Shown here piece by piece: positions 1 through 64,000 of a DNA stretch of 64,000 bases. The stretch is from Microcoleus vaginatus WJT46-NPBG5 (GTDB lineage Bacteria; Cyanobacteriota; Cyanobacteriia; Cyanobacteriales; Oscillatoriaceae). The DNA is taken from contig JAHHHM010000012.1 in NCBI GenBank assembly GCA_019359355.1, forward strand, positions 124,001 through 188,000. The letters run 5' to 3'. Position 1 is the first letter of the stretch, and every line of letters begins with the position of its first letter. Position numbers and translations under genes: made by a program. Under the pieces are notes generated by a model that saw only the letters and a list, made by a program, of their open reading frames with translations, did not search any database and was not told the origin of the DNA.

Positions 1-1
1 G

Positions 2-268
2 GTGACACAGACGCCTTCTATTTTGGTTCCCTATCCCTTCGCAGCGGAAGATCATCAAGCCTATAATGCGGCAGTGTTTGCCGGTGCCGGTGCGGCTGTG
101 GTATGCCGGCAAGGGGATTTAACGCCAGAGGTGTTGGAAGGTAAGGTGTTGGATTTATTAAATTCACCGGCACGCTTGCAAAAAATGGCTGAAAGTGCCG
201 GTTCTCTGGCAATTCCAGATAGTAGCGAACGTTTAGGAAAGTTAGTGCGCCGGTTGCTGGAGGCTTAA
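2..268 (+). CDS. murG: MurG, C-terminal part (partial, runs in from the left edge)
   Basis: C-terminal 88 residues of the UDP-GlcNAc transferase that adds GlcNAc to lipid I, making lipid II on the inner face of the cell membrane. The segment TPSILVPYPFAAEDHQAYNA matches the family's conserved loop near the UDP-sugar site (P-Y-P-x-A-x-x-D-H-Q-x-x-N-A), followed by the usual closing helix. A GTG lies at position 2, but the protein lacks the Gly-rich N-terminal domain, so the real start is outside the window. The family is usually about 350 residues. Identification is from motif recall and is strong; nothing can be said of the missing part. Confidence 0.88.
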   Translation: MTQTPSILVPYPFAAEDHQAYNAAVFAGAGAAVVCRQGDLTPEVLEGKVLDLLNSPARLQKMAESAGSLAIPDSSERLGKLVRRLLEA

Positions 269-314
269 TCTAGGTTTAATCGATGACGCGAACACCTATT
301 TTCTGCCGGCAGCT

Positions 315-509
315 ATGAGGACAGCGCTTGTGACCATTAACCAGCTACCTCGCACCGAAGAAACCCTCTGGCTGCGGCTTTTAGGAAACACTTCAACTCA
401 GTTACAGGCAGTGAATGAGGTGACGGCACTCCCACCGGATCATCGGTTATTAAATAACATTTTGGAGTTGCTTTCTAGCTGGCGCATTACTGCTGACTTT
501 TTCCCGTGA
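315..509 (+). pseudogene. Decayed fragment resembling the middle of cyanobacterial Rpn/PD-(D/E)XK-type nuclease-associated proteins
   Basis: A 64-codon open stretch reads NQLPRTEETLWLRLLG and then ALPPDHRLLNNILELL. I recall this pattern (QLP-x-T-x-E-T-L-W-x-R-x-L-G, then A-L-P-x-x-H-P) from the C-terminal half of cyanobacterial Rpn-like nuclease proteins, where it is followed by a Glu-rich helix. Here neither the nuclease core nor the following helix is present and the frame stops after SWRITADFFP. The rest of the 269-702 spacer shows no further gene. Most likely a remnant; a short real protein cannot be excluded. Confidence 0.45.
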
Positions 510-702
510 GGAATTATTAGCCCAATTTGGGAAGCAAAACCTCTGAAGAAGTTAGAACACGAAAATGCCGGCATTTGGAAAGGCTTAAACGATAGAGAAA
601 AGTCTGCCGATGCCGGTTCATCATTTTTATAATGGCTCTAGCCTACTTAATAGGATGTGTTAACCTGTGGGCAATAATATTCAGTTGAGCAATTCCTAAA
701 TT

Positions 703-1443
703 ATGTCGGAAATTCTCACGACTGAGATGGCTCCATCCCCAGATATCAGTCACATTGTCACTGAAGATAATACCCCTGTAGATAATTTTGGTTCAGAAAA
801 ACAACAGCGTTTACTAACTAGAGTTCTCTACAGTTCTTGGGCGGTTGCTGAGGGTTCACAGAAGTTTTTAGTGGCAGCAAATGTCGGCGTTTTCCCTGCC
901 ATCGCTCAACCGCCTATTGTGCCGGATGTTTTTCTCAGCTTGGATGTAGGAGTGGCTGAGAATTGGTGGGAGAAGAAAAACCGTTCTTATTTCGTATGGG
1001 AGTTCGGTAAACCCCCGGAAGTTGTGATTGAAATTGTTTCTAATCGAGAGGGAAATGAGTTAGGAAGTAAGCTGAGAGATTATGAGCGGATGCGCGTTAG
1101 TTATTATGTTGTCTTCGATCCGATCCAGCAGTTAGGGGGGCCGGTTTTACAAATTTACCAGCTCCAGGGAACGCGCTACCTTCCGATGACAGATACTTGG
1201 CTGGAACAAGTTGGACTTGGTTTAACCCTGTGGCATGGTGTGTTTGAGGATAAAGAGGATACTTGGTTGCGTTGGTGCGACAGAAATGGCAATCTAATTC
1301 CCACCGGCACGGAACGAGCAGATCGAGCGGAGTCTCAACTACGGGAAACAGAATCGCTATTAGAGCAGGAACGGCGGCGAGCAGAACTCTTAACAGAACG
1401 GCTGCGAGCCTTAGGCATCGATCCTGAACAGTTAAATCAGTGA
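703..1443 (+). CDS. Uma2 family (DUF820) putative restriction-endonuclease-fold protein with C-terminal coiled coil
   Basis: Contains the Uma2/DUF820 core: PDVFLSLDVG (strand with the first acidic residue), PPEVVIEIVSN (E-x-V) and KLRDYERMRVSYYVVFDP. This PD-(D/E)XK-like family is greatly expanded in cyanobacteria; its DNA substrates and role are largely unknown. The last ~45 residues (about 200-246) are a charged coiled coil rich in E/R/L, a common tail in this family that may mediate oligomerisation. The ATG start is preceded by a ~190 bp AT-rich spacer. It stands alone between a decayed fragment and the convergent txlA-like gene. Family assignment is strong; function is unproven. Confidence 0.85.
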   Translation: MSEILTTEMAPSPDISHIVTEDNTPVDNFGSEKQQRLLTRVLYSSWAVAEGSQKFLVAANVGVFPAIAQPPIVPDVFLSLDVGVAENWWEKKNRSYFVWEFGKPPEVVIEIVSNREGNELGSKLRDYERMRVSYYVVFDPIQQLGGPVLQIYQLQGTRYLPMTDTWLEQVGLGLTLWHGVFEDKEDTWLRWCDRNGNLIPTGTERADRAESQLRETESLLEQERRRAELLTERLRALGIDPEQLNQ

Positions 1444-1454
1444 TCAACACCGGC

Positions 1455-1490
1455 TAATCAGTGGAACAGGTATATGAGCCATTCTGATTA
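1455..1490. terminator. Possible bidirectional hairpin between convergent genes
   Basis: TAATCAG at 1455-1461 can pair with CTGATTA at 1484-1490, extended by TGG/CCA after a two-base bulge. It lies just after the Uma2 stop and before the end of the convergent thioredoxin-like gene. There is no U-tract on either side, so termination is only a guess. Confidence 0.3.
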
Positions 1491-1518
1491 ACCTCCGCCT
1501 AATGAGGCGATAAACAAT

Positions 1519-2145
1519 TTAATTCGTTACCTGAGCGCCGTGACTGCGAGGATCATCGCCATTTCCCTTGGCCGGCATCCTTGGCGCTTCAAAAGCAGAA
1601 ACTTGACCGGAAGCCTTGGCGTATGGTAAGGCAGTGCCGGCAACTAAAGCCTCTAGATTCGCCTCTAAAACCGAACGCGGCAATTCACCGATGGCACTGG
1701 CAATCGTCTCTCCATCTTTCCCCATAAACACAAAATGGGGAATGCCATCCACGCGATACTTCAAAATCTCCGGCAACCACTTGGTGTTATCTACATTCAG
1801 CATCACAAAATTAACTTTGCCGGCATATTGCGTTTCCAATTCTTTAATCGTCGGTGCCATCGCCATACAGCTAGTGCACCAATTCGCATAAAATTCCATC
1901 AGCGTTGGTTGCTCATTCCCAAGCGCCACTTCCAAGGGTGTAGAACCCTCTGCAAGCTCAGTTAAGTCAGTTGCAGTCGTTTCAGTCCGCAGTCCAAAGA
2001 AAAGGGCGACAGTAAGCACAATTGCCACCATTGCAATCAGAAAATTTCTGATGCGAGTTGCAGCCCCGGCATCAACCGCTTTGACAGCCGATGATTCAGA
2101 CTTCTGCTCAGACACAGCCTTTGGATCGGGTAAATTCGCAGACAT
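1519..2145 (-). CDS. txlA: TxlA/HCF164-like membrane-anchored thioredoxin
   Basis: An N-terminal membrane anchor (about residues 33-51) is followed by a thioredoxin domain with active site WCTSC (Cys90 and Cys93) and the cis-Pro motif VDGIPHFVF. TxlA in cyanobacteria and HCF164 in chloroplasts sit in the thylakoid membrane with the domain in the lumen and carry reducing power used in cytochrome b6f/c-type cytochrome assembly. The length (208 residues) fits. It is divergent from the NIL-ferredoxin gene, with about 68 bp between starts, so a shared control region is possible. The C-terminal tail beyond residue ~175 is low complexity and probably unstructured. Confidence 0.87.
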   Translation of the reverse strand: MSANLPDPKAVSEQKSESSAVKAVDAGAATRIRNFLIAMVAIVLTVALFFGLRTETTATDLTELAEGSTPLEVALGNEQPTLMEFYANWCTSCMAMAPTIKELETQYAGKVNFVMLNVDNTKWLPEILKYRVDGIPHFVFMGKDGETIASAIGELPRSVLEANLEALVAGTALPYAKASGQVSAFEAPRMPAKGNGDDPRSHGAQVTN

Positions 2146-2213
2146 CAGATATTTTTTAAACGATCTATGATTCAGTTATTAGTCTAACTGAAGTTGCTAA
2201 AAGCTCCCCAACC

Positions 2214-2618
2214 GTGAAAAAACGGGTCACGCTCACCTTTCCGAAACGCTCCATCCAAATGCCAGTCACCTACCGGCTGGCTAAAGATTTCAATGTAGCG
2301 GCAAATATTATCCGCGCTCAGGTTGCTCCCAACCAAATTGGCACTCTTGTTGTGGAGCTCTTAGGCGATATTGATGAACTCGATGCCGCCATTGAGTGGA
2401 TGCGCTCGCAGGATATCACGGTTTCTCTCGCCAGCCGAGAGATATTAATTGATGAAGATGTTTGTGTTCACTGTGGATTGTGCACTGGCGTCTGTCCCAC
2501 AGAAGCTCTAACTCTAGAACCCCAGACGTTTAAACTGACATTCACACGTTCGCGTTGTATCGTCTGCGAGCAGTGCATTCCCACCTGTCCCGTTGAAGCA
2601 ATTTCTACCAATTTATAA
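2214..2618 (+). CDS. NIL domain-containing 4Fe-4S ferredoxin
   Basis: Residues ~1-75 form a NIL domain (RVTLTFPKRSIQMPVTYRL onwards), a ligand-binding fold also found at the C-terminus of methionine ABC-transporter ATPases. Residues ~80-130 carry two 4Fe-4S motifs, CVHCGLCTGVCP and CIVCEQCIPTCP. This fusion is conserved in cyanobacteria and is often linked to sulfur or methionine metabolism, but the partner is not known. Translation most likely starts at the GTG at 2214, because the NIL domain begins immediately after it; the next Met would cut the first strand. The downstream membrane-protein gene starts 13 bp after the stop. Confidence 0.88.
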   Translation: MKKRVTLTFPKRSIQMPVTYRLAKDFNVAANIIRAQVAPNQIGTLVVELLGDIDELDAAIEWMRSQDITVSLASREILIDEDVCVHCGLCTGVCPTEALTLEPQTFKLTFTRSRCIVCEQCIPTCPVEAISTNL

Positions 2619-2631
2619 CCTCAATGAAATC

Positions 2632-3144
2632 ATGAGTCGGGTGCGTCCTGTTACCTCTCAAACAAATACCAGGCAGATGGCTTCAACTCCATTGTTTAAA
2701 AAAATACCGTGGCTCTCTCTCTCGCTTGTCATCGCCACCTATTTTAATTTTGGTTGGGTTTTATTTGCCTCGGCAGCGGATTGGTGGGTTTGGCTATTAA
2801 TCATTGTTTATAGCTTGGGCATTGCCGAGGCATTGGCTGCCCCTTGGTCAATGATTAGACAGGTATTTAGACGCTTAATTAGCTCAGATACAAAAGCTTT
2901 TATCTCAGCAATTGTCGCATCTTTTTTAGGCATTGTTATCCTTTCCTATTTTGATATTTCTGGTCATGCCTTGCTGTTAATTGCGGTTGCTGCCCTATTG
3001 AGACTTGATCTTCAAACTGCTGCCATCAGCGAATTAAAAACCTTTGGAATTTTAAGTGCCTTTTCACTGCTTGGCTTAGCTTTAGGAGGTGCTGCTTGCT
3101 GGGGAGTGAATCACTATAGTTTGTTAGTTAAATTTTTTAGCTAG
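2632..3144 (+). CDS. Hypothetical four-helix membrane protein
   Basis: About 170 residues with four hydrophobic segments, beginning after a basic N-terminus (LSLSLVIATYFNFGWVLF; WWVWLLIIVYSLGIAEAL; AFISAIVASFLGIVIL; LLLIAVAALLRL, with a further one near the end). The loop AAPWSMIRQVFRR is basic and probably cytoplasmic. I do not recognise the family. The ATG at 2632 is preferred over an in-frame ATG at 2593, which would overlap the ferredoxin gene by 26 bp; with 2632 the gap is 13 bp and the two genes are probably co-transcribed. Confidence 0.7.
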   Translation: MSRVRPVTSQTNTRQMASTPLFKKIPWLSLSLVIATYFNFGWVLFASAADWWVWLLIIVYSLGIAEALAAPWSMIRQVFRRLISSDTKAFISAIVASFLGIVILSYFDISGHALLLIAVAALLRLDLQTAAISELKTFGILSAFSLLGLALGGAACWGVNHYSLLVKFFS

Positions 3145-3159
3145 CTTCCTAACATAAAA

Positions 3160-3183
3160 AAGCAGCCAATTTCGGGGCTGCTT
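3160..3183. terminator. Hairpin after the ferredoxin/membrane-protein pair
   Basis: AAGCAGCC (3160-3167) pairs with GGCTGCTT (3176-3183) around an 8-base loop. It follows the membrane-protein stop by 15 bp. The run of A before it gives a U-tract only on the minus strand, so on the plus strand it is a hairpin without a classical U-tail. The rest of the 3184-3510 spacer shows only a short inverted repeat GACAAT/ATTGTC at 3310-3327. Confidence 0.5.
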
Positions 3184-3510
3184 GTGGAGTGCATGAGGAT
3201 TTATCTATACATTAGGGCAAGATTTGTTCAGGATAGCTCGGGTTACATTTTTTGATACAGCCGCTTGAGAGACGTCCATGCCGGCACGCCAACATACAGC
3301 CGCCCAATAGACAATGTAAAAATTGTCACAATGCCTCAACCAATTTAGGGCTGAATCTCTAAACAATGTAAATGAAGCGTTTATCTGTCCTTATGCTCCG
3401 CAGCTTACCCGGCTGTGGGGCAATTTTGTTTTTCGGGATGACGGTGCAACGCTTGCCGGCTCGTCTGCTTATAATTAATACTTCTCAATCTATGCACTTT
3501 AGTGCTTCCC

Positions 3511-4518
3511 ATGAAAGTTATCTTCTTTGGCACCCCCCAGTTTGCAGTCCCCACCCTGGAACAATTGCTGGCTCATCCAGAATTTGAAGTCTTGGCTGTG
3601 GTTTCCCAACCGGATAAACGTCGAGGACGTGGCAACGAGTTAACGCCTTCGCCCGTAAAGGCGGTTGCCACTGCTCACAACCTGCCGGTGTGGCAGCCGG
3701 CACGCGTGAAAAAAGACGCGGAAACGCTCAGTCAGTTAAAATCGGCAGAGGCAGATGTTTTTGTGGTGGTGGCGTACGGCCAGATTCTGTCTCAGGAGAT
3801 TCTGGATATGCCGACATTGGGTTGCATTAATGTGCATGGCTCGATTTTGCCTCAATACCGGGGTGCAGCGCCGGTGCAGTGGTGTATTTACAACGGTGAA
3901 CCCCAAACCGGCATTACGACGATGCTGATGGATGCCGGCATGGATACGGGAGCAATGCTGCTGAAAGCTTCTACTCCAGTAGGGTTACTTGATAACGCTC
4001 ACCAGTTGGCGCAAACGCTTGCAGATGCCGGCGCTAAGTTATTGGTGGAAACCCTGTTAAAGCTGGAACGCCAGGAAATTCAACCGATTCCCCAAGATTC
4101 TTCGCTTGCAACTTATGCGCCGCTAATTAAAAAAGAAAATTACTGGCTCGATTGGTCACGCTCTGCTATTAATTTGCATAATCAAGTTAGAGGTTTTTTT
4201 CCGAACTGTGCGGCTGTCTTTCGCGGCGGGCAGCTAAAAATCGTCGCAACGGCACCCCTCGGCTCGGAATACTGGACTCAGCTACCTCCAGAGTTGAATG
4301 GGCTAGAAGCTGAGCTGCCGGCTCAGTCTGGGCGTCCGGGAGAAGTCGTGAGTATCGCTAAAGGGCTAGGGCCAATCGTTCAAACCGGCAATGGTTTGTT
4401 GCTATTGCGGGAAGTTCAGCTTGCCGGTAAACGCGCCCAGTCAGGAACCGACTTTGCCAATGGCACTCGTCTGGCAGTGGGGGAGGTTTTGGAAAATGGC
4501 GGAACTGGGGAGGGCTAA
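3511..4518 (+). CDS. fmt: Methionyl-tRNA formyltransferase
   Basis: Transfers a formyl group from 10-formyl-tetrahydrofolate to the amino group of initiator Met-tRNA. The protein opens [20 protein letters not shown], has the formyltransferase loop [19 protein letters not shown] (Asn and His catalytic) and [12 protein letters not shown] (catalytic Asp), and a C-terminal OB-like domain. The length, 335 residues, is normal. The ATG at 3511 is chosen over the ATG at 3502 because family members start at MKVVFFGTP. It is followed by the convergent uvsE gene. The usual 'HASLLP' is 'HGSILP' here, a mild variation. Confidence 0.96.
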
Positions 4519-4611
4519 GCCAGGACGATTACTCCACAAAGAAGTCATTGTTGCTTCAAAAGTGGATAATGCCTCTGTAATTTTACAATTATGCAATTTA
4601 AATGTAAAAAT

Positions 4612-5553
4612 TTAAACGAAAACAGGCACGGAATCCAGATTTGGCAGCCACTCGGTTCGCAACTTATCGATAGCCTGTTCTTTCAGTTTCGCTTCCACCT
4701 CAATCCAGGGAGCAGCGGAGTAGCAACTAGGCATTACTGTAATAAAATCGCTGTGGTGCCGGTCTAAGAAAGACTCACAACCGTTGGAGATATGCACCAG
4801 TTGCCATTCAGGATTCGGCCAAGTGGTGCGGGCGGCTGCCAGCATTTGGGCAACGCTGGGGTCTTCGTAAGTATTTAAACCTTCGTGAATCACGTGATGG
4901 TGAGCGTCAAAGACCATTGGCACGCCGGCAGCGTGGCAAATCTCTAGAATTTCGGAAGCGCCGTAAGCGTATTCATCATTTTCCAGTGCGAGGCGAGTGC
5001 GAATGTTTTGGGGCAACGCTTTGATCACATGGACTAAGGCTTCGGATCTTTTCGATTTGCCGCCGTGGATTTCCATGATCGCCCAAGGCGAGTGGGGCAA
5101 CCCGAGTTTATCCATAATTCGGGCGTGTGTTTCCAGAATTGTGATGCTGTTCGCGACAACATCCGGCTTTTCTGAACTAAGCACAACAAATTGATCGGGA
5201 TGTATGACAAGGCGAATACCGGCGGCGATAGCGCGTTTGCCGGTACTCAACAATTCTTCTGTAAACTCATCAAGCACGGCTTCACCCAGGGGGGTATCAG
5301 CAAACGGGAAAAGCGCAGAACTGAGCCGGTAAAGGTGGATTTTATGGGTCGTACAAAAATCCCATGCGCCATTTAACCGCTGTAGGTTGTTGCGATACAA
5401 CTCGCGCAGAACTGTAGCTTGCTCATCATCAGTGAGTTGCAAGAGTCGCTTGCGTGTGACGGTGCGGAAACGCACGTGATCAGAGGTTGTGATGCATACC
5501 AACCCCAGCTTGGGCGGCACCTTATTCTCGGATAAACTGGGTATCTTGCTCAT
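4612..5553 (-). CDS. uvsE: UV damage endonuclease UvsE (UvdE family)
   Basis: TIM-barrel endonuclease that nicks 5' of UV photoproducts, starting a repair route independent of UvrABC. Visible signatures are LGLVCITTSD, YRLSSALFPFAD, IHPDQFVVLSSEKPDVV, WAIMEIHGGKSKRSEA, LALENDEYAYG and VFDAHHHVIHEG; these supply the metal-binding His, Glu and Asp residues of the three-metal site. The 313-residue length is normal for bacterial members. It is convergent with fmt, with 93 bp between stops and no clear terminator. A UV-repair enzyme of this kind fits a light-exposed phototroph. Confidence 0.95.
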   Translation of the reverse strand: MSKIPSLSENKVPPKLGLVCITTSDHVRFRTVTRKRLLQLTDDEQATVLRELYRNNLQRLNGAWDFCTTHKIHLYRLSSALFPFADTPLGEAVLDEFTEELLSTGKRAIAAGIRLVIHPDQFVVLSSEKPDVVANSITILETHARIMDKLGLPHSPWAIMEIHGGKSKRSEALVHVIKALPQNIRTRLALENDEYAYGASEILEICHAAGVPMVFDAHHHVIHEGLNTYEDPSVAQMLAAARTTWPNPEWQLVHISNGCESFLDRHHSDFITVMPSCYSAAPWIEVEAKLKEQAIDKLRTEWLPNLDSVPVFV

Positions 5554-5641
5554 GCTTCACAAGATACCTTTTCAGCTTTTTCAAAGGCATCTGCAAATAG
5601 ATATAAACACATTGGCTGTGATGCTTGCTTTTACAACGTCG

Positions 5642-5998
5642 CTATAAAGATTTTTCATAAAACCGGCAACCTTCGCATGGCCCTGCAGGACTTACGGCAC
5701 AGCGAATGATTTCTGAGCGAGCATTAAACTTGCAGGTAGCGTCTCCAAGTACCCAGTGTCCATTGACGAGACTTGTTTCGCTGGGTCGTTGTGCGGATTG
5801 GACATAAAGAGCAATTTTTTGTAAGCGATACTTACCCGATTTCAGTTGATAGCGGTGCCGGCGTTCTAATACTGCATAGGTTTGACCTTCTAGATCAAGG
5901 TAATGACCTGGTTGAGGACTCCAGTCAAGTTGAATGCTGCCCAAAGATTGAGAGGGTTGGGTCAGAATGACCTCTGTTGGTAGAGAATCTGGCTCCAT
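5642..5998 (-). CDS. DUF6464-like small Cys-containing cyanobacterial protein
   Basis: A 118-residue protein whose C-terminus GDATCKFNARSEIIRCAVSP ends in PCEGCRFYE. The four conserved cysteines (C..C..C-x2-C) suggest a metal site. I associate the pattern G-D-x-x-C-x-x-N-A-R-S...R-C-A-V-x-P-x-G-P-C-x-x-C with the cyanobacterial DUF6464 family, from memory. The N-terminal ~70 residues look like a small beta-rich domain (YLDLEGQTYAVLERRHRYQL). No function is known. It ends 88 bp before the uvsE start and could share its transcript. Confidence 0.7.
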   Translation of the reverse strand: MEPDSLPTEVILTQPSQSLGSIQLDWSPQPGHYLDLEGQTYAVLERRHRYQLKSGKYRLQKIALYVQSAQRPSETSLVNGHWVLGDATCKFNARSEIIRCAVSPAGPCEGCRFYEKSL

Positions 5999-6053
5999 AG
6001 GTTCCTATGTAATGTGGCTTACCTACTCACTTTAAAGTAATAAACCAGTGATG

Positions 6054-6090
6054 AAAAATGCCCCAGCCAACAGGAGTAAATGGTTGGGGC
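6054..6090 (-). terminator. Intrinsic terminator of the proline-rich protein gene
   Basis: On the minus strand a 9-bp GC-rich stem with one G-U pair (GCCCCAACC with GGCTGGGGC; 6060-6068 and 6082-6090) is followed by ATTTTTC. It lies 24 bp downstream of the stop codon at 6114. Confidence 0.75.
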
Positions 6091-6113
6091 TAGATTCGCA
6101 GGAATTTAGGTTA

Positions 6114-7277
6114 CTAGGGTGTTGGTTGGCCTGGGTTGGGAATGATAATTGGCTGACCTGTGCTGGGGATTATTATCGTTGGTTGTGGGGTATTAGGCTG
6201 TGTGGTGTTAGGAACGGTGCTTGGTTGGCCGGTGTTGGGCTGGCCGGTGTTGGGAAGATTTGTGGGCTGTGTGGTGTTAGGAACGGTGCTTGGTTGGCCG
6301 GTGTTGGGCTGGCCGGTGTTGGGAAGATTTGTGGGCTGTGTGGTGTTAGGAACGGTGCTTGGTTGGCCTGTGTTGGGAACGGTGTTGGGCTGTGTGGTAT
6401 TGGGCTGTGTGGTGTTGGGCTGTGTGGTGTTGGGCTGTGTAGTGTTGGGAACGGTACTTGGTTGGCCGCTGCTTGGTTGGCCGGTGTTGGGAAGGGTGCT
6501 TGGTTGGCCAGGTATCGGTGTTACTGCTGGCTGACCTGGTTGGGGTGTTGCCACCGGCTGCCCGGGTGTGGGTACTGTCGCCGGCTGCCCGGGTGTGGGT
6601 ACTGTCGCCGGCTGTCCGGGTGTGGGTGTTGCCGCCGGCTGTCCGGGTGTGGGTGTTGCCGCCGGCTGTCCGGGTGTGGGTGTTGCCGCCGGCTGTCCGG
6701 GTGTGGGTGTTGCCGCCGGCTGTCCGGGTGTAGGTGTTGCCACCGGCTGCCCGGGTGTAGGTGTTGTCGCCGGCTGTCCGGGTGTAGGGGTTGCCGCCGG
6801 CTGTCCGGGTGTGGGTGTTGCCACCGGCTGTCCGGGTGTGGTTTCTGGAGCTTCAAATCCTAGTAAAGTTTTTGAAGTGGGAAAGTAGGTTGCCCATTGT
6901 TCGATCTGGGGCCGGCTTTGCCATTGATCGCGGCTCACTGTTATAGACAAAATCGGTGCGATTAACCCTTGGTTCTGACCCACAATACTCAGTGTGATTT
7001 CACTCACCGAACTATTATTAAATCTTCGCTGAATGACTGCATTTGCGGCTGTTGTGGCTCTATCAACTAAAGTTTCGTAGGTTTCATCAGGCTGAGAGTT
7101 GAGGGAAAGGTCTATGCGGCTGGGATCAGCTTGGGCGATCTCGGAGGCAATCGCACTTTGAAGTGAGCAGACGCCGCCGGCTAATCCTAAAATAACGGCT
7201 AAACTCATCGGCATCATTTGCCGTGATGCCAACTGTGCTATCCGCAGTTGGGATTGATGATCCTTGAACTTCCGCAT
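6114..7277 (-). CDS. Secreted or envelope proline-rich repeat protein
   Basis: A 387-residue protein. Residues ~20-45 form a signal peptide or anchor ([12 protein letters not shown], with Ala-x-Ala near residue 44). Residues ~50-142 form a small folded domain of unknown family ([20 protein letters not shown], then [20 protein letters not shown]). From ~146 to the end it is extended low-complexity sequence: first nine-residue repeats of the type QPAATPTPG, then NTGQP/NTTQP repeats. Such Pro/Thr stretches usually act as wall-spanning or extended linkers. The gene follows the histidine kinase gene by 58 bp on the same strand and is closed by a terminator, so they may be an operon. No specific function recognised. 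Confidence 0.8.
6197..6840 (-). repeat. Tandem coding repeats (27-bp and 69-bp units)
   Basis: The C-terminal half of the proline-rich protein gene is tandem DNA. Around 6550-6840 lie about eleven 27-bp units (nine codons, Q-P-x-x-T-P-T-P-G), many differing only at the Ala/Val/Thr codons. Around 6197-6370 a 69-bp unit (23 codons, containing N-T-G-Q-P twice and [10 protein letters not shown]) occurs in near-exact copies. Such arrays change length by slippage or recombination. Confidence 0.85.
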
Positions 7278-7335
7278 AGTTTGTACTCTCCTGACTCGAT
7301 AAAAGCGCCGTTTTCAAGGTTTGAGCCGGCTAGAC

Positions 7336-9888
7336 TTAGCTTGTTTGGCTGGGTCCATTAATGGGTAAATCCACAGTAAAGCAAGTTTGACCGGCTTCAC
7401 TCTTGACTTGGATTGTACCTCCCAAGCGTTCGGTCAGTTTGTGCACCACTGCAAGTCCTAACCCAGTCCCGCCTTGCTGCCACCGATCAGCTTTGGGAAT
7501 GCGGTAAAACTTCTTAAAAATGTTGTTTAATTCTTCTGGCGGAATTTCAGCACCGGAATTGGTGACGCTGAACTGCACTCGGTCGCCCACTGCAGCAACT
7601 TCTACAGTAATTTGCTCACCTGCCGGCGTGTACTTGCAGGCATTGGTCAGCAACTCAGCTAAAACTCGCTTCAGAATCGATGGATCGCCAAATAAATCTG
7701 GCAGATCGGGTGACATCTCCAGTTGCAGAACTTGCTGGCAGTTGCGAGTTTGATCTTCAAAAGGCTCGACGATTTGTGGGATCAGCCGTTGCAGTTGGAT
7801 GATTGCCGGTGCCCAAGTTTGAGAACCGGCATCAAGTTGCTGTAACTCCAGCAAGTCATTGATTAAGTGAATTTCTCGCTCACATTCGTTTCGGACAATT
7901 TGGAAGTAACGGGCGAGTTTGCTGCGTTCTGCTTCCGGTTTAGTCAATTCTGCAAAAAAGCCTGTTTCTTGATTCAGCGAGATCGCGAGCATTTGAATCG
8001 CCATTTTCATATTCGATAAAGGCGTCCGCAATTCGTGAGACACTGTACTCAAAAAGTCATCTTTCAGTTCATTGAGTTTGGCAAGTTCCGTTACTTGACT
8101 TTGTGCGGATTGATAAAGTCGAGCTTGTCGCAGTGCAATCGCGCAATGATGTGTCACGAGCTGCACTAAGCGAATTTCTAGAGCGTTAAAATTATCCTCT
8201 GGCTGTTTAAATAACCACAAATCGCCGAGAACCTCATCGCCATGAGAAATCGGGCAAGCTAAGATGGCTGAGTTCCCTTGACTGTTGTTGCTGCCGGCCT
8301 GACAAAACTGAAATTCCTTACCTTGAAGTAGTTGGCAATAAACTTGTGGAAAGTCTGCCATTGGTCGGCTTCGTAACGAAGACGGCGGCGAAGTTGAGTG
8401 GTGGTGACAAAGGGTAACCGTTGTTCGGTCGGCACTGTACACCGCACTGCTACACTCTTCAACCCCTAGCACCTCAGCCAGTTCTTTGACTGCTGTTTGC
8501 AAAATCTGAGTTTCATCAAGACTGTCGCAGGCTTTATCGGTTATGCGTTGCAGCATTGCTTCAAACTCCAGAACTTGTTGCAGCTGTTCGTTGCAGTCTT
8601 CAACTTGACGTACTAAATCTGCATTGAGCTGCCGCACCTTCTCACACAGTCGCGATTGCTGGATCGCTATTTCTAATTGTGTCGTAACTGAGGTCAGTAA
8701 ATCAATTTCAAACGGTTGCCACTGCCGGCTGCTTTCGCACTGATGGGCAATAAGCAATCCCCACAATTTTGAAGGGGAATTTGACGGTTGAGAATCTAGA
8801 GTTTTTTGTGCGGCGTTGATTCTCAATTCTTCACCCACAAGCAGGGGGACAATTAACTGAGATTTAATCCCGAAGAATTCGAGAAGCTCAAAATGAGCCG
8901 GCTCCAAATTAACAGTGCTGGTATCCTCAATCGCTTGAAAGCGACCTCGCTGATACCGCCTCAGATACTGTTCGCTAGAAAGGCAGGGTTCGCGGAGCGA
9001 AAATCCCAGCATCGATATCCAGCCTGACGCTAAAGATTCTACAACCATTGAACCGCTCCAGTCTTCTGCAAATCGGTAGATTAGCACCCGATCAGCTTGC
9101 AGCGCTTCTCTCACTTCTGAGGCAGCGGTGTTGAGGGTTTCCCGAAGATTGGAAGCGTGCCGGCTCTGCTGGGATATCGTCGCACTCAACCGTTCTTTTT
9201 GGGCTTGCCGGCGCACCGCTGCTTCTAACTGCTGCTGTTCCTTGGCTTTCTGTTGCAGCTGTTCGTCAGCTGCCTGCACAGATGAGATCAACTCGGTTTC
9301 TACCGCCGTACGTTCAGCCAGATGCTGTTCTAGCTCATTGACTTGATGCTGCGCCTGTTGGTATAAAACGGCTTGCCCAATGGCAACTGCCATCATACTA
9401 GCCACTTCACACGCCCAGTGAATGTGTTCGGGGGTAAAGGCGTCTGGAGTGTCTGCCCCGATGTTGAGGCAACCCAGGATGGGGGCTTTAGCGGGGCGAA
9501 AGTCTTCTGGGTGCCCAACGATTGGTACGCTGAGATAGCAGCGCACGCCCTCTGCTTGCAAGGCTTGAAGCGCTCTTGAAGGATTGGAGAGGTTGAGGAG
9601 GTTTCCTGTCAGGTGAACTTCACCTTGCCAAATTTCTGGGGCAAGCGCCAAGACTTCGAGGGGTAGACGGGTTCCTTTTTCTCTGGGGGGTTCGCCGATG
9701 GTGTAGGTAGCGAGGATGGTTGCTGCACCGGCTTGTCTATCGAACTTGATAAGACTGGCTTGCCGGCAGGGTATGAGTTGATGCAACTGGCTAATCGCTA
9801 GACGCGCCATGACTTGTAGGGAACGCGCCGGCTGCATCGATTGAGCAGTTTCTCGCTGACTGTCTAAATATTCTGCAGTGTACTGCAT
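7336..9888 (-). CDS. GAF-GAF-GAF sensor histidine kinase
   Basis: Soluble 850-residue kinase. GAF1 covers ~20-180, a Gln/Glu-rich coiled coil ~180-235, GAF2 ~245-415 and GAF3 ~445-590; then HisKA with STVSHELRTPLSN (phospho-acceptor His618) and an HATPase_c domain (LLTNACKYTP, GTGLGLAVV). GAF2 resembles phytochrome/cyanobacteriochrome GAFs (DRVLIYRF, GRFQAIEDTS, SQLIVPLL, LWGLLIAHQC), but the bilin-binding Cys position is Ala331 (PAHFELL instead of xCHxxxL); a Cys302 sits in EPCL. It is therefore probably not a standard bilin photoreceptor. No membrane segment. The start ATG has a good Shine-Dalgarno sequence (AAGGAGA, 5 nt spacing). It may be co-transcribed with the proline-rich gene 58 bp downstream. 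Confidence 0.9.
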   Translation of the reverse strand: MQYTAEYLDSQRETAQSMQPARSLQVMARLAISQLHQLIPCRQASLIKFDRQAGAATILATYTIGEPPREKGTRLPLEVLALAPEIWQGEVHLTGNLLNLSNPSRALQALQAEGVRCYLSVPIVGHPEDFRPAKAPILGCLNIGADTPDAFTPEHIHWACEVASMMAVAIGQAVLYQQAQHQVNELEQHLAERTAVETELISSVQAADEQLQQKAKEQQQLEAAVRRQAQKERLSATISQQSRHASNLRETLNTAASEVREALQADRVLIYRFAEDWSGSMVVESLASGWISMLGFSLREPCLSSEQYLRRYQRGRFQAIEDTSTVNLEPAHFELLEFFGIKSQLIVPLLVGEELRINAAQKTLDSQPSNSPSKLWGLLIAHQCESSRQWQPFEIDLLTSVTTQLEIAIQQSRLCEKVRQLNADLVRQVEDCNEQLQQVLEFEAMLQRITDKACDSLDETQILQTAVKELAEVLGVEECSSAVYSADRTTVTLCHHHSTSPPSSLRSRPMADFPQVYCQLLQGKEFQFCQAGSNNSQGNSAILACPISHGDEVLGDLWLFKQPEDNFNALEIRLVQLVTHHCAIALRQARLYQSAQSQVTELAKLNELKDDFLSTVSHELRTPLSNMKMAIQMLAISLNQETGFFAELTKPEAERSKLARYFQIVRNECEREIHLINDLLELQQLDAGSQTWAPAIIQLQRLIPQIVEPFEDQTRNCQQVLQLEMSPDLPDLFGDPSILKRVLAELLTNACKYTPAGEQITVEVAAVGDRVQFSVTNSGAEIPPEELNNIFKKFYRIPKADRWQQGGTGLGLAVVHKLTERLGGTIQVKSEAGQTCFTVDLPINGPSQTS

Positions 9889-10211
9889 TGGTCTCTCCTT
9901 GATTATGTTTGTGCCGGTGTTTTCACGGCTAGCTCAGCCTCAACTGCATATCTTTTTCTCCCACGGCTACCCTGAATTTCCCCGCCTTGAATTAAACTTT
10001 CAACCCATTAAATCAGTCGCTTTTTTGATTTTTATTCTTCAAGGGTACTAAGATGCCGAGCATTTTTTTCTAGAAAAATTGCTTTGTTTGCCGGGATATG
10101 TTGTATAAGCCAGGGAGATGACTGACTGATTTTTTTATTATTCCCAGGTTTTAATTCGATCTATCGCCTGGCTGTTTATTTATTAATTTATTTATCTATT
10201 TTTTTAATAGC
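9889..10211. other. Spacer upstream of the GAF kinase; no gene seen
   Basis: AT-rich spacer with long T runs. It holds the leader of the kinase gene on the minus strand and the end of the 51-residue gene. I see no ORF with recognisable content, no RNA gene and no convincing terminator. Confidence 0.5.
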
Positions 10212-10367
10212 TCAAGGTAGATGGCTCAGGACATAAGCCGTTAACTCTTGGTGCCAGTGAGAAATGACAAAATCTTTCTGATAAACACAGTTCGTGTAAT
10301 TTTCCAACACTTTTTCTGCGTCTTCGGTCACGACGGGAGCTAGTAAATTTACCATTTCTTTGTTCAT
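10212..10367 (-). CDS. Small hypothetical protein (51 residues)
   Basis: Reads MNKEMVNLLAPVVTEDAEKV, continuing to WHQELTAYVLSHLP; acidic in the middle, aromatic near the end, no membrane segment, one Cys. The start is fixed by a strong Shine-Dalgarno sequence, AGGAGTGG five to six bases upstream of the ATG at 10367; an in-frame extension of 20 codons to 10427 has no such site and an unlikely composition. I do not recognise the family. It precedes the GAF kinase gene by about 320 bp on the same strand, so co-regulation is possible but unproven. Confidence 0.6.
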   Translation of the reverse strand: MNKEMVNLLAPVVTEDAEKVLENYTNCVYQKDFVISHWHQELTAYVLSHLP

Positions 10368-10553
10368 TTTTCCACTCCTGAGATATAATAAATCGTCAAT
10401 TTTATTAAGTTGTTTAAGGTTACTCAATTCTTCATTTATTTGTTACAGCTCTGTTTACATTTTTGAAAAAATTAGAGTAAAATCTTAATATTACGCTTCT
10501 CTAGAAATCATTTAAACAAAGCGGGTAATGAGAAGAAATACGTCAACTTGGGC

Positions 10554-10733
10554 TAAGGGTTTCTTAACTTTAAGGAACCCTTAACGATTTTGTCCGAGGT
10601 TAAACTGTGATAAACGTTTGGTGGGAAACTTTAATCTCACAGATATACACGAAACCTGTCTCAAGGTAGTCATTTCTTAGAACGTGAAAGCGACTGAGAG
10701 CCGGTTTCTCACCTCCGAATCAGTGGGTTCACG
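10554..10733. other. Structured intergenic segment with several inverted repeats
   Basis: TAAGGGTTTC pairs with GGAACCCTTA (about 10554-10583, one G-T pair). Further on, CGTGAA (10683) pairs with TTCACG (to 10733), and inside it ACTGA/TCAGT and TGAGA/TCTCA can form alternative stems. No protein-coding content was found in 10368-10870. It could be a leader or non-coding RNA, but no promoter clearly precedes it. Confidence 0.3.
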
Positions 10734-10872
10734 CTCAGAAGAGACTTTACCTACTCTCTTGAGCGTAGCTAGCAAATGTGAAGAAGTCGTGAAGAAACAG
10801 CCGAGTTTTGCAAAGAATTCGTTTCCTTGCCCCCCTTGCGGCAGATAAAGCAGGGGAAAACCACTCCCGCAC

Positions 10873-10902
10873 TTGACATTTGTATTGTAATATGTATATA
10901 AA
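10873..10902 (+). promoter_or_regulatory. Strong sigma70-type promoter candidate
   Basis: TTGACA at 10873-10878 and TATAAA at 10897-10902 are separated by 18 bp, close to consensus. No plus-strand coding gene follows before the convergent response-regulator gene ends at 11035, so any transcript would be short and non-coding, or antisense to that gene. Confidence 0.5.
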
Positions 10903-10988
10903 ATTAGGGGAGCAGCCGGCGTTTATCCCTATCGCAGAAAACACAGATTAAGTAAACGCGCCGGCAAGCCACTGCCATCAGAAAGTAA

Positions 10989-11009
10989 CTTGATTTAAGG
11001 CAAATCAAG
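10989..11009. terminator. Hairpin between the response-regulator stop and the plus-strand promoter
   Basis: CTTGATTT and AAATCAAG form an 8-bp perfect stem around a 5-base loop. The hairpin is followed by CATTTCTT on the plus strand and TTACTTTC on the minus strand; both tails are weak. It could end the response-regulator transcript or a short RNA begun at 10873. Confidence 0.5.
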
Positions 11010-11034
11010 CATTTCTTCAACAGCAAACAGCCTC

Positions 11035-11415
11035 TTAAAAACTCCAGTCCAATACTTGAGCAACTTGATTAGCGAGGTTCATCGGATCGAACGGCTTGGC
11101 AATGACCCCCGCCACGCCTAATTCTGCAAATCGCCGCTGATCAGTTGCTTGTACCTTAGCGGTTAACAGAATCACGGGAATTTGCTGGGTTGCCTTGATC
11201 AGCTGCATTTTAGCAAAGGTAGCAGGGCCATCCATATCAGGCATCATGACATCGAGAAGGATGGCATCAGGCAGTTCAGCTTCAGCCTTAGCAATTCCCT
11301 CACTGCCCGAACCGGCTGTGATAACTTCCCATCCGCCTACCATCTCCAAACTCAGTTGAGCGACTTCGCGAATATCTTCCTCATCATCAATGACCAAGAT
11401 GCGCTTGGCTGCCAC
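11035..11415 (-). CDS. Single-domain response regulator (CheY-like receiver)
   Basis: A 126-residue REC domain with no output domain: acidic pair in ILVIDDEEDI, phospho-acceptor Asp in ILLDVMMPDMDG, Thr in VILLTAK and Lys in IAKPFD. It would relay phosphate to another protein or act by protein contact. The similarity to cyanobacterial lone receivers of multistep relays is general. No kinase gene is adjacent; the nearest is the GAF kinase about 1.1 kb away on the same strand. A perfect 12-bp palindrome (CAGCCTAGGCTG, 11447-11458) lies about 30 bp upstream of the start and may be an operator. Confidence 0.93.
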   Translation of the reverse strand: MAAKRILVIDDEEDIREVAQLSLEMVGGWEVITAGSGSEGIAKAEAELPDAILLDVMMPDMDGPATFAKMQLIKATQQIPVILLTAKVQATDQRRFAELGVAGVIAKPFDPMNLANQVAQVLDWSF

Positions 11416-11864
11416 GATTTTCGTCTTCCTCCATACGTTGAACGCTCAGCCTAGGCTGCGTCTTGAAATTACCAGTCAAATTTTACCGGCGATTTGGGGC
11501 AATCGCTCACAAATAGGCTGGGCTTTTTTCCTGAGTGCTTGTTCCTAAACTTGTTTGTGTTTTGAGGGCTATACAGTGGTAGAGTGCTCACTGGCTGATC
11601 TGTAGAAACACAGTTAGCAGCAATTAATGCTGCTTGAACTCTATTAACAAGGGAACGATATCTCAGGATAACGCTTTTTCAACGCACAGCTTACCACTGC
11701 CTCACCTTGTTTAAGTTATCCTAACGGTAAAAAATTATCATTAAACTCAATGCTAGCTTTTAACATATTCTAAAGCTGGATTGGCTTCCCACTCTGGTTT
11801 AAATCAGGAAATAACGGTTAGCAGCTATTTAAAATGTGCGTAAGCCAACAAAAAAATATCTAGC
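11416..11864. other. Divergent promoter region; no gene seen
   Basis: About 450 bp between two divergent genes. It holds the palindrome at 11447-11458 and a short hairpin GCAGCA/TGCTGC at 11617-11633. No coding sequence or known RNA was recognised. Confidence 0.5.
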
Positions 11865-12905
11865 ATGGGGCAACAACTTTTTCGTCAAATTCTCAAACGA
11901 GCGCAGTTAATTAAATCGCAACTGAAGCCCTATTTGCGCTGGTTAATTTTGGGCGGAACCCTGTTTTTCTTGGCGAAAACGCTCAAAGACAACTGGCAGG
12001 AAGTTGCAGCCATTCAGATTGCCGGCCCGCAATTGGCCGGTTTGGCAACTGCATTAGGCGTTACCCTCCTCGCTCACATTTGGTCTGGATGGGTTTGGAC
12101 TTGGATTCTACGGGAGTTCAAGCAGCCGGTGCCGGTATTGTGGGGTGTTCGAGTTTACCTGAAAACGAACATCGCTAAGTATTTACCCGGAAATGTTTGG
12201 CACTTTTACGGTCGCATTTTAGCTGTCACCGGCATCGGAATCTCCCCAGATGTGGCCGCCTTAAGCGTGCTAATTGAGCCGGTGTTGATGGCTGCAGCCG
12301 CCTTAGCGATTGCCTTAACCGGCAGTTTCTTCACAAATCGCGGCGGACTATGGCAATATGCCTGGATTACCTTGCCGTTTGTACTGATAGCGATTCATCC
12401 CCGAATTTTAAATCCTGTGATGCAATTGCTGAGACGTTTGAAGCAAAAAGCGCTGGGTAGCCAGTCACAGTCAGATGCGGATGAATTCAAAATTGAGCGA
12501 TATCCCTTCTGGCTGCTGATGGGAGAGATGGGATTTCTCGGACTGCGGGGCGCAGGATTTCTGTTAACTGTTTTGGCGATTGCGCCGGCAGAAGTGCAAA
12601 ACTTGGCGCTTATGCGTCTGCCAATGCTATTAGGTGCTTTTAGTTTGGCGTGGCTATTGGGACTGGTTGTGCCTGGAGCACCGGGGGGAATCGGAGTGTT
12701 TGAAGCGACTGTGACGGTGCTTTTAAAAGGTCAATTTTCTGCCGGCCTAATTTTAAGTGCTGTTGCCTTTTACCGGCTGATCAGTGTTTTAGCAGAAGTT
12801 GCCGGGGCTTTTCTGGCTTGGGTGGATCTCGCTCAAGCCTGCCGGTGGGTTAATCGTTATCCACACCAAAAATATCTATCAAATCGGCACAAGTCGAAAA
12901 AATAA
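11865..12905 (+). CDS. YbhN/UPF0104 family membrane protein (lysylphosphatidylglycerol synthase TM-like)
   Basis: A 346-residue polytopic membrane protein with about seven to eight hydrophobic segments. It has family landmarks such as YLKTNIAKYLPGNVWHF near residue 105 and VVPGAPGGIGVFEATVTVLL near residue 270, which are typical of the LPG synthase flippase-like domain (YbhN/AglD family). These proteins are thought to move lipids or lipid-linked sugars across the membrane; the substrate is not determinable here. No synthetase domain is attached. The C-terminus is short and basic. It is convergent with an unrecognised gene. Confidence 0.82.
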   Translation: MGQQLFRQILKRAQLIKSQLKPYLRWLILGGTLFFLAKTLKDNWQEVAAIQIAGPQLAGLATALGVTLLAHIWSGWVWTWILREFKQPVPVLWGVRVYLKTNIAKYLPGNVWHFYGRILAVTGIGISPDVAALSVLIEPVLMAAAALAIALTGSFFTNRGGLWQYAWITLPFVLIAIHPRILNPVMQLLRRLKQKALGSQSQSDADEFKIERYPFWLLMGEMGFLGLRGAGFLLTVLAIAPAEVQNLALMRLPMLLGAFSLAWLLGLVVPGAPGGIGVFEATVTVLLKGQFSAGLILSAVAFYRLISVLAEVAGAFLAWVDLAQACRWVNRYPHQKYLSNRHKSKK

Positions 12906-12946
12906 TCCCTAAAACCGATAATTTTTTTAACAATCAACGTCTTATT

Positions 12947-14410
12947 TTACTGTGCGAAAATTTCTTCTACCTCCACCGCAAACGGATTGAAATCCATGTC
13001 TGCATTGCTGCCACTGGTGTCAAAAGGATTGACATACCCAGCCGAGTTGCCGGCAAGGGGTACAGCCGTATTTAAATCAGCTTCTAAATTACTTTCCTTT
13101 TTCGCCATTAACTGTGAAAACACGCGATAAGCATCTAAATTAATTGTCGAACTCTCTTCTTTGAGGCTATTTTTCATTTTGAGCAAGTTGTACTGCACGT
13201 TATCGTCATAAATTACAAAAGTAATCTTTAAAATTTCCAGAAAATTCACCACCCACTGACATTCTTCTTCTGGGTAATTCAGATAATATTGGATCAGGTC
13301 TGCTAGACAGCCTTCTAGGTAAGTACGAACCGGCTTGCAAATCAAGACTACTTTAAGCAAAATAATCACCAAGGTAATTGGATGACCTTGAGAGAGGAGT
13401 AAAACAAACAGTGAGGACGGAGTTTTGTGGTTTTCGGTTGTCAAAAATTCCACAACTCGCTTACACGATCTAAGCAGAATTGCATCATTGATGAGTTCCT
13501 CGTTATGCTCTTGATAGATCGGCTGCAGCTTTTTAGATAATTTAATATTAAGCGCTTCCACGCAATCTTTATTGTCTACCGAGTAAATTAAATATTTTTG
13601 AAGACTTTGCTTAAAATCTTCATACCTCAATTCTTTCGTTTGCTCTAGAAAAATATTCGCAAGGTTACCATAGCTAAATTGCCCACGTTTGACCACAATC
13701 AGCTTAATCAGCTTTAAAACTTCATCTCCTAAGCCGGTTGGGTTCTTAGGGTTCTCATTTTTAGAAAGTGGAGAATTAGAACGAGCGGTATACATAGCCA
13801 AATCGAACTTAAACCGCTCTTTCAGTTGTTGCGCTCGAATTCTAGCAGCTTCCCGCTGTTCGGGTGAATTTTTTATATTGATGTATTGATGCACCAACAA
13901 ATAGGAAGTATAGCGGTCACTCCAATGCTTTTCTTCAGCTTCTTCATACCGAGAAGCAAACAGTTTTAACTCCTCATAATCTTTGCTCTTGATAAAGTTT
14001 TCTATCCATTCTCTCAGCCGATTTAAGGTCATGGATGAAGTATGTTCCTGAATCGCGGAATCGGAGAACACTTCCATCACTAACTGCTGAATTGCCTGGT
14101 GGTTTCTCTCGGCAGCCCAATTATTAATTAAAATATAACAAGACCGTTTTATGGTATTTACAAACTCCTCTTCATCGCTAGAAATAATAATTTCATAAAA
14201 AGCTTGAACAACTTCTGGATTAGACGCATCTAAAAGATGAATAAATAAATTTTTAAATTCTAATAAAACCCGATCAGATGATTCCTGTCTAACAAGATCC
14301 AGCCAAAATCGGTAGACTTTATCTTGAGCCTTTTGAATAATTTTTCTTTGTTCTGTCACTTGTAAAGAAGTCTCATTCTGAATTGCAGTGCTGACAAAAT
14401 ATTTGACCAT
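12947..14410 (-). CDS. Hypothetical alpha-helical protein (487 residues)
   Basis: Not recognised. The protein is almost entirely helical and rich in Lys/Glu/Ile/Leu, without signal peptide or membrane segments. The first ~200 residues look like repeated helical hairpins (VVQAFYEIIISSDEEEFVN; HQAIQQLVMEVFSDS), a layout seen in scaffold-like proteins. After a Pro/Asn linker (SKNENPKNPTGLGD) a second helical domain follows. The tail is disordered and contains two NPF tripeptides (YVNPFDTSG and FNPFAVEVEEIF). It stands alone and has AT-richer codon use than its neighbours. A 760-bp spacer without recognisable content lies upstream. Confidence 0.7.
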   Translation of the reverse strand: MVKYFVSTAIQNETSLQVTEQRKIIQKAQDKVYRFWLDLVRQESSDRVLLEFKNLFIHLLDASNPEVVQAFYEIIISSDEEEFVNTIKRSCYILINNWAAERNHQAIQQLVMEVFSDSAIQEHTSSMTLNRLREWIENFIKSKDYEELKLFASRYEEAEEKHWSDRYTSYLLVHQYINIKNSPEQREAARIRAQQLKERFKFDLAMYTARSNSPLSKNENPKNPTGLGDEVLKLIKLIVVKRGQFSYGNLANIFLEQTKELRYEDFKQSLQKYLIYSVDNKDCVEALNIKLSKKLQPIYQEHNEELINDAILLRSCKRVVEFLTTENHKTPSSLFVLLLSQGHPITLVIILLKVVLICKPVRTYLEGCLADLIQYYLNYPEEECQWVVNFLEILKITFVIYDDNVQYNLLKMKNSLKEESSTINLDAYRVFSQLMAKKESNLEADLNTAVPLAGNSAGYVNPFDTSGSNADMDFNPFAVEVEEIFAQ

Positions 14411-15171
14411 TGGTAGACTCTCCCTGAAGTTTAAACATGAACCCTGATTTTATAAAATATTTGCTTTTTACAAATTTTGTAAAAAATACTTAGTGCCTGA
14501 TGACAATAATTTCCAACTTGATGAGAATTTGTTAAGCATTGCCTGCAGATAACGTATTTCAATTTTTACACTTACGGCTGCTTAATAAAACCTGCCTTCA
14601 GAAGGAACAGACAGTAGAGGAAGCAAGTTCAGTCTTGAGGATGAATCATTTTGTTAGGTGCGAATTGGATTCAAAAAAGTGAGAGATAATTTTAAAAAGG
14701 TGGTGTCATGATAGAAAAAACCGGCTGTTGGCAATAAAAAGCTTTCGATTCTTTAAAACTTATCAAATGCGGCGGGAAAACGCCGGCAAGAGAGGGCGGG
14801 GGGGTGCCGGCATCACCGCCAAGGTTCCTTGCAGAGAGCTTGAGAACAACTTGTGTAGGCATCTGAACTTTAAGAACAGTTTGTTCATTCATAGTATGCG
14901 TTATTTTACAGTCGGGCTGGGTGATTGAACCGTAAAAGAAGATGTGACAATTTTTACCAAGCTTAGTGACCTCAATCACTCTTCGGATTGCTTCTGCCTT
15001 GGCCCTTGATTGTGTGCAGATAGGGGTAGACGACCGATGCTTGCTGTTGCCGGCAGGTTGGAGACATCCAATGCCGGTGCTTACCTCGCACAGCGATAAG
15101 AGGTTAAACAGCCCCCTGACATTCAATAACTCTCACCGGCACTCCCTATTTACGGGAACCGGCAAAAGTTT
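14411..15171. other. 760-bp spacer without recognisable gene
   Basis: Open stretches exist on both strands (for example 14692-15126 on the minus strand), but their composition is not protein-like and they lack ribosome-binding sites. GCCGG words and a G-run near 14795 are present. The leader of the 487-residue gene lies at its left end. Confidence 0.45.
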
Positions 15172-16020
15172 TTACCAAAAACTCATCAAGTCTCGCTGAC
15201 CCCACACCATCAACGCACCAGAAATTGCCATTGTAGCAAGAACGACCTGCCGAAACTGTTGCTCGCTCATCTTGCTGAGAACATACTGACCGAGGTAGTT
15301 TGCCGGGACTGCTGCTAAACCGATCACCAAACCGTATCCAAGATACTCTGGAGTCAAAGCGCCCAAAGCTGCATAAGTCACCATTTTGGCAATATGAACA
15401 ACCACGACATTGGCTGATTTTGTGGCGATCATCTCTTCTTTGACCAAGCCATAGTTTAGGTAAAGCGGATTCATCACCGGCCCGCTACTGCCAATAATTC
15501 CAGAGACAAACGCATACACAAAGCCGGCGGGTAAGAAATACCACGATCTGACCGTAAAAATGCGTTCTTTTTTGCCAAAACCAAAGCTAAAAACCGTCAT
15601 CATCAAAAACACGCCGATTAACAGTTGCAGCCAATCGAGATGGATTTTGGTAAAAGCATAAGCGCCGACAACCGCCCCAACAATCGCACCCGGTAAATAC
15701 CAAAACGTCACAGTCCAGTTGATATGCCGCCAAAACATAAAAATCCGCTGGGAGTTTCCCAGCAGCATACCAGTGGTAATCGTGGGCGCTAAGGCTTGGG
15801 AACCCAATAGAAAATTCACCAGTGGAATCAGCAATAAAGGACTGCCACCACCAGCTAAGGTGCTGATGAACCAAGAAGCGAAACTGACTAAAGCCAGGAA
15901 AACAACGGGCATGGGCGCGTAAGCAGGAAAGGTTAAATATTGGTTAATTGTCGCACTTTTACCTATTTTGAGAAGGGTGGCTATTGCCTTCCGGATCTGC
16001 CGAAAACTGGGCTGAATCAA
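15172..16020 (-). CDS. TauE/SafE family sulfite/anion exporter-like permease
   Basis: About eight hydrophobic helices in two halves. The first contains FASWFISTLAGGGSPLLLIP and the second VSGIIGSSGPVMNPLYLNYG, the internally repeated Gly-rich loops of the TauE/SafE (DUF81) family of anion exporters for sulfite, sulfoacetate and related anions. The substrate cannot be told. The ATG at 16020 gives a basic 36-residue N-terminal extension; an internal Met at residue 37 (MPVVFLALVSFAS) starts right at the first helix and may be the true start. It is divergent from the aminotransferase gene. Confidence 0.87.
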   Translation of the reverse strand: MIQPSFRQIRKAIATLLKIGKSATINQYLTFPAYAPMPVVFLALVSFASWFISTLAGGGSPLLLIPLVNFLLGSQALAPTITTGMLLGNSQRIFMFWRHINWTVTFWYLPGAIVGAVVGAYAFTKIHLDWLQLLIGVFLMMTVFSFGFGKKERIFTVRSWYFLPAGFVYAFVSGIIGSSGPVMNPLYLNYGLVKEEMIATKSANVVVVHIAKMVTYAALGALTPEYLGYGLVIGLAAVPANYLGQYVLSKMSEQQFRQVVLATMAISGALMVWGQRDLMSFW

Positions 16021-16155
16021 CAGGGAATTGTGGCCTACCTGTGGATCACAGGCGATCCGACACCTGAGTACCCGCGACGCGCTGGCCTTGTAGGCTGCAC
16101 TCTTTAGACGGTGTCTGAGATAATCACAAGAAATTGAACCTTGTGGTGTAAGCGA

Positions 16156-17307
16156 GTGAATAACATTCCCCCTCTTGACCTAGCCCAACAGTACGAAACC
16201 ATTAGTGAAGAAGTCAGTAAAGCGGTCTTAGGGGTACTCGCCTCGGGCCGTTACATTGGCGGACCCTTGGTGGAAGGTTTTGAGCAGCAGTTTGCCGCCT
16301 ATGTGGGTGTGTCTGAATGTGTGGCGTGCAACTCTGGTACTGATGCCCTCTATCTAGCCCTGAGAGCTTTAAAAATCGGCCCTGGGGATGAGGTGATTAC
16401 AACGCCTTTCACATTTTTTGCCACGGCTGAGGTCATCAGTGACGCCGGCGCGACGCCGGTGTTTGTGGATATTGACCCGCAAACTTACAATCTTGATCTC
16501 AATCAGCTTTCAGCCGCGATCACCGGCAAGACGCGGGCGATTGTGCCGGTACACTTATTTGGGCAGCCGGTGAACATGACTGAATTGATGGAAATTGCCC
16601 AGTGGCACGGTTTGGCGGTGATTGAAGACTGTGCTCAAGCCACCGGCGCTGAATGGGCAGGGCAAAAAGTTGGTAGCATTGGTCATATCGGTTGCTTCAG
16701 TTTCTTTCCCACCAAAAATCTGGGTGCTTGTGGCGATGGTGGCGCACTGACAACCAATGATCCTCAAATCGCCGCTGAAGTGAGGGCGCTGAAGGAACAC
16801 GGCCAGAAAAGGCGCTACTATTACGAAGAAATTGGCATGAACAGCCGGCTTGATGCTATACAAGCTGCAATTCTTCAAATTAAGCTGCGCTATCTTGATC
16901 ATTGGAATGACCAACGTCGCGCGGTTGCGGCGCATTATGACCAACTGTTGAGTCCGATTCCCGGCATCATTCGCCCTCAAGAACTGTCTGAGGGACGCGG
17001 GGTTTGGAATCAGTATACGATTCGCCTCCCTCAAGCGTCGCCAACGGGTGCCGGTCGCGACCAAGTGCGAGAGGGACTACAGCAGTTGGGCGTTAGTTCA
17101 ATGGTCTATTATCCCCTGCCTTTGCATCTGCAACCCGTTTACAAAGAATTGGGTTATCAAGCCGGCCAGATGCCGGTGAGCGAACAAGTTGCCACAGAGG
17201 TCTTGTCCTTGCCGATGTTCCCAGAACTTTCACCGGCACAGCAAACTCAGGTCGTCTACAGCCTTAAAGATTGCTTGACACCGCCGGCAGAAAGTGCAGG
17301 CGCGTGA
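16156..17307 (+). CDS. DegT/DnrJ/EryC1/StrS family PLP-dependent sugar aminotransferase
   Basis: Type I PLP enzyme that converts a nucleotide keto-sugar to an amino-sugar, usually for surface polysaccharide or glycan building blocks. Motifs: ACNSGTDALYLAL (phosphate loop), TTPFTFFATAEVI, VIEDCAQATGAEW (Asp contacting the PLP nitrogen) and CFSFFPTKNLGACGDGG (Lys forming the Schiff base). About 383 residues, normal. The GTG at 16156 starts VNNIPPLDLAQQYE, matching the family N-terminus; the TTG at 16141 is less likely. No sugar-pathway genes are adjacent, so the exact substrate is unknown. Confidence 0.93.
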   Translation: MNNIPPLDLAQQYETISEEVSKAVLGVLASGRYIGGPLVEGFEQQFAAYVGVSECVACNSGTDALYLALRALKIGPGDEVITTPFTFFATAEVISDAGATPVFVDIDPQTYNLDLNQLSAAITGKTRAIVPVHLFGQPVNMTELMEIAQWHGLAVIEDCAQATGAEWAGQKVGSIGHIGCFSFFPTKNLGACGDGGALTTNDPQIAAEVRALKEHGQKRRYYYEEIGMNSRLDAIQAAILQIKLRYLDHWNDQRRAVAAHYDQLLSPIPGIIRPQELSEGRGVWNQYTIRLPQASPTGAGRDQVREGLQQLGVSSMVYYPLPLHLQPVYKELGYQAGQMPVSEQVATEVLSLPMFPELSPAQQTQVVYSLKDCLTPPAESAGA

Positions 17308-17335
17308 AAAATTGAGTGAAAAGATACAAGCACAA

Positions 17336-17491
17336 AGTGAAATGTGATAAACTAAACTAGCAGGAACTTCCCAATAGATAATGGCAGATCAGTATTATCA
17401 CGCTTCACTTTTCACTCTTCACTCATTACGATAAATGTGAGGCTCAGCCGATTAGAAACCCTCCGGCAATCAGGCGAACTAGCCGGCTGAG
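17336..17491. repeat. Two inverted repeats in the spacer after the aminotransferase gene
   Basis: AGTGAAATGTGATAA (17336-17350) pairs with 17395-17409 with one mismatch and one G-T pair across a ~45-base loop; the arms contain the common cyanobacterial low-complexity series of TTCACTC-like words. CTCAGCCG (17443-17450) pairs with CGGCTGAG (17484-17491). No U-tract follows either. The remaining 17492-17640 contains AT-rich sequence and the leader of the next gene; no other gene was found in 17308-17647. Confidence 0.5.
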
Positions 17492-17647
17492 GTATTATAT
17501 ACCTTACACCCCCCTACAAAATCTCAATCGCAGTAATCTCGATATGAGTTTTATCGGGCTGTCCGCAACCGCCACGAAGAGAGGCCAGCACTCCTCTTTC
17601 AGCCGCCATCAATTGTTTGCTGGGCATTCGATAGGAGAAAAAAACAC

Positions 17648-18796
17648 ATGGAAACGATCCAATTTGTAGATGACGTTGTCAAAGATTTAGAACGTATTGA
17701 AAATTTAATCAAAGTCAAAAAACTCCTGTTATGCGCTAGCAAAAATACATGGGAAAATGACCTGAAAAAGCTTGAAGCTATTCAATTATCCACCTTAATT
17801 AAAGACCTTCACGAAATTGCCCCAACTTACGGCCAGCTTAAATCGGTTCTGATTCAAGTTGTCAAAAAACTGAATAAAAAAGTTCAGTATTTCATGTTGG
17901 CCAATACGCTGATTCAAAAATTAAATAAACTGTATCCAGAAAATTTGGCGTCGAGGAAACGGATACGCACGCAATTAAAACAACTCAAAAAAGGAGTAAA
18001 ATATCCCTACGATTTATACGATTTAAAATTTAAAGTTGCCAGAGATTCAACTCTCAGACGAGCAAAAGTTCTGGTGTTTTCAGCTTTGAATTATAAATTT
18101 GCCTACAGCACCCAAGACTGGGCGACGCTTGATTCGCTAGAATTTGATGAGATAGTTAGAGCCTTGTTTTATTCGTGTGAAACACCCGAAGATTTAGAAT
18201 TTAGATTGTACGGAACAGCAGCCTGCTTGGATGAGCCAGATAAGCAGATCGGCACAGCGGGAATCATCGTTGACTGTCTGCTACCTTACTATCAATACTT
18301 GCAAAAAGGGCGGGATATTACTGACGATGCGGATGAAGATGAACCCACAGCAATAGATTTAAAAGCTCCGTACAACGCTTCCTCAGAAGAATATCTGGCG
18401 CTGCCTCTAAACAGCAAGGATGCCTATGAAGATGATGATGAGGAGGATAGTTGTAACTACGGCTTCTTAAATATTCCAGAATTTCCTTTGGGAACTGAGG
18501 ATACAGAAGGGAGAATCAGTGACACCATTAAAAAGCAACTCGAACTGGAAGCCGCTGTTAAAGGATTGGTAGAACAGCGAGTCAGCGAGGTGATGGCTGT
18601 CATTGAAAATAGTGTCAGGGACTTAGAAACTTATTTGGAACAAAACTTAGAAGACGGCAGTTTTCAAGGATCTATTCCGCTAAAATATCATAGTCTCAAG
18701 AGTTTTGTGAAAACCGTTCAATTCCAGTCCTCAAAATATCTGGAAATCTTACAAACTCTCGAAGAAAATGAACGAAGAGCCGGAAAAAGCGCGTAA
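17648..18796 (+). CDS. Hypothetical acidic alpha-helical protein (382 residues)
   Basis: Not recognised. The first ~130 residues are basic and helical with regular Leu spacing (DLERIENLIKVKKLLL; LIQVVKKLNKKVQYFMLANT), suggesting coiled-coil or helical-bundle packing. A middle segment (~220-300) is strongly acidic (DDADEDEPTAIDL; DAYEDDDEEDSCNYG) and probably flexible. The last ~90 residues return to helix. No signal or membrane segment. The ATG has an upstream AGGAG (GATAGGAGAAAAAAACAC). Transcription probably ends at the strong hairpin 17 bp after the stop. Codon use is AT-rich, like the 487-residue gene, but no sequence relation is obvious to me. Confidence 0.75.
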   Translation: METIQFVDDVVKDLERIENLIKVKKLLLCASKNTWENDLKKLEAIQLSTLIKDLHEIAPTYGQLKSVLIQVVKKLNKKVQYFMLANTLIQKLNKLYPENLASRKRIRTQLKQLKKGVKYPYDLYDLKFKVARDSTLRRAKVLVFSALNYKFAYSTQDWATLDSLEFDEIVRALFYSCETPEDLEFRLYGTAACLDEPDKQIGTAGIIVDCLLPYYQYLQKGRDITDDADEDEPTAIDLKAPYNASSEEYLALPLNSKDAYEDDDEEDSCNYGFLNIPEFPLGTEDTEGRISDTIKKQLELEAAVKGLVEQRVSEVMAVIENSVRDLETYLEQNLEDGSFQGSIPLKYHSLKSFVKTVQFQSSKYLEILQTLEENERRAGKSA

Positions 18797-18812
18797 ATAA
18801 AGTCGTTTTCAC

Positions 18813-18853
18813 AAGCATTCATCTGCAATGTAGGAGATGAATGCTTTGTGTTT
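18813..18853 (+). terminator. Intrinsic terminator
   Basis: AAGCATTCATCT (18813-18824) pairs perfectly with AGATGAATGCTT (18835-18846) around a 10-base loop, followed by TGTGTTT. The stem can be extended by CAC/GTG with one bulged A. Confidence 0.75.
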
Positions 18854-18972
18854 CAAAAGATGTATTGCAATGCGGGAATTTTCAAGTGAAGAAGCTCATT
18901 TAAAATCCCGCATTTTGTCATTGCTTGAAAAAATCTACAGTCTTTGCCGGATTCCTTGAATTAGATAGATTC

Positions 18973-20475
18973 ATGCCAGATTTTGATGTGATTGTCATTG
19001 GCACCGGCATTGGCGGCTTAGTCGCTGGGGCGATGCTGGCTCGCTATGGTAAAACTGTGATGATCTGCGAAAGCCACACAGTCGCCGGTGGCGCAGCACA
19101 TGGCTTTCACCGGCAGGGATTTCACTTTGACACAGGCCCATCATTTTACTGCGGCTTGTCAGGCCGGCAAAGTCTCAACCCGCTGCGGCAAGTGCTAGAA
19201 GTTTTGGGAGAATCCCTGCAAACCGTCCCTTACGAACCGCTGGGTCATTACCACTTTCCAAATTTCACGCTGCCGGTGTATTCTGATTCAGAACGTTACC
19301 GGCAAGCTGTCGCCCAGATTACCCCCCAAGGTGCGCGGGAATTAGCGCGTTTTGAGAAGCGTCTCTTAAACCTCTACGATGCGCTTAAAGATATTCCCAC
19401 CTTGGCGCTACGGGCGGATTGGCAAATGCTGCCGGCTTTGCTGCGATACTGGCCGGCTTTGTTAAAATTGCTGCCTCAAATTGGCACGATCCAGGGTTCT
19501 GCCGGCCAGGTAATGGATCGCGATGTCACTGACGCGCAAGTGCGGCAGCTCATTGATTTGGAATGCTTTCTACTTTCCGGTTTGAAAGCACACGGAACCA
19601 TTGCGCCGGAAGTGGCGTTTATGTTTGGGGAACGCAGCCGTTGGGGTGTTGAATATCCAGTCGGAGGAAGTGCCGCCATTGTTAACGCCTTGGTGCGAGG
19701 ATTAGAACGCTGGGGAGGCCGGCTGCGGCTGAAAACCCATGTCGAGCAAATTTTAGTAGAATCGGGTCGGGCGGTGGGTGTGCAGTTGCGATCGGGTGAA
19801 GTGATCCACGCGCCAATCGTTATTTCCAACGCCACAATTTGGGATACTTACACCCATCTGCTTAAACCCGAAGACTTGCCGGCCTCTTATCGGCGTGATG
19901 CCCTTGAGACGCCGGCTGTGGAAAGCTTCATGCACTTACATCTCGGCATCCGGGGCGAGGGTTTGGAGGCGTTAACGGGTCATCATGTCGTTGTTCACGA
20001 CAGCGATCTCGATATCGCCACACCCGGAAATACCTGCATGATTTCCATTCCCAGTGTCTGGGATTCCCAACTTGCGCCGGCAGGACACCATCTGATTCAT
20101 GCTTATACTTTGGAACCTTATGCCGGTTGGCAGCGAGATAGCAGTTATAAGGAACGCAAACAACTGAAAGCGCAACCTTTGTTTCGCGCGGTGGAACGGG
20201 TGATCCCAGACTTGCGGCAACGCATTACTCTGGAAATGATCGGGACGCCGGTGACACACGCCAAGTATTTGCGTCGCTATCAAGGGACTTACGGGCCGGC
20301 AATTGCGGCTGGCAAGGGGATGTTTCCTGGCTTGCACACGCCGATTGCCGGTTTGTACCGAGTGGGAGACAGCACGATGCCCGGTATTGGCGTTCCAGCG
20401 GTTGCTGCTTCTGGGATTTTGTGCGCCAATACTTTGGTGAATCCTGAACAAAGTGCGAAGTTGGTGGGCTTGTAA
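18973..20475 (+). CDS. CrtH-like (carotene isomerase/phytoene desaturase family) FAD oxidoreductase
   Basis: A 500-residue flavoprotein of the phytoene desaturase/carotenoid isomerase superfamily. It has an N-terminal dinucleotide-binding motif, VIVIGTGIGGLVAGAMLARY, then ICESHTVAGGAAHGFHRQGF and FDTGPSFYCGLSG, and the C-terminal FAD motif LYRVGDSTMPGIGVPAVAASG. The order resembles plant CRTISO and cyanobacterial CrtH, but several paralogues exist in cyanobacteria with unknown substrates, so the exact reaction is open (isomerisation or oxidation of a carotenoid or other polyene). The ATG at 18973 (MPDFDVIVIG) is preferred over an in-frame TTG at 18925. Confidence 0.85.
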   Translation: MPDFDVIVIGTGIGGLVAGAMLARYGKTVMICESHTVAGGAAHGFHRQGFHFDTGPSFYCGLSGRQSLNPLRQVLEVLGESLQTVPYEPLGHYHFPNFTLPVYSDSERYRQAVAQITPQGARELARFEKRLLNLYDALKDIPTLALRADWQMLPALLRYWPALLKLLPQIGTIQGSAGQVMDRDVTDAQVRQLIDLECFLLSGLKAHGTIAPEVAFMFGERSRWGVEYPVGGSAAIVNALVRGLERWGGRLRLKTHVEQILVESGRAVGVQLRSGEVIHAPIVISNATIWDTYTHLLKPEDLPASYRRDALETPAVESFMHLHLGIRGEGLEALTGHHVVVHDSDLDIATPGNTCMISIPSVWDSQLAPAGHHLIHAYTLEPYAGWQRDSSYKERKQLKAQPLFRAVERVIPDLRQRITLEMIGTPVTHAKYLRRYQGTYGPAIAAGKGMFPGLHTPIAGLYRVGDSTMPGIGVPAVAASGILCANTLVNPEQSAKLVGL

Positions 20476-20521
20476 TTCTGCGTGGTCATGAGGTCAAGAT
20501 TTGGGGAGTTGCAGCTGTCCT

Positions 20522-20550
20522 GAGTTTTGAGAACTCGAAACTCAAAACTC
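20522..20550. repeat. Perfect 10-bp inverted repeat after the CrtH-like gene
   Basis: GAGTTTTGAG (20522-20531) and CTCAAAACTC (20541-20550), loop 9. It lies between the convergent CrtH-like gene and the small 31-codon gene. There is no U-tract, but it may still mark the shared 3' region. Nearby copies of CAAAACTC indicate a low-complexity repeat type. Confidence 0.55.
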
Positions 20551-20569
20551 CCCACTCAGCAGTCAAAAC

Positions 20570-20665
20570 TCAACCGCCGGCGGCAAATGCGCTCATAATC
20601 GCGATGGATAGCGCTAAACCGGGTAGCAGCAGTATTCCTAACATTAAGAGGTCGTGTGATGACAT
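20570..20665 (-). CDS. Candidate 31-residue single-helix membrane protein
   Basis: On the minus strand an ATG at 20665 opens a 31-codon frame that starts MSSHDLLMLGILLLPGLALS and ends SAFAAGG. After a short polar N-terminus comes one hydrophobic helix of about 22 residues ending in Ala/Gly. Size and hydropathy are like the small subunits of photosystems, cytochrome b6f or NDH-1 in cyanobacteria, but I cannot match it to a named one. A TATACT hexamer lies about 22 bp upstream of the start. The stop (TGA) is followed by the inverted repeat at 20522-20550. Too short to be certain it is expressed. Confidence 0.5.
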   Translation of the reverse strand: MSSHDLLMLGILLLPGLALSIAIMSAFAAGG

Positions 20666-20912
20666 AATTCTGCAAAATGACAGTATAAGACTGGGCAAAG
20701 CCCTTTGTTTCTAGATTAGCACTCTCTCCATTAGCAGGTTGGATTTGTTGTCAGTGCTGTTTGATTAAATAATTTTTTATTTTACTGGATTTCCCTTTTA
20801 ATTTTATTAAATTTAACATTTACTTCCAATTTTCTCTTTTTGCGGGTGAGTCCGGTTAAAGGTAAAATTGATAAATAAACGCTAAGATACGGCAACTTTC
20901 AAGAATTGACAG

Positions 20913-20949
20913 ATAACTGTTTAAACTTGCAAGCTTAAACAGTTATTTT
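20913..20949 (+). terminator. Near-perfect palindrome with a T-run
   Basis: ATAACTGTTTAA (20913-20924) pairs with TTAAACAGTTAT (20935-20946), and the inner CTTG/CAAG continues the stem after one mismatch, leaving no real loop. TTTT follows at 20946-20949. It looks like a terminator for a plus-strand RNA, yet the nearest plus-strand gene ends 430 bp upstream. Cruciform or regulator site are alternatives. Confidence 0.45.
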
Positions 20950-21060
20950 GTCATTCCATTTTCAGAAAAAAAGGCGATAAATGGGTTGGGTAGCGCAACA
21001 CCGGCAAGAATTTGAAACGTTGGTTTTAAACTCAATCTACATTTACTGAGATTAGGGCAA

Positions 21061-21108
21061 GCGGGCAAGATGCCGGCACTACCTATTTACAAAAATGGGA
21101 TATTCCCG
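21061..21108. repeat. Dispersed repeat, copy 1
   Basis: About 48 bp closely matching 54824-54871 (about five differences by eye): a GGGCAAGATGCC palindromic part, CACTAC, then ATTTACAAAAATGGGAT. The copy overlaps the last codons of the HD phosphohydrolase gene. Confidence 0.75.
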
Positions 21109-22050
21109 TCGCGCTTCACAAGATAAGCTAGACTCCCCCAAGCGGTGTCTGCCTTCTTGGTCCCCGAAACCCCTTAATGTCTGTTGTGGGGTGAATGACA
21201 ACTGAAGATTATTTAACAGAAGTTCATATTCAACGATGAACACATTCATTCTTAAGCTGGCAATAATTTGTTTGCCGGCATAGGTTGCCTCTAAATGACG
21301 CACTCCCTCCTGAATGTAAGAATCAACTACATTCCAGAAAAAGTTAGGAAAGCCGGCACGTAAGTCCCCAGGATGGCGATAACCCAAGATTTTATTAGTG
21401 CCGGTTTCTTCAAATTCATAAAAGAGTGCCGGCAATTTGTCTAAATAGCGCGGATCGCTCAACTGACCGATGAGATCGGCTGCCCGAACTAAGCCGGGAA
21501 AGTCAACCGTATCTTGATGATCTGCATCATTGGGCACGGGAAAGCGCGTCAGCTCAATATTACGCTTAATCACTTCAACATCAATGAAATCGCGCCCAGA
21601 AAAATGCTCCTCGATAAACAGTTTTCCGCGATCTACATGATAGGGAGTGAGACTGGCATCTGTTGCACTCGGCGGCAGAGAAATCATGTCGTCGCCGATG
21701 CCGGTTGCAAACAATCTTTCTTTGCTTCTGTCTTGCCGGCAAAGCCCCTTAACGTAGCCAATATCATGGCACAATAAAGAAATAATCGCGTGCAACCAGT
21801 CTTCACAGGAAACATTTCCTTCCCGGAGCTGCTTGCCCCGCAAGATTTCCTGCCCTACGAGGGTGACAATAATAGTGTGTTCAACGTTATGATAAAGGGC
21901 GTTGCTATTGGCAATGTTTTCTAAGGCAAGACTGGCAACCCAGCCCAGCATTTCAGCATACTTCGGCTTAAGATTTCCGTAAGTTTTACGGTAGCAAGCT
22001 TGCAAGCTTTCTGCGAAAGTTTTAATAAGTACGTCTGTGGGATTAAACAT
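21079..22050 (-). CDS. HD-domain metal-dependent phosphohydrolase
   Basis: A 323-residue protein with an HD signature: HNVEHT (His54, His58), LCHDIGYV (His95-Asp96) and, after a helical region, a third Asp in RAADLIGQLSD (about residue 192). HD enzymes of this arrangement hydrolyse phosphate esters such as cyclic or other nucleotides; some relatives are phosphodiesterases. No other domain is attached, and the substrate is unknown. Its last residues, YPIFVNR, are encoded by a dispersed repeat, suggesting that the original C-terminus was replaced by an insertion. The gene is divergent from the TIR-ATPase gene, with a ~470-bp spacer. Confidence 0.85.
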   Translation of the reverse strand: MFNPTDVLIKTFAESLQACYRKTYGNLKPKYAEMLGWVASLALENIANSNALYHNVEHTIIVTLVGQEILRGKQLREGNVSCEDWLHAIISLLCHDIGYVKGLCRQDRSKERLFATGIGDDMISLPPSATDASLTPYHVDRGKLFIEEHFSGRDFIDVEVIKRNIELTRFPVPNDADHQDTVDFPGLVRAADLIGQLSDPRYLDKLPALFYEFEETGTNKILGYRHPGDLRAGFPNFFWNVVDSYIQEGVRHLEATYAGKQIIASLRMNVFIVEYELLLNNLQLSFTPQQTLRGFGDQEGRHRLGESSLSCEARREYPIFVNR

Positions 22051-22516
22051 CTTTAGAACCCTGAATAAACATCAACCTAACCGCCTAACTTCTACACACT
22101 CTTATTGCTCTTTTTTAACGAGCCTTCATCTTTTCACTTACAAATTAGGATTTCCGACTTTTTTTAGTATGGTTCAGACTTCACGAGATTGTAACCAGAA
22201 AATCTCAGAATTTTAGGCAAGAAAATTTTTAGCCTTTTGCTTTCGCTCCTTAAAACCTCATAAAACCTCATAAAAACTTGTGAAATTACCAAAAAACCTA
22301 TGTTTGAGTTAAATAGGCAGTATCTTTGAAGCAGGGTTTGAAATCACGGTACAACCGGCAAGCGCCAAGGCTCAGCAACCCTGCGGAGCACGATCTAGAC
22401 AGTGTCAGACAAAACTGAAACTGAAAAACCCCATTGTCACTCGCTCGTTATCTTGCCTGATGGATGACGTGAATTCTATAATTTAGATTAATAATTTCTT
22501 CAATTCAGCCGGCAAT
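22051..22516. other. Divergent spacer between HD phosphohydrolase and TIR-ATPase genes
   Basis: AT-rich. A decamer TAAAACCTCA is directly repeated at 22251-22270, and TAAAA starts a third copy. No coding or RNA gene was recognised. Confidence 0.5.
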
Positions 22517-24391
22517 ATGGATTGTAAAGAAGCCTTAGAATTTGCAGATAACTTAATTTATGCCAGCACCGGCAAGCACCTCAATGATCTAGAAAGAGAA
22601 GTGTTCACCGGCTCTTGGCAAGGACAAACCTATGAGGAAATTTATCCAATTAACCCTGAATATGTAGAAAAATATGTTGGTTATAAATTGTGGCAAAAGC
22701 TTTCTGACGCTTTAGGGGAAAAAGTCACTAAAAAAAAGGTGAAAGGAGCGCTTGAAAGAGCCATCGAGCGACAAGGAAAACCCCCTAGTCTGGCAGTTAA
22801 AAAAGTTTTTATCAGCTATCGCAGCCAAGAACCGGATTCGTCTTTAGCGGCGCAATTTTGTGAAGCGATCTCAGCGGCTGGACATAAAGCATTTACTACG
22901 AATTTAGGAGTGAGTTCTCCGGGTTCTATTCAGCCGGCAGAAGATTGGCTTTCTCAGCTTGACTCACAACTCAACGATTGTGACTGTTTTCTACTACTAC
23001 TTTCCCCACAAGCAGCCGTGAGTGAAATGGTCATTGAAGAGTTGCAGCGAGCGCGACAGTTGCGGGATTCTCGCCACAATAGTAAGCCGGTTGTGTTACC
23101 GATTCGGATTAATTTTCCTGCTAATTTGTCGCTCAATCACGACTTGCAAAGCTACTTACACGGAACTGTGCAGAGTGAGTGGATTTCGCCGGCAGACACT
23201 CCAAGGATCGTGGGAGACGTTCTCAAGCAACTGGCAGAGGGTGTTGAAAAGGGACAAGCGGATAAAATTGAAGAGTGGGAAAGTGCCGGCAGTTCCTCAA
23301 TTTCCGCCTCCCCATCCCTCAACCCGAATGCTCCACCCTCGCCGGTTGCCGAACCTGAGTTACCAAGTGGTCAAGTGCGTCTTGCTTCTGCATTTTACGT
23401 TGAGCGTGTTCCCTGTGAAACGCAATGTTATAAAGAAATTTTGCAACCCGGATGTTTAATTCGGATTAAAGCGCCTAGACAAATGGGCAAAACGTCATTA
23501 ATGGCGAGAATTCTTTATCAAGCAAAAGAACAGGGATATCGCACCGTTCCGCTAAGTTTTCAACACGCGGATACGGCAGTTTTTACGAACCTTAAAGAAC
23601 TTTTACAATGGTTCTGTGCAAAAATTAGCCGAAAGCTACGACTGCCTTATCAAGTTGATGATTATTGGAGTGATACTTACGGCAGTAAAGATAACTGTAC
23701 CGCTTTCTTTGAAGATTGTTTATTGCCGGAAACCGATAGCCCTCTCGTACTGGGTTTAGATGAAATTGATCGGGTTTTTCACTATCCCAAAATTGCCGAT
23801 GATTTTTTTGGGTTATTACGTGCTTGGTATGAGGAAGCGGGATATGGGGCGAATGATGGCTATGTTTGGGAAAAACTTCGCTTAGTCGTTGTTCACTCAA
23901 CGGAAGTTTACATTCCTTTAGATATCAATCAATCGCCGTTTAATGTGGGTTTGCCGATAGAATTGTCGGAATTTAGCACGGATCAAGTGTTTGACTTGGC
24001 GTGCCGGCATGGACTGAATTGGGGGGAAAGCGAGGTTGAACAACTCATGACAATTGTGGGAGGACATCCTTATCTAGTCCGCTTAGCGCTTTATCACATT
24101 GCTGGGCAGCAACTCACCTTAACGCAACTGGCAGAAATTGCCCCGACAGAAGCCGGAATTTATGGTGATCATTTGCGCCGGCACTTATGGAATCTTCAAC
24201 AGCACCCAAATTTAGCGGCAGCATTCGCTAAAGTAGTTGTAACCAACGAACCGATTGAATTAGAATCTGTGCCGGCGTTTAAATTACACAGTCTGGGGTT
24301 AGTACAGTTGCGGGGAAATGAGGTAACGCCGCGTTTCGATTTATATCGTCAGTATTTCCGAGATCGTCTAAACAAAATTTCCTCAAGTTAA
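22517..24391 (+). CDS. vMAP-type HTH - TIR - AAA_35 (STAND-like) ATPase
   Basis: A 624-residue protein with three parts. Residues ~5-82 match the N-terminal HTH domain common in cyanobacterial conflict proteins (GSWQGQTYEEI, then LWQKLSDALGEKVTK). Residues ~95-240 form a TIR domain (KKVFISYRSQ, CDCFLLLLSPQAA), with the catalytic-type Glu in SEMVIEELQRA (Glu174/175), which in active TIRs cleaves NAD. After a Ser/Pro linker, ~285-610 is an AAA_35 ATPase: Walker A in [10 protein letters not shown] (~319-328), Walker B VLGLDEID (~411-418), and a C-terminal winged-helix-like part. This is the layout of a STAND sensor-effector. An AAA_35-4xGAF gene follows on the same strand after 330 bp. Role in phage defence or cell death is inference. 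Confidence 0.85.
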   Translation: MDCKEALEFADNLIYASTGKHLNDLEREVFTGSWQGQTYEEIYPINPEYVEKYVGYKLWQKLSDALGEKVTKKKVKGALERAIERQGKPPSLAVKKVFISYRSQEPDSSLAAQFCEAISAAGHKAFTTNLGVSSPGSIQPAEDWLSQLDSQLNDCDCFLLLLSPQAAVSEMVIEELQRARQLRDSRHNSKPVVLPIRINFPANLSLNHDLQSYLHGTVQSEWISPADTPRIVGDVLKQLAEGVEKGQADKIEEWESAGSSSISASPSLNPNAPPSPVAEPELPSGQVRLASAFYVERVPCETQCYKEILQPGCLIRIKAPRQMGKTSLMARILYQAKEQGYRTVPLSFQHADTAVFTNLKELLQWFCAKISRKLRLPYQVDDYWSDTYGSKDNCTAFFEDCLLPETDSPLVLGLDEIDRVFHYPKIADDFFGLLRAWYEEAGYGANDGYVWEKLRLVVVHSTEVYIPLDINQSPFNVGLPIELSEFSTDQVFDLACRHGLNWGESEVEQLMTIVGGHPYLVRLALYHIAGQQLTLTQLAEIAPTEAGIYGDHLRRHLWNLQQHPNLAAAFAKVVVTNEPIELESVPAFKLHSLGLVQLRGNEVTPRFDLYRQYFRDRLNKISSS

Positions 24392-24436
24392 AAAAATGAG
24401 AGATATCCATTCAGAATTATTGCTAGAGGTGATAAA

Positions 24437-24505
24437 ATGCCTTTTCCATTTCCAGGGGTAACTCCCTACTTAGAAAAATCTGAGTTTACAATCAGGCGGA
24501 ATTGA
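24437..24505 (+). pseudogene. Remnant of the N-terminus of a DUF4058 family protein
   Basis: A 22-codon frame starting MPFPFPGVTPYLEKSEF matches the very conserved start of cyanobacterial DUF4058 proteins (M-P-S-P-F-P-G-M-x-P-Y-L-E-x-P), then diverges and stops. The usual ~250-residue body is absent. The rest of the 24392-24721 spacer has no recognisable gene; a GC-rich CGGGTCAGTCCCG palindrome lies near 24674-24687. Confidence 0.55.
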
Positions 24506-24721
24506 TTTAGCAGTAGATTAGACTCAGCAGCCGGTGCCGGCACTTAAAGCAGAAGATACTGTCTGGGCTGATAGGCTCTTAAAAGAAGCAGTATTGCCCT
24601 AATTTCAGCAATTATGTAATGCCTCGATTGTATCAATTTTGTCAGGATTTGTGCATCTCAAAAAGGATAATAGGCGGGTCAGTCCCGCGCTACAACTGCA
24701 TCTTAAATTGTCAGGGACGCT

Positions 24722-27700
24722 ATGTTTTCGCAAAAACCAGAAACCGTGTTAGATGAAGAACCAAACTCAAACTATCGCTACAAAGTAGGCGGGCATTTGC
24801 CCCTTGATGCCCCCACTTATGTCGTGCGACAAGCTGATCGAGACCTTTATGAAGGGTTAAAAGCCGGTGAGTTTTGCTATGTGCTGAATTCCCGACAAAT
24901 GGGTAAAACCAGCTTGCGGGTGCGAACAATGCACCGGCTGCAAGCAGAAGGCGTTGCTTGTGCGGCAATCGATCTGACGAAAATTGGTAGCCAGGATATC
25001 ACGCCGCAGCAGTGGTATGCCGGCTTGATGAGACGCCTGGTGACAAGTTTTCACCTTCAGATTAATTTAAGGTCTTGGTTGCGCGATCGCGAGTTTTTGC
25101 CGCCGGTGCAATGCTTGAGTGAGTTTATTGAACAAGTATTGCTTGATTCTGTCAGTGAACAAATTGTTATTTTTATCGATGAAATTGATAGCATTCTCAG
25201 CTTAAATTTCCGAACTTATGACTTTTTTGCCTTTATTCGCGCCTGCAATGAATATGACCGGCTGACCTTTGCATTGCTGGGCGTTGCCAGTCCTTCAGAT
25301 TTAATTAAAGATAAAAAATATACTCCCTTTAATATTGGTCGTGCTATCGAGTTGCACGGTTTTGAAATTGACGAAGCTCAAACCCTCGCCCAAGGTTTTG
25401 AAGGAAAAATTAGTGATCCTCAAGCCGTTTTAGAAGCTGTTTTAAACTGGACCGGCGGCCAACCGTTTCTCACCCAAAAGCTTTGCAAACTTATTCTTGA
25501 GAATGCAGAAGGTAAATTAATTAAAAATCCCCAAGCATGGGTGGAAAGCATCGTACAAACTCGCTTGATTGAGAATTGGGAAGCTCAAGACGAACCACCG
25601 CATCTCAAGACGATTCGCGATCGGCTGCTCAGAAGTGGAGACCGTACAGAACTGCTCCTAAAACTTTACCAGCAAATTTTACAGCGTGGTGAAATTGCCG
25701 CTGATGAAAGCCTTGAACAGATGGAACTGCGGCTTTCTGGGTTAGTCGTCAAAGAGGGGGGAACTCTCAAGGCTTATAACCGCATTTATGGGGCGGTTTT
25801 TAATTGGGTTTGGCTAAACAAAGCTCTAGCAATTCTGCAACCTAGCTTTCAGCAACTGGTTGCCAATCAAGAACACAAGCTCATGTCGATGCTTAGCGGC
25901 ATGGAGGGGAAAGATTTTGATGATATTCTTTACGAAATTCTGGGTTCTATTATCCTGAAGCTAGGCGAGTTGATGAGCGTTGATCGCATGGCTATCTTTT
26001 TTATTGATAAAGATAAAAATGAATTGTGGTCAGTGATTGCCCGAACAGCCGGTATAAGTTCTACTAAGATTCAAATATTGGCAAATAATCCGAGCGCCGG
26101 TCGAGTCACGATTTATAAGCAAGCAGTCAATGTGCCGGCTGATTTATCAGAAGATTGGTATTCCGGAGTTGCTCAGGAACAGGATAAAAGAACCGCCTAC
26201 CACATTTATAATGAGTTTACTTCACCTTTGTTGAACGAGAAAGAAAACATTTTTGCGTTTGTTCAGTTAGTGAATAAACTCAAGCAACCGAATAATCCCA
26301 ACGCTTTGTTTGCAGAAAGAGTGGCAGAAGCGGGTTTTACAGAGGCAGATAAACAGCAATTTGCTGAATATGCGCCGGCACTGCAACGAATTTTAGAAAG
26401 ATGCCAGTCTTGTTATAAATTAACTCAAAGATTGCAAGCGTCTGAAGCACTCACAGAAGCCACTCGTTCTGTTTCTCAAAGCAGTCTAGATTCGGAAGAA
26501 ATCATCACGCGGGTGATGGAAGCTGCTAAAAAACTGATGAACGCGGATCGCAGCACGCTTTGGTTGCTAGACTCTGAAAATGATGAATTATGGACAAAAA
26601 TTACCTTTGAAGATGGGACTGTGCGGGAACTGCGCGTGCGAGTGGGACAAGGATTTGCCGGCAAAGTCGCTGCCACAGGTGAACCTCTAAATATTCCTTT
26701 TGATTTGTATAATCACCCCGACTCAGAAACCGCCCAGCAAACTGATCGAAAAACAGGATACCGCACTTGCAGTTTACTCTGTATGCCGGTTTGGAGTCCT
26801 GAAGGTGAATTAGTCGGAGTGACGCAATTAGTTAATAAACGAAAACCGGGTGAGCATCTTGAATACGATCCCGAAAATTGGCCAGAAGCGCCTGAATGTT
26901 TCGAGGATAGTTTTGATGCCAATAGTCAAAAGTATATGCAAATTTTTAACTCTCAAGTGGGAGTTGCTTTGCAAAACGCTAAACAGTTTGCCGCGCTGAA
27001 ACAACAAGCGGAAAATCAACCGCAAAATGTTGTTAGCCAAACCTTGGCGATGCTTAACCAGGTCATGGACGGTCAAGGATTTGATGATATTCTTGATGCA
27101 ACTCTGCGTTCGATTACTTTAAAAATGGGTAAATCATTGAGTGCAGATCGCACAACGATTTTTCTATTAGATGAAGAACGAAATGAATTTTGGTCAATTA
27201 TTGCCGAAGCGGAAGGGGATCGATCTTTAGAAATTCGGCTGCCGGCAGATAAAGGAATTGTGGGAGAAGTAGCCGGCTGCAAGCAAATTATTAATATTCC
27301 CTACGACTTTTATGATGATCCCCGCTCTACTACCGCCAAAGAACAAGACCTAAAAAATGGTTATCGCACTTATACAATGCTGACATTGCCCCTGTTAAAT
27401 GATCAGGGAAATTTAATTGGGGTGATTCAGTTAATTAACAAATTAAAGCGTTTTTATAATCGGACGTCACCGTTGTCTGAACAAATTGATCCAGAAGGTT
27501 TTACTCAACTAGATGAAGAACGATTTGCAGAAAATGCTCCCCTAATTCAAATGATTTTGGAAAGCTTCCGCTCTTATCATAAAACAGCAAGAGGGCAGCG
27601 GGTGGCGGCAGCACTCATGGCAGCAACTCGCTCGGTTTCTCAAAGTAGTTTAGAACTTGATTCGATCCTCAAACGGGTGATGGAAGCTGCGAAAGAATTG

Positions 27701-28246
27701 ATGAATGCGGATCGCAGCACGCTTTGGTTACTGGATCGCGAGACAAATGAGCTGTGGACAAGAATTCCTTTTGGTGACGGTTCGATGAAGGAACTGCGGG
27801 TGAGTGTGGGACAAGGTTATGCCGGCAAAGTGGCAGAGATGGGAGTGCCACTAAATATTCCTTTTGATTTATATGATTACCCGGATTCAGACATGGCGAA
27901 GAAAACAGATCGCACCACCGGCTATCGCACTTGCAGTTTACTCTGTATGCCGGTTTGGAATCCCGATGGTGAGTTGATTGCTGTCACGCAATTAATCAAT
28001 AAAATTAAACCGGGTGAGCCTTCAATACACGCGCCGGTTGAGCCGAATGTCGTGCCTGATTATTTCCAGGCAAGTTTTGATCAAAGTGATCAGCAATATT
28101 TGCAAATATTTAATAATCAAGTGGGGGTGATTCTCCAGAATGCTGAGCTTTTAGCAGCAGTCAAACGACAGGAGCAAACACTACGCATTAACCTGAGTGG
28201 CGCATCAGATGTTGAGTCACAAGTTGCCGGCAACCAGTCAAGATAA
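24722..28246 (+). CDS. AAA_35 ATPase fused to four tandem GAF domains
   Basis: A 1174-residue soluble protein. Residues ~20-370 are an AAA_35 ATPase with Walker A in [11 protein letters not shown] (55-65) and Walker [12 protein letters not shown] (148-158). Four GAF domains follow: A ~398-560, B ~588-755, C ~788-945 and D ~980-1142. B and D are near copies of each other (both [30 protein letters not shown]), and A and C are related, so the GAF pair was duplicated inside the gene. GAF C has a full NKFDE motif (N906-K907, F927, D931-E932), known for cAMP/cGMP-binding GAFs; the others have partial versions. No kinase, cyclase or phosphatase output is attached, unlike many relatives. It probably acts with a partner. 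Confidence 0.87.
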
Positions 28247-28414
28247 AAAGCATTCAGAAAAATCAAAACAATAGCGAGAAACTAGAAAAATATTCTGTTA
28301 GAAACCCAACACAGCAGTTATTGAGCGGTAAAGTTGACGCCCCAGCATCCCCAGCTTCTTTCCTCCTTGGAACCAAGCAAGAGAGGGAGGTCGCCTACTA
28401 TGGCATAAACGATT

Positions 28415-28612
28415 TTAACCAAAGCTGGGACCCTGTTCTAGACCCCATTGGTGTTTCAGAAGATTCTGATAAGTTGCTTCACGAACCATCATTTGTTCGT
28501 AAAGTTTTACCAAAAAGTCCTGAGCTTGTTGCCGACTCATTTGCTGAACCTGGCTTTCAAAGGCACGAATACTAAATTGTTGTTCCAAAGAAAGGTTAAT
28601 AGGTTGGCTCAT
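28415..28612 (-). CDS. nblA: NblA phycobilisome degradation protein
   Basis: A 65-residue protein reading MSQPINLSLEQQFSIRAFES and then SRQQAQDFLVKLYEQMMVREATYQNLLKHQWGL when its parts are joined; these are the NblA/Ycf18 hallmarks (LSLEQQF, L-x-x-L-Y-x-x-M-x-x-R-E, L-x-K-x-x-W). NblA is an adaptor that brings phycobiliproteins to a Clp protease for degradation during nitrogen or other nutrient starvation. The gene is monocistronic on the minus strand. I looked for a GTA-N8-TAC NtcA site upstream and did not find a good one. This gene is direct evidence that the organism has phycobilisomes. Confidence 0.95.
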   Translation of the reverse strand: MSQPINLSLEQQFSIRAFESQVQQMSRQQAQDFLVKLYEQMMVREATYQNLLKHQWGLEQGPSFG

Positions 28613-28738
28613 AACGTCCTCCGATAAGAAGAAGTAGGATTTTTGATTCTCAAACTCTGGATAGACCAGATCGATTCACTCGTTTTCAGTGATCGCCGCT
28701 TGGTTTCAGGATTGCCGGAAACAGTCAACGCTCAACTT

Positions 28739-28768
28739 ATATTACAAAAGATAACAATCGTTTGACAA
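28739..28768 (-). promoter_or_regulatory. Possible sigma70-type promoter of nblA
   Basis: On the minus strand TTGTCA (28768-28763) and TAATAT (28744-28739) are 18 bp apart, giving a leader of roughly 120 bases before the nblA start. The elements are near consensus but the region is AT-rich, so this is tentative. The rest of the 28613-29080 spacer shows no gene. Confidence 0.35.
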
Positions 28769-29080
28769 AGTGCACATCCCTCCAAATAGGTAACTTAGGT
28801 ATGAAGATGTTCAACCTCCGTCCTAATGTTCCCCGGCGAAGTAAGGTAGTTGTATCAAATTGTAAAGAGTAAAATTGCTCAACCTGAACAAATCTTTAAT
28901 TATCCCAGCTTATATGTTTAATTAGGAATGATTTATTTTCTACCCTAAATCAGGGAAAAGGTTAGCAAAAGCCTTGATGTATAAAAGTTTGAGCGATCTG
29001 TTGCCAAAGCCGCTCTTTTTAGTTTTTTTAAAGATTATTTATCCGGATTCTGTAATAAATGTCAGGCCGGCATAACACAA

Positions 29081-29118
29081 CAAAAACAGCGAGGAAGTTG
29101 TGAAGTGTTCCTCGCTGT
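29081..29118 (-). terminator. Intrinsic terminator of the PP2C phosphatase gene
   Basis: An 11-bp perfect stem (ACAGCGAGGAA at 29086-29096 with TTCCTCGCTGT at 29108-29118) is followed on the minus strand by TTTTTGTTG. It lies 38 bp past the stop. Confidence 0.85.
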
Positions 29119-29155
29119 ATCCGCCGGCACTTAAATTTTTAACGGGTGATCTGCC

Positions 29156-29917
29156 TTAATTTCGCGTCTCAACCGCCACGATCACCACGGTAATGTTATC
29201 GCGTCCGCCTTTATCTTTCGCGGCATTCACCAGTGTTTTTGCCGCTTGATCACAGGCACGGATTGACTTAAGGTAAGAGCCGATGGCACTGTCAGAAAGT
29301 TCTTCAGTCAAGCCATCGCTGCACATCAGTAGGCGATCAGCGGGATGTACTTCCATCGGCTGAATATCAATCTCTTGCAAATCCTGCCGGCCTAAGCATT
29401 GAGATAGAACGTGACGCCAGGGGTGGTTACGGGCTTGATCTAAAGTAATATGCCCAGCTTTCACCGCCCGCGAAATCCACGTATGATCTTCAGTAATTTG
29501 TTCCAGCTTGGCACCGCGCAGCCGGTAGAGGCGAGAATCCCCAACGTGAGCCACCCAACTCTTCAGCGACTGGGTGCCGGCAGTTGGCGAGGCTTCCTCT
29601 CTAAAGATCGCCACTACTGCAGTTGTCCCCATATCTGAGCGTTCTGGATGATTGCGCTGATCTACCAAAATTGCTTGATTCGCTTTAAGAAAAGCTTCCT
29701 CTAACAGAGCAGTTGAAGACTGAGGCGAATCCCAATGCTCAATCAGATAATTCTGAATCACCTGAGTCGCGATTTGACTCGCCTCCTGACCCCCTGCATG
29801 ACCGCCCATCCCATCCGCCACGATAAAAAATCGTCCGCTGGGGTCGATGTAGTAGGCATCTTGATTGACTGAGCGAAGCAGTCCCTGGTCTGTGAGGCCG
29901 GCAAAGTAGCGTTTCAT
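29156..29917 (-). CDS. PP2C-family Ser/Thr protein phosphatase
   Basis: About 253 residues covering a complete bacterial PP2C domain. Metal-binding motifs are seen in order: LRSVNQDAYYI, FFIVADGMGGHAGG, VAHVGDSRLYRLR, EDHTWISR, LLMCSDGLTEELSD and KGGRDNITVVIV. It removes phosphate from Ser/Thr residues, using Mn or Mg. The ATG at 29917 (MKRYFAGLTDQG) is chosen because the PP2C fold begins there; an in-frame ATG at 29965 would add 16 unusual residues. A Ser/Thr kinase gene lies 2.6 kb upstream on the same strand, with an ABC1 kinase gene between, so kinase/phosphatase pairing is plausible but unproven. Confidence 0.94.
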   Translation of the reverse strand: MKRYFAGLTDQGLLRSVNQDAYYIDPSGRFFIVADGMGGHAGGQEASQIATQVIQNYLIEHWDSPQSSTALLEEAFLKANQAILVDQRNHPERSDMGTTAVVAIFREEASPTAGTQSLKSWVAHVGDSRLYRLRGAKLEQITEDHTWISRAVKAGHITLDQARNHPWRHVLSQCLGRQDLQEIDIQPMEVHPADRLLMCSDGLTEELSDSAIGSYLKSIRACDQAAKTLVNAAKDKGGRDNITVVIVAVETRN

Positions 29918-30099
29918 GAATTCAGTATTAAGCAATAAGTGCTGGTTGCTGAGTGTTGAGTACACAGTCCCCTGAGTGAGTCAGACTAACCGAGTGATTA
30001 AGTTTTCACTTAAATACTTGTGCGGGCAGTCTGTGAAGAAATCACAGCCTGTGCTAACGCTGACTGCCCTATCTTCACTCAGCCAGAGTTCAGAGCGCG

Positions 30100-31905
30100 T
30101 CAAGACATCCGATCAAATCGGTCAACCCGCATCAGGAGTCGAATCAAAGTCACAGCTAGCACCGTTGCAACCAGAGCCACAACCAGCGCCAACCAGACAT
30201 AATTATTCACTAATAAAATCGTAGCCGACAAGGTGAAAGCACCGATCAGCAACGCATAATTCGTAGCCAAATGCATACTGCTCAGCCGGCGGATGGCCCG
30301 GTCTGTTTCAGTTGAGCGGACGCGAATGCGAAGATCCCCCCGCTCTAGCTTTTCAATCGTATCGTCAATTCGACCCGGCAAACCCAAGGCCGTGCTACTC
30401 ACCTGAGCTGCTTGACGCCCCAGTTCATCGAGAAAGCTACTGCGTTCTGAGGAATTGCCATTCGTCATAATTTGCATTGCAAAAGGCTTTGCAACCTCCA
30501 TAAAATTAAAATCTGGGTCAAGTCCCTTCCCCACGCCCTCTAAAGTGGAAAAAGCCCGCATCACAAAGGTAAACGTCGCCGGAAACCGGAAAGGCTGATC
30601 GTAGGCAATCTCGTACAAATCATCAGTAATGTCGGCCACCGACTGATTTTCAAAGGGCTGATCCATAAAGTGATCCAGCATATACTGGATCGACCGGCGC
30701 ACCGGACCCATATCATCCATCGGGGATAAAGCTTCAAGTTCTATCAAAGAAGTCACAACTTTATTGGCATTTTTTTGGGCAATGCCAAAAAATAGCTGCA
30801 TCATCTTTTCCCGGACATCATTTCTGACCCGGCCCATCATGCCAAAATCATAAAAGATCAACGATCCGTCTGGGTTAACTGCAATATTGCCCGGATGAGG
30901 GTCAGCATGAAAGAAGCCATCATTGAGCAGTTGATGCAAGTATGCTTTAGCACCCAGATTTGCCAATTCCTTGCGGTCTAAACCGGCAGCCTCCAACGCT
31001 TCGTAGTGACTGATCTTAATCCCCGGCATATATTCCAGAGTCAGAACCCTCGGCGAAGTGTAGCGCCAATAGACACGCGGCACCTGCACCCAGTTCTCAT
31101 CGCGGAAGTTGCGGCGAAAGGTATCCGCGTTGCGCCCTTCGCTGAGATAATCGATTTCCTCATAGAGAATCTTGCAGCACTCGTCATAGATTCCCATCCA
31201 ATCCTTACCTCTGCCCCAGTCTGGATGGTTTTGAAAGTAACGGGCAATTCCCTTAGCGATATCTAAATCGATTCCGAACAGCCGGCGCAATCCAGCGCGC
31301 TGCACCTTAACCACAACCTCTTCCCCAGAGTGCAAGTACGCCTTGTGTACTTGTCCCAGACTTGCGGCTGCTAAAGGAACCGGGTCAAAAGTTTTGAAGA
31401 GCGTCGCTATTGGCTTCCCTAAGTCTTGCTCAATAATTCGCTCCACTTTTTCATAACTAAAAGCCGGCACCTTATCTTGCAGCTTAGTGAGTTCTTCAAC
31501 ATACTCACCGGGAATAATATCGGCACGCGTTGAGAATAACTGTCCCAGCTTGATAAAAGTTGGCCCCAGTTCCAGGAGCGACTCGCGAATCCAGATAGCT
31601 TGGGCGCGGCGTCTGGCAATCCGTTTAGGTTCCGTCATGCCACCTGGATAACTCCAAGCTTTGCTATCGCGCCACAAACTGAACATAAACAACAGAAAAA
31701 ACGTCCAGATTTCGACAAAGCGCCGCTTGTGGGAGTAATCTTCGCGACTCCAGCGGTAAGCTTTATCCTTGTTAGCCTTGCCGAAAACTGGAGGCCAAGC
31801 TATTCCCTGGGTAGAGGCGGCACGAACACCGGCGGAATGCGCTGGCAATGCGGAGCGCTTCTGGTGCTGCTTAGGGGTGACAGGATCATCAGGGAGAACA
31901 GACAC
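30100..31905 (-). CDS. ABC1/UbiB (AarF/ADCK) family atypical kinase
   Basis: A 601-residue ABC1 kinase. After an N-terminal extension come KLGQLFSTRADIIP (the KxGQ motif), PLAAASLGQVHKAYL (Ala-rich nucleotide loop), VVVKVQRAG (Lys), EEIDYLSEGRNA (ExD motif), FHADPHPGNI (catalytic loop) and FYDFGMMG (DFG). Two C-terminal hydrophobic segments (YALLIGAFTLSATILLV and a second) anchor it to a membrane. Cyanobacterial and plastid members act on prenyl-lipid (quinone, tocopherol) metabolism and thylakoid stress responses; the exact paralogue is not determinable. It follows the DUF6825-like gene by 93 bp, suggesting one transcript. Confidence 0.93.
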   Translation of the reverse strand: MSVLPDDPVTPKQHQKRSALPAHSAGVRAASTQGIAWPPVFGKANKDKAYRWSREDYSHKRRFVEIWTFFLLFMFSLWRDSKAWSYPGGMTEPKRIARRRAQAIWIRESLLELGPTFIKLGQLFSTRADIIPGEYVEELTKLQDKVPAFSYEKVERIIEQDLGKPIATLFKTFDPVPLAAASLGQVHKAYLHSGEEVVVKVQRAGLRRLFGIDLDIAKGIARYFQNHPDWGRGKDWMGIYDECCKILYEEIDYLSEGRNADTFRRNFRDENWVQVPRVYWRYTSPRVLTLEYMPGIKISHYEALEAAGLDRKELANLGAKAYLHQLLNDGFFHADPHPGNIAVNPDGSLIFYDFGMMGRVRNDVREKMMQLFFGIAQKNANKVVTSLIELEALSPMDDMGPVRRSIQYMLDHFMDQPFENQSVADITDDLYEIAYDQPFRFPATFTFVMRAFSTLEGVGKGLDPDFNFMEVAKPFAMQIMTNGNSSERSSFLDELGRQAAQVSSTALGLPGRIDDTIEKLERGDLRIRVRSTETDRAIRRLSSMHLATNYALLIGAFTLSATILLVNNYVWLALVVALVATVLAVTLIRLLMRVDRFDRMS

Positions 31906-31998
31906 TAGGCTTCCTAACTTGTGGTTTCAGGTAATTGATAGTCTCAAGTCGCAAAGTCACAGAGTCCTGAGTCAACCGTTGTACTCAGCACTCTCTCT

Positions 31999-32328
31999 TT
32001 AAACAGAGCCGGTGCGATAGCGCTGCAACTGGACACGCAATTGAGCGATTTCCGCTCGCAGCTCATCAATGGTTGCTTGCAAGTCAACAGAAGCTGAACT
32101 GTACCGGCCCGTCGTAGAACCAGACGTGCCTTGCGTGGGAACCGCTGCTGTTGCTTGATTTGCCCGCTCCATCACTGCGATTGTGAACTGGCGCAAGCGC
32201 TCGCGTTGCTCAGCATCGAATTTACCGAGTTCACTAAACGCGTTGGTTACGGATTTCTCTAGCTCTTCGTTGAGAGCTTCAGCCACGGCTCTGCCGACAA
32301 AAAAAGCATGGATTAATGGATCACTCAT
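31999..32328 (-). CDS. DUF6825-like small cyanobacterial protein
   Basis: 109 residues: SDPLIHAFFVGRAVAEALNE, a middle Thr/Ser/Gly-rich linker, then a leucine-heptad coiled coil at the C-terminus (LQATIDELRAEIAQLRVQLQ). The conserved N-terminus I associate, from memory, with the DUF6825 family found in cyanobacteria and plastids. No function known. It lies immediately upstream of the ABC1 kinase gene, in the same direction. Confidence 0.68.
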   Translation of the reverse strand: MSDPLIHAFFVGRAVAEALNEELEKSVTNAFSELGKFDAEQRERLRQFTIAVMERANQATAAVPTQGTSGSTTGRYSSASVDLQATIDELRAEIAQLRVQLQRYRTGSV

Positions 32329-32548
32329 AAAAAAATCTCTGTGCCTATCCGCACAAATTATAACCTGCTGGCTGAGGCGCTGTCTGAATCTAGATCAAAG
32401 CAAGTGGGCAAGGAGGGAAGCCTAGCTGCTGCCGCGAAAGCCAGCAATTACGGTTAGGTGTGAGGGTGGCTTGCTTTAAGTGAAACAGTTAGGCGCTAGA
32501 TTCAGGCTGGACTCGCTGACAAATTCTGCAAGCTGGAAGGATGGTTAG

Positions 32549-33829
32549 TCAGGATTGCCGTAGGGGAATGGCAGCGCCCGCCTCAGAGGGTGAAGTGCTA
32601 GATGGGGAAACCGAGCTAGGCGGAGCGGCCCATTCTGGTTGAGCTTCAAGCTCTGAAGCCTCTTGTGCCGGCGGGACATCCACCGTTTCTTCCTGGGTGT
32701 AAGCGGGAAAACTTTTCTTACCGAGGGCGTATGGAGACAAACCCTGCGTCTCTGTCCCCGGCCAGTCTTTTAGCGGGGGAAAGGACTGTTCAGTATTAAA
32801 AAGACCAGATCCCACCTTGCCGGTGTTGCCAAAGCGCAGGGATAACCCAAAGCCGGCACCGGCTAACCCAGCGAGGACGGCAGTGAGGAGGAAACTAAGT
32901 CCAACGAAGCGTTTAGATGAGTGCCGAGCTGGAGTTTTGGGGCTTGTTACCATTGCCGGTTCTTCTACTTCCCCTTGAAATTCTTCTATGGTTGCCGGCT
33001 CTATCTCGTTCATGTCTTCCCCAGTCGGTAAAAGTGACAGCCAGGTTTCGACTGTTTGAGGACGCCGGCTCGCCTCTGTTTCCAAACCGCAGCGAATCGC
33101 CTCAAGAACGGCCAGGCTGAGGTTGGATTGACAGGGTTGCCCCTCTGTGACCAGAATGCCCTCGCCTAGTTGTGCTGTCACCGGCGGTTGGCCGGTTAGC
33201 AAGCCGTAGAGGGTCGCTGCGAGTCCATAAATATCGGTGGTTGGGGACTGCCGCAAGTTTGCTAAGTCTGGCTCAGCCGGCCCATAGCCGCTGGCAAAAA
33301 AGCCGCCGTCTGTTCCCTCTGGGCCGGCACTCAGCTCATTGGCAATACTAAAGTCGGTCACCACCACACAATTGCTGCCGGCTAAGCGAATCAAGTTTTG
33401 GGGCTTAATATCTCCATGCACTAAACCATGTTCATGAAGGACGTCCACTGCTGAGCCAATCTGACGGATATAATCCAGTGCTTGATCCTGCGGCACCGGC
33501 TGGCTGAACTGTATTAGTTCTGCTAAAGTCTGGCCTGGAATATATTCCATGACCATATAAAACAACCCAGCTTGTTTGAAACAATCGAAAACTCTGACGA
33601 TGTTCGGGTGCTGGCACTTTTGCAGGCGACGAGCGAGGCTTTGAAATTGCTTCTGCAACTGCTCAAAGTTAGCCTGGTGGCGCAGGCTCTCGTTGAGGGC
33701 TTTAATCGCTACAGGTAAGTTTAAATCGGTCTGGGTGGCCCGATAGGTGATGCCTACCGCACCTTCGCCCAAAGTCGCGTTGATGACGTATTGGCCATTT
33801 TGAAGGACTGTGCCAGCTGTTAAGTTCAT
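32549..33829 (-). CDS. Membrane-anchored Ser/Thr protein kinase (Hanks type, divergent motifs)
   Basis: Residues ~10-268 are an STPK domain: Gly-rich loop LGEGAVGITYRA, Lys43 in VAIKAL, catalytic loop VHGDIKPQN (Asp140, Asn145), and TDFSIA at the DFG position. A single membrane helix at ~309-331 separates it from a Pro/Glu-rich C-terminal tail outside the cytoplasm. Departures from the canonical kinase are HGD for HRD, DFS for DFG, and no clear alphaC Glu (QFQSLARRLQ instead of the usual E-A-x-x-L). HGD lacks the RD-type Arg, so activation may not need loop phosphorylation; activity could be low. It is the first gene of a minus-strand run ending with a PP2C phosphatase. Confidence 0.88.
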   Translation of the reverse strand: MNLTAGTVLQNGQYVINATLGEGAVGITYRATQTDLNLPVAIKALNESLRHQANFEQLQKQFQSLARRLQKCQHPNIVRVFDCFKQAGLFYMVMEYIPGQTLAELIQFSQPVPQDQALDYIRQIGSAVDVLHEHGLVHGDIKPQNLIRLAGSNCVVVTDFSIANELSAGPEGTDGGFFASGYGPAEPDLANLRQSPTTDIYGLAATLYGLLTGQPPVTAQLGEGILVTEGQPCQSNLSLAVLEAIRCGLETEASRRPQTVETWLSLLPTGEDMNEIEPATIEEFQGEVEEPAMVTSPKTPARHSSKRFVGLSFLLTAVLAGLAGAGFGLSLRFGNTGKVGSGLFNTEQSFPPLKDWPGTETQGLSPYALGKKSFPAYTQEETVDVPPAQEASELEAQPEWAAPPSSVSPSSTSPSEAGAAIPLRQS

Positions 33830-34450
33830 AGGTATTTGCGCTGCCAGTTTTTCAACTTATGCTAACCCTTTGCGCGGCATCTGCCTTGAGAACCTCCCTT
33901 GAAAAAGGTGGTTGCGCTTTTGGACACGCTACAGAAGATGGTCTACAGAGTCTTGCACAAAAAGTATTAGAAATATCAAACTTACTGTTTGACAATAACT
34001 AAAAAGTATGCATAAAAATAGACTAAATTTCCACGTAGCGGCCATCAACGAGGGAATTATAAGAAGAATAACAACTACGCGCTATTTGCAAAAGAGGTGC
34101 GAGATTTTTTATCTTTAAGTGAACATCAGTCTGTTAAGGTTTGCCGATCAACACTAAAGTTGAGAGGTTGTCAACTGCTTTATTGAAAAGTTTAAACCTA
34201 AAGTAATTCTATAAAAATTAATAACATTTTAGAATATACTTTTATCTAACTCGTGAAAGATATGAAACTAAAAACTCTATCCTTTTATAAAAAATAAGTT
34301 TTTAGCGGTGAAAAACAATAGATATTTGCTATATATGTCTGGTTTAAATTTTTTATCGGCACCTCTCAATAAGCTGATTTGCCCGAACCTCGAATTCTAG
34401 CTTTTTAGTAATCAGTAAATTTTCCAGAATGAGTGTAACAGAAAGCAAAT
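33830..34450. other. AT-rich spacer upstream of the Ser/Thr kinase gene; no gene seen
   Basis: About 620 bp with many A/T runs. No open frame with protein-like composition, no tRNA or known RNA. The kinase promoter (minus strand) should lie in its left end. Confidence 0.5.
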
Positions 34451-34490
34451 AAAAAAACGACAAGTGACGAGAAGAACGGCTTGTCACTTG
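34451..34490 (-). terminator. Intrinsic terminator of the 148-residue hypothetical gene
   Basis: CAAGTGAC (34461-34468) pairs with GTCACTTG (34483-34490); on the minus strand a run of seven T follows after TCG. It lies 22 bp past the stop. Confidence 0.8.
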
Positions 34491-34511
34491 CCAATTGGAT
34501 GCCTAAACCGG

Positions 34512-34958
34512 CTAGTCTATTTGACGCTCATAGGTCGCTTCCATCGTACTGATGAGAGAGTGGCCGGCCATGATCCCACTAGAGTGATAATACTTATTAA
34601 CATCCATGCGGTGCAGCGTTTCAAAACCACTGCGGCGCTGCCGATCACCGAGTACCCAGTAGCGCTGCACAATCGATTCAGGGGCGATCCAGCCTTCACC
34701 CTCGACTCGGCCAAGTTCGCTGTGCTGAAGTACAAAAGTATACTGCCGCTCACCTCCGTCGAGGTGTCCTCGGTACTGAAAAGTAATTTCACCCCGATCA
34801 CTGCCGGGAAATATTAGCTTTGTAACCATCGTGAACCAATTGTCTTGATTCCAGGCAACTAAAGTTTTCCCTTTAACCGGCATCGGCATTCCATTACGCT
34901 CTAGCCAGTTACCTTCTAACATCCACCGACCTGATTGCATTAAAAACGTATGACTCAC
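34512..34958 (-). CDS. Conserved hypothetical protein, probable beta-barrel
   Basis: 148 residues with alternating hydrophobic strands: SGRWMLEGNWLERNGMPMPV, NWFTMVTKLIFPG, EITFQYRGHL, RQYTFVLQHSELGRVEGEGW and IMAGHSLISTMEATYER. The pattern of short antiparallel strands with a 'GxW' opening suggests a calycin/lipocalin-like small barrel that might bind a ligand, but I do not recognise the family. No signal peptide. The next minus-strand gene upstream is anmK, whose stop is about 150 bp away, so a shared transcript is possible. Confidence 0.72.
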   Translation of the reverse strand: MSHTFLMQSGRWMLEGNWLERNGMPMPVKGKTLVAWNQDNWFTMVTKLIFPGSDRGEITFQYRGHLDGGERQYTFVLQHSELGRVEGEGWIAPESIVQRYWVLGDRQRRSGFETLHRMDVNKYYHSSGIMAGHSLISTMEATYERQID

Positions 34959-35106
34959 GGCATGATTCCTTGCTTGAACTAATTGCTGCCGTAATGGCCT
35001 TATTTGCTATCTTATTGCCTTTCGCCGGCAACAAAGAAATCTTGTTAATTGCTCACAACTCCCCTGAATAGATTCTCTTCTTCCTTTGCGATCCTGCCTG
35101 AAAAAA

Positions 35107-36285
35107 TTAGTCCCAATCTTTGCTCGCTTCCTGCATAGAACAAGGAAAATGAATATCACCGAGGAGCATCGGCTTGCACGCACCTGTGACCAGTGGGAGA
35201 TTACCGGCAATGCCTTTCTGACGCCAATAAGCTAGCACAGCAAAAGCAATCGCTTCTTTGAAATCAGCATTTAAACCGGCTTCATCGGTGGTTAACACCG
35301 GCACAGAGTCAAGTTGAGCTTGCAGTCGGTTTCTTAAGTATAGATTTCGGCTACCACCGCCGCACAACAAGACTTGATCCGGCATTTGGGGTAAAAACGC
35401 CCGATAGCTGTGAGCAATAGAAGCAACCGTGAGTTCAGTGAGTGTAGCCAGCAAGTCAGGGGGACTGAGTGAATAAGCTTGCGCCTCTGTGAGACAGCCT
35501 TGAAGGTAGTCTGGGCCAAACAGCTCCCGGCCTGTGGATTTGGGCGGTGGCTGGTGGAAAAATGGGTGCTGCAACCACTGCTCAACCAAACTGAGACAAG
35601 GAGTGCCGGCGGCGGCTAAAGCACCGTCTTTGTCGTAAGTTTGAGCGCCATTTGTGAGATGTTGCACGGCCAGATCCAGCAAGACATTGGCTGGGCCGGT
35701 GTCCCACCCCACCGGCTTTTGCATACTAGAGCCGACTGAGGGTAAATAGGTGACATTGCCAATGCCGCCTAAGTTTTGAACGCAGCGGTTGCCGCTGGGA
35801 TGGGTGAGCAAACACAGATCGATTTTGGACACCAAAGGCGCACCCTGGCCACCGGCAGCAATATCAGCAGCGCGGAAGTTAGTTACTGTGGGAATGCCGG
35901 TTAAATGGGCGATCGCTGCACCCCGCCCGAGTTGTAGGCTGTAGCCCAAGGGTAGAGTTGTACTCGGATCTAGCTGGGGTGGGCGATGATAGACCGTTTG
36001 GCCGTGTGAACCAATCAGATCAGTTGGGGTGCCGGCGGCAACGGCGGTGGCGGCCAAAGCAAATTGCTGAGCAATTGCATCATCAAGTTCCGCCAGTTCT
36101 GCCATTGAAATTGCCGCGCCGGCACATAGGGCCAAAATTTGCGCTCGAAGTTGGGCGGGATAAGGATAAGTATCTGCCGCCAATAGCTGAATTTTTAAAT
36201 CGAATTCAGTGCCGGTGATATCGACTAAGGCGGCATCAATGCCATCGACTGAAGTGCCGCTGATCAAACCAATAACTTTGGTCAT
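35107..36285 (-). CDS. anmK: Anhydro-N-acetylmuramic acid kinase
   Basis: Cleaves and phosphorylates 1,6-anhydro-MurNAc to MurNAc-6-phosphate in recycling of peptidoglycan. The N-terminus [20 protein letters not shown] is diagnostic, followed by [38 protein letters not shown] and [11 protein letters not shown], and [12 protein letters not shown] near the end. The length, 392 residues, is normal. It is 76 bp downstream of ppk on the same strand. No other recycling gene (such as murQ) is next to it. Confidence 0.96.
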
Positions 36286-36361
36286 TTATTTGCTGTTTTT
36301 TGTTTGCTGTCATTTGTCATAAGTCAAGATCTATGTTCCATTGCTGACTTATGACAAATGA

Positions 36362-38500
36362 CTACTGCATCGCGATTTCCATCAGGATTTTCTGGGCGGA
36401 TTGCTCGTTGCCTTCTTCTGTGGGACGCCGCTGGATGTAGCTGCCATCGGGCTGTAAATCCCAGGCTTGGCGATTATCTGCTAGCATAATTCCCAAAACT
36501 TCTTCAAGATCCTTGACAATTTCCGGTTCTTCCACCGGCACGATCGCTTCAACGCGCCGGTTGAGGTTGCGGGGCATCCAATCGGCACTGCCGGTGTAGA
36601 CTTCTTCTTGACCCCGGTTGTGGAAGTAATAAATTCGCGAGTGTTCTAAAAAGCGAGCAACAATGCTGATAACGCGGATATTCTCACTCACCCCAGGCAG
36701 TGCAGGGCGCAGGGAGCACATCCCGCGCACAATCAGATCGATCTGCACGCCGGCACCAGACGCTTCGTAAAGTGTGGCAATAATTTGTGGGTCTACCAGG
36801 GAATTCATTTTGGCCACAATGCGGCCTGTGTGACCGTTGCGGCAGTGTTCGATCTCGCGCCGGATCAGTGAAATCATGCGTTCGCGCATATTCACCGGCG
36901 CGACGAGTAGTTTGCGGTACGATCGCTGCCGTGAGTAGCCGGTTAAGTAATTAAACAAATCTGTTAAATCTGCCCCTAACTCTTCCCGGCAGCTTAACAG
37001 TCCCAAATCTGTATAGATCCGGGCAGTTTTCGGATTATAGTTGCCGGTGCCGATGTGGACATACCGGCGCATCCGATCTTCCTCTCGCCGCACCACCATC
37101 GCCACTTTTGTGTGAGTTTTTAGCCCTACCAAACCATAAACCACATGAACGCCGGCTTGTTCTAGCTTCCTCGCCCAGTGGATATTGTTTTCTTCATCAA
37201 ACCGAGCTTTCAGTTCCACTAAAGCCGCCACCTGTTTGCCATTTTCCGCCGCTGCGATCAAGGCGTTGACAATGGGGGAATCTCCAGAAGTGCGGTAGAG
37301 TGTCATTTTAATTGCTAACACTGCTGGATCGTGGGCGGCTTGGGTGATAAAGCGCTGCACCGTTGCGGCAAACGATTGATAGGGGTGATGCAGCAGCCAA
37401 TCTCGCTGGCGGATTAGTGCGAATAAATCTTCTCCTTCGTCACTATCTACTTTCGAGTGTTCCACATGGGGTTCACTCAGCCGGCGGAAGCGAGGCGGCA
37501 CCACCGGCGTCCACGGGGGATCTTTAAGTTCCGGCAGGGGCAAAGCCAGAAAGGACATCAAATCCCCCAAACTCAGCAAACCTTCAACTTCGTAAACATC
37601 GCTTTCCGCTAGGGAAAGCTCCTCTCTAAGCATTTGCAGCACAGGTGCCGGCATGGCGGCTTGAATTTCCATCCGCACAACCGATCCCCCAAACCGACGT
37701 TTCCGCAATTCCTGCTCAATTGCCAGCAGTAAGTCATCCGCTTCGTCTTCTTCCACTTCTAAATCGGCATTGCGGGTAATTCGGAACGGGTGATATTCCT
37801 GAATGTTCATGCCGGGAAACAGAAATTCTAAATTATGGGCGATCACCTGCTCAAGCGGGATAAACAGAAAAGCGGTTTCGCTGCTGCCTTCGGCTGCCGG
37901 CAAAGAGACAAACCGGGGCAAAACTTTAGGCACTTTGACTCTGGCAAAAAATTCTTCCTCACTGTCTGGATCTTTTACCACAACTGCCAGGTTCAAGCTG
38001 AGGTTAGAGATATAGGGAAATGGATGACCCGGATCGACTGCTAAGGGCGTCAAAACGGGAAAGATTTGCTCCTCAAAATACCGTTGCAGATACAGTCGTT
38101 CCTCTTGGTTTAAGTCTACATATTCCAAGATGTGTATATTGTGGTTCGCTAAAAGCGGTCGGATTTCCCGCTCAAAATGCTGGTGCTGTTCCGTTACCAT
38201 CGGGCGAAGTCGCTGGCAAATGACATCAAGCTGATCTTGCGGCGAACGACCATCGGGCGTTAATTTACTGACTTTTGCTTCAACCTGCTGTTTCAGGGCG
38301 GCGACGCGAACCATAAAGAACTCATCTAAGTTAGCGCTGAAGATGCCTAAAAACTTTAGACGTTCTAGCAGTGGCGTCCGGGGATCGAGAGCTTCGTGTA
38401 ATACTCGGTTGTTAAACTCCAGCCAGCTTAGTTCGCGGCTGAAGTAGTATTGCGGATCACTCAGGTTGATTTCGTCTGTAGTTGTCTGGGTTGTGGTCAT
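36362..38500 (-). CDS. ppk1: Polyphosphate kinase 1
   Basis: Reversibly polymerises the ATP gamma phosphate into polyphosphate at the membrane. Signatures: YYFSRELSWLEFNNRVLHEA and FLGIFSANLDEFFMVRVAAL at the N-terminus, DPAVLAIKMTLYRTSGDSPI, then YVHIGTGNYNPKTARIYTDL with the phospho-His, and a second His in the C-terminal domain (LEHSRIYYFHN). 712 residues, typical for PPK1. Polyphosphate granules are the main phosphate and energy store of cyanobacteria. Followed at 76 bp by anmK; transcription of both as one unit is possible. Confidence 0.97.
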   Translation of the reverse strand: MTTTQTTTDEINLSDPQYYFSRELSWLEFNNRVLHEALDPRTPLLERLKFLGIFSANLDEFFMVRVAALKQQVEAKVSKLTPDGRSPQDQLDVICQRLRPMVTEQHQHFEREIRPLLANHNIHILEYVDLNQEERLYLQRYFEEQIFPVLTPLAVDPGHPFPYISNLSLNLAVVVKDPDSEEEFFARVKVPKVLPRFVSLPAAEGSSETAFLFIPLEQVIAHNLEFLFPGMNIQEYHPFRITRNADLEVEEDEADDLLLAIEQELRKRRFGGSVVRMEIQAAMPAPVLQMLREELSLAESDVYEVEGLLSLGDLMSFLALPLPELKDPPWTPVVPPRFRRLSEPHVEHSKVDSDEGEDLFALIRQRDWLLHHPYQSFAATVQRFITQAAHDPAVLAIKMTLYRTSGDSPIVNALIAAAENGKQVAALVELKARFDEENNIHWARKLEQAGVHVVYGLVGLKTHTKVAMVVRREEDRMRRYVHIGTGNYNPKTARIYTDLGLLSCREELGADLTDLFNYLTGYSRQRSYRKLLVAPVNMRERMISLIRREIEHCRNGHTGRIVAKMNSLVDPQIIATLYEASGAGVQIDLIVRGMCSLRPALPGVSENIRVISIVARFLEHSRIYYFHNRGQEEVYTGSADWMPRNLNRRVEAIVPVEEPEIVKDLEEVLGIMLADNRQAWDLQPDGSYIQRRPTEEGNEQSAQKILMEIAMQ

Positions 38501-38655
38501 GACTTTGAGTGGGTGTGAGCATTAAAAATAGCTGGGGGCGGAAAGCGCTTGGCAAGGAGGAAGAATTTGGGAGGCTTAGATTTATTCTTTATTTAAAATT
38601 GCTAAGTGCCTCCACTAAATTTTCCTATGGGCTGCCCTCTGTGGGAAACTTGCCT

Positions 38656-38868
38656 TCACATTCCGAAAGCTTCGTCTTCGATGCCAACCCACCACTCCCC
38701 TAATTTCATCAAATCCTGGTGAATATCGGCTAGCTCTTTGGCATAATCTTCGGGAGAAAGGGTGTCTTTGCTTTCTTGCAATTTTTTCAAGCGCAATTGT
38801 ACCAGCAGCCAAGGTTTAGAGATGCTGCCGGTGGTTTCAATATACTGGGCCAGTTCTTTGCTATTCAT
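38656..38868 (-). CDS. Small conserved hypothetical protein (70 residues)
   Basis: Reads MNSKELAQYIETTGSISKPW, then a basic-hydrophobic helix (LLVQLRLKKLQ), LSPEDYAKELADIHQDLMKL and GEWWVGIEDEAFGM. A soluble two- to three-helix protein, with a conserved WW near the end. I have seen this type in other cyanobacteria but know no function. It lies upstream of ppk on the same strand, with a gap of about 155 bp. Confidence 0.7.
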   Translation of the reverse strand: MNSKELAQYIETTGSISKPWLLVQLRLKKLQESKDTLSPEDYAKELADIHQDLMKLGEWWVGIEDEAFGM

Positions 38869-39303
38869 CTTAAAGGTGTTGGTAATTTCAGGCTTGGTTA
38901 TTAACAGATTAAGTATTATATGAGTTCTTAACCTGAAATAAATCTAGAAAAAGGAGTGCGATTGCCACTAGCTTGCTTCACCCTCTAGGGTTGGCCTTGA
39001 TAAAATTGATTGATGAAGCTTTTCTCAGAGTACACCTTTTGTCTTCAATCAGAAATACAAGTGATTGAGGAACGACGTTAAGTTTAATAAATTTACAAGA
39101 AAATAATGTTTTAACTTAAAAACAACGCAACTTTTACTCTATTTATTTTTTCTAAAGTTACACAAACTCACGGATTTTAATTAAAAAATGATATAAACTT
39201 ACTTATTTTTAATTTCTAATTGAAATTATTTTTATAATAAAACTATATTACTTAAAAAAGTTTTAGATTAAACACCGGCAACCTACCTATATTAGCTAAA
39301 TTA
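38869..39303. other. AT-rich spacer; no gene seen
   Basis: Very AT-rich. It holds the leader of the 70-residue gene at its left and the sodB terminator at its right end; otherwise no ORF or RNA recognised. Confidence 0.5.
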
Positions 39304-39333
39304 ATAAAAACCCGGTGTTTTTGAACCGGGTTT
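39304..39333 (-). terminator. Intrinsic terminator of sodB
   Basis: AAACCCGGT (39308-39316) pairs with ACCGGGTTT (39325-39333); on the minus strand the stem runs into TTTTTATTAA. It lies 23 bp past the stop codon. Confidence 0.85.
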
Positions 39334-39355
39334 CTCAAGTTAATAAATAACTTGC

Positions 39356-39961
39356 TTAGGAAGCTTTAGCCAAATTTTCTGCAACGAAATCCCAGTTCAC
39401 TAGGTTATCAAGGAAGTTTTGAATAAAGTCAGGCCGGCGGTTTTGGAAGTCGAGATAGTAGGCGTGTTCCCACACATCTAGAGTCAGCAGTGCAGTTTGC
39501 CCGTTTGCAAGAGGGTTTTCTGCGTTGCCAGTCTTAGTGACTTTCAGAGTGCCGTTATCTAAAACCAGCCAAGCCCAACCGCTACCAAATTGGGTGGTGG
39601 CAGCGTTTTTGAACTCTTCTTTGAATTTGTCGTAGCCGCCGAGGTCTGAGTTGATTTTATCGGCAAGTGCGCCGGAGGGTTGACCGCCTCCACCTGGTTT
39701 CATGCAATGCCAGAAGAAGGTGTGGTTCCAAACTTGGGCGGCGTTGTTGAAGATGCCGGCTTTGCTGGAATCTTTAAACGTTGCGGTAATAATTTCTTCA
39801 AGAGACTTATCGGCGAGTTCCGTTCCCTCGATTTGTTTATTGAGGTTATTCACATAAGCTGCGTGGTGCTTGTCGTGATGGAAGGAAAAAGTTTGTGCCG
39901 ACATATGACCTGATTCTAAGGCATCGGCGGGATACGGTAACTCAGGAAGCGTAAATGCCAT
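39356..39961 (-). CDS. sodB: Iron superoxide dismutase
   Basis: Converts superoxide to oxygen and hydrogen peroxide in the cytoplasm. The four metal ligands are visible: His in [13 protein letters not shown], His in [10 protein letters not shown], and Asp and His in [13 protein letters not shown]. '[14 protein letters not shown]' and 'FGSGWAWLV' fit the iron-type SodB rather than MnSOD. The ATG at 39961 ([13 protein letters not shown]) is chosen over one three codons upstream because it matches the family start. 201 residues, normal, with no signal peptide, so cytosolic. Strong terminator downstream. Confidence 0.96.
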
Positions 39962-40692
39962 TGTGTTCAATCCTCTCTAATCGTGCGTTTAAGCACTGAA
40001 TCGGCTTTCAGGCTTGATTAAGCTGATCGTGTCTTCTCACCGGCATCTAAATTGCTTCGAGCCGGTGGCTATCAGACTTAATGATAGAATTTTATATCAA
40101 AAGTCCCGTTTCAACTCAAGTGCATCACTTTTGCGGCGCAGGGCAAGCCCATCTCAACCCACACTGTTGTCCAACCGGCACACCAGTGAGCCTCGTTACC
40201 GCTCAGCGTTTGTTAAGTCGTTACAATAGACTTTAAAGACATCTACAGCTTTCTTTCTAGCGCAAGTGCGAAAGCACTTCCTTCTATTCCAGCCTCTTCC
40301 CTAGGGTTGCTGGTGTTACATTTACAACACTCTAGGGTTCTAAGTATTCAGCTTTACTGATTAAATTAATATTTTTTTCGTTATTTCGAGAGAAATCTGG
40401 GGAAAAATAGCTATTGATGAATTTAAGAGTAATAATATACAAAAAGTCAACTAGCTTAAGAATCATTTTTACGAATAGAGATGGGATGAAAGAGAATAAA
40501 TGATATCTCTAGAGTCTTAGGTTTATTCCAGGTGTGGCGGTTGGCCACTCAAGCCCAGACCGGCCGCGCCCCTCAGCACCCTATTGGAAAAGTCAACCTA
40601 GCAGCAGACTCGCACTCAGGCTAATCGTTCATTTCTACAAACTGCCGGTTCAAAGGTTTTTTTGACAAACACCCGTTAAAAGGTCACAAATA
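39962..40692. other. Divergent spacer between sodB and the photoreceptor gene
   Basis: About 730 bp. A CACCGGC/GCCGGTG hairpin (40038-40044 with 40061-40067) lies 80-105 bases upstream of the sodB start, in its probable leader. The right half holds the leader of the plus-strand photoreceptor gene. No additional gene was recognised. Confidence 0.5.
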
Positions 40693-43600
40693 ATGCTAGG
40701 CCAAGAAAATCTGCTTCATCAAATCACCAATCGCATCCGGCAATCACTCGAACTGCCAGAGATTTTGAACACAGCCGTGCGAGAAATTGGCTCCTACTTA
40801 GAGGTAGACCGAGCCAAGATATATAAATTTGATGCAGATGACACTGGGGCAGTCATTGCCGAAAGTGTCCAAGAGCAGCGCTTACCCTCACTGCTGGGCC
40901 TGCATTTTCCTGCCGGTGATATCCCGCCGCAAGCCAGGGAAATGTTTCTTAAAACACGTCAACGCGTGATTATTGATGTCACCGCTCAGCGGAAAATCTT
41001 TAATCAGTTGGATTGTGCAGAAACCGGCGAAAATCTCAGCGTTGAAGACATCCGCTACGCGCCGGTTGACGAGTGCCACGTTGAATATCTTTTGGCAATG
41101 GGAGTGCTCGCTTCTCTAACCGTGCCAATTGTTTATCAAAACCGGCTTTGGGGACTGCTTGCCATCCACCACGCCCAACCGCGCCGCTTCTCAGATCGAG
41201 AGTTGCAAATTATCCAACTTTTAGTCGATCAGATATCCATTGCCATTGCTCAGTCTAACTTGGTCATTCAAGTGCAGCAGCAGGCACATCACGAAGCCAT
41301 GATTAATCGAGTAAGCAGCCTCCTGCACTGCCCCCTTAATCAGGCTGAAATCCGGCAAATGGTTCTAGAAGAAACGGTTAAAGCACTGCAAGGTTCGGGT
41401 GGGCGGCTACATATTGTTGTGGAACCGACAGGGCAGCCATCACAAATCTATACCTATGGCGAACAGCCGACGGTGCCGTTTATTGAAGAAACCACCGTCT
41501 GGAAAGAACTGATCGGTTGGCAGGAAACGCCGGCAACCCATAGCCCAACTCATGAAGAAATCGCCCTCGCTTGGGAACAGGTGGGAAAATCGCTGATTCC
41601 CCTGGATGTCAACACTCACAGCAGCCCCACCTTTAGCACCAGTGGAGTTCACTCCCCCCAGATCATCACCAGCTTCTGTGGCGACATTCGAGGGCAGTCC
41701 CTAGCCTATGCCTTTGAATCCACTCCAATTCGCTCCATCTTAATCATCCCACTCCAATACCGGCACCAGTGTGTGGGGTGCCTGAGTATTTTTCGCAATG
41801 CTTATGATACTGAAGTGATGTGGGCAGGGCGCTACAACCGGGATGAACGGAACCTGCAGCCGCGCAAATCATTTGAAGCTTGGCGCGAACTTAAAACAGA
41901 GCAAAGTCCAGAATGGACACCCGATGAAATCAAGCTGGCACAGTCGATTGGGATTCACCTGTACATGGCACTGATGCAAAAGCGCGTAGAATCGATGCTG
42001 CGCCATCAAGCATCCCATGACCGGCTCACAAAGCTGCCCAACCGGCTGCTATTTGACGAACAGCTTTCCCTGGCATTAGTAAACGCACATCAAACCGGAG
42101 AAATGCTGGCGGTCGCATTTCTAGATTTAGATCGCTTCAAAACCGTTAATGATACTTTAGGTCATGCAGTCGGTGATCAGCTATTGCAGCAAGTAACAGA
42201 ACGCTTGCAGAGTTGTCTTCGTAAGTGCGATGCCGTTGCGCGGTGGGGTGGAGATGAATTTACGCTTTTGTTTCCCCACATTGGTTATGTGGAAGACATT
42301 AGCAAAATTTCTCGGAGAATTTTGGATGCTCTGAACACTCCATTTTTTATCGAAGATCAGGAACTTTATATTAGTGCAAGTTTAGGAATTTCCTTAGCTC
42401 CCTATGATGGCGAAGATGCAGAAACGCTGCTGAAAAATGCAGATACTGCCATGTATCGAGCCAAGCAGCAGGGGAGAAATAACTATCAGTTTTACTTGCC
42501 TGAAATGAACACCCAAGCGCTAGAAAAATTGGGGTTAGAAGCCGATTTGCGTAAGGCGTTGGCAAGAGACGAGTTGCTGCTGTATTACCAACCTCAAATA
42601 GATATCAACACCGGGGAAATTGTTAGCTTAGAGGCGCTGATTCGCTGGCAGCACCCGCATCTGGGATTGGTGCCACCGAATCAGTTTATTCCCTTAGCAG
42701 AAGAAACAGGACTGATCTGCCCGATTGGGGAATGGGTGATCCGGACTGCGTGTAGCCAGCATCAAGCTTGGTGCGAACAAGGGCTGGCTCCGATTCCGAT
42801 TGCAGTCAATCTTTCGGGTCGGCAGTTTCAACAGCAAGGTTTGGTTAAAACGATTAAGCAAATTCTGGAAGAAACTAACCTAGAGCCTTGTTATCTAGAA
42901 GTAGAAATTACTGAAAGTATTGCGATGGAGGACATCGATTTTACTATTGCTGTTTTGCGAGAACTACAGCAAATGGGAATTAAAATTGCAATGGATGATT
43001 TTGGTACGGGTTATTCTTCGCTTAATTCTATCAAGTATTTTCCTTTACATACGATCAAAATAGATCAGTCATTTGTGCGGGATTTAATTCAAGATTCTAG
43101 TGATGCCGCAATTGCGAAAGCCGTTGTTGCCCTCGGAAAGGGTTTGAACTTAGAAGTCTTAGCTGAAGGAGTTGAGACGTTAGAACAGTTAGAATTTTTA
43201 CGGGCTATTGGTTGTGACAGCGCTCAAGGCTATCTTTTTAGTAAACCGCTGCCTCCAGAAGCCGCTTTTCAACTTTTAAGCAATTGGGTGCCGGCGCAAC
43301 CACAGCGGCTTTTAAGTGAGGGAAATAATTTAGAGGGTTGCCTATCTTACGCCCAGGTTAGTGAAAAAGCTGAAGTGGCCGATCAACTATTAGAAGAAAA
43401 AATAAATGAAAAGAGAAACCCTGAAGAAATGTTGATTCGTGCCAAAGCTCTAGAAGTCGTTAATCAAGAACTTGAACAACAAATTATTAAGTACAAGCAG
43501 ATTGAAGAAGCACTGCGCCACCAATACAAACAAGAGCAATTAATGGCAAGCATTGCTCAAAAAATTTTCTTAAACTTTGACTTAGAAGAAGTTTTAAGCA

Positions 43601-44055
43601 AAATAGTTAGAGAAGTGCGACAGTTTATGGGTGTTGACCGGCTCATCCTTTATTGTTTTGAACCGGATTGGAGTGGCCAGGTAATGGTAGAATCTGTAAC
43701 CGAAGGTTGGAACTCTCTCCTCGGCGTAAAAATAGAAGATTGCTGTTTTAAAGAAAACTACGTTCACTATTACAAAGAAGGGCGAGTGAGAGCGATAGAA
43801 GATATTTATGACGCTGTTTTAGCGCCCTGTCATATTAATTTATTGGCTCAGTTTCAGGTGAGAGCTAATTTGGTTGTTCCTGTCCTGCAAGGCGATAATT
43901 TGTGGGGACTGTTAATCGCTCAACAGTGTCGCGAACCCCGGAACTGGCAGCAGCATGAGATTAGCCTGCTGAACCAAATCGCAATTCAAGCGGCGATCGC
44001 TATCCAGCAAGCTGAACTTTACCGGCAGCTAGCCAGCGCTCAACCGCAGCCGTAG
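40693..44055 (+). CDS. Cph2-like phytochrome: GAF(PHY-like pair)-GGDEF-EAL-GAF(DXCF cyanobacteriochrome)
   Basis: A 1120-residue photoreceptor. GAF1 (~15-190) is phytochrome-like, with GDIPPQAREMF (Asp76-Ile-Pro) and the bilin Cys128 in DECHVEYLL. GAF2 (~200-430) is PHY-like, with a tongue WAGRYNRDERNLQPRKSFEAW. GGDEF (~445-600) has RWGGDEF intact and an RxxD inhibitory site (510-513). EAL (~610-865) has LEALIRWQHP, EVEITES, MDDFGTGYSSLN and AEGVETL, all intact. GAF3 (~945-1110) is DXCF-type: DCCF (1016-1019) and canonical Cys1046 in APCHINLL, exactly 28 residues apart as in TePixJ-type domains. Synechocystis Cph2 has the same order plus a final GGDEF, which is absent here. Likely a light-controlled c-di-GMP enzyme. 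Confidence 0.93.
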   Translation: MLGQENLLHQITNRIRQSLELPEILNTAVREIGSYLEVDRAKIYKFDADDTGAVIAESVQEQRLPSLLGLHFPAGDIPPQAREMFLKTRQRVIIDVTAQRKIFNQLDCAETGENLSVEDIRYAPVDECHVEYLLAMGVLASLTVPIVYQNRLWGLLAIHHAQPRRFSDRELQIIQLLVDQISIAIAQSNLVIQVQQQAHHEAMINRVSSLLHCPLNQAEIRQMVLEETVKALQGSGGRLHIVVEPTGQPSQIYTYGEQPTVPFIEETTVWKELIGWQETPATHSPTHEEIALAWEQVGKSLIPLDVNTHSSPTFSTSGVHSPQIITSFCGDIRGQSLAYAFESTPIRSILIIPLQYRHQCVGCLSIFRNAYDTEVMWAGRYNRDERNLQPRKSFEAWRELKTEQSPEWTPDEIKLAQSIGIHLYMALMQKRVESMLRHQASHDRLTKLPNRLLFDEQLSLALVNAHQTGEMLAVAFLDLDRFKTVNDTLGHAVGDQLLQQVTERLQSCLRKCDAVARWGGDEFTLLFPHIGYVEDISKISRRILDALNTPFFIEDQELYISASLGISLAPYDGEDAETLLKNADTAMYRAKQQGRNNYQFYLPEMNTQALEKLGLEADLRKALARDELLLYYQPQIDINTGEIVSLEALIRWQHPHLGLVPPNQFIPLAEETGLICPIGEWVIRTACSQHQAWCEQGLAPIPIAVNLSGRQFQQQGLVKTIKQILEETNLEPCYLEVEITESIAMEDIDFTIAVLRELQQMGIKIAMDDFGTGYSSLNSIKYFPLHTIKIDQSFVRDLIQDSSDAAIAKAVVALGKGLNLEVLAEGVETLEQLEFLRAIGCDSAQGYLFSKPLPPEAAFQLLSNWVPAQPQRLLSEGNNLEGCLSYAQVSEKAEVADQLLEEKINEKRNPEEMLIRAKALEVVNQELEQQIIKYKQIEEALRHQYKQEQLMASIAQKIFLNFDLEEVLSKIVREVRQFMGVDRLILYCFEPDWSGQVMVESVTEGWNSLLGVKIEDCCFKENYVHYYKEGRVRAIEDIYDAVLAPCHINLLAQFQVRANLVVPVLQGDNLWGLLIAQQCREPRNWQQHEISLLNQIAIQAAIAIQQAELYRQLASAQPQP

Positions 44056-44236
44056 CTGAGGGGGAGACTATGAGAAAATCTTTTGGACAAAACAGATAGA
44101 AAAGCTGGAAAAATGGCTTGCCAGAGTGCCGGCTCTCAAATCACAATGGCAAAGAGAGCGGCATCACGGCAGTTGTTATGTTTTGTAAATTAAAATTAAG
44201 AATTAGATATAGCCCCCGTCTGGTTGATAAAACTTT

Positions 44237-46447
44237 ATGAATCAAGAACAGATTGAGAGGCGCTTGCAGCGGTTAAAGGAGGAGCAAGAACTCATCCTTA
44301 ACCAAGTTGATAATGCGATTGCGCTGTTTGACCAATTTGATCGCTTAATTTTGTTTAATCGCAAACTTGCTGAAATTTGGGGGATGTCGCCTGAGTGGCT
44401 TCAAGAGCAGCCTCATTGTGACGTCGTTTTTGCCAAGGTAGTAGAACAACGCTATTGGTCAACTGAGCAGGTAGAACAGCTCAGGCAAGCCCTTGAACAA
44501 ACAGAAAGCGAGAGTGTTTCCCTGTATCTGGAACAGGCAAATGGCATCTGCTTAGAGGTTTATACCACCATGACTTCAGATGGGGGCCGGCTTTTTACGT
44601 TTCGGGATGTCACCGGCTATCGCAGATCCCAAGATAATTTGAACGCTGAAGTCAGGCGTCTGAGATTTATACTCGGTTTAACGGAACGGCTACAAGCGTC
44701 TGTGGAACTACGGGAAATTGGCCAGTTTGCCCTGAGCTACCTGGTACAGGCGATGAATGCTGCCTTTGGGGATGTGAAAGTGATCACCGGCATCGGGATG
44801 GATCGTTACGCCGGCATCCTCACCAATCAAATTTCCACTGAGTTTATTGCCACTCATGGTGTGCCGGCTGTGGCTGAGATGGAGGCAGTGCTGGCTCAAG
44901 GTATTCCCTACGGGCAAGGATTGGTTTGGGAGGTTGTAGAAACCGGCAAACCGTTGTTTATCGATGACTATCAAAACCACCCAAAGGCGGTGCCGGCATT
45001 TCGCCATCCCGGTATCGGGCAGTTGGGCATCTTTCCCATTCCCTCCACCACCGGCAAAATTATTGGGTTGCTCACCTTAGAATCGCGCAATCTGCAAAAA
45101 CTACAGGAAGCACCGCAACAGGATATGCTCCTCGCAGCCTGTCGTACCTTGGGTGTAGCTATCGAACGCGCTGAAGCCCAAGCCCATTTACAGCAGATTA
45201 ATAAAGATTTAGAGCGGGCATCCCAGCTAAAATCCGAGTTTCTGGCGGCGATGTCTCACGAACTGCGGACGCCCCTCAACAGCATTCTGGGCTTCGCAGA
45301 TTTGCTACACCGGCAAACAGGTGGCCCTTTAACTGATCGACAGGTTAATCATGTCAAGGCAATTGAAAAAAGCGGCCAGCATTTGTTGCAATTGATTACG
45401 GATATTCTGGATCTCTCTAAAATTGAAGCCGGCAAAGCTGAGCTAGATGTAGAGCCGGTTTCAATTCCAGAACTGTGCGGGCAGTGTTTAAAAATGATTC
45501 AACCCCGCGCTCAAGCCAAAGGGTTAGCGCTGAGTCTGGAATTAAATTACCAATTCAATGGTGTCATGCTCGATGAGCGCAGAGTTCGGCAGATGCTGAT
45601 TAACTTGCTGTCAAATGCCGTTAAATTCACCCCGGAGGGAGGACGCGTTAAGCTGGCTGGACGTTTAGCTTACGGCACTCAACTGGCGCAAGATGTTCGC
45701 CCTGATACAAGTCCGGTACACCCCATGACGCCGTACCTGTGTTTGGAGGTGAGTGACTCTGGGATCGGGGTGCCCCAGGAAAAGTGGCACTTGCTGTTTC
45801 GCCCGTTTCAGCAGGTAGATTCTTCCTTAACCCGCCGGCATGAAGGCACGGGTTTGGGACTAGCACTGACAAAGCGGCTGGCGGAACTGCATGGGGGGAC
45901 GGTGTCGTTCCAATCAATTGCCGGTGAGGGCAGTACGTTTCGAGTTTGGCTGCCGGTGACGGAACCGCGTCGGGAGGTGCCGGTTGCTCATGAGCGGCTT
46001 GCCAGATTAAGCCGTTCTAGCGCACATACCAGTTTCGATGGAAGTGCAACGGCTGTTAGTGTCAAGCGTGTTTTGGTTGTGGAAGATCAACCTTCTAACC
46101 AAATTTTGATCGCGGAGTTTTTGGAGTCTGAAGGGTACAGGGTTGAGCTAATTTGTGATGGTTCTGCCATGTTGGAGGCGATTCACTCGCCTTTAGTGAC
46201 GGTAAGTTCACTGCCCGATTTGATTTTGATGGATATTCAGCTGCCTGATGTGGAGGGGTTTGAATTGATCCGGCAGCTAAAAGCTCATGCACTTTGGCAA
46301 CGGGTGCCGGTGATTGCGGTGACGGCGATGGCGATGCCGGGAGATCGTGAGCGATGTCTTCAAGCCGGTGCGGATGGCTATTTAAGCAAACCGCTTAATC
46401 TGGATCGCGTGTTTTCAACAGTGCGTTCTTTTGCCGGCTCAACTTAA
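44237..46447 (+). CDS. PAS-GAF hybrid histidine kinase with receiver domain
   Basis: A 736-residue soluble kinase. Residues ~10-130 are a PAS-like domain (DNAIALFDQFDRLILFNRKL), ~150-315 a GAF domain, then HisKA with FLAAMSHELRTPLNSI (His341), HATPase_c (NLLSNAVKFTPEGG, GTGLGLALTKRL) and a C-terminal receiver (VLVVEDQPSNQ; phospho-Asp666 in LILMDIQLPD; YLSKPL). An internal receiver implies a multistep phosphorelay or self-control. The gene is 180 bp downstream of the photoreceptor gene and 165 bp upstream of the REC-cyclase gene, all plus-strand, so its natural target may be the cyclase's receiver, as inferred from position only. Confidence 0.92.
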   Translation: MNQEQIERRLQRLKEEQELILNQVDNAIALFDQFDRLILFNRKLAEIWGMSPEWLQEQPHCDVVFAKVVEQRYWSTEQVEQLRQALEQTESESVSLYLEQANGICLEVYTTMTSDGGRLFTFRDVTGYRRSQDNLNAEVRRLRFILGLTERLQASVELREIGQFALSYLVQAMNAAFGDVKVITGIGMDRYAGILTNQISTEFIATHGVPAVAEMEAVLAQGIPYGQGLVWEVVETGKPLFIDDYQNHPKAVPAFRHPGIGQLGIFPIPSTTGKIIGLLTLESRNLQKLQEAPQQDMLLAACRTLGVAIERAEAQAHLQQINKDLERASQLKSEFLAAMSHELRTPLNSILGFADLLHRQTGGPLTDRQVNHVKAIEKSGQHLLQLITDILDLSKIEAGKAELDVEPVSIPELCGQCLKMIQPRAQAKGLALSLELNYQFNGVMLDERRVRQMLINLLSNAVKFTPEGGRVKLAGRLAYGTQLAQDVRPDTSPVHPMTPYLCLEVSDSGIGVPQEKWHLLFRPFQQVDSSLTRRHEGTGLGLALTKRLAELHGGTVSFQSIAGEGSTFRVWLPVTEPRREVPVAHERLARLSRSSAHTSFDGSATAVSVKRVLVVEDQPSNQILIAEFLESEGYRVELICDGSAMLEAIHSPLVTVSSLPDLILMDIQLPDVEGFELIRQLKAHALWQRVPVIAVTAMAMPGDRERCLQAGADGYLSKPLNLDRVFSTVRSFAGST

Positions 46448-46611
46448 TATAGAGCCGAAGCGAACTATCTCATGGCTTAAAGGCACAAGTGGCCGGCCAA
46501 ACTGAATCAGGGGCATCTAAATTAATTATTAATGATTAAGAGTTTAAAAGTATCACGGGAGAGTTTTAAATTCTTGCACCTGTCCTGCAATGCCAATTTT
46601 TTCTCAATTTT

Positions 46612-47976
46612 ATGTTAAGTAACCAGCCCTGCATTCTGCTTGTTGATGATGAGCCGAGCAATTTATATTTATTAGAAGAATTGCTGCAATCAGAAGGGTA
46701 TGCCACCCTTTTGGCCGAATCAGGGTTCAAAGCGCTAGAACTGGCAAAGACCTCTTTGCCGGCAATGATTTTGCTAGATGTGATGATGCCGGATATGGAT
46801 GGGTTTGAGGTGTGCCGGCGTTTGCGCGAAGATGTGAATTTACAAACGGTGCCGGTGATTTTTTTAACCGCGCTTGATGATGACGATTCTCGTCTCAGGG
46901 GATTAGAGATGATGGGAGATGACTATATTGCAAAGCCGGTTAAAAGTACGTTGCTGTTAAAAAAAATTGCGAGTGTATTGCACCTAAACCAAATGCGAAT
47001 GCAGCAATCGCAAATCCAAATCGGGCAGCAAATGAAGGAAAAAAGTCAACGAAATATGGCAGCAGCTTGGCAAATCAATCAAGCGCTTACGGAAAAATTT
47101 CGGCTTTTTGTCCCCGAACAATTTCTCCAACGTATTGCGCCGCGTGGTGTGGAATCGATTGAGTTGGGAAATGCGAAGGAGGAAGAATTATCGATTGTCT
47201 TTTGCGATATTCGCGGCTTTACGGCTATTGCAGAATCCCAACAAGCGATTGATACCTTTAACTGGTTAAATGCGTTTTTTACGCAGATGAATCAAGCCAT
47301 TTCCTCCCATTTTGGCTTTATTGATAAGTTTTTGGGCGATGCAATTATGGCAGTTTTTGACCGGGAAGGACAGCACGCGCAAGATGCTTTGAATGCGGCA
47401 GTTATGATGCGGCAAAACCTGCGCGAGTTTAATGCTAGCCGGGATTTATTTAATTTAAAAGAGCCGGTGAATATTGGGATTGGGCTACACACCGGCAGGG
47501 GTTTGATCGGCACACTTGGGGCGGATTCTCGCATGGACTCAACCGTCATTGGTGATGTGGTGAATACGGCGTCTCGGTTGGAAGATTTGACAAAAGTTTA
47601 TGGATGCCAGGTGATTGTTAGTGATGCTGCAATTGCTCAGTTAAATCAACCAGAGTTTTTTCATTTACGCTGGATTGATCGCGTCGCGCCGCGTGGCAAG
47701 CAGCAAGCGATTAATATCTACGAGGTACTAGGTTCGCAAACCCATCCCCTTGATGAGGCGAAGATCCTGTCGTTGCCGGCATTTGAGATGGGAATTCAAT
47801 CATGGCAGCAGGGAAACTTCCCGCTTGCTTTAGCATCTTTTGAAGATATTTTTAATAAAAATAGGATAGATAGCGTTGCGGCGCTTTACATTCGACGCTG
47901 CGAGTCTCGCTTAAGTTCACTACCGCCAGATTTCGAGCAAAGTGGGTCGACGTGGGATGGACTGTCGGTGGGGTAA
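46612..47976 (+). CDS. Response-regulator class III adenylate cyclase (REC-CHD)
   Basis: 454 residues. Residues ~5-125 are a receiver (ILLVDDEPSN; Asp56 in ILLDVMMPDMDG; IAKPVK). A helical linker leads to a class III cyclase domain (~185-370): metal-binding Asp199 (VFCDIRGFT) and Asp243 (FLGDAIMAVF), adenine-selecting Lys239 (IDKFLGD) and Asp315 (TVIGDVVNTA), and transition-state Asn318 and Arg322. The set predicts an active adenylate cyclase rather than a guanylate cyclase. It closes a plus-strand trio with the photoreceptor and the hybrid kinase. Phosphorylation of Asp56 would be the natural control. A receptor for its product might be the NKFDE GAF protein at 24.7 kb. Confidence 0.93.
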   Translation: MLSNQPCILLVDDEPSNLYLLEELLQSEGYATLLAESGFKALELAKTSLPAMILLDVMMPDMDGFEVCRRLREDVNLQTVPVIFLTALDDDDSRLRGLEMMGDDYIAKPVKSTLLLKKIASVLHLNQMRMQQSQIQIGQQMKEKSQRNMAAAWQINQALTEKFRLFVPEQFLQRIAPRGVESIELGNAKEEELSIVFCDIRGFTAIAESQQAIDTFNWLNAFFTQMNQAISSHFGFIDKFLGDAIMAVFDREGQHAQDALNAAVMMRQNLREFNASRDLFNLKEPVNIGIGLHTGRGLIGTLGADSRMDSTVIGDVVNTASRLEDLTKVYGCQVIVSDAAIAQLNQPEFFHLRWIDRVAPRGKQQAINIYEVLGSQTHPLDEAKILSLPAFEMGIQSWQQGNFPLALASFEDIFNKNRIDSVAALYIRRCESRLSSLPPDFEQSGSTWDGLSVG

Positions 47977-48223
47977 ACAAACTCATCAGTTTGCCACTAC
48001 AAATGTGTTTAAGGCAATGAGATCGGCTGCTTTTAAAGGCGCTGAGAGATAAGCTTGATAAATTATTATCTTTGACTTTCGGTTGTGGCCAGCCGTAAAT
48101 ACACAACATCAATATTTACTTGTCACAATAGTAATAGAGACTACTCGACAGTCCGTAAAGTCATAGAGACAATACGGACTTTCTTAGCCAATCACAACAC
48201 AAGCATATTCAAGAGGTTTAAAA

Positions 48224-49096
48224 ATGGCAACTCTCCAACAGCGCCGACCTGAAAATATCGCTGGCGATTTTTATGTTGACACTACCTGCATTGATTGCGA
48301 TACGTGCCGATGGATGACTCCGGAGGTGTTTCACAGTGCCGGTGATCAGTCAGCAGTTTATCACCAACCCACTGACGAAGCCGAAAGATTGAAAGCGATG
48401 CAAGCACTTTTGGCTTGTCCGACCGCTTCTATAGGCACGGTTGAGAAGCCAAAAGATATTAAAGAAGCACAGCAAAGTTTTCCCATCCCCGTTACAGAAA
48501 ATATTTACCATTGTGGCTACCATGCTGAAGATTCTTATGGGGCAGCAAGTTACTTAATTACCCGACCAGAAGGCAATATTTTGGTTGATTCTCCTCGGTT
48601 TTCCCCGCCGTTAGTCAAGCGCATAGAAGCAATGGGAGGGATTGACTATTTGTATCTCACTCACCGAGATGACGTGGCAGATCATCAGAAGTTTCACGAA
48701 CATTTTGGATGTGAGCGAATTTTACATCAAGATGAGATCAATGCCGGCACTCGTGATGTGGAAATTCAATTGGCTGGATTTGAGCCGTTAGAATTAGCAA
48801 CAGATTTGTTAATTATTCCCGTTCCAGGTCACACGAAAGGTCACACGGTTTTGCTGTACAAAAACAAGTTTCTCTTCACCGGCGATCATCTTGCTTGGTC
48901 TGCGGATCGCAACCATCTAATTGCTTTTCGCAATGCCTGCTGGTACTCGTGGCCAGAATTGCTTCAGTCAATGCGCCGGCTGACTGAGTATGAGTTTGAA
49001 TGGGTGCTTCCCGGTCATGGCCGCCGGTTTCATGCAGATAAAGAGGGTATGCGGCAAGAGATGCGGCAATGTATTGCTTGGATGGAAAGGCAATAG
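48224..49096 (+). CDS. MBL-fold metallohydrolase with N-terminal ferredoxin domain
   Basis: 290 residues. The N-terminal ~70 residues are a single-cluster ferredoxin-like domain (TTCIDCDTCRWM plus LLACPTASIG). The rest is a metallo-beta-lactamase fold: YLTHRDDVADHQKFHEHF (HxxDDxxxH with slight variation), PVPGHTKGHTVLLY, LFTGDHL and VLPGHGRRFH carry the His and Asp ligands of the two-metal site. Such fused proteins are known in cyanobacteria and plants, with unknown substrate, possibly redox-controlled hydrolysis of thioesters or similar. The ATG is preceded by AAGAGGTTTAAAA. Stands alone. Confidence 0.88.
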   Translation: MATLQQRRPENIAGDFYVDTTCIDCDTCRWMTPEVFHSAGDQSAVYHQPTDEAERLKAMQALLACPTASIGTVEKPKDIKEAQQSFPIPVTENIYHCGYHAEDSYGAASYLITRPEGNILVDSPRFSPPLVKRIEAMGGIDYLYLTHRDDVADHQKFHEHFGCERILHQDEINAGTRDVEIQLAGFEPLELATDLLIIPVPGHTKGHTVLLYKNKFLFTGDHLAWSADRNHLIAFRNACWYSWPELLQSMRRLTEYEFEWVLPGHGRRFHADKEGMRQEMRQCIAWMERQ

Positions 49097-49309
49097 AAAA
49101 AGCCGGCATTATAAATAAGGTGGTAATTCTAATTGCATTTGGTAGTTAAACAGGTATTTAACTATCAAAATTTTAATGAATATATTTTGTCAAATACCCA
49201 TTCAAGATAAATTGTTGAAAAACTCAATGGACTTACCCTCTATAAAATTGTATGGTATGGAAGGGAGGTATTTTTAATTTATACTGGTTCATCTTATCCG
49301 GTGAGTTTG

Positions 49310-49630
49310 ATGCCAAAACTATTTATCTGGGCTTTAGTCTTGTTGTGTGGTAGCCTCTTTACTGTCTGTGACTCTTTAAGCGCAAATTGGGGAAAGACTG
49401 GGGACTTGAAAAGTATCGCGATTGTTTGTCTGCTTTCCCCAACTACCTACCTGTGTTTTGGGTTTTTAAATCAAAAAATTAAACTCGGTGTTGCCGGCTC
49501 TTTAGTGAATCTAATTATTGTCATTGGGACTGTTTTAGTGGGAACCTTCTATTTTCACGAAATGTTGAGTAGAACTCAAATGTTAGGATTGGCTTTTGCG
49601 TGTCTTGCTATTGTTTTACTGAGTGCTTAA
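49310..49630 (+). CDS. Small four-helix membrane protein (SMR/EamA-like)
   Basis: About 106 residues with four hydrophobic helices: LFIWALVLLCGSLFTVCDSL, SIAIVCLLSPTTYLCFGFL, LVNLIIVIGTVLVGTFYF and LGLAFACLAIVLLSA. The size and layout are like a small multidrug resistance-type or half-EamA transporter, which dimerise, but the SMR Glu in helix 1 is missing, so drug/proton exchange is doubtful. The start ATG at 49310 has GGTGAG just upstream; an in-frame GTG at 49301 is the alternative. No clear partner. Confidence 0.7.
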   Translation: MPKLFIWALVLLCGSLFTVCDSLSANWGKTGDLKSIAIVCLLSPTTYLCFGFLNQKIKLGVAGSLVNLIIVIGTVLVGTFYFHEMLSRTQMLGLAFACLAIVLLSA

Positions 49631-49733
49631 AAGCAAATTTAGCTAATATAGAAGCGATTGAAACCGCAGCTACACAAACTAAGTCCGCCGACGCGGACTT
49701 AAGATTTGTCTAACCGCGATTGATTTTGAAAAG

Positions 49734-50090
49734 CTATTTTGACCGCGTAATCTCAACGGTAATTTTACCGCCAAAGTCAGGGATGGGGGCAGCCGGCTTG
49801 CTTAAACGAACTTGGACTTGTTGCACCTGCGCCGGTTCCAAACTTGCCTCTGCGATCGCATCAACTAATCGCTCGATTAAGGCAAATTTAGAAGTTTTTA
49901 CTAAGTGCTGGATGGTAGAAATTACGCTGCGATAATCGAGGGTGTCTTCGATGTGATCACTTTTGCCGGCGACTGCTAAATCCACCCAAAGTGTGATGTC
50001 CACTTCAAACCATTGACCCAGAACTTGTTCCTCTGGCAGGTAGCCGGTATATCCATAACATTTGATGCCGGTGAGTTGAATTGAATCCAT
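49734..50090 (-). CDS. folB: Dihydroneopterin aldolase
   Basis: Cleaves 7,8-dihydroneopterin to 6-hydroxymethyl-dihydropterin and glycolaldehyde in folate synthesis. Motifs are IKCYGYTGYLPEEQVLGQWF (catalytic Tyr and conserved Glu), DLAVAGKSDHIEDTLDYRSV, FALIERLVDAIAE and VQQVQVRLSKPAAPIPDFGG (Lys and Pro of the active site). 118 residues, normal for the monomer of an octamer. Monocistronic, convergent with the small membrane-protein gene. Confidence 0.94.
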   Translation of the reverse strand: MDSIQLTGIKCYGYTGYLPEEQVLGQWFEVDITLWVDLAVAGKSDHIEDTLDYRSVISTIQHLVKTSKFALIERLVDAIAEASLEPAQVQQVQVRLSKPAAPIPDFGGKITVEITRSK

Positions 50091-50550
50091 TAACTTGTTA
50101 CTCCACTACAGTTGTCTGCCAATTATCTACCGAGGAGAGTTCCTTTGCCTCCAACCCAATCAAATCTTGAATGTGATTCGAGATTGTTATTGTAAGTGGG
50201 ACTGAAACGCAAAGTTGTAAAGCAAATTTAAATCACTGCAATTTTTCACCACCCATGTGAGTTATTAGTTGTTCGTTGCCTGTTGTGCCAGTAAAGTGAT
50301 GGATGAAGGATAAAAAATTAACGATTAATTGCCTTGTTTTTATTATTCATTACTTATTATTTTATTTTTTCTAGCTGATTTTTGAATTTAAACTCCTCCG
50401 ATAAACTCAGAAAATGCTAACAATTTTATGCAGTTTATTGGGCATTTAAAGTTTTTTGTCAAAGGGTGATTTATGACTCATTTTTATATTAGATGAGCGC
50501 TTTTTTTCCAAATGATGGATAAGCGCTCACCAAAAATAAAACAGCGTTTT
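50091..50550. other. AT-rich spacer with a palindromic hairpin
   Basis: TGAGCGCT (50494-50501) and AGCGCTCA (50522-50529) form an 8-bp stem just past the proA stop; the loop holds a T-run on the plus strand. It could act as a terminator for proA on the minus strand, but has no U-tail there. No gene recognised in the rest. Confidence 0.4.
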
Positions 50551-51855
50551 CTACAAATCTTTGTGCGTGAAAGGTTTAGCATCCTTGCCAGAATAAGTGG
50601 CCGCAATATGCCCGTCACCGGCAACTTTATATTTATACGTGATTAATCCTTCTAAACCCACCGGCCCGCGAGGTGGCATTTGTTGGGTGCTGATTCCAAC
50701 TTCCGCACCGAAACCGTAACGAAATCCATCAGCAAAGCGTGTGGAACAGTTATGAAAAACACCGGCAGCATCCACTTGATTTAAAAATGTCTCAGCGGCG
50801 GCGGCATCTTCAGTAGCAATCGCATCCGTATGTTTGGAGCCATAAGTATTGATATGGTCAATTGCCTCTGCCAAAGAATCCACAATTTTAATGGATAAGA
50901 TTAAATCGCTGTATTCAGTTGACCAGTCTGCTTCCGTTGCCGGCACAACATTGATAAACTCGCGGCTGCGCTCATCTCCGCGTAATTCAACATTCCGTTC
51001 TTGCAACGCCTTGGCAACTGCTGGCAAAAATTCAGCAGCAATTTCTTGGTGAACCAATAACGTTTCTATGGCATTGCAAGCAGCCGGGTACTGAGTTTTT
51101 GCATCCACTGCAATGGTTACCGCTTTTTCAATATCTGCGGCTTTATCCACATAAAGATGACAAATTCCATCCGCATGACCCAGCACTGGAATACGAGTAT
51201 TTTCCTGTACAAATCGCACAAAAGAATTAGATCCTCTGGGAATAATTAAATCCACATACTCATCTAGCTTCAGCAACGCTTGAATTTCTTCTCTTGTTGT
51301 CAACAATTGCACTGCATCTGATTTAACTGCGGTTGTCGATAAACCTTGATGAATTGCTTTCACTAACGCTTGACAAGAGCGCACTGCTTCCTGTCCACCT
51401 TTGAGGATGACACCGTTGCCAGATTTAAGTGCGAGGGCGGTAATTTGAATTAATGCGTCGGGACGGGCTTCAAAAATGACACCCACCACTCCCAAAGGAC
51501 AAGTGATGCGTTTGAGGATTAACCCTTCATCAAGCTGCCGGTGAATTTGAACAGCACCCACCGGATCGGGCAATTTACCCACATCTCGCACACCGGCGAT
51601 CGCTCCTTTGAGCTTCGTCTCGTCCAATTTCAGCCGGCTGTAAAGTGGTTTAGCAATACCGGCCATCTCTGCGGCTTCGCAATCTGCTGCATTCGCTGCC
51701 AAAATATCGCCGGCAGCCGCTTCTAAAGCCTGGGCAATCGCTTCAATCGCTTGGTTTTTCGCTTCGGTGGAGAGAATTGCCAGCTGGCGTGCAGCTTGAC
51801 GCGTCTGCTGAGCGATCGCTGTCAGAGGAAGAGAAGCTATCGGAGTAGTGGTCAT
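50551..51855 (-). CDS. proA: Gamma-glutamyl phosphate reductase
   Basis: Second step of proline synthesis: NADPH-dependent reduction of gamma-glutamyl phosphate to glutamate semialdehyde. The ALDH-like fold is recognised by [51 protein letters not shown] and the catalytic Cys in [15 protein letters not shown]-terminal [18 protein letters not shown] and [15 protein letters not shown] match well. 434 residues, as usual. The partner kinase gene proB is not in the window. It is divergent from the M48-like fragment. Confidence 0.97.
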
Positions 51856-51890
51856 GGTTTTGAATCAAACGCCAAAGTTTCGCCAAAATA

Positions 51891-52322
51891 TTGGCTGCTC
51901 TTTCAATCGTAGTGCAACCTGTACAGAAATCAGCCAAGCTGCCTTTTGCCAGTTCTTTGTGGGGGGTGCCGGCCAAGTTAGAGGGTGAGTTGATCGGGCG
52001 CGGGGATGCCGGTTATGCGTTTGGATCGGATCTGAAGGTACAAGATCGGACTGGGTTAATGTATTTGCGTTATGCGTCTCGTTTCGCGCCAGTTGGGAAT
52101 TTCTTCTTTGGCATGAAACGAGTTAAAAGCCTGATTGGGGGGCAAGTGGGTACTTTGGGTTGGTTCCGTCGCGGTGTCGCACCGTGGATGGATTTGATAC
52201 AGATGAATAGTGAAAGCGGCACGGTGGTGAATAGTTACCATCGTTTCTGGTCGTTTGTGGTGGGTGCCGGTGCGATCATACTCGGTGTTGTTGTAGCAGT
52301 GGTTTTAGCCGGCAGCGTTTAA
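51891..52322 (+). pseudogene. Orphan C-terminal fragment resembling cyanobacterial M48-type membrane metalloproteases
   Basis: A 143-codon frame without an ATG start. The segment LWGVPAKLEGELIGR, SDLKVQDRTGLMYLRYASRF, RVKSLIGGQVGTLGWFRRGV and a terminal hydrophobic helix (VVGAGAIILGVVVAVVLAG) resembles, from memory, the C-terminal OB-like and membrane part of large cyanobacterial M48 peptidase proteins. The zinc motif HEXXH and the membrane-bound N-terminal half are missing, and the fragment begins within 40 bp of the divergent proA start. It could still be translated from a GTG (51911 or later) as a small membrane protein, but truncation is the simpler reading. Confidence 0.55.
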
Positions 52323-52464
52323 TTTCAATTGTGCCGGCAAAGCCGGTTCATTCTCCCGTTTTCTTAAGGAAACGGGTTTTTTTTGAAAAAGTTACGAATT
52401 ATGAGTTATTGATGGTTAGTTCTGACATCCTTTGCCTTGTTTGGTACACCACTCAAAATTCTTT

Positions 52465-53433
52465 ATGTCTTACGAACAAGAGAAACAAGTTGCCATTGAA
52501 GCTGCAATTGCGGCGGCGAAACTGTGTGAGCAAGTCCGCGCTGCAATCCTGGCAGCGATGGAAAAAAGCGACAAAAGCCCGGTGACAATTGCTGATTATG
52601 GTTCTCAGGCGGTGATTTGCAAGGCGATCTCTGAGGCGTATCCCGACGATCCAGTTGTGGGTGAGGAGGATGCCGCCCAACTTCGAGAGCCGGCGATGGC
52701 GGAGAATTTAACAAAAATCACAAATTACGTCAAAGAATTAATTGCCGACGCAACACCTGAGCAAGTGCTGGACTGGATTGATCGGGGCAATGGCACGGTA
52801 GCGCCGCGTTATTGGACACTCGACCCGATTGATGGCACGAAAGGGTTTTTACGTCAAGATCAATATGCGGTGGCAATCGCGCTAGTGGAAGCCGGTGATA
52901 TAAAAGTAGGGGTTTTGGCTTGCCCTGCGCTGCCGGTGGAAGGCGGCGAAACCGGGGCGCTATTTGTAGCAGTACGAGGTGAAGGGGCACAGATGATGCC
53001 ACTTGCCGGCGGTGAATTGCGCCCAATTCAGGTAATGAGTGCCGGCAATGTCAGCAATTTCTGCTTTGTGGAGAGTGTGGAAGCGGCACACAGCGATCAG
53101 TCGCGGCAAGATGCAGTAGCAAAGGCGGTGGGCATTACTGCGCCCTCTGTGCGGATGGATTCTCAGGCGAAGTATGGGGCGGTGGCGTGTGGGATGGCGA
53201 CACTTTACTTGCGCTTGCCGTCGCCGAAGACGCCAGATTACCGGGAGAATATTTGGGATCACGCTGCCGGTGCGATTGTGGTGGAAGAAGCCGGTGGACG
53301 TGTCACAGATATGTATGGCATTCCCCTAAATTTTTCTGAAGCAACCAAGATGGTGAATAACCAGGGTGTCGTTGTCAGTAATGGGGCGATTCACGACGCA
53401 GTGTTAGAGGTGTTTCGGGAGAAGATGCCGTAG
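52465..53433 (+). CDS. HAL2/CysQ-type 3'(2'),5'-bisphosphate nucleotidase
   Basis: Removes the 3'-phosphate from 3'-phosphoadenosine 5'-phosphate (PAP) or PAPS, a lithium-sensitive step in sulfur assimilation. Inositol-phosphatase superfamily motifs: PVTIADYGSQAV, VGEEDAAQL, LDPIDGTKGFLRQDQYAVA (metal-binding Asps) and NIWDHAAGAIVVEEAGG. The length (322 residues) and the insert between the first two motifs are as in the plant/yeast HAL2 group more than E. coli CysQ. ATG at 52465 (MSYEQEKQ) is preferred over the in-frame ATG at 52432. Stands alone. Confidence 0.92.
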   Translation: MSYEQEKQVAIEAAIAAAKLCEQVRAAILAAMEKSDKSPVTIADYGSQAVICKAISEAYPDDPVVGEEDAAQLREPAMAENLTKITNYVKELIADATPEQVLDWIDRGNGTVAPRYWTLDPIDGTKGFLRQDQYAVAIALVEAGDIKVGVLACPALPVEGGETGALFVAVRGEGAQMMPLAGGELRPIQVMSAGNVSNFCFVESVEAAHSDQSRQDAVAKAVGITAPSVRMDSQAKYGAVACGMATLYLRLPSPKTPDYRENIWDHAAGAIVVEEAGGRVTDMYGIPLNFSEATKMVNNQGVVVSNGAIHDAVLEVFREKMP

Positions 53434-53603
53434 TATTGCAAGAATAATGAAGAGAATTTAAAGCCTGCCGGTGTCGGTTTCTTGAGAATTCATCTGTGAA
53501 ACTAGATGCCGGTGGGTTGAACTTCCACTAAATTTAGGACTTCTGCAGTTAATGGGAGTTGCTTATCTTGAAGCATTTAACATCTATTTATTTCCCTGCA
53601 CTT

Positions 53604-53903
53604 CTAAGGTTGAGATTCTTCTGCCAACTTTCTTACCTCTTCAACCGGCAAGTTTAACGCCTCAGCAATGAACTCCAAACTCGATCCCAACTGAAGCATT
53701 CGCCGCAATATCTCTAATTTGCTAATCTGCTTCCCTTCTTCCACGCCTTCCTGCTTGGCTTCTTGATAAACTCTGGTTTGTTTAAACTCACTTAATCCCA
53801 ACATTTGCTCAATCTCCTCCAGGCTTAACTGCGGCAACTTGTAGAGCATATCTGAGAAATTAACCGCTTTTAAGTATCCAACATCTCTCCTTTTCGCCGG
53901 CAC
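53604..53903 (-). pseudogene. Duplicated C-terminal tail of the adjacent Rpn-type nuclease gene
   Basis: The frame of 99 codons has about 20 unrelated residues (MPAKRRDVGYLKAVNFSDML) and then ~78 residues that copy the C-terminus of the neighbouring 266-residue protein, from YKLPQLSLEEIEQMLGL to the stop, with only a few substitutions. The nuclease domain is missing. It is a product of a tandem partial duplication and probably not functional by itself, though it could be a dimerisation tail. Confidence 0.7.
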
Positions 53904-54150
53904 TTCTTTTAAGGTTGAGATTCTTCTGCCAACTTTCTCACCTCTTCAACCGGCAAGTTTAACGCCTCAGCAATGAACTCCAAACTCGATCCCAACTGAA
54001 GCATTCGCCGCAATACCTCCAATTTGCCAATCTGCTTCCCTTCTTCCACGCCTTCCTGCTTGGCTTCCTGATAAACTCTGGTTTGTTTAAAATCACTTAG
54101 TCCCAACATTTGCTCAATCTCCTCCAGGCTTAACTGCGGCAACTTATAGA
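53606..54150. repeat. Tandem direct repeat of 240 bp (53606-53845 and 53911-54150)
   Basis: The two 240-bp copies are offset by 305 bp and separated by a 65-bp spacer. I count about eight differences, so roughly 97% identical. They encode the same C-terminal segment of an Rpn-type protein. Confidence 0.85.
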
Positions 54151-54709
54151 TGATGATCGTTTCTATTAATTGTAGAATATCTTGCTGGCGTGACTCATCT
54201 GTTAACTGCTGCCTTGTCTGAGAAACTAAGCGCCGCGCCTGTTCCCCTGCACTTTCTTCAGATTCAACAATTAACTTGAGCATTCCCAAGCCGAGAGAAT
54301 TCTCTGCTGTTTCTAGCTCATTTAAATACACCCGCGTCACCCGCTGACTGGTGAACAATTCCCCAAATTGCAGCGTTTGTTCCACTTCAAAAATTCGAGC
54401 TGGATAAATCACAACTGTGTGCCAGGGATTTGTTTTGGGTTTGTATTGTGATAAGTATAGAAAAATTTCCCCAAACAAGCGGAAGTAAAAGTCTGGATCG
54501 CGGTAAAATTGGATTTCGACAAAGTAAATTGGGTGTGCCGGCTCCTCATCTATCGGACAAAACAAGCCATCTAAGCGAAAGGCAAGTTGCTTAATTTCTA
54601 CCGATGTAAACTGATACGCATCCGCCTCTGCCGGCTCCCGTCCAATCAGTTCAAAGAAACTGCTTGGTAAAAGTTGAAATAATCGATAAAAAATAGAATC
54701 TGTTCTCAT
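53909..54709 (-). CDS. Rpn family recombination-promoting nuclease/putative transposase (DUF2887 type)
   Basis: A 266-residue protein starting MRTDSIFYRLFQLLPSSFFE, with a PD-(D/E)XK core: RLDGLFCPIDE, then PIYFVEIQFYRDPDFYFRLFG (E-x-Q), the pattern of DUF2887/Rpn proteins in cyanobacteria. The C-terminus has the usual QEGVEEGKQ helix and a short ending helix pair (LGSSLEFIAEALNLPVEEV). Family members are thought to cut DNA and promote recombination; copy numbers are high and variable in cyanobacteria. The last ~78 residues have been duplicated just downstream. Confidence 0.85.
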   Translation of the reverse strand: MRTDSIFYRLFQLLPSSFFELIGREPAEADAYQFTSVEIKQLAFRLDGLFCPIDEEPAHPIYFVEIQFYRDPDFYFRLFGEIFLYLSQYKPKTNPWHTVVIYPARIFEVEQTLQFGELFTSQRVTRVYLNELETAENSLGLGMLKLIVESEESAGEQARRLVSQTRQQLTDESRQQDILQLIETIIIYKLPQLSLEEIEQMLGLSDFKQTRVYQEAKQEGVEEGKQIGKLEVLRRMLQLGSSLEFIAEALNLPVEEVRKLAEESQP

Positions 54710-54790
54710 TATAATTTTTGATAATTTTTACAGCCTATCAAGATTCTATAGCCCGCTCAGGGGGTGCATCCCAGATTTGCGAAAATATTA

Positions 54791-54846
54791 GTAGTGGGAG
54801 CATCTTGCTCCCTAAAATCAGCAGCGGGCAAGATGCCCGCACTACA
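54791..54846. repeat. MITE-like inverted repeat
   Basis: About 56 bp. The left arm (54791-54808, GTAGTGGGAGCATCTTGC) is nearly complementary to the right arm (54829-54846, GCAAGATGCCCGCACTAC). The arms enclose a spacer with its own short palindromes. Such small palindromic elements are common in cyanobacteria and may be REP- or MITE-like. It lies between the Rpn nuclease start and the mazG stop. Confidence 0.65.
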
Positions 54847-54871
54847 AATTTACAAAAATGGGATGCTCCCC
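54824..54871. repeat. Dispersed repeat, copy 2
   Basis: Matches 21061-21108 with about five differences. It overlaps the right arm of the MITE-like element and continues with ATTTACAAAAATGGGAT. Confidence 0.75.
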
Positions 54872-54904
54872 GCGCCGGCGGGCTTTGCTTGTGTAGATGC
54901 AATT

Positions 54905-55768
54905 TTAATTATCCGAATTATCCCTTTCCTGCTTCTGCTTTGCCAACTGAGCTTTTGCTTTTTGCCACATCGCTTCTAACTCATCTAAGGTATAATCAGT
55001 TAGTGGTCGTTCTGCAAAAACTTCCATTTTTGAAAAGCGCTGGGCAAACCGCAAATTAGTTTCCTGCAAAGCTTCAGATGGATCTAAATCATACCACCGG
55101 CCTAAATTAATCAAGACAAATAAAATATCCCCTAATTCTGCCTGCTGATGGGCTTTATCTTCATGTTCGAGTGCATATTTAAATTCGCCTAACTCTTCCT
55201 GAAACTTTTCCCAAACGCCTTCAACATTTTCCCACTCGAAACCAACACCGGCAGCTTTCTCAGAAATCTTCAGTCCCGCCATTAGCGGTGGCAATGTTTT
55301 GGCATACCGGCTCAGTTTAGAAGCAAAACTTGGCTTCTGTTCAGTTTCACCTTTTTCTGATGCTTTGATTTCTTCCCAATTTTGACGAACTTCATCAACA
55401 CTGTTAACTTCTACATCACCAAACACATGAGGATGCCGGCGAATTAATTTTTCTGTGATGCCGGCAGCCACCTCAGCGAATGTAAAATCACCCGATTCGC
55501 CGGCAATTTGCGCTTGCAGCACCACTTGCAACAGCAAATCGCCTAATTCTTCGACAATTGCCTTTTTATCGCCACTGCGAATTGCATCTACTACCTCATA
55601 AGCTTCTTCGATCACATAAGGTATCAAAGTTTCCGGCGTTTGCTCTAAATCCCAAGGACAACCGCCATCAGGCGATCTCAACTTGGCAACAACTTCAATC
55701 AACTTTTGTAAGGCTGTGAGAGTAACGCAATCAGATGCAGCCGGTTCGGGTGTTTGAGGGTTAGACAT
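54905..55768 (-). CDS. mazG: Nucleoside triphosphate pyrophosphohydrolase MazG
   Basis: Hydrolyses NTPs and dNTPs to monophosphates and PPi, cleaning nucleotide pools. Two MazG domains are seen: LRSPDGGCPWDLEQTPETLI and YVIEEAYEVVDAIRSGDKKA, EELGDLLLQVVLQAQ in the first; EELGEFKYALEHED and ELGDILFVLINLGRW in the second. These carry the ExxE...ExxD metal-binding motif. 287 residues, normal. The ATG at 55768 (MSNPQTPEPAAS) is chosen over an in-frame one five codons upstream. Located next to a decayed, repeat-rich region. Confidence 0.95.
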   Translation of the reverse strand: MSNPQTPEPAASDCVTLTALQKLIEVVAKLRSPDGGCPWDLEQTPETLIPYVIEEAYEVVDAIRSGDKKAIVEELGDLLLQVVLQAQIAGESGDFTFAEVAAGITEKLIRRHPHVFGDVEVNSVDEVRQNWEEIKASEKGETEQKPSFASKLSRYAKTLPPLMAGLKISEKAAGVGFEWENVEGVWEKFQEELGEFKYALEHEDKAHQQAELGDILFVLINLGRWYDLDPSEALQETNLRFAQRFSKMEVFAERPLTDYTLDELEAMWQKAKAQLAKQKQERDNSDN

Positions 55769-56010
55769 GAGAGAAAACTCCAAGACTTATTAATAATTCT
55801 TAACTAAATTGGCTGCCGCTGCCAACAAACTTTTATCAAAAGACCTTGTTAATAATTAATCTATAAGTTTCATAAAAAATTGCCTTTGCCTTATATTTTA
55901 TTTTTTGTAATAAAATTTTAATGAATAAATGTTTTGCTAAACGCGAAAGCCCCCAAATTAACGGCACCTATTGTTAATATATCCGCGCTCATCTGCGTTT
56001 ATCTGCGGAC

Positions 56011-56058
56011 GCAGGTGGAACTTGAATGACGAGCAAAGCACATTCCAGTTTCACCTGC
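56011..56058. repeat. 18-bp inverted repeat with two G-T pairs
   Basis: Left arm 56011-56028 (GCAGGTGGAACTTGAATG) and right arm 56041-56058 pair over their full length with two G-T pairs, around a 12-base loop. Flanking words ATCTGCGG occur on both sides. It lies in the mazG leader/DUF2227 tail spacer (55784-56129). No U-tract follows. The wobble pairs suggest it may be maintained as RNA structure. No gene was recognised in the rest of the spacer. Confidence 0.6.
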
Positions 56059-56129
56059 GGAATCTGCGGTTAAAAATCAAAACAAAATTTTGCAACAACC
56101 CTAAATTATCAACCTAAAAAATAGCCAAC

Positions 56130-56735
56130 TTAAATTTTAGACCGGCCTTTAGATGGCCGGCGCTTGTTCTCACTTGCAGGACGCCGACGTTTTTTAGAAT
56201 TCGCCGCAGGAAACAGCCAACCCATCAGCCCATACTTTTTAATCCGCTTGTAAGCTGAACCGACCCAATCGCTGAGGTAGTGGCTCATCGAGCCTAATTC
56301 CAAACCGGCATAAAGCGCAATCCATTCAGCATAATAAAGTTTGAGTGATTGCAGAAGAAAGTCAGCAACCATGTCCCAAGTCCAAGACCAACCCCAAAAC
56401 TGCTGACCGGCTAATAACACCAGCATCACCACAATCCCCACACAGCCGGCGAGATAAAGCAGCCGCAGCGCCGATCCAATCAGTGGCCCATGAGACAAAA
56501 ACGACCGATGGCGCAAACTGTTTTGGTAAGGCAACCAAATCCAGCGCAGCCATCCCCAACGCTGAAACTGCCGCGAGTAAATGTCTAAATCTGGGCCAAA
56601 CATCAGGCCACTGAAGAAAAAGCCACCGGCAACCAGCAAGGTGAGATTGCCACTCCGGGTTTGCGCGAACGTCAGGCCGGCAACCACCGGCAAAGTCCAC
56701 AAGGTAATACGGTCATGGGTGCGACCAGAGGGCAT
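56130..56735 (-). CDS. DUF2227 family putative metal-binding membrane protein
   Basis: A 201-residue integral membrane protein. Family features: MPSGRTHDRITLWTLPVVAG (His-Asp at the N-terminus), LMFGPDLDIYSRQFQRWGWL, NSLRHRSFLSHGPLIGSALR and LGSMSHYLSDWVGSAYK. The His/Asp residues on cytoplasmic-side loops form a predicted metal site, reminiscent of the YdjM/DUF457 metal-dependent hydrolase family. The C-terminal ~30 residues are very basic (KKRRRPASENKRRPSKGRSK), probably cytoplasmic. No function known. Monocistronic. Confidence 0.88.
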   Translation of the reverse strand: MPSGRTHDRITLWTLPVVAGLTFAQTRSGNLTLLVAGGFFFSGLMFGPDLDIYSRQFQRWGWLRWIWLPYQNSLRHRSFLSHGPLIGSALRLLYLAGCVGIVVMLVLLAGQQFWGWSWTWDMVADFLLQSLKLYYAEWIALYAGLELGSMSHYLSDWVGSAYKRIKKYGLMGWLFPAANSKKRRRPASENKRRPSKGRSKI

Positions 56736-56849
56736 TCAGGATTTAGGATAAGGGAATGGGGATGGGGGTAGAAAATGCCCATTTTAAATCAGTTTGGCTG
56801 ATTGATTTATTTTCTACAAGGTGCTACCATAGTATTCTATGAGAAACCC

Positions 56850-56921
56850 GGGCGGTTAACTCAGTGGTAGAGTATCTGCCTTACAAGCAGAGAGTCACTG
56901 GTTCAAGTCCAGTACTGCCCA
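56850..56921 (+). tRNA. tRNA-Val (anticodon TAC)
   Basis: A 72-nt cloverleaf. Acceptor stem GGGCGGT/ACTGCCC (one G-T pair), D-arm around CTCAGTGGTAGAG, anticodon arm CTGCC-TTACAAG-CAG with anticodon TAC, T-arm CTGGTTCAAGTCCAG and discriminator A. CCA is not encoded. It reads GUA and GUG-type valine codons. Confidence 0.95.
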
Positions 56922-57294
56922 TGCAGTCAATTTTAATAAAATCAGAAACTGTAGAAGCGTGTCACAGGGATATTTGTGACATTTGTCAAAAGTTTCCGAG
57001 ATGTGAACTTCCCGGACGTTGAACACTAAGCTTCAAAGTTATAATTTCTGCTGGGCAAAGAAGGGAGTCAAGTGTGCTGGTCTTTACCCAAATAATAATC
57101 TCATAAAAAGTAGGGAAATCCGAATCACTGCCGGTGGGGCAATCCCTGAAGCAAAATCAGGCGTCAGCCTACAAAATCGATCATAATCGGGACTGAGCGG
57201 TAAAGTTTAGCAGTCAGCCGGCGAAGCGCTATAGGCTGAAAGCAGAAAACTCAACTCAGTCCTCAGTCTTTAAGTAGTAACCAAAACAAGAGCT
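56922..57294. other. Spacer between tRNA-Val and htpG
   Basis: About 370 bp. A short inverted repeat GTCACA/TGTGAC (56961-56980) is visible near the tRNA end. I searched for a CIRCE element (TTAGCACTC-N9-GAGTGCTAA) before htpG and did not see one. No coding gene recognised. Confidence 0.5.
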
Positions 57295-59286
57295 ATGACA
57301 ATGCTGGAACAGGGCACTATCACTATTCATACCGAGAATATTTTTCCCATTATCAAGAAGTCCCTTTACTCTGATCACGAAATCTTCTTGCGGGAATTAG
57401 TCTCGAATGCCGTTGATGCCATCCAAAAACTGAAAATGGTTTCCCTTGCCGGCGAACTCAGCGGCGAGTTGGAAGAACCAAAAATTCAGATTACTCTCGA
57501 CAAAGAGAAGAAAACCTTAGCCATCTCCGACAACGGCATCGGTATGACGGCTGAGGAGGTGAAAAAATACATCAATCAAGTCGCCTTCTCTAGCGCTGAA
57601 GAATTTATTCAAAAATACAAAGCCGGCGACGAACAGCCGATCATCGGTCATTTTGGCTTGGGTTTTTATTCCTCCTTCATGGTGGCGAAACACGTCGAGA
57701 TTGATACGCTTTCCTATAAAGAAGGCGCTCAAGCGGTACACTGGTCTTGCGACGGTTCCCCAACTTTTCAATTAGAAGAATCGTCCCGCACCACTCGCGG
57801 CACCACCATTACCCTCACGCTTCAAGATGAAGAGGGAGAATATGCGGAACCGGCTCGTATTAAGCAACTGGTAAAAACCTATTGCGACTTCATGCCGGTG
57901 CCGATTGAACTTGATGGCGAAACCATCAACCGGCAAAAAGCTTTGTGGCGGCAATCTCCCAGCAGTCTCACCAAGGAAGACTATTTAGAATTTTACCGCT
58001 ACCTCTACCCATTCCAAGAAGAACCGTTGATTTGGGTGCATTTAAACACGGATTATCCCTTTCTCGTCAACGGCATTCTCTACTTCCCGAAACTCAAACC
58101 TGATGTCGATGTTACCAAAGGACAGATTAAACTGTTCTGTAATCAGGTTTTTGTTAGCGAACACTGTGAAGAAATTATTCCTAAATTCCTGCTGCCCATG
58201 CGGGGGGTTATTGATAGCCCAGATATTCCTTTGAATGTCTCCCGCAGTGCCTTGCAAATGGATCGAACCGTTCGCAAAATTGCCGATTTTATTGCAAAGA
58301 AAGTTGCGGATCGCCTCAAAGAACTTTACCGCGACAGCAAAGAGGAATATATCCATTGCTGGCAAGATATTGGCACCTTCGTTAAATTCGGCTGTCTCAA
58401 CGATGATAAGTTCAAAAAACAAGTCGAAGATATTATTATCTTCCGCAGTACAGCCGAACTAAATGCCGGCACCGGCAGCGATACACCAGCAGTGGAAGTG
58501 CAATCTGAAGAAGGCGACGTTTGGCAACAAGTGAACCCCTCATCTAACTCTGCCGGTGGCCCTTCTTATACCACGATTAAAGAATACCTGGAACGCAATA
58601 AAGAGCGCCATGAAAACCGGGTATTTTATTGCACCGATGAAGTTAACCAAGCAACTTACGTGCAACTGCACAAGAACCAAGGTTTAGAAGTCCTATTTAT
58701 GGACTCCTTCATCGATCCTCACTTCATCAGCTTCTTGGAAAGAGAGTATCAAGATGTTAAATTCTCTCGCGTAGACTCCGAACTCGACGACAAGCTGATT
58801 GAGAAGGATAAAGCCTCTGAAATTGTCGATCCCACAACCAACAAAACCCGCAGCGAACAGATTAAAGATTTGTTCCAAACTGCTTTAAATAAGCCGAAAC
58901 TGACAATTCGCACGGAAGCGTTAAAGTCAGACGATGCGAAAGGTACACCGCCGGCAATGGTGCTTTTGCCAGAATTTCTGCGCCGGCTGCGGGATATGAA
59001 TGCCTTGATGCAACAACAAGAATTGTCGCAATTCCCAGAGGAACATATTTTGGTGATCAATACAGCTCACCCGATGATCCAAAACCTGGGAAATATCAGC
59101 CAAGGCAGCATTATTCAAGGTGAAGGACAATCTCCCTCTGGCGAATTGGCTAATATGATTTGCCATCATGTCTATGATTTGGCGCTGATGGCTCAGAAAG
59201 GCTTTGATGCTGAAGGGATGCAAAATTTTGTTGAGCGCTCTAACAAACTGTTAACGAGCCTGACAGAACGCGCTGCCGGTGTCTAA
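57295..59286 (+). CDS. htpG: Molecular chaperone HtpG (Hsp90 family)
   Basis: 663-residue Hsp90. N-terminal ATPase: LYSDHEIFLRELVSNAVDAI, ISDNGIGMTAEEVKKY and IGHFGLGFYSSFMVA are the GHKL motifs; middle domain with LPMRGVIDSPDIPLNVSRSA LQ-type catalytic-loop Arg; a C-terminal dimerisation domain follows. In cyanobacteria HtpG supports heat and oxidative stress tolerance and stabilises phycobilisome linker polypeptides. Start is the ATG at 57295 or the ATG two codons later (57301). A G-rich repeat follows the stop directly, and rpmB follows after 160 bp. Confidence 0.97.
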   Translation: MTMLEQGTITIHTENIFPIIKKSLYSDHEIFLRELVSNAVDAIQKLKMVSLAGELSGELEEPKIQITLDKEKKTLAISDNGIGMTAEEVKKYINQVAFSSAEEFIQKYKAGDEQPIIGHFGLGFYSSFMVAKHVEIDTLSYKEGAQAVHWSCDGSPTFQLEESSRTTRGTTITLTLQDEEGEYAEPARIKQLVKTYCDFMPVPIELDGETINRQKALWRQSPSSLTKEDYLEFYRYLYPFQEEPLIWVHLNTDYPFLVNGILYFPKLKPDVDVTKGQIKLFCNQVFVSEHCEEIIPKFLLPMRGVIDSPDIPLNVSRSALQMDRTVRKIADFIAKKVADRLKELYRDSKEEYIHCWQDIGTFVKFGCLNDDKFKKQVEDIIIFRSTAELNAGTGSDTPAVEVQSEEGDVWQQVNPSSNSAGGPSYTTIKEYLERNKERHENRVFYCTDEVNQATYVQLHKNQGLEVLFMDSFIDPHFISFLEREYQDVKFSRVDSELDDKLIEKDKASEIVDPTTNKTRSEQIKDLFQTALNKPKLTIRTEALKSDDAKGTPPAMVLLPEFLRRLRDMNALMQQQELSQFPEEHILVINTAHPMIQNLGNISQGSIIQGEGQSPSGELANMICHHVYDLALMAQKGFDAEGMQNFVERSNKLLTSLTERAAGV

Positions 59287-59288
59287 TA

Positions 59289-59321
59289 GGGGCATGGGGC
59301 ATAGGGGATAGGGCATGGGGG
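59289..59321 (+). repeat. G-quadruplex-forming motif after htpG
   Basis: Right after the htpG stop comes GGGG-cat-GGGG-cata-GGGG-ata-GGG-cat-GGGGG, five G-runs with 3-4 base spacers on the plus strand. It fits the standard G4 rule. It may only be a low-complexity repeat, of the type found in cyanobacterial spacers. Confidence 0.6.
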
Positions 59322-59446
59322 TAGTTAAGAGTTCAGGGATGAGGTACAATTTCCCACTCTTCCCCTCTCCCCCTCAGCATTCATAACTAAAAAGAGTGGG
59401 TTACAATGGGAGGTTGCACACATAGGAAGGATGATTAGGAGTTGCG

Positions 59447-59683
59447 ATGGCACGCAAATGTCAACTGACCGGCAAACAGGCAAATAATGGTTTTGCAGTT
59501 TCTCACTCCCACCGGCGCACCCACAAACTGCAAGAAGTCAATTTACAGTGGAAGCGAATTTGGTGGCCCCAAGCCAACCGCTGGGTGAAATTGCGGCTTT
59601 CCACTAAGGCGATTAAAACTTTAGAACACAAAGGCTTACAGGCTTTTGCGAAGGAAGCCGGTTTGGATCTGCGGAAGTTTTAA
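59447..59683 (+). CDS. rpmB: 50S ribosomal protein L28
   Basis: 78 residues, starting [20 protein letters not shown]; the ARxCxxTGK start and [20 protein letters not shown] are typical of L28. Clear Shine-Dalgarno AGGAG eight bases upstream of the ATG. Part of the large ribosomal subunit near the E site. Codon use is like highly expressed genes. No terminator was seen in the 97 bp before the convergent kinase stop, although a C/T-rich stretch lies there. Confidence 0.97.
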
Positions 59684-59780
59684 AGCACTGGGGATAGAGC
59701 ACTGGGGGCGAGATATTGAAAAGTTTTTTCTCCCCCTCTCTCCCTCTTCCCCTAGTCCCTAGTCCTTAGCCTCTCTCTTT

Positions 59781-62700
59781 TCACGCTTCATCCTTCATTT
59801 TTTCAATTTCTAAGGCAGCTTTCACGCGCTCATACTCCGCCTCAACTTGCAATGCCAGCGCCGAAGCTTCTGCTAAGCTGCCGGCACGTCCCATCGATTC
59901 CAGCTGGTTGCAAAGTTCAAAAAGAGTTAGCGCACCGACAGTCCCGCTGGTCGATTTTAAAGAGTGAGCTGCTGTTCTCAATACCGGCGCATCGTCTGCG
60001 CTGATTGCGTCGCTGATAGATTGTAGCAATGCAGGGACATTTTCCAGGTAAAGATCAATTACCTCAACTAAGGCGTCGATTTCCCGTAAGGATTGCAACA
60101 TTTTGGCATCAAGGACTGCCGGCATTTGGGATTCATCCATGCTGTCGTCTTCTATCTTTTGACCAAACACTTCGTAATCCCCCTCCCCAACAACCGAAGC
60201 AGTCTCTGCGGGCTTGGAATAAGGCTGGCACTTGGCTAAAGCTTGCACCAGTTCATCTACCCGAATTGGCTTGCTGATATAGTCATCCATGCCGGCCTTA
60301 ATGCACGCTTCTCGATCGCCCTGCATGGCGTTCGCTGTCATCGCAATAATTCGAGGACCCTTAGCCTCAGGCCATTCCAGACGAATATGACGGGTGGCGG
60401 CCATCCCATCCATTTCAGGCATCTGGACATCCATCAAGACCACATCATAGGGCTGCCGGTGCAGGGCGTCAAGCACTTCCAACCCATTGCCGGCCATATC
60501 TGCCCGATACCCCATCCGCTGTAAAGTGAGCAAAGCCACCTTCTGATTAACCGGATTGTCCTCAGCTAAAAGAATCCGCAAAGGTCGTAATTCTCCAAGA
60601 TCGGGCGAGATCGCACCCATTTGCCAGGGTCGAGAAGATTCGAGACGCTGCCCGCCAAAAATGCCTATTAGAACATTATATAAGTGAGATTGTTTGATTG
60701 GCTTGCTCAAAATGGCTGCGAACTCAACACCGGCAGCCGGAAAATCGATTTCTTGCCGGCCTAAAGAAGTCAGCATTACCAAGGGCAAAGCATTGTTACC
60801 CGCGATGCGGCGGATTTGTTTAGCCAAAGTCAAACCATCCATTTCTGGCATCTGCATATCCAGAATCACCAAATCAAACGACTCTTCTTGTTTGAGCAGG
60901 TTCAAAGCAATTGCACCCGATTCAGCAACTTCAGTCAGCATTCCCCACGATTGCGCCTGTAGGGTCAAAATCTGCCGGTTCGTGGAATTATCATCCACAA
61001 TCAGCAGCCGTTTGCCGAGCAGTTGCGGTTGAAAGTCGGCAAGATTAATCACAGAGGAAGTTTCAACGGCAGTCGCCTTCACCGTGAAATAAAACGTAGA
61101 ACCTTTGGAGTTTAAACGATCCAGTTGTTGCTTAATTCCAAATATTTCTGAGTCGCCATCGCGCTCCCTCAATTCAAATTCATCAGGGGGATTGCCGCCT
61201 AAAGCGCCCCGACTCTCCACCCACATTTGACCTCCCATCATTTCGCTCAAACGCTGGCTGATCACCAAACCTAGTCCTGTGCCGCCATAGTGGCGAGTAG
61301 TGGAGGAATCTATCTGGGTAAACGACTGAAACAGGCGTTCCATGCGGTCACCAGGAATGCCAATGCCGGTATCTTTGACGGCGAATACAATTGAATATTG
61401 AGAGTTTTCTTCTTTCTTTATTTTTAATTCTTCAGGCTCTATTTTTTGAGCAATGACTAATACCACCACCTCACCTTTGTTGGTGAATTTAACGGCATTA
61501 CTCAGCAAATTGACCAAGATTTGCCGCAGCCTGGTGACATCTCCCATAATCGCGAGTGGGGTTTCTGGAGAAATTAAATAAGCCATTTCCAGATGTTTTT
61601 CCGCAGCTTTGGAAGCAAGCAGATCGATGGATTCTTCAATACAAGAGCGCAAGTTAAAAGGTTGCTGTTCGAGTTCCATCTTTCCGGACTCAATTTTAGA
61701 AAAGTCCAGAATGTCGTTAATGATGGTAAGCAGGGCGTCGCCACTGCTGCGGATGGTTTCCACAAAGTCTCGCTGTTCGGGCATCAGGGGCGTGTCGAGC
61801 AGCAAGCCGGTCATGCCGATTACCGCGTTCATGGGGGTTCGGATTTCATGGCTCATGGTGGCGAGAAATTCGCTTTTTGCGCGGGTGGCGGCAAGGGCTT
61901 GATCGCGTGCTCTGGCCAAGTCTTCGGCATCTTTCTGGCGCTCAAGTTCGCGCCCAATCCACTGAGCCATAAGCTTTAACAGTTCTTTGTCTACGGCTCT
62001 AAAGGGTCTGTGGAGTGGGTTAGAATTCCAGAAGCTGAGGGTGCCGTAAACTTTGCCGGCTACTATGACGGGCGTGCCCAGATATGCTTCTTGATCGAAT
62101 AAGTTATTAGAGGGAGGCCGCTGCCACCGGGAAACCATGATGGATTCAAAGTAAAGCGGTTCTTTGTGGCCTACGGTTTCCAGGCAGTAAGTCTGCTCCA
62201 AATCGAAGACATCGCCTTTTTTGAGAAAATGGTTGGGCGACTGGCCGGCAATAATTTCATAGCGGTCATCTTCGATGAAAGCCAAAGCGCCGCATTCCAT
62301 GCCAAATCGGTGGCATCCCATCGCCAGAAGTCCTTGGAGACGTTTTTCAAAGGTGAGCTTCCGGGCGGAGGTAACTTTGTATAATGCCCGAATCGACGCT
62401 TCACTTTCTCGCAATTCTTGTTCTGTTTGCTTGCGTTCGGTGATGTCGCGGGACATTGAGATAATTTCTTGTACGGTTCCGGTTTCCATGTCGCGGATGG
62501 TGCGGCTGGTGGTTTCAAACCAGACGTAATCACCGTCTTTGCGACGGATGCGGTAGCTGATTGTGTAAGTTACCGGCTGATGCCGTAAAGCCGTATAAGA
62601 TTTATTAATTGATTTTAAATCTTGAGGATGGAAGAATTCATAAGCGGGCCGGCCAATCAGTTCTTCGGGTTCATAACCCAGTAGGGCGCGACAAGCCGGC

Positions 62701-63887
62701 GATGCGTAGAGAAACACTCCGTCGGGGCTGTGTCTGGCAATAATATCGGTGGAGTTTTCCGCCATCAGGCGATAGCGTTCTTCGGTCGTATGACGCTCAT
62801 GTTGGAAACCTTCGATGGCTTCGAGCATTCCGTTGATTTTGTCAGCCAGACTGGACAGTTCATCGTTGCCGGTTGTTAAGACTCGCAACGAAAGATCGCC
62901 ACGCTGGCCGATGTTGCTGACACTGCTGCTGAGGGATGCCAAGCGAGAAAGTACCAATTTTTCCACCAGCAACAGGGTAACCGCGCTAAATGCCAGCCCG
63001 ACGCCTAAAAGGGAGAGGGTAAAATAGCGGACGTTAACTTTACCCTGCCGGTAGACGGTTCGGGGTAAATCGACTTGCAACAGCAGTGCCGGCTTGTTGT
63101 AGATGTCTTTGAGCAGGGTGTAGCCGGCGATGCGATCTTCACTCAAGGGTTCTACGATTGCCGGTTTTTCTTTTAACAAAGTGGCAATTGCACTCTGTAG
63201 TTGGGGCTGTGTGGTGCCCAGTTGGTTGGCTCTAACTTTTTCAACTTCGTACAAATTGAGAGACAACTGGGTTAGCTTAGCTAACTGCTTCAGTTCGCCG
63301 TCATTGAGGTAGCGGCCCATAATCAGAGTGCCACGAACCGGCCCTTTACGTTCACTGGTCAAAATTGGCTGTGAGGCAATCAATAATGGGCCTTCCGCCA
63401 ACAGAATGATTCCAGATACCCAGGTTTCAGAATTCGCGTGTTTCAGCAGGGGACTGTTAGGAGACAGCTGTTTCTGCAAACTTTGGGAAATGCCGGTTTT
63501 TGTCTCGCGGTTCAGATCGAAGCCTTTGCTAAAAACAATGCGACCGGCACTGTCACTCAACACCACCACATTTAGTCTTAATTGTTTAAATGTGTCATCC
63601 CCAAAATTTGACTTGAGATAGTTCTCCTTAGAGGCCGGTTTTAATTTCTCTCTTCGGATAAAGGCGTAGGTGTCATCCCACGCAGCTTGATCTTGAGCGA
63701 TTGTGTTCAACTTAGATATCTCGTTACCCAGCGTATCAACAGCGCGTGCTAGATCCTTGCGGACGCCTTGTTTTTCCAGTCTTTGGAAGTCACGCAGCAA
63801 AATCGTTGAAGCTGTGGCGTACAGAACGGCATTCAAAGTGATCAGCGCTGCGCCAACAATCAGCAAAGTCTTCTTACGAAGTTTCAT
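59781..63887 (-). CDS. CHASE4-HAMP-PAS-GAF hybrid histidine kinase with two receivers and HPt
   Basis: A 1368-residue membrane sensor. A helix at ~8-30 and another at ~288-310 frame a CHASE4-like extracytoplasmic domain (DQAAWDDTYAFIRR, LKSNFGDDTFKQLRLNVVVL). Then HAMP (~310-365), PAS/PAC (~370-485, with DITERKQTEQELRESE), GAF (~500-650), HisKA (FLATMSHEIRTPMNAV, His680), HATPase_c, REC1 (VILDMQMPEMDG), REC2 (VLMDVQMPEMDG) and a C-terminal HPt domain with the phospho-His in AAHSLKSTSG. That is a full phosphorelay in one chain, similar to BarA/TorS-type sensors. Its start ATG overlaps the stop of the upstream partial gene by 4 bp. Confidence 0.93.
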   Translation of the reverse strand: MKLRKKTLLIVGAALITLNAVLYATASTILLRDFQRLEKQGVRKDLARAVDTLGNEISKLNTIAQDQAAWDDTYAFIRREKLKPASKENYLKSNFGDDTFKQLRLNVVVLSDSAGRIVFSKGFDLNRETKTGISQSLQKQLSPNSPLLKHANSETWVSGIILLAEGPLLIASQPILTSERKGPVRGTLIMGRYLNDGELKQLAKLTQLSLNLYEVEKVRANQLGTTQPQLQSAIATLLKEKPAIVEPLSEDRIAGYTLLKDIYNKPALLLQVDLPRTVYRQGKVNVRYFTLSLLGVGLAFSAVTLLLVEKLVLSRLASLSSSVSNIGQRGDLSLRVLTTGNDELSSLADKINGMLEAIEGFQHERHTTEERYRLMAENSTDIIARHSPDGVFLYASPACRALLGYEPEELIGRPAYEFFHPQDLKSINKSYTALRHQPVTYTISYRIRRKDGDYVWFETTSRTIRDMETGTVQEIISMSRDITERKQTEQELRESEASIRALYKVTSARKLTFEKRLQGLLAMGCHRFGMECGALAFIEDDRYEIIAGQSPNHFLKKGDVFDLEQTYCLETVGHKEPLYFESIMVSRWQRPPSNNLFDQEAYLGTPVIVAGKVYGTLSFWNSNPLHRPFRAVDKELLKLMAQWIGRELERQKDAEDLARARDQALAATRAKSEFLATMSHEIRTPMNAVIGMTGLLLDTPLMPEQRDFVETIRSSGDALLTIINDILDFSKIESGKMELEQQPFNLRSCIEESIDLLASKAAEKHLEMAYLISPETPLAIMGDVTRLRQILVNLLSNAVKFTNKGEVVVLVIAQKIEPEELKIKKEENSQYSIVFAVKDTGIGIPGDRMERLFQSFTQIDSSTTRHYGGTGLGLVISQRLSEMMGGQMWVESRGALGGNPPDEFELRERDGDSEIFGIKQQLDRLNSKGSTFYFTVKATAVETSSVINLADFQPQLLGKRLLIVDDNSTNRQILTLQAQSWGMLTEVAESGAIALNLLKQEESFDLVILDMQMPEMDGLTLAKQIRRIAGNNALPLVMLTSLGRQEIDFPAAGVEFAAILSKPIKQSHLYNVLIGIFGGQRLESSRPWQMGAISPDLGELRPLRILLAEDNPVNQKVALLTLQRMGYRADMAGNGLEVLDALHRQPYDVVLMDVQMPEMDGMAATRHIRLEWPEAKGPRIIAMTANAMQGDREACIKAGMDDYISKPIRVDELVQALAKCQPYSKPAETASVVGEGDYEVFGQKIEDDSMDESQMPAVLDAKMLQSLREIDALVEVIDLYLENVPALLQSISDAISADDAPVLRTAAHSLKSTSGTVGALTLFELCNQLESMGRAGSLAEASALALQVEAEYERVKAALEIEKMKDEA

Positions 63888-64000
63888 GCACTTGCTCCTT
63901 CAGCGTAAGCTTCCGAAGTGGGCAGGATTGTTTCTCGATGCCGGTTGCGTCGGGGAATGTGACGCGCCCCGATCAGCATCAAATCAGGAATTACCGCTTT
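63884..64000 (-). CDS. C-terminal end of a gene entering from the right edge (partial)
   Basis: From the window edge the minus strand reads 38 codons without stop: KAVIPDLMLIGARHIPRRNR, then a Ser/Ala/Glu-rich end EAYAEGASA, and TGA at 63884. The stop overlaps the start of the hybrid kinase gene (ATGA), typical of translational coupling. Only the tail is visible, and I cannot name the family. The open frame could in principle be chance, but the 4-bp overlap supports a real gene. Confidence 0.55.
   Translation of the reverse strand, partial: KAVIPDLMLIGARHIPRRNRHRETILPTSEAYAEGASA

Follow-up and report, generated by a model that had tools for sequence, protein, structure and literature searches.

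In Synechocystis Cph2 (PMC5812497; PDB 4bwi for GAF1-GAF2), a knotless GAF-PHY sensor and a GGDEF-EAL pair are followed by a DXCF-type GAF domain and then by a second GGDEF domain. The window, the whole 64,000-nucleotide stretch of Microcoleus vaginatus DNA that we analyzed, contains a gene whose product is like Cph2 as far as the DXCF GAF domain and then stops. Is this protein a Cph2 that has lost its final domain or a shorter protein that has gained a sensor, and what could a light sensor placed behind two enzymatic domains control?

Domain architecture of the protein

The gene is an open reading frame on the + strand, with an ATG at 40693 and a stop at 44055, and encodes a product of 1120 amino acids (Table 1). 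These coordinates are exactly those given in an earlier note on this DNA. The motifs that it had located (DIP, Cys128, PRKSF, RxxD, GGDEF, EAL, DCCF, and Cys1046) are all at the positions reported, and the Cph2-type domain order that it had proposed was borne out by the Pfam matches and the motif positions. The GAF, PHY, GGDEF, and EAL matches all exceeded the Pfam cut-offs, with E-values from 4.6e-77 to 1.2e-11 that place the domain calls well past chance; GAF was matched in two stretches, the best of which covered residues 963 to 1104 (1.5e-52). GAF1 begins at approximately residue 15, and a Pfam profile search of the window protein detected no N-terminal PAS domain ahead of it. The Cph2 structure 4bwi aligned with residues 5 to 438 (4.3e-74, 253 bits). 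Tongue residues P390, R391, S393, F394, and W397 were invariant among 15 aligned relatives, and PRxSF was present in nearly all of the 56 core-bearing relatives described below. The GAF1-PHY layout, the presence of Cys128 and PRKSF, and the absence of PAS indicate, at the level of sequence, that the protein is of the knotless (group II, Cph2-like) type.

Table 1. Location and basis of assignment of features of the gene and its neighbors (coordinates of the window)
Feature	Residues	Coordinates	Strand	Basis
Whole gene, GAF1-PHY-like-GGDEF-EAL-helix-GAF3	1120 aa	40693..44055	+	ORF; same architecture in L011, L012, L031
GAF1, bilin-type phytochrome GAF	15-192	40735..41268	+	Pfam GAF/GAF_2
DIP motif	76-78	40918..40926	+	D76 and P78 invariant among 15 aligned relatives
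Cys128 (in CHV), presumed bilin thioether Cys of GAF1	128	41074..41076	+	C128 and H129 invariant in alignment
PHY-like (GAF2) region	350-430	41740..41982	+	Pfam PHY, 1.2e-11
PRKSF tongue motif	390-394	41860..41874	+	Motif position
GGDEF domain	440-597	42010..42483	+	Pfam, 2.5e-54
RKCD, RxxD inhibitory site	510-513	42220..42231	+	Motif position
GGDEF signature (RWGGDEF), intact	519-523	42247..42261	+	Motif position
EAL domain	617-852	42541..43248	+	Pfam, 4.6e-77; catalytic residues intact
Helix joining EAL to GAF3 (51 residues), proposed signaling linker	910-960	43420..43572	+	AlphaFold2
GAF3, DXCF-type cyanobacteriochrome GAF	963-1104	43579..44004	+	Pfam; PDB matches to TePixJ and other cyanobacteriochromes
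D-C-C-F (X = Cys); Cys1018 presumed second Cys	1016-1019	43738..43749	+	Motif; alignment
Cys1046, presumed canonical bilin Cys of GAF3	1046	43828..43830	+	Motif; alignment
C-terminal GAF3 helix, 4 residues from stop	1087-1116	43951..44040	+	AlphaFold2
Neighbor, PAS-GAF-HisKA-HATPase-REC hybrid histidine kinase, possible trans partner		44237..46447	+	Pfam; syntenic in genus only
Neighbor, REC-class III nucleotide cyclase		46612..47976	+	Pfam; syntenic in genus

The claim that all key motifs are intact also held for the enzymatic core. Nothing is missing from the GGDEF signature or the RxxD site, and the EAL motif itself (residues 647 to 649) belongs to an entire catalytic set comprising EAL, N706, EITES, DDF, K789, E825, and Q845. 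The GGDEF domain was strongly conserved, with a dN/dS of 0.05 to 0.10 between congeners. By their catalytic residues, both domains look active, and the protein thus has two intact catalytic domains, for which the term "single-output" switch used previously is too loose.

Only 16 residues separate the end of the Pfam GAF3 match from the stop, and no output domain follows. A profile search found a single GGDEF on the gene's part of the contig; in the source genome, of 6.46 Mb, GGDEF was matched 29 times and GAF dozens of times. A tblastn search with canonical Cph2 tails as queries found no remnant of a second GGDEF (GGDEF2) within 8 kb downstream, in agreement with the claim that the protein has none. 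The congeners G001 (1122 aa) and G002 (1121 aa) carry proteins of the same architecture, approximately 91% identical, in the same gene neighborhood. The same architecture was found in a 1123-aa protein of Oscillatoriales cyanobacterium Centralia_MAG_596 (L031; JAJPKC010000198.1), which is 63% identical to the window protein in the sensor module and 66% identical overall. The architecture is therefore kept in four related genomes. A frameshift or assembly error hiding GGDEF2, against which the earlier note had cautioned, was looked for and not found, and is ruled out by the same C-terminal end in three further genomes together with the lack of a downstream remnant. Among the search matches and passages that our literature search returned, there was no report of this five-domain order. 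The parts themselves are known, and what is new is their arrangement, a Cph2-like core with an appended DXCF GAF.

GAF3 has the features of a DXCF cyanobacteriochrome domain

The C-terminal domain contains DCCF, and Cys1046 lies 28 residues after Cys1018, as expected if GAF3 is the DXCF-type domain it had been taken for. In a set of 52 related GAF domains, conservation of each of the two cysteines was 90% or higher. Ile1014 is found two residues ahead of Asp1016, and the Trp that marks the red/green (XRG) lineage, with its motif WxDxxL (PMC11284453), is absent, as in TePixJ; we set WxDxxL against DxCF by our own reading. Together, the D-x-C-F motif, the Cys 28 residues on, and the missing XRG Trp suggest that GAF3 is a cyanobacteriochrome domain of the DXCF type. 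The DXCF blue/green GAF of TePixJ (PDB 4fof and 3vv4) is alike in fold and in all three of these features, but its X is Pro, whereas that of the window protein is Cys.

An AlphaFold2 model of residues 906 to 1120 (mean pLDDT, 93.5) predicts with high confidence the fold of GAF3 and a continuous helix, residues 910 to 960, that runs into it. Pro and Gly are absent over residues 913 to 955, and the last helix of the model ends at residue 1116 of 1120. When this model was used in a Foldseek search, cyanobacteriochrome structures were matched, the best being the dual-sensor kinase 6oap (E, 4e-21), with TePixJ 4fof at 2e-17. A model of GGDEF-EAL-GAF3 built with four sequences had a mean pLDDT of 41, too poor for the contacts of GAF3 to be read.

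The doubled cysteine (C1017-C1018) had been remarked on as unusual, which it is. In related GAF domains, X of D-X-C-F is mostly Pro and sometimes Thr, Ser, Asn, Arg, or Glu, and D-P-C-F is far commoner than D-C-C-F. All three species of the window genus have Cys at this position and L031 has Pro, so that the extra Cys was probably derived within the window clade. However, a genome scan also detected D-C-C-F with the correct spacing in cyanobacteriochrome-like contexts of two genera, g5 and g77, which rules out that the doubled Cys is unique; most other D-C-C-F matches of the scan look like chance. Judged by these occurrences, it is uncommon but recurrent.

An intact first GGDEF argues for gain of GAF3

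Domain order was compared over 56 proteins with a GAF1-PHY-GGDEF-EAL core, drawn from 386 genomes of the phylum, 40 relatives, and a named collection. After EAL, 38 of these stop, 14 go on to GAF3-GGDEF, and 4 stop with GAF3. The GAF3-terminal form was confined to the window clade (the window species, G001, G002, and L031), and its four members formed one clade in the core tree (SH-aLRT, 100). The GAF3-less proteins, mostly of 850 to 920 aa, share the four-domain core (approximately 50 to 60% identical, with GGDEF mostly intact) but stop after EAL, without the helix or GAF3. In four proteins of approximately 1,600 aa (L016 and L116 to L118), the core is likewise accompanied by a C-terminal GAF3, among the nearest to that of the window protein; these differ in having an extra region of approximately 400 aa, a GGDEF2 after GAF3, and a first GGDEF (GGDEF1) altered to GDDEF. 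The canonical clade comprises genuine relatives of Cph2: its member L025 matched 4bwi with 405 bits, compared with 253 bits for the window protein. A DXCF-type GAF also directly follows EAL in an EAL-GAF(DTCF)-GGDEF family of approximately 745 aa (L162, L166, L174, and others), which differs in having a GGDEF after the GAF, a divergent EAL, and no GAF-PHY-GGDEF ahead.

The state of GGDEF1 varied with the presence of GGDEF2. GGDEF1 was degenerate (RWHGDxF, RWGDDEF, or RWGGDEL) in 14/14 proteins with GGDEF2 and was kept in 41 of the 42 without it. Eleven of these 14 proteins had RYGGEEF and RxxD intact in GGDEF2, and in the other 3 both GGDEFs had decayed; the sampled Cph2-like proteins thus have at most one GGDEF in which the signature is kept. 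Synechocystis Cph2, in which GGDEF1 is degenerate (PMC5812497), agrees with this pattern and differs from the window protein, whose one GGDEF is intact. Because a sign test for the co-occurrence of GGDEF2 and a dead GGDEF1 had only 2 to 4 independent pairs, the pattern is descriptive and we claim no significance for it. One GAF3-less protein, L125, is nested in the canonical Cph2 clade and, on its sequence, has lost the GAF3-GGDEF2 tail while retaining a dead RWHGDVF. It is the one clear case of tail loss and shows what such a loss looks like.

The earlier note had described the final GGDEF as gone, which implies descent from a canonical six-domain Cph2. The five remaining domains are in the same order as in Cph2, and a tree in which the window GAF3 shares a clade with the GAF3 domains of canonical Cph2 proteins was not rejected by an AU test (p = 0.2). 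However, such a loss should have left a dead GGDEF1, as in the 14 relatives with GGDEF2 and in L125, whereas GGDEF1 of the window protein is intact and has its I-site. The best GAF tree, in which the GAF3 domains of the window genus and L031 formed one clade (96/88), placed them outside the canonical Cph2 GAF3 group and among other cyanobacteriochrome GAF domains, including some of the same genome. Loss is disfavored further by the 38/56 relatives without GAF3 and by the lack of a downstream remnant. We therefore consider it unlikely that the protein arose from a Cph2 by loss of the terminal domain, and the earlier description is probably wrong on this point. The best GAF tree and the intact GGDEF1 favor, but do not prove, the appending of a cyanobacteriochrome GAF to a complete GAF1-PHY-GGDEF-EAL core; in AU tests, none of four alternative groupings of GAF3 was rejected (p, 0.09 to 0.33).

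Possible control of GGDEF-EAL by two light inputs

We propose that two light inputs may act on one bifunctional GGDEF-EAL pair, a knotless phytochrome from the N side and the appended DXCF GAF3 from the C side, a reading to which we give an even chance of being right. GAF1 and the PHY-like domain would bind a bilin, sense red/far-red light, and tune GGDEF-EAL from the N side in the fashion of Cph2. GAF3 would attach another bilin through Cys1046, Cys1018 serving as the second Cys, for blue/green-type sensing, and would tune the same pair backward, in cis, via the 51-residue helix. Net synthesis or hydrolysis of c-di-GMP would then be set by the ratio of the two colors. We infer bilin binding, the colors, both enzyme activities, and the backward cis coupling alike. 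Coupling through the entering helix is suggested by the end of the protein: the last helix of GAF3 finishes at the C terminus, next to the stop codon, so that nothing lies beyond it to receive a signal by the path that a cyanobacteriochrome usually takes to its output. In TePixJ, a receptor of the chemotaxis type, the output comes after the GAF (the PDB name of the receptor is "methyl-accepting chemotaxis protein").

A cyanobacteriochrome GAF that governs GGDEF-EAL is known from SesC (Tlr0911) of Thermosynechococcus, in which it toggles the bifunctional pair by color, with more synthesis in blue light and more hydrolysis in green light (PMC9090330, PMC8846402). The window protein departs from the SesC-type order in that its cyanobacteriochrome GAF is C-terminal to GGDEF-EAL. 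SesC is not known to contain a GAF-PHY module of the Cph2 type, and its sensor precedes the enzymes. To our knowledge, C-to-N coupling of a cyanobacteriochrome has no precedent, the sensor being N-terminal to the output in SesC and the other known cases. The suggestion that a cyanobacteriochrome GAF located C-terminal to its output signals backward through the entering helix, so that GGDEF-EAL would serve as a two-color comparator with the red/far-red input, is accordingly put forward tentatively, as somewhat more likely to be wrong than right. Counted for the two-input reading were the intact GGDEF1 in a protein where no second GGDEF exists, the single clade formed by the four proteins in both the core and the GAF3 trees, and the dN/dS of GAF3. 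Counted against it were the faster evolution of GAF3 and the linker than of the core and the fact that GAF3-less relatives manage without a second light input. It had been argued previously that GAF3 must feed back on the middle GGDEF-EAL pair; such feedback is plausible, but it is one of three options, and "must" is not upheld.

As a variant of the two-input explanation, the protein may be mainly a phosphodiesterase, in which both light inputs would tune EAL and GGDEF would serve only for allosteric sensing of GTP. EAL is the active part of the GGDEF-EAL module in Synechocystis Cph2 (PMC5812497), and the best NCBIfam matches of GGDEF-EAL, all below their cut-offs, were to phosphodiesterases, DibA, Tlr1612, and others. 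Against this, the GGDEF signature and RxxD are intact and the domain has a low dN/dS, unlike in proteins with a decayed GGDEF1. We regard this variant as possible, though rather doubtful.

A second option is that GAF3 is a working photosensor that acts in trans, on the neighboring kinase, the REC-cyclase, or a docking enzyme, or that it affects dimerization or location. This would suit the lack of an output domain after GAF3. The kinase and cyclase genes are on the same strand, with gaps of approximately 180 and 165 bp and no clear terminator between, and are syntenic in three species; furthermore, the EAL/GGDEF domains of Synechocystis Cph2 interact with the cyclase Slr1143 (PMC5812497). However, the whole surroundings are syntenic in the genus, so the synteny of these two genes says little. 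L031 has the same architecture with neither neighbor within its 6.5-kb contig, and the kinase has no fixed place beside GAF3-less relatives. A conserved kinase-cyclase operon is thus unsupported as proof of a trans partner. A promoter and terminator scan performed no better than shuffles. Overall, we consider a role in trans unlikely.

The third option, that GAF3 is structural or fading, with weak or no bilin binding and no control of the enzyme, draws on its rate of evolution. Between congeners, dN/dS was approximately 0.25 for GAF3 and 0.24 to 0.37 for the linker, compared with 0.05 to 0.20 for the other domains. L031 has a long branch in the GAF3 tree, G001 has Gln in place of Trp in LWGLLIA, and the related Cph2-like proteins L029, L110, and L122 have a degenerate GAF3. 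Nevertheless, a dN/dS of this size suggests that the domain is maintained by purifying selection, though it is less constrained than the core, and both cysteines and the neighboring DXCF residues are kept in 4/4 proteins, down to 54% GAF3 identity. These observations make a fading GAF3 improbable.

If, as in the two-input reading, GAF3 controls the upstream GGDEF-EAL pair, then cyanobacteriochrome sensors are able to drive outputs that lie N-terminal to them. This, if true, would bear on the reuse of GAF and PAS-like sensors and on the design of two-color c-di-GMP tools. The pattern of one GGDEF signature makes both the evolution of the family and its direction of control testable.

Cph2-like relatives with rearranged or decayed domains

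Among the loci collected from relatives, the domains of Cph2 are in one case distributed over two genes. A stand-alone GAF3-GGDEF gene lies near a Cph2 core gene lacking GAF3, on the opposite strand (L017:20-1492 and L017:3214-5937), and these are Cph2 halves, each encoded as its own gene. A Cph2 relative from within the canonical clade (L125:693-3293) has lost the GAF3-GGDEF2 tail and retains a dead GGDEF1, and may therefore be without any cyclase. One clade of Cph2-like proteins (L029, L110 and L122) retains an intact GAF1 and EAL but has degenerate forms of GGDEF1, GAF3 and GGDEF2, and is possibly a pure red-light phosphodiesterase.

DXCF-type GAF domains in other settings

CBCR-like GAF domains with the D-C-C-F motif and a Cys 28 residues on were observed in genera other than that of the window at loci L193 to L198 (genomes G376, G008, G226, G219, G358 and G039), and also beyond the window genus at L189 and L190 (G068 and G079). 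In a family of proteins of approximately 745 amino acids (L162, L166, L174, L176, L177, L178, L180 and L186), a divergent EAL precedes a DTCF-type GAF, which is followed by a GGDEF in every listed member except L186, a short frame.

Other genes in the window

In the GAF-rich histidine kinase, the canonical Cys site of the CBCR-like GAF reads LEPAHFELL. Because Ala replaces Cys at this position, the usual bilin attachment is probably absent from this domain. The AAA_35 fusion has several GAF domains with no obvious bilin Cys, and together with the adjoining TIR-AAA_35 gene it forms an odd, STAND-like pair.

Positions and strands of further genes in the window
Feature	Position	Strand	Detail
GAF-rich histidine kinase	7336-9888	-	CBCR-like GAF at residues 247-409
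TIR-AAA_35 protein	22517-24391	+	adjoins AAA_35-multi-GAF fusion
AAA_35-multi-GAF fusion	24722-28246	+	
Fused protein	48224-49096	+	ferredoxin-like Fer4_13 domain and weak metallo-beta-lactamase-like domain
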